From: a virus
Direction: 5' to 3' (one strand)
Length of the DNA: 28,019 bases
IMG/VR virus record: IMGVR_UViG_3300034072_000104
Span: 1 to 28,019 of that record
Shown: piece after piece, positions 1 through 28,019 of the stretch
Numbering within the stretch: the stretch's first letter is position 1
How the letters are laid out: the number at the start of each line of letters is the position of its first letter
Translations under genes and position numbers: made by a program
Notes under the pieces: model-generated
Seen by the model: the letters and a program-made list of their open reading frames with translations, nothing else
Databases searched by the model: none
Told to the model about the DNA's origin: nothing

Positions 1-553
1 CTCGCCTAATACCTTTCAGCGCAGTTTCGGTAAGCGGTGACTTCTTGGCCTTTCTGATAGCAAGAAAGTCATCCCAAACAGATTCGCTAACGTCACTAGG
101 ACGAAGCGAGCTTGCCGAGCGTGTATTTATAGTTGGTTGTTGGTTATTGGTTATTGGTTGTTGGTTATTGGTTGGTTGCTCGGTCGTTGAACGCTCGTTG
201 AACGGCTGTTGAACGCCCGTTGAACGCTTGTTCATCGCTCGTTTAGCGGCCGATGCTTTTCCAGCCTTAGAAGCAGACTCTAGCTGCTGATGATAGTGTC
301 CTATCTCTCTATCGCATCGCTTGTGATGCCAGCTTCCTTCTTCAAGCGTGAAGAACATATTTAGAAGCCCTGAGATCACCTGCTCTTTATCTCGCCCATT
401 GACTTTCATGGAAAGCTCAAACAACGAGTCTGGCAAAGGTTTTTCTGTGTCGTAGTAAAGCCAGAGCAGCTTCATGTAAATCCCAACCTCTTCGTTGGTC
501 AGGAATGAAGTGTCTTTTATGAAGTCACCGATATGGTGTTGGTAGTAGTGCAT
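1..553 (-). CDS. DUF1376-type phage replication protein, N-terminal part, cut by the left edge
   Basis: I translated this open frame myself; it reads from ATG at 553 off the left edge, so about 184 residues are visible. It opens MHYYQHHIGDF, followed by helices rich in aromatic and acidic residues (FLTNEEVGIYMKLLWLYY). This is the usual start of DUF1376/YdaU-like proteins, winged-helix-like proteins found in phage replication modules and likely to bind DNA. After about residue 95 comes a low-complexity linker of Asn/Gln/Pro/Thr encoded by short DNA repeats. A charged C-terminal segment (SVWDDFLAIRKAKK) resembles other phage replication proteins. An in-frame ATG at 577 would add eight residues, but 553 has a GGGG ribosome site 5 bases upstream and matches family starts. 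The role as initiator or helicase-loader partner is inferred; the missing C-terminus could change it. Confidence 0.8.
   Translation of the reverse strand, partial: MHYYQHHIGDFIKDTSFLTNEEVGIYMKLLWLYYDTEKPLPDSLFELSMKVNGRDKEQVISGLLNMFFTLEEGSWHHKRCDREIGHYHQQLESASKAGKASAAKRAMNKRSTGVQQPFNERSTTEQPTNNQQPITNNQQPTINTRSASSLRPSDVSESVWDDFLAIRKAKKSPLTETALKGIRR
133..174. repeat. Six tandem 7-bp direct repeats, TTGGTTR
   Basis: Six uninterrupted copies of TTGG followed by TTG or TTA start at 133, 140, 147, 154, 161 and 168. They lie inside the linker of the DUF1376-type gene, where three units encode seven residues (N-N-Q-Q-P-I-T). The period is not a multiple of three. An origin-associated array is possible, but slippage-prone linker DNA is the simpler alternative. 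Confidence 0.9.
187..252. repeat. Six 11-bp direct repeats, iteron-like
   Basis: Units start at 187, 198, 209, 220, 231 and 242. The first four begin with exact TTGAACG; the last two are degenerate (TTCATCG, TTTAGCG). The spacing is exactly 11 bases throughout, about one helical turn, so a protein could contact every unit from one face of the DNA. The array sits 12 bases from the 7-bp array and inside a replication gene, as the lambda origin iterons sit inside gene O. Function as an origin is inferred. Confidence 0.85.
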
Positions 554-661
554 AAAAACCCCATCAAGGTTAGTCATCACTGAAAGATGCAAAGGGCAGG
601 TGGGTGATGAGACCACTTTTCCCCCCGTCGGGGTATCCCTTGCCGTACAACTATAGCAGCA
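554..661. other. Gap between two minus-strand genes with a GC palindrome
   Basis: This 108-base gap lies between the 116-residue protein and the DUF1376-type gene. It holds an 11-base palindrome (CCCCG-T-CGGGG) at 623-633. The palindrome is not followed by a T-run on either strand, so I do not call it a terminator. A small RNA hairpin or protein site in the replication-gene leader is possible. No clear promoter hexamers were found. Confidence 0.4.
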
Positions 662-1012
662 TTATAGCTCTATTATTTTGCAAACCCATCCCTCTTTTAG
701 CTTTGCCCAGCCATGAACCTCTATCTTCCAGCCTGCTCTCAAGATAGCCGGAAGATGCTCACACTCTGCAATCTTCTTCACCCTAGCGTTGATATTGGCC
801 CTGCTCGTTGTCTGAACTAGCAGCGTCTCTTCGTCTCTGAGGCAAAGGATGTCTCCAATACTGAAAAGGTCTTGTCGAATACGAGCCCAAGGATTCCAGT
901 GCTCGACTATTTGACATAAATAACCTCGATCTCTCAGTAAGGATAGAGACCTCTGAGTAGGACTAACCGACGAACGGCGTGTTTTCTTGGTGTCAGTGGC
1001 AGAGATTGTCAT
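662..1012 (-). CDS. Small phage protein, possible degenerate PD-(D/E)XK nuclease fold
   Basis: A 116-residue protein. Residues 1-16 are basic and Ser/Thr-rich. Then come SPTQRSLSLLRDRGY, a helix, and the block RQDLFSIGDILCL followed by ETLLVQTTSRANINARVKKI and AGWKIEVHGWAKL. That order (helix, D-x-F-x-x-G-D strand, hydrophobic strand, helix, W-x-x-E-V-x-G-W) resembles small resolvase/VRR-NUC-like PD-(D/E)XK proteins seen in phages. Where an active enzyme would carry ExK, this one has VQTT, so catalysis may be lost or use other residues. The start at 1012 has no strong ribosome site. It is divergent from the recombination operon and upstream of the DUF1376-type gene. The fold is inferred from pattern only. 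Confidence 0.6.
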   Translation of the reverse strand: MTISATDTKKTRRSSVSPTQRSLSLLRDRGYLCQIVEHWNPWARIRQDLFSIGDILCLRDEETLLVQTTSRANINARVKKIAECEHLPAILRAGWKIEVHGWAKLKEGWVCKIIEL

Positions 1013-1074
1013 CGTGACGACAGTCTTAAAGGTTTATCGAGCCTAAGATTACTCCATCACAACAAGGAGCCAAC
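1013..1074. promoter_or_regulatory. Divergent intergenic region, presumed early promoter(s)
   Basis: This 62-base gap separates the leftward replication genes from the rightward recombination operon and is the only sensible place for both promoters. A TAAGAT at 1044-1049 could be a -10 for the rightward operon, but no good -35 is placed 17 bases before it. AAGGAG at 1064-1069 is the ribosome site of the first rightward gene, 5 bases before its ATG. The promoter call rests on gene orientation, not on consensus boxes. Confidence 0.35.
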
Positions 1075-1245
1075 ATGGACGTACAGATCAAAACAGCAGA
1101 CTACGAAAGATTGTGTATCAGCGACTACGAGCAAGACATTTGGATTTCTATCTGGCATATGAAAGCACACGCAAGCATAGCTCTCAACAAAGAACAAGCA
1201 ACGCAACTTAGAGACGAACTTAACAAATACCTGGAGGCTGCATGA
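1075..1245 (+). CDS. Small phage protein, first gene of the early operon
   Basis: A 56-residue protein opening MDVQIKTADYERLCI. A hydrophobic/aromatic core (DIWISIWHMKAHASIAL) is followed by an amphipathic helix (KEQATQLRDELNKYLE). It has no signal peptide or membrane segment. The ATG is preceded by AAGGAG at 5 bases, the best ribosome site in this part of the window. Its stop overlaps the ATG of the next gene (ATGA), which suggests translational coupling. I do not recognise a family; the size and position are typical of phage early regulators or host-takeover proteins, but that is a guess. It also sits opposite a longer minus-strand open frame that has no support of its own. Confidence 0.65.
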   Translation: MDVQIKTADYERLCISDYEQDIWISIWHMKAHASIALNKEQATQLRDELNKYLEAA

Positions 1246-1376
1246 GCGTTGATTACGATGCTTGGCTTGACAGAAAACTTTACGAATACGACCGCGAGAA
1301 GGAACAAAATGACTACCAACAACAGTTGGAACAACAGGAATTTGAACTTGACGAAGTACAAGCCGACGAGGAGTGA
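1242..1376 (+). CDS. Small acidic, glutamine-rich phage protein
   Basis: A 44-residue protein opening MSVDYDAWLDRKLYEY. It is strongly acidic, with a Gln/Glu-rich probable helix (DYQQQLEQQEFELDE) and an acidic end (ADEE). The start overlaps the stop of the preceding gene by four bases, and GGAG of that gene's last codons sits about 7 bases upstream as a ribosome site. The composition resembles small acidic phage proteins near replication genes, but no family is recognised. A second, out-of-frame gene starts inside it at 1309, so the two coding regions share 68 bases. Confidence 0.55.
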   Translation: MSVDYDAWLDRKLYEYDREKEQNDYQQQLEQQEFELDEVQADEE

Positions 1377-1440
1377 CTGGGCACTATGCGCGCTATTGGG
1401 GATTTGCTACGGAACACTGCTCTTCCTGTTCATAAAGTAA
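1309..1440 (+). CDS. Short single-span membrane protein overlapping the previous gene
   Basis: A 43-residue protein starting at an ATG five bases after AAGGA. The N-terminal half is polar and Asn-rich (MTTNNSWNNRNLNL). The C-terminal half is a membrane segment (WALCALLGICYGTLLFLFI) ending in Lys, preceded by positive charges. It overlaps the acidic gene in another frame for 68 bases, then fills the otherwise empty gap up to the annealing-protein gene. The good ribosome site and clean membrane helix support it; the overlap is the main doubt. The same frame is open from further upstream, but the ATG at 1309 is the best-placed start. Role unknown. Confidence 0.45.
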   Translation: MTTNNSWNNRNLNLTKYKPTRSDWALCALLGICYGTLLFLFIK

Positions 1441-1451
1441 AGGAGCTAAAC

Positions 1452-1982
1452 ATGAAATTCGCTGAGTTAAACAAAATCAACGTCAACAGCAAGATCGAGA
1501 AGAAGAACAACCTCTCGTATCTATCCTGGGCTTGGGCTGTAGAGCAACTTTTGCTCAACGATCCGAGTGCTACGTGGGAGTACAAGCCTCACCAAATGTG
1601 GAACGAGACGGTCATGGTGTTCTGCGAGGTCAAAGCATTTGGAGTTTCTCGCACTGCCCAACTTCCGGTTATGGACCACAGAAACAAGGCGATCTCTAAT
1701 CCTGATGCTTTTGCAGTCAATACGGCTATGCAAAGGTGTTTAGCAAAGGCAATAGCTTTACACGGCATCGGTTTGTATATCTATGCTGGAGAGGATCTTC
1801 CTAGCGAGGAAAAGGTCGATGAGCTTGAGGCCTACAAGGCAAAACTTGAGGCGGCAGAGTCATTAGACACGTTAAAAGCAGAGTTCTCTCCGGCCTACAA
1901 AGCTATGAAAGACAAGCCAGAAATAAAAGAACTCGTCGCTGTTTACGAAGCCAAGAAGAAAGCACTTACGGAAGTCAAATGA
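1452..1982 (+). CDS. Sak-type (DUF1071) single-strand annealing protein
   Basis: A 176-residue protein. Residues 20-30 read NLSYLSWAWAV, 53-60 TVMVFCEV, 66-75 SRTAQLPVMD, and 82-116 hold the conserved NPDAFAVNTAMQRCLAKAIAL and GLYIYAGEDLP blocks. These are the signature blocks of the DUF1071/Sak phage recombinases, which pair single-stranded DNA with a complementary strand at resected ends. The C-terminal 55 residues are a Lys/Glu-rich helical tail. The frame is open from 1386, but the ATG at 1452 has AAAGGAG 6 bases upstream and starts where family members do. It is in the same operon as the exonuclease at 2981, its expected partner, with two accessory recombination genes between them. Its stop overlaps the next start. 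Confidence 0.88.
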   Translation: MKFAELNKINVNSKIEKKNNLSYLSWAWAVEQLLLNDPSATWEYKPHQMWNETVMVFCEVKAFGVSRTAQLPVMDHRNKAISNPDAFAVNTAMQRCLAKAIALHGIGLYIYAGEDLPSEEKVDELEAYKAKLEAAESLDTLKAEFSPAYKAMKDKPEIKELVAVYEAKKKALTEVK

Positions 1983-2332
1983 ACCTAGACCGCTTTGAAG
2001 AAGACTTGATCGACGACATCCAGACTGACCGCTGCAAGAAACTCTTGTGGTCGGTCATCAACCTGGCAGTTGAAGATGCCTGTCGTGCTCCGTATGCAAA
2101 AAAGCCAAGTACCGAGTCAATCACCGCGATGAGGTTTTTAATCGGGAACGGCAAGGAAGCTGACGTTGATTCTTGGCTGATGTGGTTAGACGTAAACGGT
2201 CCAGTATTTAGAAGGAGACTCTTGGAGGCTATGTACGACGATCACACAAACAAGTTCCAGGACATGGCAAAAAGAGCGTTCAGGTTCAACTACACCTGGT
2301 GGAGACAAAATGCGACTGATTTTAACGACTGA
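1979..2332 (+). CDS. Phage protein of unknown function in the recombination operon
   Basis: A 117-residue acidic, helical protein (MNLDRFEEDLIDDI...). A central helix has LLWSVINLAVEDACRAP, followed by SITAMRFLIGNG and DSWLMWLDVNG, and the Trp/Phe-rich end RFNYTWWRQNATDFND. It has no cysteines arranged as a zinc site beyond isolated ones, no signal peptide and no membrane segment. It starts in an ATGA overlap with the annealing protein and runs 23 bases into the NinB gene, so it is clearly translated as part of the same unit. Proteins of this look accompany phage recombination genes, but I know no assigned function. A role in DNA metabolism is inferred from neighbours only. Confidence 0.75.
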   Translation: MNLDRFEEDLIDDIQTDRCKKLLWSVINLAVEDACRAPYAKKPSTESITAMRFLIGNGKEADVDSWLMWLDVNGPVFRRRLLEAMYDDHTNKFQDMAKRAFRFNYTWWRQNATDFND

Positions 2333-2729
2333 GAATGAACGTAGGAGGGCTGTAGAGGCTCTACAAGACGCTGAATTGGGTTACATGGTAACTATTACCA
2401 AACCTCCTCGCACAGCGGCTCAGAATCGGTTTTATTGGGCCATCCTTACTGCGTGTTCCGAACAACTTATGAACCAGGAATACACACAGGACATCTGGCA
2501 CGAGTGGGCTAAGACAAGATTTCTGCCAACTCGGATCGTAGACCTTCCTGGCGGCCAAGTGAAAGAGATTGAGCCTTCTACCGCTTCTCTCACGGTCTCT
2601 GAATTCTCTGATCTTGTGGAACAACTCCTCCAGTACGCGTTGGAGAAAGGCTTGATCTGGACTGATGAGATGAAAGACGCTGAACTAGACTTAAGGAAGA
2701 TCAATGTACATAAACAAAAAGCTGCTTGA
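2310..2729 (+). CDS. ninB: NinB/Orf family recombination protein
   Basis: A 139-residue protein, close to the 146 of lambda Orf (NinB). Residues 34-45 read RTAAQNRFYWAI, the family's most recognisable motif, and a later block has QDIWHEWAKTRFLP and LTVSEFSDLVEQLL. NinB/Orf binds single-stranded DNA and SSB and can replace host RecFOR functions in loading the annealing or recombinase step. The ATG has GGAG 6 bases upstream and lies inside the preceding gene. Clustering with the Sak-type protein, the YbcO-like nuclease and the exonuclease matches lambdoid recombination regions. The C-terminal HKQKAA overlaps the start of the next gene by 26 bases. Confidence 0.87.
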   Translation: MRLILTTENERRRAVEALQDAELGYMVTITKPPRTAAQNRFYWAILTACSEQLMNQEYTQDIWHEWAKTRFLPTRIVDLPGGQVKEIEPSTASLTVSEFSDLVEQLLQYALEKGLIWTDEMKDAELDLRKINVHKQKAA

Positions 2730-2997
2730 GGCTTGCAGGCATATCCCTTGCGGATCGTGTTTTTGCGAAGATGGGACTGTAGTAGCTGCACACAGGAACC
2801 AAGGAAAAGGCATGGGAATAAAAGTGTCTGATGCTTTAGTAGCATCCCTGTGCTTTCGTTGTCACACATACTTAGACCAGGGAAAGGATATGTCTCGTGA
2901 AGAACGGAGAGACTTCTGGAACCAAGCGTATATCAACACGATGCAGGCAATGATCGAACGAGGATGGTTAAAGGTGCAAAATGGAACAAAGAACTGA
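2704..2997 (+). CDS. YbcO-like nuclease (DUF1364 family)
   Basis: A 97-residue protein. Cys16, Cys19, Cys21, His30, Cys50, Cys53 and His54 fall in the pattern C-x2-C-x-C...AAHRNQGKGMGIK...CFRCHTYLD, which is the core of the DUF1364/YbcO family. Members are small zinc-binding, HNH-like nucleases from lambdoid prophages (YbcO from DLP12) that often sit among nin genes. The conserved HIPCG and AAHRNQGKG segments are both present, as is the following helix REERRDFWNQAY. The ribosome site is AAGGA 6 bases before ATG. Its position between NinB and the exonuclease fits a role trimming or resolving recombination intermediates, though family members are not well characterised biochemically. Confidence 0.85.
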   Translation: MYINKKLLEACRHIPCGSCFCEDGTVVAAHRNQGKGMGIKVSDALVASLCFRCHTYLDQGKDMSREERRDFWNQAYINTMQAMIERGWLKVQNGTKN

Positions 2998-3577
2998 AGA
3001 TTGGTACAAAGCAAGACTAGGCCATGTAACGGCTTCTAGGGCTTCAGACGCGATTGCAAAGCAAGGTACGGCTACTAGACGGAACTATGCAATCCAGCTC
3101 GTCACAGAGCGTTTAACGGGCTTACAGACCGATTCCTTCACGAACGCTGCCATGCAGTGGGGTACAGAGCAAGAGCCTATCGCTAGAGTCGCTTATGAGC
3201 AGCATACAGGCTCGATTGTGGAGCAGACAGGCTTTCACAAGCACAAGAGCATAGAATGGCTTGGAGCCTCTCCTGATGGGTTTGTAGGCTCAGGTCTGAT
3301 TGAGATCAAGTGTCCTAACTCAAACACTCACGTTGATTACTTATTAGCAAAGGAGGTTCCCACTAAGTACAAAAGCCAAATGCTCACTCAAATGCTTGTG
3401 ACAGGTAAAACATGGTGCGACTTTGTAAGTTTCGACCCAAGGCTTCCCGATCACTTGCAGTTATTCATTGTCAGATATGAACCAAAGCCAGAGGAGTTCA
3501 AGATCATTGAGCTACAACTCACGAACTTTCTAGCCGAGGTGTCAGAAATGGAGAAATCGCTATGCCAAAAGAACTAA
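2981..3577 (+). CDS. YqaJ/lambda-type 5'-3' exonuclease
   Basis: A 198-residue protein, slightly shorter than the 226 of lambda Exo. It begins with the family opening RTEDWYKARLGHVTAS. Further motifs are GTEQEP at 61-66, ASPDG at 96-100, and LIEIKCP at 106-112. D99, E108 and K110 are the PD-(D/E)XK catalytic residues that bind Mg2+ and cut DNA. A later YKSQMLTQMLVTGK block is also diagnostic. Such enzymes resect double-strand ends to give 3' single strands for an annealing protein, here the Sak-type protein at 1452. AAAGG lies about 6 bases upstream of the ATG. It overlaps both neighbours, which ties it to the operon. Confidence 0.93.
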   Translation: MEQRTEDWYKARLGHVTASRASDAIAKQGTATRRNYAIQLVTERLTGLQTDSFTNAAMQWGTEQEPIARVAYEQHTGSIVEQTGFHKHKSIEWLGASPDGFVGSGLIEIKCPNSNTHVDYLLAKEVPTKYKSQMLTQMLVTGKTWCDFVSFDPRLPDHLQLFIVRYEPKPEEFKIIELQLTNFLAEVSEMEKSLCQKN

Positions 3578-3777
3578 CCGGAAGTATTAGCAAGAACAAG
3601 AAAAAAGAAAAAGACGCTCACCCTGATTACAGAGGGAGCGCGACTATCGGAGGGATTGACTACTGGGTATCAGGCTGGATTAACGAAGGATCTGATGGAA
3701 AGTATCTTGGTCTGAAGTTCCAACAAAAGGATGGAGAAGCGAAACCCGTAAAAAATGACGATGACGTACCGTTCTGA
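3562..3777 (+). CDS. Small protein with an SSB-like acidic C-terminal tail
   Basis: A 71-residue protein. Residues 1-20 are Lys-rich. Then comes a compact beta-rich part (HPDYRGSATIGGIDYWVSGW, followed by KYLGLKFQQ), resembling DUF736-like small phage proteins. It ends in KNDDDVPF. The last six residues nearly match the DDDIPF tip of bacterial SSB, which recruits exonucleases, helicases and primase. The gene overlaps the exonuclease stop by 16 bases and has GGAG about 8 bases upstream. I infer that it either binds single-stranded DNA itself or imitates the SSB tail to recruit repair proteins. The core is too short for a full OB fold of the usual SSB size, so this is not a standard SSB. Confidence 0.78.
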   Translation: MPKELTGSISKNKKKEKDAHPDYRGSATIGGIDYWVSGWINEGSDGKYLGLKFQQKDGEAKPVKNDDDVPF

Positions 3778-3787
3778 GGAGACAAAC

Positions 3788-4018
3788 ATGCACCTGAGCA
3801 AACACCAGAGCCTGTTGAGGCAGGCTTATATCATCAGACCTAAGCTCATAACCGATGATTCTCCGGCCCTTGAAAAGGCAATTAAGACCATCGAGAGTGA
3901 GAATCCCAGTGCGTTTTGGAAAGAGAAGGACTTTGAAAAGAGGAGGTTCTATCATGCACCACGGCCAGGCACTCCTTACGCGGCTGCTACTCATGCGTGG
4001 CCGAAGGAACTACTATGA
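3788..4018 (+). CDS. Small phage protein of unknown function
   Basis: A 76-residue protein opening MHLSKHQSLLRQAYII. It is basic and soluble, with a helical N-terminal half and an aromatic, Pro/Ala-rich end (FYHAPRPGTPYAAATHAWP). The frame is open from 3755, but the ATG at 3788 has GGAG 6 bases upstream and clears the previous stop. Its own stop overlaps the next ATG (ATGA). No family is recognised. A well-formed second start site in another frame lies inside it at 3954 (see findings). Confidence 0.6.
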   Translation: MHLSKHQSLLRQAYIIRPKLITDDSPALEKAIKTIESENPSAFWKEKDFEKRRFYHAPRPGTPYAAATHAWPKELL

Positions 4019-4203
4019 GCAACTGGAAAGAGTTAATCGAGAATCAAACGAGGAAAGAGCGGTTCAGGCCCGTCGAAGAAATATGGAGGGAGTACGGATG
4101 GATTCCTCCAAGCACCGAGTGTCCAGAGACGATGGCTAAACACAAAGCGTTTAAGGAATGGTCGATCCGTGGCATCGTGGATCAACCTTATCAAGCAAGT
4201 TAA
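4015..4203 (+). CDS. Small phage protein of unknown function
   Basis: A 62-residue protein opening MSNWKELIENQTRKERF, followed by EEIWREYGWIPPSTECPE and KAFKEWSIRGI. It is charged, Trp-rich and probably helical. The start lies in an ATGA overlap with the previous gene and AAGGA sits 6 bases upstream, so I prefer 4015 to an upstream GTG-type start at 3997. The end overlaps the next gene by 35 bases in another frame. No family is recognised. Confidence 0.6.
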   Translation: MSNWKELIENQTRKERFRPVEEIWREYGWIPPSTECPETMAKHKAFKEWSIRGIVDQPYQAS

Positions 4204-4408
4204 ATCTTCGGACGTTGAGGAGATCGCGGCAGCGTATGAGAAAGCGCTGCCGTTTGTCGTTCAGGATTGGGCGAAGATGATCCTAAAACTTCCTAGGACT
4301 AAAAGACTCCCAATTATCGAGAAGATAGACAGGGTTCACGGAGACAAGATTGGGCAAATGGTCAGGGACGAAGTCACCGCGCAACACATATCTAAACGCA
4401 ATTTATAG
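4169..4408 (+). CDS. Small phage protein, last gene of the early operon
   Basis: A 79-residue protein from a GTG start, opening MASWINLIKQVKSSDVEEIAAAYEK. The core helix has ALPFVVQDWAKMILKLP, followed by RLPIIEKIDRVHGDKIG and a basic end (ISKRNL). It has no membrane segment or signal peptide. AAGGAA lies about 12 bases before the GTG, so initiation may depend on coupling to the overlapping upstream gene. Its TAG is directly adjacent to the stop of the convergent holin gene, leaving no gap. No family is recognised. Confidence 0.6.
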   Translation: MASWINLIKQVKSSDVEEIAAAYEKALPFVVQDWAKMILKLPRTKRLPIIEKIDRVHGDKIGQMVRDEVTAQHISKRNL

Positions 4409-4834
4409 TTAAGACCTTGCAGGCGGCACTACACCCTTAACGCGTTCAAAACTTCTCATGCCAGCAATCCCAAGCATCCCGCTCAAAATAACCCACAGAG
4501 CGTCGGTATCCAGCATAGGAGGAGGCTTTACTTCTTGCGGAACGATCTGTTCTGCCTGCATCCAAGTCCATGCCCAGACCAAAAGAGGGTACAAAAGAAA
4601 CTGGTAGAACATCGCACCCGCCCCAACCCAACCGATAGCCGGCCTCCAGCCAGCAACGAACATATTCTGATTAGCAGCCTCGACCTTATTCACTTCCATC
4701 TGACCGAGGTCTATCGCTTGGTCGATACGCTTGGCCTCGAGCTCGAGCTCCATGCGCTCTTTATCGGTCGTTATCAGATCGCTAGCAACCTTGCCAACGG
4801 ACTCAATGACTGAGCCAATGCCGAGAAAATTCAT
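4409..4834 (-). CDS. Putative holin of the 3-TM phage/GTA type
   Basis: A 141-residue protein counted from ATG 4834, which overlaps the endolysin stop (ATGA). The N-terminal half is a charged helix (KERMELELEAKRIDQ). The conserved NMFVAGWRPAIGWVGAGAMF block then leads into FLLYPLLVWAWTW and, after a Pro-rich loop, ALWVILSGMLGIAGM. The GWRPAIGW signature and three hydrophobic segments fit the 3-TM holin family known from phages and gene-transfer agents (PF11351-like). It would make holes in the inner membrane for the endolysin encoded just upstream. The frame extends to 4858, but the coupled start is better supported. Confidence 0.82.
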   Translation of the reverse strand: MNFLGIGSVIESVGKVASDLITTDKERMELELEAKRIDQAIDLGQMEVNKVEAANQNMFVAGWRPAIGWVGAGAMFYQFLLYPLLVWAWTWMQAEQIVPQEVKPPPMLDTDALWVILSGMLGIAGMRSFERVKGVVPPARS

Positions 4835-5331
4835 AACTTGAGCGTCCTGTTGATCCAACCAAGGAGGAACTTCAGTTGGCTTCTATCTCGCGTCACAATG
4901 TCACGATAACGAGCGATCTTTGCAAGCGCGAAATAAGCCACGAAGAGCTCAGGATTTGATTGGTTGAGTGCTGATATGGTCTTAGGCCCGATCACGCCGT
5001 CTGGGGCCGTTTTGACGCATATCTGGGCAAGTTTGATGGACACCGGAACGCCAGCGTTGACAGCAAAGTTAAAGATGGAAGAGGCTATAACGTCGTGCGT
5101 TAAGTCATCGCCTTTGATCTTGTCCCAAAAGTTCGCTTTGTAGAAGTCTCGGACTAACTGTGTTGGAGGCGTTTCCTGGTAGTCGATATGCTGCCAGCCC
5201 TCCCACTTTGGGTGCATCTTGCGAGCAATACCCGCATAGGTCTGACCGCCACGATCTCCTTTAACCTCGTGGAGAACATAACCCCCCTCGTCCTCCATCA
5301 TTTTGTCGTACGCTTGTTCAAAGTTAGCCAA
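4831..5331 (-). CDS. GH108 endolysin (N-acetylmuramidase)
   Basis: A 166-residue protein counted from a TTG at 5331, read as MANFEQAYDKMMEDEGGY. Glu15 in E-G-G-Y is the catalytic residue of glycosyl hydrolase family 108. DRGGQTYAGIA and FNFAVNAGV are further family blocks, and DGVIGPKTISAL near residue 120 matches the C-terminal peptidoglycan-binding part. The enzyme cleaves the glycan of the cell wall at lysis. The frame stays open to 5463, but AGGGG lies 8 bases before the TTG, the length then fits the family, and no ATG start fits. It has no signal peptide, so export depends on a holin. It overlaps the phosphoesterase stop by 8 bases. Confidence 0.88.
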   Translation of the reverse strand: MANFEQAYDKMMEDEGGYVLHEVKGDRGGQTYAGIARKMHPKWEGWQHIDYQETPPTQLVRDFYKANFWDKIKGDDLTHDVIASSIFNFAVNAGVPVSIKLAQICVKTAPDGVIGPKTISALNQSNPELFVAYFALAKIARYRDIVTRDRSQLKFLLGWINRTLKL

Positions 5332-6259
5332 CAGCTTGACCCCTAAAGTAAGCAGTGCCCTCGATAACCTCGACGAGTTCAGGAGGTAAGAGTAAACCAT
5401 CTCTGAAACACAAGACAGCGAACCCTGAACACCAGGGAACCGGATTGTCCTCAAGGTAAGCAAACTGGTTTCCGTCAGGATCGGCTAGCATCCCTGTTGA
5501 GACTCCGTACCTTCTTCCTCGATAGTCGCCCCAGCCCTTGACCTCTAAAAGATGGGTATGCCCTGAGACAGTCGAGATCCCAGCCTTTAAGGTGTTGTTA
5601 TATCCTGAGTGGATACCACCGTGCTGAAGTCTATGTTTAATCATGCAAAGGTCATTAACCATGACCGACCAACTTACAGACCATTCGGGAATGTGATCTT
5701 TGAGACACGTCCCACCGATCCCTCTGTACTCAGGAACCGCGCCTGCTAACCGCTTGTCAAACCGGATGTCATGGTTGCCCGTTGTTCGATGTAAGAAGGT
5801 TCCTAGACCCTTACACGCCTTGACGATTTGATCCATATGCCACTGGACTGCTTCAAGTTCGTCACGAAGGTTTGTAACGGGTTCCCAATCCATCGCGCCA
5901 TATTTGCTTATAGTCCCGCCATCGAGGATGTCGCCGTTTGCAATGACCGCTTTAGGCTTTAAGGTCTTGATAAGTTTTAGGAGGGCTTTGAATCCCACAG
6001 AGGGCTCTCCAGGCATGAAGTGAGCGTCAGAGAAAACAAGGACATAACCTTCGGTTTCTAGGGTTGCTCGCCTGCGATTCTCAGGTATGGTGAAACGACC
6101 GTCTTTAGTTGGCAGCAGGATATTGTGGGTTTTCTCGATTGTCCGTCGTCGTTCGTAGACGTTTCTAACGTTGACCCCTAGACGATCTGCAATTTTTGTT
6201 GGGCTACCTAACTCTTGCCAGACTCGGATAAACTCTTCATCCTCGGACTTTTTTCTCAC
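5324..6259 (-). CDS. Metallophosphoesterase with an N-terminal helix-turn-helix
   Basis: A 311-residue protein from GTG 6259, which has GGAG 6 bases upstream; the frame extends to a TTG at 6277. Residues 1-40 look like a helix-turn-helix (TKIADRLGVNVRNVYERRRTI). The calcineurin-like metal site follows in order: D78 and H80 in SDAHF, D110 in NGD, GNHD at 161-164, and GHTH at 233-236. These residues bind two metals for phosphoester hydrolysis. The substrate is unknown; nucleic acid is plausible because of the putative DNA-binding domain. It sits between the endolysin and small lysis-region genes, an arrangement seen in several aquatic podophages. All catalytic motifs are intact. Confidence 0.88.
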   Translation of the reverse strand: MRKKSEDEEFIRVWQELGSPTKIADRLGVNVRNVYERRRTIEKTHNILLPTKDGRFTIPENRRRATLETEGYVLVFSDAHFMPGEPSVGFKALLKLIKTLKPKAVIANGDILDGGTISKYGAMDWEPVTNLRDELEAVQWHMDQIVKACKGLGTFLHRTTGNHDIRFDKRLAGAVPEYRGIGGTCLKDHIPEWSVSWSVMVNDLCMIKHRLQHGGIHSGYNNTLKAGISTVSGHTHLLEVKGWGDYRGRRYGVSTGMLADPDGNQFAYLEDNPVPWCSGFAVLCFRDGLLLPPELVEVIEGTAYFRGQAVG

Positions 6260-6503
6260 GCCAAGCTCCGCGCTCAATGCTCTGGATCATCTTTCTCGGA
6301 ATGACCAAAGACTGAGCAATTGCGTCGTCAGTCAATGACTGACAAATTTTCACGCCCTGCTTGGTTTCTGCAATCAAGAACCCTACAGAAACAACAAGCG
6401 GAACCTGAAATTCCCTGGCTTTCTCTGGGCTATCACCCCATCCCAGAGTGTCGTGGCAGGCATCTTCCCAAACTACTTTAACTATCGGAAGATTGTGCTT
6501 CAT
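6237..6503 (-). CDS. Conserved-looking small phage protein, unknown function
   Basis: An 88-residue protein opening MKHNLPIVKVVWEDACHD. A beta-rich middle (PLVVSVGFLIAETKQGVKI) is followed by a charged end with VIPRKMIQSIERG. The pattern of a strand with W-x-D-A, then G-W-G, then S-V-G-F-L-I-A-E-T recurs in small proteins near phage lysis and terminase genes, but I know no assigned role. It overlaps the holin-like gene by 26 bases and the phosphoesterase by 23 bases (relative to the GTG start), so all three are probably translated together. AAGAAG before ATG is the likely ribosome site. Confidence 0.7.
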   Translation of the reverse strand: MKHNLPIVKVVWEDACHDTLGWGDSPEKAREFQVPLVVSVGFLIAETKQGVKICQSLTDDAIAQSLVIPRKMIQSIERGAWREKKVRG

Positions 6504-6696
6504 TCTTCTTATCTTTTATGGCATGGAACCATTTCCAGACAAGCCAGCCGGACTGTAACACAATGTAGAGCAAGGTAGCAACTGCTACCCATTCGTTTAA
6601 TGTCAGTCCACCTACAGTTACAGCGGTTGTAATGACTACAGGAGGTGTCGCTTTTACAACTTCTGTAAGTACATCTGACTTTTGTTCCGGAGACAT
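6478..6696 (-). CDS. Small membrane protein, probable holin
   Basis: A 72-residue protein. A polar N-terminus (MSPEQKSDVLTEVVKA) leads into one hydrophobic stretch (VVITTAVTVGGLTL) and a second, stronger one (WVAVATLLYIVLQSGWLVW). A charged cytoplasmic-type tail (KDKKNEAQSSDS) follows. Length, two membrane segments and a charged C-terminus fit class II holins. A different 3-TM holin lies at the far end of the same cluster, so one of the two could be an antiholin or have another membrane role. AGG lies about 6 bases upstream of the ATG. Function is inferred from topology and position. Confidence 0.65.
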   Translation of the reverse strand: MSPEQKSDVLTEVVKATPPVVITTAVTVGGLTLNEWVAVATLLYIVLQSGWLVWKWFHAIKDKKNEAQSSDS

Positions 6697-6703
6697 GACA
6701 ACC

Positions 6704-7372
6704 TCACGCTAGGACTTTACGAATAGCTCTGACGTAGTAACTCAAATCTTTATCATTGATGGCTTGAGTACCATCATCCATTGAAATGCGCCTAGCCGAT
6801 GTTGACGTAGAACTTGGATTGGTACTTGTCCATGTACGCTGCCCAGACCCCGATGCAAAAGCCTCGGAATTGCCCTCTCTGAAAGCTACTACAGAAGTTT
6901 GGCCTGGAACGCTTGTTGTGTAGTTAGAACCTCTCGCAGGCACTGCATAAGGATTGGAGCCTACAGTTGTTACGTTATTGTCAGTCGTTGGCTTTAGGTT
7001 GTAATAACAAATCTCTAACTCATAAAGCGCAGGCAGATACCAATCCGAGTACCCATTAATCGTTAGACCAGCACACCATTGAGCAGCAGGAAATGTCGCT
7101 GAGTCCAGCTCAGACGTATTAGTTGCCCCATCATAGGTCGATAAACCTAAAGATGTTTGCAATGGCGTTGTAGCCCATAGTTTTTGTGACTGTCCTGAAG
7201 CGGCAGGAGAAACTAAAAGATAGTAAGTGTTACCACCAAAGGCTATCTGACCTGCGTAGTACCCACCCTGCCAAAACTCACCAATCGCTGTTGGGCCTTG
7301 CGTCCTTGTGCCAATACCGAACGATCCAAATCCTTGGGCAGAGGCGCTACCTAATGATTGGATGATAGGCAT
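6704..7372 (-). CDS. DUF1566 (C-type-lectin-like) tail adhesin
   Basis: A 222-residue protein. The C-terminal two thirds carry DUF1566 hallmarks: WCAGLTINGYSDWYLPALYEL at about 99-119, a WTST...ARRISMDDG stretch, and YYVRAIRK at the end. DUF1566 domains have a C-type-lectin-like fold and often sit at the tips of phage fibres, where they bind cell-surface ligands. The N-terminal part (GFGSFGIGTRTQGP, then GYYAGQIAFGG) is Gly/Ser-rich and probably links to the fibre. The start overlaps the previous stop as TAATG, so it is coupled. It is the last virion-type gene before lysis. No reverse transcriptase or template repeat was seen, so I do not call a diversity-generating system. Confidence 0.78.
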   Translation of the reverse strand: MPIIQSLGSASAQGFGSFGIGTRTQGPTAIGEFWQGGYYAGQIAFGGNTYYLLVSPAASGQSQKLWATTPLQTSLGLSTYDGATNTSELDSATFPAAQWCAGLTINGYSDWYLPALYELEICYYNLKPTTDNNVTTVGSNPYAVPARGSNYTTSVPGQTSVVAFREGNSEAFASGSGQRTWTSTNPSSTSTSARRISMDDGTQAINDKDLSYYVRAIRKVLA

Positions 7373-7935
7373 TATGCAAACTTTGTCTGTGAAGCCAAGA
7401 CCGTGAACGCTGCTGATCCTGTCTTGATGATGGAGTAAGAGTAAACGTCTATAGAACTAGCGTTACCCGCACTAGGAGCAGTACCACCTAGCCATTTAGG
7501 AGTGACTGACGAACCATCTACTTGTACGGCAGAGTTGTAGTAAGCAGTGCTTCCATTGGTCACCAGAAAGGCGCAGGTTAAGACTTCTCCCGTAGCCATT
7601 GCAGTATTCAACGAAGTACCAGAAGATGCTCGGAAGTTAACTGTAAAGTTCCCAGAGGCATTCGTTGTGTAGTACAAGACACCTTGAGTTGTCGTGTCAA
7701 AGTTAATCGTGCCTGTTGCTGCTGTGGCAGAGACTGTGATGGTCTCAACCACGCCTTGTAGCTTTGCACCGATCTGCGACGATGTAGAGGCTAGTGCTAA
7801 TTGTTTAGCAAAGGTTGCTGCTTGTGCAGCAGAGATTGTAAGTGCTGTAGTACCTGCTGTCTTGATCTCTAGGATGTCTGTGTTGTCAGACGTAATGGAG
7901 GTTCCAGCGGTAGCTGCATTAAGGACGTTAGCCAT
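7372..7935 (-). CDS. Tail fibre-associated structural protein
   Basis: A 187-residue protein rich in Thr, Ser and Ala. Residues 1-55 look like a fibre shaft or coiled part (SDNTDILEIKTAGTTALTISAAQAATF). A beta-rich domain follows (TGTINFDTTTQGVLYYTTNA, then NFTVNFRAS). Near the end is a conserved-looking block (TAYYNSAVQVDGSSVTP and DVYSYSIIKTG). Proteins with these blocks occur in the adhesin region of aquatic phages and are annotated as tail proteins. The start has GAGG about 6 bases upstream and overlaps the previous gene by 8 bases. A structural role is well supported; the exact place in the tail is not. Confidence 0.68.
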   Translation of the reverse strand: MANVLNAATAGTSITSDNTDILEIKTAGTTALTISAAQAATFAKQLALASTSSQIGAKLQGVVETITVSATAATGTINFDTTTQGVLYYTTNASGNFTVNFRASSGTSLNTAMATGEVLTCAFLVTNGSTAYYNSAVQVDGSSVTPKWLGGTAPSAGNASSIDVYSYSIIKTGSAAFTVLASQTKFA

Positions 7936-8290
7936 TATTGACCTCTACCCAATTGACTGCTTCTTCATCCCACGCATACATCTTACCGTCTGTGGGCATC
8001 GCTACTGGAGCCTCCCACTGAGCATCAGCGTTCAGAAGCCAGCTAGCAAAGGGCTGCGGAGGAACAAATGCGTCAATGTCTGCTCGGTAGGTATAACCAA
8101 TCCCTGCGTAGTTCTTACGCATGTTGCCGTTATAACTTGTCTGCTTCCACGTTCCACCGAGAATCTTCTCTAGATGGGCAGCACCGATGTGTTCTTTCTC
8201 AACACCGCTAGCGTCTGAAGTATCTTTGTTGTCTACTACGACAACCTGCGTGACGATGTTGTTTTCGTCAATCTTTGCGAAGTGAGCCAT
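7928..8290 (-). CDS. Small tail-region protein of the type found in cyanophages
   Basis: A 120-residue protein opening MAHFAKIDENNIVTQVVVVDN. Later blocks are WKQTSYNGNMRKNYAGIGYTY and DAFVPPQPFASWLL, ending WEAPVAMPTDG. I recognise this set of blocks from conserved small proteins in marine and freshwater myo- and podophages, where they are usually close to fibre genes; the function is not established. GGAGG precedes the ATG by 4 bases. It starts in a TAATG overlap with the oxygenase-like gene, suggesting the two are made together. Confidence 0.75.
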   Translation of the reverse strand: MAHFAKIDENNIVTQVVVVDNKDTSDASGVEKEHIGAAHLEKILGGTWKQTSYNGNMRKNYAGIGYTYRADIDAFVPPQPFASWLLNADAQWEAPVAMPTDGKMYAWDEEAVNWVEVNNG

Positions 8291-8892
8291 TACGCCTCCA
8301 GCCTAAGTCCGGTTAAATCCATCTCTTCCCCTACGACACCCACGGGAAAGGTATTAAAACTAAGTGAGATTCTTGTGTCCTCGCCCTTTACTTCAGGAAC
8401 CATATGCGTCAGTGAAGAAGGAAAGAGAATCAGTCTGCCTGCATAAGCCTCAAACCACCAACTCTCAGAGTTATACGGGTTCCACTGGTCGGGAGGAAAC
8501 TTGATCTGCTGCCAGCCATCTTTGTAGAAGTAAATCCTGTCATCAGGGTTGGTCTGCACATAGAACACACCTGAGATGTAGCTATTTGGATGAGCGTGTT
8601 TGTGGTGATACTGACCTTGCTCTGAATAGTTGCACCAGCTTTGCGTGACTCTTAAGGATACGTTGTGCTTAGGATTGACTGTGGACTTAAAGTATTCGCC
8701 TACAGCATCCTCTATGAACGATCTTAGGTTCGTCAGCACAGGGCTGCGAAGTACGAAGTTATCAGTGCTAGTTGTGTTTCCCTGATTAGGTCTTGTCTCA
8801 AGCTCACGGATGAAGAACAATTCCTCATCGCTCAGAGGTCTGCCAAGCTCTGCAAAGCCAACAGGGATGGGGAATAAGTTATGCAACTGCAC
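8290..8892 (-). CDS. Putative 2OG-Fe(II) oxygenase
   Basis: A 200-residue protein from a GTG with AGGAG 7 bases upstream. It opens MQLHNLFPIPVGFAELG, like other phage members. Residues 95-111 hold YHHKHAHPNSYISGVFY, with His97, His99 and His101. Residues 152-163 read GRLILFPSSLTH with His163, and RISLSFN starts at 174. This pattern matches the PF13759-type family of 2-oxoglutarate/Fe(II) oxygenases common in cyanophages. The distal His and the Arg that would bind 2-oxoglutarate are present; which of the clustered His residues bind iron is uncertain. The substrate is unknown, and its setting among fibre genes suggests virion protein modification or a purely structural use of the fold. Confidence 0.75.
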   Translation of the reverse strand: MQLHNLFPIPVGFAELGRPLSDEELFFIRELETRPNQGNTTSTDNFVLRSPVLTNLRSFIEDAVGEYFKSTVNPKHNVSLRVTQSWCNYSEQGQYHHKHAHPNSYISGVFYVQTNPDDRIYFYKDGWQQIKFPPDQWNPYNSESWWFEAYAGRLILFPSSLTHMVPEVKGEDTRISLSFNTFPVGVVGEEMDLTGLRLEA

Positions 8893-9133
8893 GCTCGAAC
8901 TCCTCTTTGGCTATGCCCATCTCTTTTAACTGCTCGTCGGTGTAGATCGTAGGGATGCTGTCCTCAAACTCTCTGATCTTGTCGATAACCCAGTACACCT
9001 CTTCAATGCTCGGACAGGGCCGAGGATCATCCCAGCGTGTGAATACGTTGTTAGAGATTTCCCACTTCGCTCCCGGACGTAGTAGGTGCATGGCTGTGTC
9101 GATGCCTAGGAATTTATAAACTTTTGTAGTCAT
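8879..9133 (-). CDS. Small phage protein in the tail region
   Basis: An 84-residue protein opening MTTKVYKFLGIDTAMHLL. Its core RPGAKWEISNNVFTRWDDPRPCPS is followed by an amphipathic helix (EEVYWVIDKIREFEDSI) and a charged end. The RPGA-x-W and W-x-DPRP-x-PS blocks recur in small proteins of aquatic phages, so the gene is probably real and conserved. No function is known. It is one base from the glycine-rich fibre gene and overlaps the oxygenase-like gene by 14 bases. No clear ribosome site precedes the ATG, so it may be coupled. Confidence 0.68.
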   Translation of the reverse strand: MTTKVYKFLGIDTAMHLLRPGAKWEISNNVFTRWDDPRPCPSIEEVYWVIDKIREFEDSIPTIYTDEQLKEMGIAKEEFERAVA

Positions 9134-9134
9134 G

Positions 9135-10859
9135 TTATTGATTGATTTTGATGATTACGATACCGGAGCTTCCAGAACCACCAGCAGCCGATCCAGTATT
9201 AAAACCGCCGCCGCCGCCGCTTCCTGTATTTGCGTTTGGAGCATTGCTTCCCGCTCCGCTAGGGCTTCCTGCACCACCAATACTTGAGCCGCCAGAACCG
9301 CTTGTTGTAGTTCCTGAGCCGCCACCGCCTCCTGAATACGTTACAGTTGAGCCTGAAATAGAAGATGTTGATCCAGAGCCACCATTCCCACCCTGCGCTG
9401 GAGAACTACTGCCAGCACCTCCAGCACCTCCAGCACCCCCGCCGCCGCCTGCATAAGCTGAACCGCCACTTACTAAACCATTCCCGCCCGTGCTGCCCTG
9501 AGTTGCATTAGAGTCTGGGGGAGAAGAAGACGCAGGCGTATTTCCCGCCCCACCATTCCCGCCAGAAGGCCCGCCAGCAGAACCGCCGCCACCAGAACCT
9601 CCGCTGCTACCAGCTCCTTGTGATGTTCCACCTTTGCCGCCTCCGGTGGCTGTAATTGTTGCGTAAGGAGTATCTGCTCCGGCTATTGAAGAATTAATGC
9701 CGTTTGTATTAGATGGTTGCCCTGCTCCAACTGTGATGGTTAAAGGATTTCCTGCTGTAACAGCCAATCCTGTCCCTGTTCTAAAACCGCCTGCACCTCC
9801 GCCTCCTCCATTTGAGTTTGCGCTAACCCCTGCTCCACCACCTCCACCACCACCAACCACAAGGTAGTCAACAGAGGTCACACCCGTAGGACATGTCCAC
9901 TTAGTCGTGCCTTTGAATACGAAGACGGTTTGGCTAGGTACGGTGTACTTTAGGATTACGATACCGGAGCCGCCGGAGGCTTGTGTAACGGTTGTTGTGT
10001 TGTAGTTACTCCCGCCACCGCCACCACCGCCAGTGTTAGCAGTTCCTGACGTACCAGCCAACTGAGTGCTAGGGATGCCAGCAGCACCGTTACCGCCGCC
10101 ACCTTTGTTTGCCGTTGTTGATGTGCCACCACCAAGACCAGCAGGGCCAGTTGATCCTGCGCCCCCACCGCCGCCGCCAGCGTAGTAAACGGTTGATCCC
10201 GTTATAGCAGATGTTTGCGCTACACCCCCATCCCCAGCAGCGATACTTGGAGTTCTTGTACCGTTAGCCCCCGCACCACCCGCACCACCACCACCACCAG
10301 CAGCACCAGCACCATCGCTATTTTGAGTATTACCTGTACCACCGTCATAACCTTGTCTTGGAGGGCCAGCAACGCCAGTACCACCGGTGCCACCATTTAC
10401 TGCAAATTGCGCTCCGCCACCGCCACCGCCACTGCCGCCACTTCTACCGTTATTTCCAGCACTATTACCTGCTCCACCACCTGTAGAAACAACCCCAGGC
10501 GAAGCAAAAGGAGATGGGCTTGATCCGCCAACAATAGATGACAAAGACCCGTCCTGACTTGCAGAAGCGTTTGATGAACCAGAGCCTCCCGCGCCGCCAG
10601 CTCCAACTGTAATTGTGTATTCTGTTCCACCAGATACGGATGCGCTTGTGCCTGTTATAAACCCTCCAGCACCTCCACCACCCCCGCGAGAACCGGTAGA
10701 AGCACCCCCACCAGCCACAACCAAATACTCAACCTCTGTAACACCAGTAGGGCAAGTCCACGTTGAGGTAGCCGTAAAGGTTTGGATGACGGTGTAGCCA
10801 CCACCGCCGCCTCCTCCAGAGAAGGCAGCAGCAATCATTGCACTTAATGCACCAGCCAT
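9135..10859 (-). CDS. Glycine-rich tail adhesin with an internal duplication
   Basis: A 574-residue protein, close to half glycine, with many runs of four or more. After a short hydrophobic start (MAGALSAMIAAAF) there are two parallel halves. Each begins with an aromatic strand and a CPTGVT motif (TWTCPTGVTEVEYLVVAGGG near 34; KWTCPTGVTSVDYLVVGGGG near 320). Each ends in G-I-V-I-x-K. These are glycine-rich domains of the kind found at phage fibre tips, where poly-glycine helices can pack as a sandwich and loops bind the host receptor. GGAG lies 9 bases before the ATG. The opposite strand is proline-rich and open by base composition only. Confidence 0.82.
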   Translation of the reverse strand: MAGALSAMIAAAFSGGGGGGGYTVIQTFTATSTWTCPTGVTEVEYLVVAGGGASTGSRGGGGGAGGFITGTSASVSGGTEYTITVGAGGAGGSGSSNASASQDGSLSSIVGGSSPSPFASPGVVSTGGGAGNSAGNNGRSGGSGGGGGGAQFAVNGGTGGTGVAGPPRQGYDGGTGNTQNSDGAGAAGGGGGAGGAGANGTRTPSIAAGDGGVAQTSAITGSTVYYAGGGGGGAGSTGPAGLGGGTSTTANKGGGGNGAAGIPSTQLAGTSGTANTGGGGGGGSNYNTTTVTQASGGSGIVILKYTVPSQTVFVFKGTTKWTCPTGVTSVDYLVVGGGGGGGAGVSANSNGGGGGAGGFRTGTGLAVTAGNPLTITVGAGQPSNTNGINSSIAGADTPYATITATGGGKGGTSQGAGSSGGSGGGGSAGGPSGGNGGAGNTPASSSPPDSNATQGSTGGNGLVSGGSAYAGGGGGAGGAGGAGSSSPAQGGNGGSGSTSSISGSTVTYSGGGGGSGTTTSGSGGSSIGGAGSPSGAGSNAPNANTGSGGGGGFNTGSAAGGSGSSGIVIIKINQ

Positions 10860-10860
10860 A

Positions 10861-11613
10861 TTAGGTCACTCCTGCACCAGAGACATACCACGTATCCGAG
10901 CCTACATATAGCAATGTAGCCATTCCTTTAGTTGCTACGGTGCGATTGCCGGTTGCTCCGTTGGCTAACTGAAATGTCACACCAGATGTAGCGTTTTGAA
11001 TCGTTAAGTTACCTGAGTTGTTGTTGACAACAAGAATCGTTGTACCCGTTGGGAAAGCTACAGACGCATTGGTAGGAACGCTTAACGTAGCGGTAGAACC
11101 GCCGGTAAAGTAAACATGTTTACCTTGATCGGTTAGTGCCAATGTTGTATTGGTACTTTGCGGTGCGTTGATATAGCCAACCTTGTTAGTACCGTCTACC
11201 GTACAGTTGCTTAGGGTTCCTGATGTAGGTGTTCCCAGCACAGGTGTTACAAGCGTTGGCGATGTAGCAAAAACTAACGAGCCTGAGCCTGTCTCATCAG
11301 TCACCGCTGCCGCTAGGTTAGAAGATGATGGTGTGGCTAGGAAGGTTGCTACATTAGAACCTAGACCCGATACACCCCCTACTGGCAAGCCTGTACAGTT
11401 TGTTAGCGTACCTGACGATGGTGTACCTAGCGCACCACCTGACGTTAGTCCCGTAGCGAACGATAAGTTACCGGAACCGTCGGTAGACAAGAACTGACCA
11501 GCAGTACCGTCTGTTCCTGGTATCGTGAAGGTTGTGTTCGATGAGGTGTTTGCAGATTGAACGGTTGTGGTTCCCGTCCCAGATGCGTTACCCTGAAGTT
11601 TGATTTTGCTCAT
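10861..11613 (-). CDS. Tail fibre protein
   Basis: A 250-residue Thr/Ser/Gly/Asn-rich protein opening MSKIKLQGNASGTGTTTVQS. A repeated fibre motif appears as ALGTPSSGTLTNCTGLP near 60 and TLVTPVLGTPTSGTLSNCT near 120. The C-terminal half is a beta domain (KHVYFTGGSTATLSVPT, TTILVVNNNSGNLTI) ending GSDTWYVSGAGVT. The SPTLVTP-x-LGTP-x-S motif also occurs once in the 882-residue fibre next door, so the two genes share a module. AGGA lies about 7 bases before the ATG. It probably forms or caps a trimeric fibre; receptor specificity cannot be read. Confidence 0.75.
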   Translation of the reverse strand: MSKIKLQGNASGTGTTTVQSANTSSNTTFTIPGTDGTAGQFLSTDGSGNLSFATGLTSGGALGTPSSGTLTNCTGLPVGGVSGLGSNVATFLATPSSSNLAAAVTDETGSGSLVFATSPTLVTPVLGTPTSGTLSNCTVDGTNKVGYINAPQSTNTTLALTDQGKHVYFTGGSTATLSVPTNASVAFPTGTTILVVNNNSGNLTIQNATSGVTFQLANGATGNRTVATKGMATLLYVGSDTWYVSGAGVT

Positions 11614-11616
11614 AGC

Positions 11617-14265
11617 TTATCCTAAGACCATCCAAGATTGACCATCTGGAACCGTCACAGCATACCCCGCTGCAACAGTCACCGGACTGACCGACAAACC
11701 GTTCGTATTGCTCGTTAATGTCACGTTAGAAGAAATTTCTATCTGCGATTCTAAGATAGGCCCACCCGCACCACCACCCGTCGCAGACAGGGTTCCAGCA
11801 GAGTAACTAAGACCTGATCCTACTGTGACGTTAGAAAACGCTCCAGAACCATCACTACCTAACAACTGAGAAGATGTGCCTGTTGTCGCAGGAGCGTAGT
11901 CCGTCCCTGACGCTGCGTTACTAAACCCACCAGAACCATTGCCTTTTAGGATCGACGTACCCGATGTGGCAGGTGCGTAGTCAGTTCCCGATGTGGCAGC
12001 AGAAACAACTCCTGAAGATGCTTTTAAGATGCCGGAAGTTGTGCCAGCCTTAATTAACTTGCCGGTCGTGCTATCAAAAAGCACTATCTGACCGTCTGTT
12101 GCAGAAGATGGGCCTACAACATCACCAGAACCTGAAGGCGTATCCCAGGCAAATGCTGTCCCGTTCCACTTTAGGTAAGTACCTGAGCTAACAGGAGCGT
12201 CTGCAAATGCGGTTGTATTTGACCCAGACTGATAGAGCAGTTTGTTAGCAGCACCGCCTGCAACATTTGCAGCAGTTCCAGTAACCGAAATACCCCATGA
12301 ACCAGAAGCATTGGTTCCTGTTGTAGACGGTGCGCCTATCGTGTTGTAGCTAATCGTCCTGGCGGCAGACCCGTCGAAAGTAATCCCAGAAGAATCACCG
12401 GACCCAGAGTTGTTAAAGGTTGCTGCATTGGTTGTAGTTCCGCCTCCTCCGCTTGCAGCAGCCCAAACAAAGCCTGAGCCATTCCAAGATAGGTAAGTAG
12501 AACTTACTGTTGGGCCTGCAATGAAACTCGTCGTTCCCGATCCTGTCTGGTAAGGGATCTGGTTTGTCCCACCGCTAGCAAGATTGGTCGCGGTTGTCGC
12601 ACTTGTTGCACTTGTCGCGCTATTAGCTACACCTGAGATCGAGATCGACCATGTTCCTGTCGCACCAGTTCCGTTGATCGGAACGTAGTCTGTGCCGGAT
12701 ACGGCATTTGCAAAGCCACCTGCGTTGTTACCCTTTAGGATCGCTGTGCCGGTTGTTGCAGGAGCATAGTCAATACCAGACGATGCGGTAGCAAATGCTC
12801 CTGAACCATCGCCCTTAAGAATGCCCGTCCCTGACGTTGCAGGGGCGTAGTCTGTGCCTGATGTCGCTGCGTAGATAACACCGCTTACAGCCTTCAATAC
12901 GCCCGTTGTAGAGGCTGCTTTGACTAGCTTACCTGTCGTTCCGTCAAACAATGCGATCTGGTTTGCAGTCGCAGAGGATGGGCCTACAACGTCACCCGTT
13001 CCCGCTGGAGTCGCCCAGGTTAAGGAAGTCCCATTCCATGAGAGGTATGTCCCTGAGCTAGAAGGTGCTGTCACAAAGCCTGTCGTATCAGCCGCAGTCT
13101 GTACGGCTAGACGGTTGGCAGCACCGCCAGATAGGTTTGTTGCGGTTGTCGCTGAAGTCGCAGAGGTTGCACTACCAGCAGAACCAAGGATGTCGATGTT
13201 CCAGGTTCCTGTAGCACCAGAACCCGTCGTAGAGGGCACTCCGAGGTTCGTACGGGCATCAGTGATGTTGGATGCACCTGTACCACCATCAGCTACAGCA
13301 AGGTCTGTAATCCCAGTTATCGAGCCCCCAGAGATGGATACCGAGTTAGAGGCTTGCGTAGCCATGTCTCCGAGACCAAGATTCGTTCTCGCTGTAGACG
13401 CAGAGGCTAAATCTGAGAGGTTGTTCGCACGATAAGCATAAGTCGTGTCCTGACCTGTAGCCGTAACGCCTAAGTTGGTTCTTGCGTCCGTTGCATTAGA
13501 TGCGCCAGTACCACCGTCAGCCACCGCTAGATCGGTAATGCCTGTAATCGAACCGCCTGTAATAGAAACGCTAGCAGCGGACTGTGTTGCAATCGTTCCT
13601 AGACCAAGGTTTGTGCGAGCAGACGAGGCAGAAGAAAGATCAGAGAGGTTGTTAGACCTAAAGGCATAGGTTGTATCCTGGCCTGTCTCAGTAACCCCTA
13701 AGTTGGTTCTTGCGTCTGCCGCTGTTGCCGCACCAGTACCGCCTCGTGCTACCGTAAGGTTTCCTGTCGTGCCTGCAACGATAGGTAGGCCTGTAGCGTT
13801 GGTGAGGGTAAGTGACGAAGGTGTGCCAAGACTTGGCGTTACTAGCGTCGGAGAGGTCGCTCTTACAACATCACCCGTACCCGTTACAGCACCAAAAGAG
13901 AGATTTCCTGACCCGTCTGTGCTTAAGACCGTGTTAGCCGCACCATCAGCAGAGGGAAGAACAAACGTGACATTAGACGCTAAAGAAGCAGCAGAGCGTA
14001 GCTCGGTGTAACTAGACCCGTTGTCTGCATCTTCACCTAGTCGGACACGGCCAGCGTTAGCCGTAACACCAGAAACCGTAAGTACATCGTTCGTTGTGAA
14101 GGTATCGCCATCGAGCCCCGCCTGCTGGTTCTTAAGCTGGCTCATCAACTCCCGAATGGCATTGTTGATGTTACTAGGCGCACAACCCTCGGCAATGTCG
14201 ATACCATCAATATCGGTGTTGTTGCCTGGAGTTGAGGAGAACTCGGAAATCTTTGTCTTTGCCAT
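11617..14265 (-). CDS. Long repetitive tail fibre protein
   Basis: An 882-residue protein. The N-terminus (MAKTKISEFSSTPGNNTDI, then INNAIRELMSQLKNQQAG) is a typical virion-attachment and trimerisation segment. Residues 172-343 are tandem 76-residue units beginning VA-x-GGTGA-x-x-x-x-DARTNLGV. Residues 350-800 contain three copies of a GTW/GSW...SSGTYL-x-W-NG module and two copies of GDVVGPSSAT...KGNGSGGF, with SGTDYAP repeats. The C-terminal 60 residues (ISSNVTLTSNTNG, then VPDGQSWMVLG) form a short cap. It has no enzyme motif and is very low in Cys, Met and Trp. GGAG is 5 bases upstream of the ATG, in a 12-base context identical to that of the capsid gene. Confidence 0.85.
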   Translation of the reverse strand: MAKTKISEFSSTPGNNTDIDGIDIAEGCAPSNINNAIRELMSQLKNQQAGLDGDTFTTNDVLTVSGVTANAGRVRLGEDADNGSSYTELRSAASLASNVTFVLPSADGAANTVLSTDGSGNLSFGAVTGTGDVVRATSPTLVTPSLGTPSSLTLTNATGLPIVAGTTGNLTVARGGTGAATAADARTNLGVTETGQDTTYAFRSNNLSDLSSASSARTNLGLGTIATQSAASVSITGGSITGITDLAVADGGTGASNATDARTNLGVTATGQDTTYAYRANNLSDLASASTARTNLGLGDMATQASNSVSISGGSITGITDLAVADGGTGASNITDARTNLGVPSTTGSGATGTWNIDILGSAGSATSATSATTATNLSGGAANRLAVQTAADTTGFVTAPSSSGTYLSWNGTSLTWATPAGTGDVVGPSSATANQIALFDGTTGKLVKAASTTGVLKAVSGVIYAATSGTDYAPATSGTGILKGDGSGAFATASSGIDYAPATTGTAILKGNNAGGFANAVSGTDYVPINGTGATGTWSISISGVANSATSATSATTATNLASGGTNQIPYQTGSGTTSFIAGPTVSSTYLSWNGSGFVWAAASGGGGTTTNAATFNNSGSGDSSGITFDGSAARTISYNTIGAPSTTGTNASGSWGISVTGTAANVAGGAANKLLYQSGSNTTAFADAPVSSGTYLKWNGTAFAWDTPSGSGDVVGPSSATDGQIVLFDSTTGKLIKAGTTSGILKASSGVVSAATSGTDYAPATSGTSILKGNGSGGFSNAASGTDYAPATTGTSSQLLGSDGSGAFSNVTVGSGLSYSAGTLSATGGGAGGPILESQIEISSNVTLTSNTNGLSVSPVTVAAGYAVTVPDGQSWMVLG
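13237..13752 (-). repeat. 228-bp tandem repeat in the fibre gene
   Basis: Two full units and one partial unit begin at 13752, 13524 and 13296 (reading leftward), each encoding V-A-(R/D)-G-G-T-G. The protein period is 76 residues. The units have diverged at the DNA level but keep the DARTNLGV, NNLSDL and ARTNLGLG blocks. Such arrays lengthen or shorten fibres through recombination. Confidence 0.85.
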
Positions 14266-14267
14266 GA

Positions 14268-16172
14268 TTACTCCGCTAGCAACGATGGGGTTAAATAAGC
14301 CCCAGCGCCATACGCCCCTGCGCTTCTTGCGCCTACCGCAGTGCCGCCCATAATTTGACCGACCCTACGCTGTAAATCTGCCATCACGCTATCGTCCTGT
14401 AACGCCCTTCTAACAAGAGTTGGGTCTGTTTCAACCAAAATCTTTGCAACACGCTCACGATCAGGCTCGGAAAGATTTTGAGTTTTGCTACTCAGGATTT
14501 TACGGGTTACGTTCAATAAAGCGAAGGGATCTCCGCTCATAGCCGAAACCATCTCCTGAGCAGAAACGTTAGAACCAACTTTTTGAGCCTGTAACAGGCT
14601 AGGAGCAGTTTGAGATCCACCAAGAACCGAAGTGGCTGTTTTTTGAGATTGAGACGCAAGATCAATCTTCTTCATCAAGTCGGAAAGCGAATCTTGAGGG
14701 TATACAGACCTTAAGATCTTTGCTTCTTTGCTCTCAGGGTCTGCAAGTGTAGTCATCAAAGACTTGCGTTGCCCAGTTGTGAACTTGTTGCGGAATGAGT
14801 CCATAACGCCAGAGCGATATGCTTGCAATTGCTGTGCGTTTAGTCCCTGAACTTCCAAATCAACCTGGTCTGCGCTTTTCGTAAGAGCTTTCCTGCCCTC
14901 ACTAAAAGCGTCTCTTGCTTGACGCAATGCAGCAGCACCTGCCCTGGCCTTGGCTAATGGTTGAGATGCTGCGTCCAGTGCTGTTTTGATGTTTAACTCA
15001 AGGTTTTTAAGGATCTCTCCATAAGACCCCTGCCCTGCTCGATAGGCTTGATCTGCCTCGTCGCGCAAAGCCCTTCTTGCAATCTCGAAATCTTCAAGTG
15101 TTGCGCCTTTATCAAACTTCACATTGCCATCAACAACCTCAAAAAAGTTTTTCTTACCTGTTTCTGCTCGGTAATTGCGGTTGATGTTTTCAACCACATT
15201 AGGAACTTTTTTGATTGCATCGCCAAAGGCTAGTGTTAGCTCAGGAGAGATGATCCCGCCTTGTTCAAAGGCTTGTTTGTATGCCTGGCGCTCTGCTGCT
15301 CTTGCAGCGTCATCAGTCATCTTCATGGAGCGAAGCACGCTCTTATTAACGCCAGGCGTTAATCCTGCCTGCATCATGCTTTGAGCAGACTTTCTAAACG
15401 CTTCAGGTCGGACCGTTAATGCTTCTCTAAGAATATTGGAAGCAGAGCCACCCTGTGAGTACAGCGCACGAACCGCTGTTCTCAGCGTCTCGTTTTCTGC
15501 CATGATTTCGCCCTTAGCGATACGATCAACGATCTCATCTGTTGTCATGCCGCTAGTGCTTGCGAGCCTTTGGATTTCCGTTTCGACAGCCTTGCTTCCT
15601 CGACCACCTATGTTTCGCCTAGCCCAATCGACAACCTTGTCGGCAGTAAATCCAAGAGCTTCCATGCCCTTCTGAGCAATCGGACCTAGCGCAGCGCCTG
15701 TAACCGCTCCGGTAACCGCACCAGCGCCACGCTCTTGCATACCACCCTCAGCAGACGCAAATCCAGTGATACCACCTTGCACTCCACTGAGCGCAGCAGC
15801 GCGTCCTAGCGTCATTGGAATAGATGCGCCTCCAGTAAGCGGAGCAGTTAGTAAACCCATACCCGCCGCACCCATCAATTCAGCACCAGTTGATTCAACG
15901 GGCTGTGCTTGCTGGTAAGCCTTGATCTTTGTACGGATCTCGCTAAGAACCTCGTCGTACGGCCTTCCCGTCCATCGAGAAACAATCGCGGCCTCAGCCT
16001 CGTCAGATGCTCCCATCGTAAAACCTTGGGCGGCAGTACGAAGTCTTTGCGTAGGAGGCTCCTTTTGAGCCTGCATTAGTGCCGCCTGATACGCTTGCTC
16101 GTCCGTAAGTTCTTGCTCGGACTCTACGCGAAACCGACCTTGGCCTGGAATCTCGACGCTGTAGGTTTTCAT
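14268..16172 (-). CDS. Large internal virion (DNA ejection) protein candidate
   Basis: A 634-residue protein opening MKTYSVEIPGQGRFRVES. The first 35 residues resemble the short beta start of phage internal proteins. Residues 45-60 (RTAAQGFTMGASDEAEA) lead into a Gly/Ala-rich hydrophobic zone (ELMGAAGMGLLTAPLTGGAS, and GAGAVTGAVTGAALGPIA) that could cross or insert in a membrane. The rest, from about 190, is long and helical, with many Arg, Lys, Gln and Ala. This layout fits proteins carried inside podovirus heads and ejected to form a channel across the cell envelope. It lies in a block of four similar proteins. The start overlaps the upstream stop (TAATG). No lytic transglycosylase motif was found. 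Confidence 0.65.
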   Translation of the reverse strand: MKTYSVEIPGQGRFRVESEQELTDEQAYQAALMQAQKEPPTQRLRTAAQGFTMGASDEAEAAIVSRWTGRPYDEVLSEIRTKIKAYQQAQPVESTGAELMGAAGMGLLTAPLTGGASIPMTLGRAAALSGVQGGITGFASAEGGMQERGAGAVTGAVTGAALGPIAQKGMEALGFTADKVVDWARRNIGGRGSKAVETEIQRLASTSGMTTDEIVDRIAKGEIMAENETLRTAVRALYSQGGSASNILREALTVRPEAFRKSAQSMMQAGLTPGVNKSVLRSMKMTDDAARAAERQAYKQAFEQGGIISPELTLAFGDAIKKVPNVVENINRNYRAETGKKNFFEVVDGNVKFDKGATLEDFEIARRALRDEADQAYRAGQGSYGEILKNLELNIKTALDAASQPLAKARAGAAALRQARDAFSEGRKALTKSADQVDLEVQGLNAQQLQAYRSGVMDSFRNKFTTGQRKSLMTTLADPESKEAKILRSVYPQDSLSDLMKKIDLASQSQKTATSVLGGSQTAPSLLQAQKVGSNVSAQEMVSAMSGDPFALLNVTRKILSSKTQNLSEPDRERVAKILVETDPTLVRRALQDDSVMADLQRRVGQIMGGTAVGARSAGAYGAGAYLTPSLLAE

Positions 16173-17626
16173 TAGCGTTCCCTAATAACTCTTACGCCTG
16201 GAGGTAGTCCGGCAGACCCGACAGATTTAAGCCCTTCAAACTTGCGCCTTAATTGATCTCCAGACGTTGTGTAAACAGGAGACGTTTGCCTAAAGTTTTC
16301 CAAAGCCCTGTCTTGTTCAGCCTTGGCTTTGATAGGGTTTGACGCAATAATTTTTTCGTTTTCTTGAACCCATCTTGAAGAGAAATCAGCGTCAGCAAGT
16401 TGCCGTTCCGCTTTGACTCGTAATGCTTCGAGTATTAGTTTATTACCTTCAACTGACTTGGATAATTCCGGCGATGATTTAGCAATAAACGCCAAATCCT
16501 TGTCTGTTGGATTTGCGCCAAGCGATTTAACCTGCGGCAAAACAAGCTGCGCCGTAGCCGCCTGAACAGCCTCAATACCAGCGGTTTCTGGAACCTTAAA
16601 GTTAGGATCAATTGCCTGACCAATTCGATTAAGAGTTGCCCTAGATTCGGCCCCAAAACCTGTTTTCACTCCAGCATCAAGGAATCCTTGTAGCTGACCA
16701 ACAACACCAAGCGTTGTTCTTGCATTGCCAGCAGCCTCTTGAATACCCTGATAGCTAGCAAAAACACCTTTGCCAAATTCACTTTGAGTCGGGACGTTAA
16801 CCCCAACATTAGTCGCCCCAGCTTTTTTAGACTCTATAACACCTTTCTGCCAAACGTCTTGCCTTTGTTTTGGGGTTAATTTTGCAGGATCGCTAGTGCC
16901 ATATTCACTAAGGGCATAATTTGCCGCTTCCCCTGTAAACCCTTTGCCGCCAGCATCCATAACTTTTACTAAAGATGGTGTTTTTGCATTTTTGTCATAA
17001 GCAAAAATACCCTGGTCTGTTGACATATAGCCCATCTCAGACTTTTCTGGGACGGTATGCAGCACCTGCCCAGTTACTTCGTCCATGATTACATCGCCAG
17101 GCTTATAAACCTTTGTTTGCGGTTTAGTAAATGATTGAATCTGTTGGCCTAGCGGGATGGCAACCGTTGGCGATACACCAGCAGCGGTTGCTCTTTGCAA
17201 AAACTGTTGAGGATCAAATCGAGCTGGACCCGTAGCAATAGAAGGAGTTCTCATTTCCATCCGCTCAAGATCCGTCAACTCTCTTTGAGGAGCGACCATA
17301 GCGCCCTGAATAAGGCCAGGCAATGCTTGTTCAGCTCTTTGTTTCTTTGCCATCTCGCCAAGCTGTAGCGCAGTCATCTTATCCTGCACCGCTTGCTGCA
17401 CAGCACCACGATAGGCTTGCTGGCCTGTCATAAGACCCTGCCCGATGATCTGGCCTATGTTCTGTCTTTGTGCGGAAGGCCCAGAAGCCATGAGAAGCCC
17501 GATACCAGCGCCTAACAAACCTTGGTTTTGCGCTTCTCTGCGTAATCTCTCAGCCTCATCCGCTCCCATGAGTTGCCCCATGTAGGACGGTCCTGAACCA
17601 AACAATCTTTGTAAATACTCGTCCAT
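16172..17626 (-). CDS. Internal virion (DNA ejection) protein candidate
   Basis: A 484-residue protein from ATG 17626, opening MDEYLQRLFGSGPSYMGQLM. GAGGG 4 bases upstream supports this start over an earlier one in the frame (17686). The N-terminal part has a small hydrophobic Gly-rich segment (GLLGAGIGLLMASGP). The middle holds a Pro/Thr-rich beta section (KVYKPGDVIMDEVTGQVLH). The C-terminal 200 residues are helical, with LPQVKSLGANPTDKDLAFI and SPELSKSVEGNKLI, blocks I associate with internal or DNA-transfer proteins of podophages. No enzyme site is visible. The neighbours on both sides are of the same general type. Confidence 0.62.
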   Translation of the reverse strand: MDEYLQRLFGSGPSYMGQLMGADEAERLRREAQNQGLLGAGIGLLMASGPSAQRQNIGQIIGQGLMTGQQAYRGAVQQAVQDKMTALQLGEMAKKQRAEQALPGLIQGAMVAPQRELTDLERMEMRTPSIATGPARFDPQQFLQRATAAGVSPTVAIPLGQQIQSFTKPQTKVYKPGDVIMDEVTGQVLHTVPEKSEMGYMSTDQGIFAYDKNAKTPSLVKVMDAGGKGFTGEAANYALSEYGTSDPAKLTPKQRQDVWQKGVIESKKAGATNVGVNVPTQSEFGKGVFASYQGIQEAAGNARTTLGVVGQLQGFLDAGVKTGFGAESRATLNRIGQAIDPNFKVPETAGIEAVQAATAQLVLPQVKSLGANPTDKDLAFIAKSSPELSKSVEGNKLILEALRVKAERQLADADFSSRWVQENEKIIASNPIKAKAEQDRALENFRQTSPVYTTSGDQLRRKFEGLKSVGSAGLPPGVRVIRER

Positions 17627-17633
17627 CATGCCC

Positions 17634-18137
17634 TCATAGCAACGATAAGCGTTTGCGTTGGATAGGTTGAGGTAAATACGATGCAATATCTGGAGCCTGC
17701 AAAGCCTGACCTCTCTTTATGCCTGGAGCCTGCCCCATAGGTCTTGGCTGAGACTGTTGCAACATACTTACTCCTTGCAGGCCCATTCTCGATGCCGTAG
17801 GCGTACCAGAAGAAAACAAAGCCTTGGCAAGTGGACCGCCCGCACCTGAGTACGTTGCAGAACCGCCCGTAGACATCAGACCAGGGAGGCCAAACTCTCC
17901 CGTCTGTGCAGCTAACATCGCGGCCTGTTGAGATCCGGCAGTCATGCCAGGCAATGAGCCATAGGCAGCAGATAAAAACGGATTTGCCGCTCCCGTTGCT
18001 GTTGCCGCTGTTTGTGCCGCACTAGCAGCAGCAGCCGCCTCAGCAGCGGTTGCAGCAGCCGCAGCCGCAGCAGCGCCCTCTGCCGCCGCAGCAGAACCAA
18101 TAACCTCAGCGGCAATAATTGGCTCCGCACCGCTCAT
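17634..18137 (-). CDS. Alanine-rich virion-associated protein
   Basis: A 167-residue protein whose first 50 residues are mostly alanine (SAAAAEGAAAAAAAATAAEA), probably one long helix able to insert in a membrane. The remainder is Gly/Ser/Gln-rich (PFLSAAYGSLPGMTAGS) and ends in a basic Pro-rich tail (APGIKRGQALQAP, QPIQRKRLSLL). The segment LSAAYGSLPGM resembles SSAYGSPAGM near the end of the upstream 297-residue protein, so the two may share an ancestor or partner. The start overlaps the preceding stop by four bases. A role in the ejected protein set is inferred from composition and position. Confidence 0.6.
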   Translation of the reverse strand: MSGAEPIIAAEVIGSAAAAEGAAAAAAAATAAEAAAAASAAQTAATATGAANPFLSAAYGSLPGMTAGSQQAAMLAAQTGEFGLPGLMSTGGSATYSGAGGPLAKALFSSGTPTASRMGLQGVSMLQQSQPRPMGQAPGIKRGQALQAPDIASYLPQPIQRKRLSLL

Positions 18138-19027
18138 GCTAACAACGCCTTTCCTGCCAATGCTGCGCCAAGAACACCAGCCAGCGGATTAGAGTAAGTG
18201 GGTTGGATAGTCTGCATACCAGCAGGCGATCCGTAAGCACTCGACAAGAACGACTGTAGGTTCGCGTAAGGTTGCTGTTGTTGGTAGTTAAACTTCTGAA
18301 TGGCATCCGCAAGAGCGGCCTGTTGGTATTGCTCTGCTGTCTGGCCCACTTGGGCGAGTTGTGCAATGTCCGTGTAGTCCTGAGCAGCAAGACCTGGCGC
18401 AGCACCGATAGCTGCCTGTTGTCTAGCCTTCTCTTGCTCGTAGAGGTTTGCGCTGAGGCCAAGCGCAGACTGCTGCCTTGCTCGCTCGTCTCCGTAGTTC
18501 TGATAAGCAAGTTGTCCTGCCTGACTGGTTAGCGCATTTGCTAACGCACCCTGAGCCCTTGCTTCCTGACTCATAAGGGCTTCGTTTGTTCCGTAACGTC
18601 CAGAGGCAGAAGCCTTAGACCGCATCTGGTTGATAGCGTCTTGATAAGACTGTGTAGCCTGCGTAAACCCAGGCTGTAACGCTTGAGTTAGGTAAGGATT
18701 AGGCCCAAGGAAGCTGCCGCTTAGTGTGCTCTGCAAGACAGGGTTAAATTGACTCTGAAGTGTTGCCGCCTGACCACCACCGATCTGGCTTGCTAACTGT
18801 TGTTGCGCCAAAGGTACAAGCGGGTTGCCTTGCATAGCCCTTGTTTGCATGGCAGAAAGCGCAGCCTGCGTTTGTTGGGATGGGCCAACATAGGTTTGGC
18901 CTGTGTAGGCTTGTGGGCCTCCAGTGGCGTAGAGACGTTGCGCCTCTGAGAGACCATACTGCACATAAGGAGCCTGAGACGGGTCTAATTCCGTCCTCGT
19001 CACCGTGTTTGTTGAGCCACCAGCCAT
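18134..19027 (-). CDS. Gln/Ala-rich internal virion protein candidate
   Basis: A 297-residue protein opening MAGGSTNTVTRTELDPSQAPYV. It is rich in Gln, Ala, Tyr and Gly and almost free of Cys and Trp. A central helical block (QDAINQMRSKASASGRYGTNEA, cut here) resembles conserved parts of podophage proteins packaged with DNA; YGDERARQQSALGLS and YEQEKARQQAAIG are two related heptad-like segments. The C-terminus has a Gly/Ala membrane-like stretch (PLAGVLGAALAGKALLA). AGAGG precedes the ATG by 6 bases. It is the first of four such proteins in a row. Function is inferred from composition and context. Confidence 0.62.
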   Translation of the reverse strand: MAGGSTNTVTRTELDPSQAPYVQYGLSEAQRLYATGGPQAYTGQTYVGPSQQTQAALSAMQTRAMQGNPLVPLAQQQLASQIGGGQAATLQSQFNPVLQSTLSGSFLGPNPYLTQALQPGFTQATQSYQDAINQMRSKASASGRYGTNEALMSQEARAQGALANALTSQAGQLAYQNYGDERARQQSALGLSANLYEQEKARQQAAIGAAPGLAAQDYTDIAQLAQVGQTAEQYQQAALADAIQKFNYQQQQPYANLQSFLSSAYGSPAGMQTIQPTYSNPLAGVLGAALAGKALLA

Positions 19028-19028
19028 A

Positions 19029-19415
19029 TCAAACCTCTCTTACCCACTTACGGGGCCGAAAACCTAACGCCTTAGCTTTGCGATCCCAGCCTTTACGCCA
19101 CGAATCAAAGCTGATAGTCCTTGCGCCATTTTCTCTCGCAAGAACGAGAACATGATCCATGCCTGCATCAAAATCTCCCTTGCCATAAGCGCACCAAATA
19201 TGCAAATTATCGCCGATAGGCTGAAGAACAACAAACCCGCAAGGATAACTGTCCTCAAAGTACATCCAAAGAAGTGATCTTCCCGCAAAACAGTCTGCGT
19301 AAATGTCCTCCGGTATCCACTGCTCCGGACTTTTCTTGAGAATGACTTCCAATCCTGCCCTAACGAACGGCCAAATCTTCCTAAGTTCTTCGGGTTTGAT
19401 GTATCTTGCATTCAT
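19029..19415 (-). CDS. GNAT-like protein in the virion gene cluster
   Basis: A 128-residue protein opening MNARYIKPEELRKIWPFV. It has the order of elements of a small GNAT acetyltransferase: an N-terminal helix pair, CGFVVLQPIGDNLHIWCAYG as central strands, a helix (MDHVLVLARENGA), then RTISFDSWRKGWDRKAKALGF. The usual Q/R-x-x-G-x-G/A acetyl-CoA loop is not clear, so activity is doubtful. Comparable GNAT-like proteins sit next to internal virion genes in several podophages, where a structural or assembly role is likely. The start overlaps the upstream stop (ATGA), and the downstream gene follows after one base. Confidence 0.6.
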   Translation of the reverse strand: MNARYIKPEELRKIWPFVRAGLEVILKKSPEQWIPEDIYADCFAGRSLLWMYFEDSYPCGFVVLQPIGDNLHIWCAYGKGDFDAGMDHVLVLARENGARTISFDSWRKGWDRKAKALGFRPRKWVREV

Positions 19416-20194
19416 CCCACCACCACATATCCGTACGTCTTACTGGAGGTTGCATTCGGGAAATGAGTAATCGTCGCAGACCCGTTCGTAACGCTAGAAA
19501 CATACACCCCACCGTTAGAAAACCCCCCAACAAACTGCATCGTGGCAATCACAGAAGGAGTCGCAGGCCGCGTAGGGCTCGTCTGAGTGGGGATATGCTC
19601 GATGATGACAAGCGTTGACGTTGTAGCCCACATCAATTCGATGTAATCGTTAGCAGCAAGGTCTACAAAGAGATTTAGCGCAGCAATAACATGGCCTTTT
19701 ACCGACCCATGCTTGGAATCAATCGAGAACCTTGAGTTCGAGTCAGCAATATCAGTCCCGTTCTTCCTAACCCATACGTCTACATCCTGGATCTGCGAGT
19801 CATCGTTAGCAAACTGGATCGAGAACTGAAAGTTATACTTGCCAGCAGCCCTAACGTTGATTCGACTGGAGTTGGAAAGATAGACGTTGTTTGTTAAGTC
19901 GGTGTTTGAAAACGTAATCGCATACGCTGTTGTTGTGCTTGCAGCAGACTGGTCGTTAACGTCGTAAAACGAGCCATACGGGATCGAATCAGCGTAAGCG
20001 GCAGCAGAGTAGGGAACAAGAATGATCTTGCTTTCTACCCCTATTCTCGCGTCTGTAATCGTGGTTGTGGTGGCGTTTCCTGTGGCAAGCGTCACCGTTC
20101 CGGTGTTATTTGTCTTACCGTCCATGATGCCACGGACAATCTCAGCAACGGCCCTCTGGTCGCCTCCGAAAGGTGGAAGCGTACGAAAGATCAT
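19412..20194 (-). CDS. Virion protein with a possible C1q-like jelly-roll
   Basis: A 260-residue protein from ATG 20194, which overlaps the stop of the gp10-like gene; the frame extends to 20245 but that part would lie inside the upstream gene. Residues 1-30 form a short head (IFRTLPPFGGDQRAVAEIV). A Thr-rich beta section follows, then AGKYNFQFSIQFAND and DVDVWVRKNGTDI with AANDYIELMWATTS. This series of strands looks like the C1q/TNF-type jelly-roll found in phage decoration and fibre proteins. The end is Gly/Ser/Val-rich. It is between the tail hub and the internal proteins, so a tail or neck role is likely. The fold call is tentative. Confidence 0.58.
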   Translation of the reverse strand: MIFRTLPPFGGDQRAVAEIVRGIMDGKTNNTGTVTLATGNATTTTITDARIGVESKIILVPYSAAAYADSIPYGSFYDVNDQSAASTTTAYAITFSNTDLTNNVYLSNSSRINVRAAGKYNFQFSIQFANDDSQIQDVDVWVRKNGTDIADSNSRFSIDSKHGSVKGHVIAALNLFVDLAANDYIELMWATTSTLVIIEHIPTQTSPTRPATPSVIATMQFVGGFSNGGVYVSSVTNGSATITHFPNATSSKTYGYVVVG

Positions 20195-21642
20195 CGCATC
20201 CCCTGCGGAACAATCGTTACGTCTAAACCAACCGCAGACGACCACACACCAGTAGGTATGGCCTTCACTCGATGATAGGTTCCTGCTGAGCGTAAACCGA
20301 TACGGTTGTCATCGTTGCTCGTGTAGGTTGAGCCTGTAAAGTCTGTTTGTTGGTTCAGCCTTCTACGGGAGTTGACCTGTACCGAACAAGAACCACCGTC
20401 AATAACGGGACGAATGAGCGTCATGACTGAAGGCATGTCGTTCAAAGACAGGTCAGGAGTCACGATGTTGGCTGTTAACGCAGAGCCAGAGAAAGCAACG
20501 ATCTTTGTGCCTAACGTCCCTGTCAATAAGTTAGATGTCACCGTATAACCAAATGAGTCTAGGCTTGCAGGTAACGTGTCAATACTTCCGTATGCGTCTA
20601 ATTGCTCTAAAGTAAGGCCAGAAGATGAGGTCGTTGTAATAGCCGTAGAAGATGCAATCGTGTCCACGTTAACCTCAGCGTAAGACCACTTAGAGAGGTT
20701 AAAGTTGTAGATGAGCAGCGCAGTCGTCTGGTCTACGGTCTTAAAACACCAGATAACAAGGTTCTTAAGCGGGTCTACAGCAGTGGACATGGTTGATAAC
20801 TGCGATATATCCACCGTGTTGAAGAACCACCGATCTACCTTCTCAACCGAAATAGACTTAACCTCTTGTCCGTTCGTTACATAGAACCCGTCGTCAGAAA
20901 GAAAGAAGCTCGACCCAACGTACTGAATGATCGAGTTGGGCTCCATACATCCCAAACCCCTAGAGATCGTGTCGAACTGGAATACAAGCGGACTTCCAAC
21001 ATAAGACATCCGCACCACCGCACGATCCATAAACACAATGCCGAACTCACCGCCAGTCAAACCCTTGACATGCCCGCCATCAGGAATGTCCTGGTAGTCT
21101 GCTTGCGTTGCTGCTGCTGGAGTCCAATCAGTCTCGTCACCTAACGCACACCACTCCACGCGATTAGGGTAGATCGTTGAACCATTGTTAAAGCCTGCAA
21201 CCACGAAGTCTCTGACTGTCGTTACATACCTCGACTTAGGCGCAGCAGCACCAAGGTCTGCAAACAAAGTAGACGAACCCATGAGGTAACCTTGAAGTCT
21301 GTCACCACCGTTGGCTGCAATCACTCGGTTGCCAAACTGAGCGAATCGCCACTTCTGATCTGAAGGCGTTGTATAACCACCTGACTTAGAGACATCCGTA
21401 AGGGCTAAGTTCGTCCCTAGCTTGAATAATTTGGTATCACCGCCAGCAAAGACAGTCACAGCCTCGCTAGGAGCAGCAGCAGCAACCACAGAATTAAGCG
21501 TCTCAGAAGCAGCATTTGACCACTCAGAAGGCGTAGACAATGGCCCATAACCTACTTGCTGAGGAATGACGTTCTTAGCGTCTACAAGCGCACCAGCAAC
21601 CCCAGGTTGATCCGGTAACCATTCCCCAAAGTTAACCCTCAT
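20191..21642 (-). CDS. P22 gp10-like tail hub / packaged-DNA stabilisation protein
   Basis: A 483-residue protein, close to the 472 of P22 gp10. It opens MRVNFGEWLPDQPGVAGAL and DAKNVIPQQVGYGPLST, a start common to these proteins. Repeated beta blades follow (KWRFAQFGNRVIAANGG, RYVTTVRDFVVAGFNNG, then GEFGIVFMDRAVVRM and SSFFLSDDGFYVTNGQ). They suggest a beta-propeller. The C-terminal 150 residues are a separate beta domain. Gp10 plugs the portal-adaptor channel after packaging and attaches the tail needle and spikes. It is directly downstream of the adaptor gene with an ATGA overlap, the order expected for a podovirus tail. Confidence 0.78.
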   Translation of the reverse strand: MRVNFGEWLPDQPGVAGALVDAKNVIPQQVGYGPLSTPSEWSNAASETLNSVVAAAAPSEAVTVFAGGDTKLFKLGTNLALTDVSKSGGYTTPSDQKWRFAQFGNRVIAANGGDRLQGYLMGSSTLFADLGAAAPKSRYVTTVRDFVVAGFNNGSTIYPNRVEWCALGDETDWTPAAATQADYQDIPDGGHVKGLTGGEFGIVFMDRAVVRMSYVGSPLVFQFDTISRGLGCMEPNSIIQYVGSSFFLSDDGFYVTNGQEVKSISVEKVDRWFFNTVDISQLSTMSTAVDPLKNLVIWCFKTVDQTTALLIYNFNLSKWSYAEVNVDTIASSTAITTTSSSGLTLEQLDAYGSIDTLPASLDSFGYTVTSNLLTGTLGTKIVAFSGSALTANIVTPDLSLNDMPSVMTLIRPVIDGGSCSVQVNSRRRLNQQTDFTGSTYTSNDDNRIGLRSAGTYHRVKAIPTGVWSSAVGLDVTIVPQGMR

Positions 21643-22259
21643 CGCTTCGCTACCGTCATGGTTAGCGGCACACCTGAATACTGACTCTCCTCGTCAGACC
21701 TTGTGAGCGAGAAGATTGCACGATCATAAAGCGTACCCCAGGTCTGTAGCCTGGGATCGTTCATGAGATAAGGTTCAGCCTCGCCCAATGACCCGTAGAG
21801 GAGTGCATCCGGACAGGTCGTAAGCCAGAGATTTGTCGGGGCTGCTGTAGATAGAAACGCAGGGGCCGCATAGTAAAGTATCTTGACGTCGTAATTGCTG
21901 TCAGGAATTGGGGCAAACTGAATCGTAGACCCGAGGACAGTGTAGAAAGTCGGTACACCACTTTGGTTCGTCCTACCGTTCCGAATAAAGATGCTCGGCG
22001 TTGAGAACGTAACAGGGAAGTCGGGGTCAGAGTCAATGTACACATCCCTTGCTTGCAGGAAGTCGCTAGGGAGGCTAATTGTCGAGACTCCACCAGTCGC
22101 CGTGAGCGATGCTTGCGTAAGCATTTGGCGCAAGCGTAGATCTCGACGGAGTCGAATCTCTGCGAGTTGGATGAAGTCAGGGATCGCGGAAGTAAGATCA
22201 TCTCGTGAGAGATAATTAGCTATGGTCGTCTGTAGTTCGCTGTAAGTGCTTAGGGCCAT
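21639..22259 (-). CDS. SU10-type head-tail adaptor protein
   Basis: A 206-residue protein if started at ATG 22259 (MALSTYSELQTTIANYLSRDDL), the opening seen in this family; an ATG at 22268 adds three residues and the ribosome site (GGAG) does not decide between them. FIQLAEIRLRRDLRLRQM and SLPSDFLQARDVYID are adaptor blocks, and YDVKILYYAAPAFL with DALLYGSLGEAEPYLMND follow. The adaptor forms a ring under the portal and connects it to the tail hub. Its place between capsid and gp10-like genes fits. It overlaps the glycosyltransferase-like gene by 44 bases. Confidence 0.8.
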   Translation of the reverse strand: MALSTYSELQTTIANYLSRDDLTSAIPDFIQLAEIRLRRDLRLRQMLTQASLTATGGVSTISLPSDFLQARDVYIDSDPDFPVTFSTPSIFIRNGRTNQSGVPTFYTVLGSTIQFAPIPDSNYDVKILYYAAPAFLSTAAPTNLWLTTCPDALLYGSLGEAEPYLMNDPRLQTWGTLYDRAIFSLTRSDEESQYSGVPLTMTVAKR

Positions 22260-22881
22260 ATTCGACATCGCTCCACCGGTATTCGTGCGTCCCGATGTGT
22301 CCTATTTCGAGGCTCAATTCGTGATCCACGAAAGTCTTTATCCCGTGGTCTAAGGCTTTCACGCAGAAATGCACATCTTCGCCAATTAGACCACCCGCCC
22401 CCCATACTACATCAAACCACGGCTGTGGCATAGCATCAAACACAGATTTATGGGTCAATACAACCCCGAAACCTACAGCCGTTACCTCCTCGATACCTTT
22501 CTTTCCTCGACTCTCAATCTTCTCAAAGATCTCTTTGTCTTGGTGAAAGTTGATTGCAGTCGGTAAAACAGGTTTGCGCCTTGTGACTGCGTTAACCCCG
22601 ACGATCTTTTCGCCGTGGGCTAACAGTCTCTCTAACGTGTTCTTGGGGAACCTCATGTCTGAGTCCACCCACAGGATGTACTCCGCACCGTCTGCTAGTG
22701 CTTCCTTAGCCAAAGACTCTCTTTGACTGAATATGAGCGTTCCAGGGGCGGTATACAAGAGGAAAGAACCTCCTGTTGTCGCACATCTGTTGGCCCCGTC
22801 ATACGCTGCCAGCCGAGCCATGTCGAAGGCAGTACCCGTCATCATCGTGTCCCGACATGGAACACAAAAGGCTATCTTCAT
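22216..22881 (-). CDS. GT-A-type glycosyltransferase-like protein
   Basis: A 221-residue protein opening MKIAFCVPCRDTMMTGTAFD. Residues 64-75 hold ADGAEYILWVDSD, with D73 and D75 as the D-x-D metal and nucleotide-sugar site of GT-A enzymes. VGVNAVTRRKP near 94, AVGFGVVLTHKSVF near 135 and GEDVHFC at 167 follow, as in phage family-2-like transferases. GED would hold the catalytic-side acid. The product could be a sugar on a virion protein, on DNA, or on the host surface; the sequence does not say. It is placed inside the head-to-tail structural genes, which is unusual for a surface-modifying gene. AGGG precedes the ATG by 5 bases. Confidence 0.75.
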   Translation of the reverse strand: MKIAFCVPCRDTMMTGTAFDMARLAAYDGANRCATTGGSFLLYTAPGTLIFSQRESLAKEALADGAEYILWVDSDMRFPKNTLERLLAHGEKIVGVNAVTRRKPVLPTAINFHQDKEIFEKIESRGKKGIEEVTAVGFGVVLTHKSVFDAMPQPWFDVVWGAGGLIGEDVHFCVKALDHGIKTFVDHELSLEIGHIGTHEYRWSDVEYGPKHLQRTTDDHS

Positions 22882-23162
22882 ACTTTCCCTGGTCGAGTTC
22901 TAAAGTGTCTGTTTTCTGGGTCGTTCATCCACGCCCTGAATTTTTTCTCGTCTGCGACAGCAAAGCCTCGCATGATCCCTTGCTTATTTAGATCGTCAAC
23001 CACCGCAAATGGCAGTTGAGCGTATCGAGTCCACTCACCCCAACGCTCACGCTCGTCCGTTGCGTTATAGAGTGCCTTGTTCTGCTCGACAATATCCGTG
23101 ATGTCTTGAGTTCTCTCAAAGACATACTGATCGTCGGTGACGTGAAATTTAGTTTTGAGCAT
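22878..23162 (-). CDS. Small phage protein after the capsid terminator
   Basis: A 94-residue charged protein opening MLKTKFHVTDDQYVFER. The C-terminal half has FAVVDDLNKQGIMRGFAVAD and FRAWMNDPENRHFRTRPGKV, a pattern seen in small proteins next to capsid genes of aquatic podophages. No function is known. The ATG is immediately after the seven-base T-run of a terminator hairpin and has no ribosome site of its own. The next in-frame ATG is deep inside the conserved part, so 23162 is the only sensible start. Expression may therefore depend on readthrough or on RNA folding at this point. Confidence 0.7.
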   Translation of the reverse strand: MLKTKFHVTDDQYVFERTQDITDIVEQNKALYNATDERERWGEWTRYAQLPFAVVDDLNKQGIMRGFAVADEKKFRAWMNDPENRHFRTRPGKV

Positions 23163-23197
23163 AAAAAAAGGGAGGTTGTTACGCCTCCCTCTTTTTT
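23163..23197 (-). terminator. Rho-independent terminator after the major capsid gene
   Basis: On the minus strand a six-base GGGAGG (23189-23184) pairs with CCTCCC (23175-23170) around an eight-base loop, followed by seven T (23169-23163). An A-run lies before the stem, so the element could also work on the plus strand. It lies in the 48-base gap after the capsid gene and would lower transcription of the downstream tail genes. Confidence 0.9.
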
Positions 23198-23210
23198 ACC
23201 ACAGTTTTTG

Positions 23211-24167
23211 TTACGCTGTCTTGAGGTCAGCCAAGATACCGTGAGCAGCCTCGTTACGCATCTCCATCGTGAACTCAGCAAGGATCTGAGTTTTCTCCGA
23301 GTCACCAGTCTTGGCAAGCTCGTTGGTCTGGAAGGGACGCAGATAACCAATCGCTGCATACTCAGGATCAAGGATAAACGCATCACGGCTACGAACGAAA
23401 CGATCTGGAACTACAGAGATCGAACCGAAGTCGCTCAGGTACACATCTGCTGCGCCGATGATGGTCGTCGGTGCGTCAGAAGGAGCCATGTAACGCTGTG
23501 CTGCGATGCCTGCAAAGGCCGAAACGGTCTGCTTGAGTGCAGGGCCAACCACGAGGATCTTGGGACTACCGCCAGAGGTGTAAACCTGCTGAACGCCATC
23601 CTTGAGAATTGCCTCAGTGAAGGTGCGAGTCGTGCCATCCGAACGAGTCGAAACACCGATGGTGGTGGGGTTAGCACCGTCACTGGTGTTGTAGTTCGAG
23701 TTGGTCTTGAGCCAAGACAAAAGCGAACCCATCTTGCGAGCCGTGGACGAGTTACCTGCGCTACGTCCCTGGTTAGCAGAGATGATTGTTTCCTGATCTC
23801 GCTTGAGCTCTTGCGAAGCCTTGCTGAGTTGATAAGCCTTCTCAGCGCGACGACCTGCAAGATCAACTGCCATCATCGTGCCTGACACCTGGATCGTCTT
23901 GGAAACGATTTGGGTATAGTTACCGAGACGGGTTGTTGGGCTGATGGTTGCTGCCGTTGCGTCGTCACCTTCAACCTGTGCGTTGTTGGTGGTTGCTGCG
24001 GCAAGGGTATCCGTCTGCCACTCGTGGTACACAGCAGTTGCTTTGGTACGAGCGAGCGAAGAAAGGATAGGCGTTTCGGTCGGGCTGATGTTGTAAATAA
24101 CATCGGTTAGATCTTCACGCTGACCGATAGCCGTGAAGGTCTGGTATGTACCTGAAGGAACAGACAT
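23211..24167 (-). CDS. SU10-type major capsid protein
   Basis: A 318-residue protein with the HK97 fold expected of the SU10/DUF5309 family. It opens SVPSGTYQTFTAIGQREDLTD and has NISPTETPILSSLARTKA near 26, YTQIVSKTIQVSGTM near 84, DQETIISANQGRSAGN near 124, and RDAFILDPEYAAIGYLRPF near 260. These blocks are standard for this capsid type, and the length is normal. About 415 copies or a related number would build the head. GGAG lies 5 bases before the ATG. The gene follows the scaffold gene directly and is followed by a terminator, which suits high expression. Confidence 0.9.
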   Translation of the reverse strand: MSVPSGTYQTFTAIGQREDLTDVIYNISPTETPILSSLARTKATAVYHEWQTDTLAAATTNNAQVEGDDATAATISPTTRLGNYTQIVSKTIQVSGTMMAVDLAGRRAEKAYQLSKASQELKRDQETIISANQGRSAGNSSTARKMGSLLSWLKTNSNYNTSDGANPTTIGVSTRSDGTTRTFTEAILKDGVQQVYTSGGSPKILVVGPALKQTVSAFAGIAAQRYMAPSDAPTTIIGAADVYLSDFGSISVVPDRFVRSRDAFILDPEYAAIGYLRPFQTNELAKTGDSEKTQILAEFTMEMRNEAAHGILADLKTA

Positions 24168-24179
24168 GATTACTCCAAA

Positions 24180-25115
24180 TTACAAAAATCGTTCAAAAAC
24201 CCTTGCAGCGTCTTGTCGAGAACCAGTCTTTTTAAGTCGCGCAAAGTCCTGTTTTGCTGCCTCTGTTGCTATGGTCTTACCCGTGGCATTACCAGCCTTT
24301 AGCATCTTGGGAGCCTCGGCAACCTTCTTGGTTACCCCTGGCTTTGCCTTTTGCAGTTTCTGGTACTGACTTGCCATCCACAACGTCAACACAGCACGAG
24401 AGTCGGTTGCATTTGCTAGCTCTGTGTCCGAGTAACCAATACTCTTTGCAAAGCTACGAAGTTCAGAGCGAACCTTCTCACCCTTCTCAGGATGGGCATA
24501 CTCAGGGATTGCCTCGGCTACCCTTTTCGCTTCTTCGGCTAAGTGCCTCTCAAGATGCGCCTCACGCTCTGCCTGTTGCTCTCTCGCAATGCGTTGCTGT
24601 TCAGCACGAATCTGTTGAATTTGCTCTTTTTGCCTAGTCTGCTCTGCGACCTTGACTGCATACGCAATCGGGTCGGTTTCCTTCAAACTTTCAATATCCT
24701 CGCCACGCATTTGTTGGCTTAAGAACTGATCCATCGCCTGCAAACGCTGCGAGTATGCGTCTCTCGCCTGCTTTGCTTGCTCTACAGCGGCTTTCTCAGC
24801 CTCTAGGGACTTACGCTGTTCAGCAAGCGCGTTAGTTTTTTTATGGTAATCCGTACCCTTTTGGTAGCCCTCGATCAACTCTGAGAGGGTCACTTCACGC
24901 TCTTCACCAGCGGCTTTCACCGTAAAGCGTTGTTCCTCTTCCTGAGCTTCCTCTACTGCTTCCTCATGCTCGGATTCACTGGCCTCAACCTCTTGTTCTT
25001 CTGCTTGGTCTTGAACTTGCTCCGGAGGAGGTTCGCCACCACCCATTAGACCCAAGAAGGCATCTGCTGCCTGTCCCACTGTCAAGCTAGTCCCTTGCGG
25101 GTTGCTGCTTTCCAT
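24180..25115 (-). CDS. Head scaffolding protein
   Basis: A 311-residue protein. Residues 28-62 are very acidic (QAEEQEVEASESEHEEAVEE). VTLSELIEGYQKGTDYHKKT near 75 is a block shared by many phage scaffolds. A long charged coiled coil follows to about residue 200 (QRIAREQQAEREAHLERHL), then a basic C-terminal part (KAKPGVTKKVAEAPKML) that could bind the capsid protein. It has no Cys and few aromatics. The scaffold directs assembly of the empty head and then leaves. It is directly upstream of the capsid gene, the usual order. AGAGG precedes the ATG by 8 bases. Confidence 0.83.
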   Translation of the reverse strand: MESSNPQGTSLTVGQAADAFLGLMGGGEPPPEQVQDQAEEQEVEASESEHEEAVEEAQEEEQRFTVKAAGEEREVTLSELIEGYQKGTDYHKKTNALAEQRKSLEAEKAAVEQAKQARDAYSQRLQAMDQFLSQQMRGEDIESLKETDPIAYAVKVAEQTRQKEQIQQIRAEQQRIAREQQAEREAHLERHLAEEAKRVAEAIPEYAHPEKGEKVRSELRSFAKSIGYSDTELANATDSRAVLTLWMASQYQKLQKAKPGVTKKVAEAPKMLKAGNATGKTIATEAAKQDFARLKKTGSRQDAARVFERFL

Positions 25116-25125
25116 ACACTAACCT

Positions 25126-25362
25126 CTACTTAAAAATCTTAAATCGCCTCTTCACTATCTCGCCTTCGGCGGCAACAGATTCAAGACGCGCCTTAACCTG
25201 ACGCACTGCACGAATTGCCACGTATGACTCCTCGCGTAGGTCAATGTCGTCAGGATTACTGTTGATAATACGCTCGATGTTGTCTTTTTCCAACTCAGTG
25301 AAGATTTCCGTCAGAAACTCGTCACCTAGTAACGCTTTTGCTCGTTCCCATCGTTGTGTCAT
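25126..25362 (-). CDS. Small helical phage protein in the head cluster
   Basis: A 78-residue protein opening MTQRWERAKALLGDEFLTEI. It is helical and charged, with ELEKDNIERIINSNPDDID and REESYVAIRAVRQVKARLESV, ending in the basic KRRFKIFK. Small proteins of this kind between portal and scaffold genes are common in podophages, without known function. The start overlaps the stop of the modular repeat protein by four bases. I infer a role in head assembly from position only. Confidence 0.68.
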   Translation of the reverse strand: MTQRWERAKALLGDEFLTEIFTELEKDNIERIINSNPDDIDLREESYVAIRAVRQVKARLESVAAEGEIVKRRFKIFK

Positions 25363-27278
25363 AGCAGGCTCTTTAGCTTCTCTTTAGGCATTCTTGCTTC
25401 GTTGAGGGCTTCTAAGAAGTCCTCGCCATACTTGTTTACAGCCTTTCTACGCACGACATACTCACCACGCTGTAGCTTGGCATAACCTTCGTCTGGCCCA
25501 TCAGGATTAGGCCCAAGTAAAGACCGGATCTTCCCGCCTTTCTGGTAGCCAACCTCGTTATCAGGCCTTTCCTCGTAGTCTGTAAAGCCTACGATCTTGC
25601 CACCCATAGCACCGCCCTGCACTGGCTCGCTAGCCTGCTGCTGGGCCTGTTGCGCTGCTTGCTCTGCTAACTGCGTGTTGGTCTTGGCCCAATCGTAGTT
25701 TTGAAGGAGTGCAGTTTGGTTAAAGTATCCAGGCTGAAACTGTTGCACCTGAGATACATTCTGAGGCACTCCAAACTCTAGCGTCATGGGACGTAGGTTT
25801 GTGTAGCCAGCAGCACCAGACTGGAACTGGAACGGAACTTGTTCTGTCGGTGTTGTCTTGTAGAAGAACCCTGTAGTAGGAGCAGCAAGACTTGTCTGAC
25901 CGCCGCCTGTAGCAAAAGGCACAAAGTTAGTCGCAGGCAGGTTAAACGTCGGCGGCAGGTAATCAGCAGGGTTGAACGTACTCGGAGGTTGAGTCGTACC
26001 AGCAGGAGGTTGCGTGGTTGTCTGCCCTAGACCCATTGCAATAGACGCTTGCACGTCTGACTCTGGAACACCCATTGCCCTTAGCATGTCTGCTGTGACT
26101 TTATTCTGGTTGTACCAGTCAATCTTTTGTTCGCCCGTAAATTGATTCCAGTTAGCAGGAAGCGTCATACCAGTGGGAAGCTGCCAAGACGGAGGAGGTG
26201 CTGTTGTCTGTCCGAGGCCTAACCTAACCGCTTCTGCAATATCTGACTCAGGAACCTTGTAATCCCTTAGTGTTTGCGCGGTAACCTTGTTGGCGTTAAA
26301 CCAGTTAACTTTGTCCTGGCCGGTGTAATACTGCCACTCAGCAGGCAACCCAAGACCTAACTGCGCCGCCATTAGCGTCACAGCGTCTTGAGACGTGTTT
26401 CTGGGAGCGTCAGCAGGTATACCAAGCGCGGTATACGCTTCTTGCGTTGCGTTTGCTGGATCTACTTCAGCAATCCTAGCTTTTATCTGTTGAGGCGTAA
26501 TCCCAGCGTTGAGTAAGGTTTGGATGTAGCCTTGTTTGGTTGCCAACGAAGAACCAGAGTCCCACTGTAATCCATAAAAATCATAAACAGGAGCGGCTGT
26601 AGTCGTGGGAGCTGTCGTTGTTGGAGTTGTCGAGGTTGGAGCTGTCGAGGTTGGAGTTGTTGAAGTTGTCGAGGTTGTTGTGGTTGATGGAGCGCTCGTT
26701 GTAGACCCAAGCAGACTCGTAGACGTGTTCGTTGCCTCAGTCCCCAGTAATCCCGTTGAAGTGCTTGTCGATGTAGATGTACTTGGTGGAGGAGGTGGCG
26801 TTGGAATACCTAGCAGATCATACGCCGCTTGGTTAGCGTTGGCAGGATCTAACTCAGCAATCTTTGCCTTGATCTGGTCGCCTGTAATACCTGCCCGCAA
26901 AAGCGTTTGGACGTAGCCTTGTTTAGTAGACAAAGGCGCAGCAGAATCCCACTGCAAGCCATAAATGTTGTAGACCGGAGCAGGTGGAGGTGTGTATACA
27001 GGTTGTGTATACACAGGCTCCTGGTAAACGGGTTCCTCGTAGTAAGGCTCCTCATAAACAGGCTCAGGATCGTAATAAACAGGGTCTTGCTGTACTGGTG
27101 GTGGCGCAGGAGGTTCACCAGAACCCATGCCTTGAGCCTCAAACCAAGGAACATCAGCAGACGTAATCCATCCGGCTTGCAATAAATCGTATGTTGTTAC
27201 CCCGTTATTAAGAAACCAGTTGACCTTTTGGCTCGCGTTATAAGTAGACCACGCGCTAGGTAGTGCAGGAATAGCCAT
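25359..27278 (-). CDS. Large modular repeat protein between portal and scaffold
   Basis: A 639-residue protein of unknown function built from repeats. Module A (about 45 residues, LP-x2-W-x2-Y/F-T...K-V/I-x-W-x-N-x-K/G-V-T) occurs at 5-49, 310-354 and 372-416. Module B (about 59 residues, PVY-x-x-YGLQWDS...TKQGY-I/V-QTLL) occurs at 101-159 and 230-288. A Pro/Tyr/Glu string (PVYEEPYYEEPVY) and two Ser/Thr/Pro linkers separate them. Residues 430-545 are unique, Phe/Gln-rich. The C-terminal 85 residues hold GGKIVGFTDYEERPDN, LQRGEYVVRRKAVNKYGEDFL and a basic end; the GEYVV-R-x-AV-x-KYG part resembles ends of some phage structural proteins. AGGA lies about 7 bases before ATG. No membrane segment or enzyme site. 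A virion role is likely. Confidence 0.75.
   Translation of the reverse strand: MAIPALPSAWSTYNASQKVNWFLNNGVTTYDLLQAGWITSADVPWFEAQGMGSGEPPAPPPVQQDPVYYDPEPVYEEPYYEEPVYQEPVYTQPVYTPPPAPVYNIYGLQWDSAAPLSTKQGYVQTLLRAGITGDQIKAKIAELDPANANQAAYDLLGIPTPPPPPSTSTSTSTSTGLLGTEATNTSTSLLGSTTSAPSTTTTSTTSTTPTSTAPTSTTPTTTAPTTTAAPVYDFYGLQWDSGSSLATKQGYIQTLLNAGITPQQIKARIAEVDPANATQEAYTALGIPADAPRNTSQDAVTLMAAQLGLGLPAEWQYYTGQDKVNWFNANKVTAQTLRDYKVPESDIAEAVRLGLGQTTAPPPSWQLPTGMTLPANWNQFTGEQKIDWYNQNKVTADMLRAMGVPESDVQASIAMGLGQTTTQPPAGTTQPPSTFNPADYLPPTFNLPATNFVPFATGGGQTSLAAPTTGFFYKTTPTEQVPFQFQSGAAGYTNLRPMTLEFGVPQNVSQVQQFQPGYFNQTALLQNYDWAKTNTQLAEQAAQQAQQQASEPVQGGAMGGKIVGFTDYEERPDNEVGYQKGGKIRSLLGPNPDGPDEGYAKLQRGEYVVRRKAVNKYGEDFLEALNEARMPKEKLKSLL
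26031..27266 (-). repeat. Module A and B repeats of the modular protein
   Basis: Module A is encoded at 27132-27266, 26217-26351 and 26031-26165. Module B is encoded at 26802-26978 and 26415-26591. The copies share most conserved residues but clearly differ in DNA, so they are old duplications, not recent slippage. Between the B copies lies a Thr/Ser/Pro tract at about 26592-26801 with short GTTGTCGAGGTTGGAG-type DNA repeats. Confidence 0.85.
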
Positions 27279-27281
27279 AAT

Positions 27282-28019
27282 TTATCCTGGTATCTCAATG
27301 TTAGACGTAATGCCTGCGCCGACTTTCATAGCCTTCATCTGCGCCTCTGCTTCAAACTCCATACGCTTAAGTTCTAGCTCGGCCAAAGCCTTCTCTCTTG
27401 CTAGCTGAATGTCGGCCATAGCTTTCTGACGCTTGATCTCAATATCCGCTTGAGCCTGCGCCATCATCATTTGTACGGCGGGATCTGGGCCTTGTTGAGG
27501 AGGTTGTGCAAGCGCAGCATCTACTTCCGGAGTGACTTGCTTGAAGAACTCAGCGGAGTCTGCAAAGCCTGCTGCCTCAATCAACTTTCCGAGCGTCGCA
27601 CGATACTGAGAGACAGACACTAAAGGATTGCTCGGGCCGTACGTCTGAATGATCTGCTCTTGCTTTGCAAGAACCATACTCAGCATCGCCATCTTTTGCT
27701 CGATGTTCCCCGTACCAAGTCCGACATTCACTGACACATCGTACTGGTTCGACCACTCTCGCGGATCGTATTGAACATACTGGCCGCGCATCCGAATGAT
27801 GACTGCTTTGTCCTGATATTTGCATAGTAGGTGTAAGAGTCCTTTGAATAGATCTTTTACGCCTGTTTCGGAGAAGATCCTAGCGACTAACTCGATCTTG
27901 CCTTGTGAGGCCTGAGTAAGGGCTGCTATGGCCGCAGCAGTCACGTTCTGCAGGATGTTGGGGTCTAACCCTTGAGAAGCCTCTGTAACGCCCGTACGCT
28001 TGGCTTGTATGGAATCCAG
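27282..28019 (-). CDS. P22-type portal protein, C-terminal part, cut by the right edge
   Basis: The frame reads without interruption from the right edge, so the visible 245 residues are only the C-terminus; an internal GTG at 27944 is not the true start. The first part (LDSIQAKRTGVTEASQGL, then QNVTAAAIAALTQASQGKI) and the following helix with FSETGVKDLFKGLLHLL match portal proteins of P22-like and related podophages. NQYDVSVNVGLGTGN and QKMAMLSMVLAKQEQI continue the match. The last 80 residues form a long Ala/Lys/Glu helix (EIKRQKAMADIQLAREKAL), like the barrel that extends into the head. The dodecameric portal is the channel for packaging and ejection. Upstream, outside the window, the terminase genes would be expected. 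Confidence 0.85.
   Translation of the reverse strand: MDSIQAKRTGVTEASQGLDPNILQNVTAAAIAALTQASQGKIELVARIFSETGVKDLFKGLLHLLCKYQDKAVIIRMRGQYVQYDPREWSNQYDVSVNVGLGTGNIEQKMAMLSMVLAKQEQIIQTYGPSNPLVSVSQYRATLGKLIEAAGFADSAEFFKQVTPEVDAALAQPPQQGPDPAVQMMMAQAQADIEIKRQKAMADIQLAREKALAELELKRMEFEAEAQMKAMKVGAGITSNIEIPG

Follow-up and report, generated by a model that had tools for sequence, protein, structure and literature searches.

The window analysed here, 28,019 bases that make up an entire IMG/VR record, carries at one end the 5' part of a DUF1376 gene with two adjoining arrays of short DNA repeats in its linker. We consider it likely that these arrays constitute a self-contained candidate origin of replication embedded in the initiator gene itself, one array providing sites for the initiator and the other an unwinding element. 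Judged from sequence, the encoded protein most likely docks at the arrays to begin copying the genome; binding by that protein, opening at the 7-bp block and origin activity are what we infer.

The initiator gene and its repeat arrays

The relevant features of the window are the following.

2..553, minus strand: 184-codon 5' portion of the DUF1376 initiator gene (ORF; PF07120, E 4e-23; PHROG "primosomal protein")
302..550, minus strand: DUF1376 N-terminal domain, winged-helix-like by prediction (Pfam residues 2-84; AlphaFold mean pLDDT about 92)
239..262, minus strand: tail GKASAAKR, residues 98-105, the motif type accompanying GTTSAAC iterons
186..247, no strand assigned: 11-bp iteron array (GTTGAAC at 186, 197, 208 and 219; degenerate at 230 and 241)
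133..174, no strand assigned: 7-bp array, an A+C-rich, strand-asymmetric block and candidate unwinding element (coding strand AACCAAT/AACCAAC)
2..88, minus strand: C-terminal O-like domain, beginning only (the counterpart in relative L002 matches phrog_678; helical in model)

From an ATG at 553 the gene extends along the minus strand past base 1, where the contig ends; the C-terminus of the initiator is therefore absent from the window. Residues 2-84 of the window protein match PF07120 with a score of 82 bits (gathering cut-off 30.1). A weaker, partial PHROG match is to "replication initiation O-like" (E 2e-10), and the C-terminal part of the close relative L002 corresponds to phrog_678 of the same description (E 8e-19). 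An N-terminal domain of lambda O type was not found, DUF1376 being the sole Pfam match.

A structure model was calculated for the full-length relative L002 with 53 homologues as input. It has an N-terminal domain with pLDDT of about 97 and a helical C-terminal domain, separated by a low-confidence, predicted disordered linker at roughly residues 110-155 that is rich in Asn, Gln and Pro. The N-terminal domain modelled alone (mean pLDDT 91.8) has the order helix-helix-helix-hairpin-helix. Foldseek returned no significant PDB fold match for the full model or for this domain; winged helices dominate the weak matches of the latter, and the winged-helix label is provisional because all of these matches are below significance. 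A PDB sequence search yielded no useful match. Adjoining the initiator gene, at 1386-3577, are divergent genes for a Sak single-strand annealing protein, NinB and a YqaJ-type nuclease.

The original prediction placed both arrays inside the linker of a DUF1376-type gene, and the PF07120 match and the disordered linker between N- and C-terminal domains agree with this. Six 7-bp TTGGTTR units are present as described, at 133, 140, 147, 154, 161 and 168, and so is the 12-base gap between the arrays. Six 11-bp units can likewise be counted, but the proposed TTGAACG core is exact in only four of them, whose GTTGAAC sequences are spaced by exactly 11 bp; the other two, GTTCATC at 230 and GTTTAGC at 241, are in register and degenerate. 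GTTGCTC at 175 is a possible further degenerate unit. Since GTTSAAC is a 7-bp near-palindrome, it reads alike on both strands. Three GTTGAAC units in 11-bp register, with at most three mismatches, occur seven times in the window when both strands are counted, and the same register pattern of three units appears in none of 100 dinucleotide-preserving shuffles. Exact GTTGAAC pairs are absent from the rest of the window.

Conservation of the arrays as DNA

Eighty relatives of the window protein were found, with a possible bias since the linker had supplied two of the six peptides used as queries; sets free of this bias were obtained with other domain-based queries, from annotated phages and by searching 399 Pseudomonadota genomes with the Pfam model. 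Both arrays (at least three 11-bp units plus the AACCA block) are kept in 80/80 relatives, and relatives lacking them, which the original prediction had named as evidence against itself, did not appear. The offset from the last iteron to the first AACCA is 8 bp in 74 of the 80 and -3 in the other 6.

Codon usage was compared within the clade of the window, using 28 relatives under 90% identity. The share of same-amino-acid codons that differ is 47% in one half of the DUF1376 domain and 53% in the other, against 13% in the 11-bp array and 1% in the 7-bp array. The corresponding amino acid differences are 9% and 31% in the domain halves, 44% in the iterons and 31% in the 7-bp block. Synonymous sites in the arrays are frozen while the amino acids are as variable or more so, and therefore it is the DNA that is conserved and not the peptide, as had been supposed for the order of the repeats.

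Periodicity was examined in 60 DUF1376 genes with at most 70% domain identity, with synonymous recoding as the null and z>3 as the threshold. Linker repetition exceeded this null at 11 bp in 24 genes and at 7 bp in 23, followed by lags of 14 (19 genes) and 22 (17 genes); lags belonging to neither series reached the threshold in at most five of the 60. Against codon permutation the 11-bp period is above threshold in 34/60, and none of 55 control ORFs passed at 7 or 11 bp. Roughly half of these divergent genes lack a strong 11-bp period, which speaks against the origin reading. Outside the linker, 11-bp signals were seen in 6/60 domain stretches and 5/55 C-terminal stretches, some of them partly because the arrays sit further along the gene (L107, L291). 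Retention of the spacing while the encoded linker varies, which had been set beforehand as a test, is thus seen both in the 80 relatives and among the 60 divergent genes, an outcome that strongly favours the original prediction.

Several individual loci deserve mention. L107:3540-3660 holds a single array of ten or so 11-bp units, and L291 has a similar number, with two separate arrays in one gene. In L294, masked bases start directly after the GKAS tail of the DUF1376 gene, at the expected position of the array. A linker stretch of Vibrio phage 1.183.O (L084:3361-3390) is labelled a CRISPR spacer in its record; it is more likely part of the repeat region.

Coupling of the iteron core to the protein tail

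The core of the 11-bp unit changes with a short motif at the end of the N-terminal part of the protein. GTTSAAC follows a GxxSAxxR (GKAS-type) tail and AACCCA follows a GxxGGRP (GGRP-type) tail, with counts among DUF1376 representatives of 27:0 and 0:18 (Fisher p 6e-13). Independent contrasts on well-supported branches agree in 3/3 cases, a sample so small that a sign test cannot attain 0.05. Other 11-bp cores are present in other genes.

A scan of viral contigs made blind to the protein, requiring four exact units, yielded 113 four-unit stretches of GTTSAAC and at least 120 of AACCCA; of 399 bacterial genomes, 0 and 3, respectively, had three-unit arrays. Of 232 scanned arrays, 188 lie inside an ORF that is 110 aa or longer. 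With refined tail patterns, which were set after inspecting these same scan data, the counts are 31:0 and 0:13 for DUF1376 ORFs and 11:0 and 0:17 for ORFs undetected by the DUF1376 model, 15 ORFs of the latter kind having neither tail. Before refinement, the ORFs undetected by the model gave p 3e-4, with single exceptions in each direction. Some of them belong to other families, for example Lin1244_N, and the remainder may be distant DUF1376 proteins. By these sequence matches, the arrangement, with a matching tail for each repeat type, recurs across several kinds of putative phage initiator genes. We regard it as quite possible, if somewhat short of probable, that this reflects a portable recognition code, in which a tail of about eight residues would specify the iteron core whatever the N-terminal domain, and tail and array would travel together as a cassette between initiators of different kinds.

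Unrelated C-terminal domains have been exchanged past the arrays between members of the set L002-L081, while the N-terminal domain and arrays stay together. Such swaps, just past the arrays, might suggest that the repeats are a recombination hot spot promoting exchange of C-terminal domains. This would leave the fixed 11-bp register and the coupling of core to tail unexplained, and synonymous change is also low in the arrays of genes that have kept their C-terminal domain; next to an origin, such exchange would be expected in any case when initiator and sites must stay together. We therefore think a hot spot very unlikely, and the origin reading would itself explain the exchange.

Arrays outside the coding sequence

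Thirty-nine AACCCA arrays lie outside such ORFs, and 30 of these follow an ORF that stops near the start of the array. Eight of the 30 were inspected: in seven the ORF encodes a short initiator with an NGxxGGRP-type tail, the array mostly lying 2 bp past the stop codon, and in the eighth (L459) it encodes an unrelated protein. The next gene starts with a DnaB-type N-terminal domain in 3/3 loci checked (L480, L534 and L549), in a match 0.1 bits below the Pfam cut-off. In one phage group, then, the AACCCA array is kept intact though non-coding, between the initiator and DnaB helicase genes. Short initiators of about 117-160 aa, with a non-coding AACCCA array just past the stop and an NGxxGGRP-type end where fully read, are found in L435, L436, L447, L453, L455, L469, L471, L480, L534 and L549.

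These observations bear on the counter-argument raised with the original prediction, that the repeats are no more than a slippage-prone, low-complexity protein linker whose DNA has no role. The predicted disorder and Asn/Gln/Pro-rich composition would suit such a linker, as would an extra 21-bp block in relative L029. However, synonymous sites are frozen while amino acids vary, periods that are not multiples of a triplet are kept across the family, the core depends on the tail and the array is retained where it no longer codes; concerted slippage alone would not leave spacers variable and the register fixed. This explanation is already largely refuted, and we consider it highly improbable.

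Proposed mechanism and genomic context

In the mechanism that we propose for the candidate origin, the N-terminal domain and its short basic tail would bind neighbouring 11-bp iterons along a single face of the helix, each iteron corresponding to one helical turn. The assembled complex would strain the adjoining A+C-rich 7-bp block, which would open as single strands, and the C-terminal O-like domain would recruit a helicase loader or DnaB, the product of the next gene in relatives.

An AACCA block follows the iterons in 51/83 representatives. Over its first 40 bp the coding strand is A+C-rich, and stability is lower than in the flanks. Only 26 of these 51 genes have their least stable 40-mer within the block, which is C-rich and not strongly AT-rich; it is a reasonable candidate for the unwinding element. 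The switch in GC skew expected at an origin fits in the circular genome ctQRb9, where the skew minimum is 189 bp from the approximate position of the array, while two other circular genomes and the window were uninformative. Among the genes directly downstream in relatives are those for a phrog_109 P-like loader (L115), an IstB/DnaC-like ATPase (L082), DnaB helicases and a protein with a primase zinc finger; the window ends before this region.

Another function that might be proposed for the 11-bp array is that of an operator for the replication operon, bound by the encoded protein or by a host or phage repressor, with the origin elsewhere. A protein resembling a winged helix-turn-helix could control its own expression through iterons within its gene, and iterons of one helical turn suit a repressor. 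The array nevertheless lies inside or just after the gene, beside a block of unwinding type and, in relatives, ahead of the gene for the helicase or its loader, in a layout that agrees with the lambda ori (PMC7466680) and with SPP1 oriL (PMC6316719). An operator instead of an origin is thus improbable, and operator function may be an additional role beside that of origin.

Partition sites also have repeats of similar unit length, 11 bp for ParR and 7 bp for omega. A centromere of either type is the least probable of the explanations considered, and we give it hardly any weight: in the relatives whose surroundings were inspected, the adjoining genes are replication genes, and the model is not of the ribbon-helix-helix fold.

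If the arrays are an origin, DUF1376, which many phages and prophages carry as a "domain of unknown function", would gain a role and a prediction of its binding sites. In the available text of open-licence papers naming the domain, a description of it as an initiator was not found. Origins in unannotated phage genomes could be located by sequence alone, and specificity would be predicted from about eight residues through the coupling of tail and iteron.

Comparison with known origins

A DNA element overlapping a phage gene is also known in BstA aba, a 63-bp element at the start of the gene with two short terminal repeats (PMC8585504); it was considered as a parallel and set aside as dissimilar to these arrays. 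Direct precedent for 11-bp phage iterons was not found in the open-licence literature.

The E. coli Rac prophage, which bears oriJ, contains ydaU-ydaV (PMC3945230), that is, a DUF1376 gene followed by one for an IstB/DnaC-like ATPase. In its ydaU (L082:13120-13977), several GTTSAA cores follow a GKAS tail within the linker. In contrast to the arrays described above, this one is degenerate and its 11-bp period is weak, 9 of 200 recodings being equally good. Coordinates of oriJ relative to the ydaU linker were not found in the open-licence literature.

SPP1 oriL lies inside gene 38 and has direct repeats bound by the gene product and an AT-rich unwinding element, and helicase loader and helicase are both encoded by the phage (PMC6316719). 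Direct repeats within the initiator gene are thus common to both systems, whereas the initiator and host group differ, and a coupling of tail and iteron is not described for SPP1 in the text consulted.

The layout also resembles that of lambda. Iteron units in lambda are longer than 11 bp. The position within a replication gene, which had been likened to that of the lambda origin, is in agreement here, given the O-like C-terminal domain and the P-like, DnaC-like and DnaB neighbours in relatives. Lambdoid origins combine iterons with a region that opens readily, both placed midway along gene O, the number of iterons varying between phages (PMC7466680). Here too, iterons and a candidate opening block lie centrally within the initiator gene, and in relatives the helicase-loader gene comes next. 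The differences are the 11-bp iterons with a 7-bp near-palindromic core that follows the short tail motif, the DUF1376 N-terminal domain, and a second block made of an A+C-rich 7-bp repeat. The in-gene layout of lambda type is already known, and the 11-bp iterons coupled to a tail appear to be a new variation on it. By this comparison the arrays would work as a candidate origin of lambda type, which does not imply membership of the encoded protein in the lambda O family.
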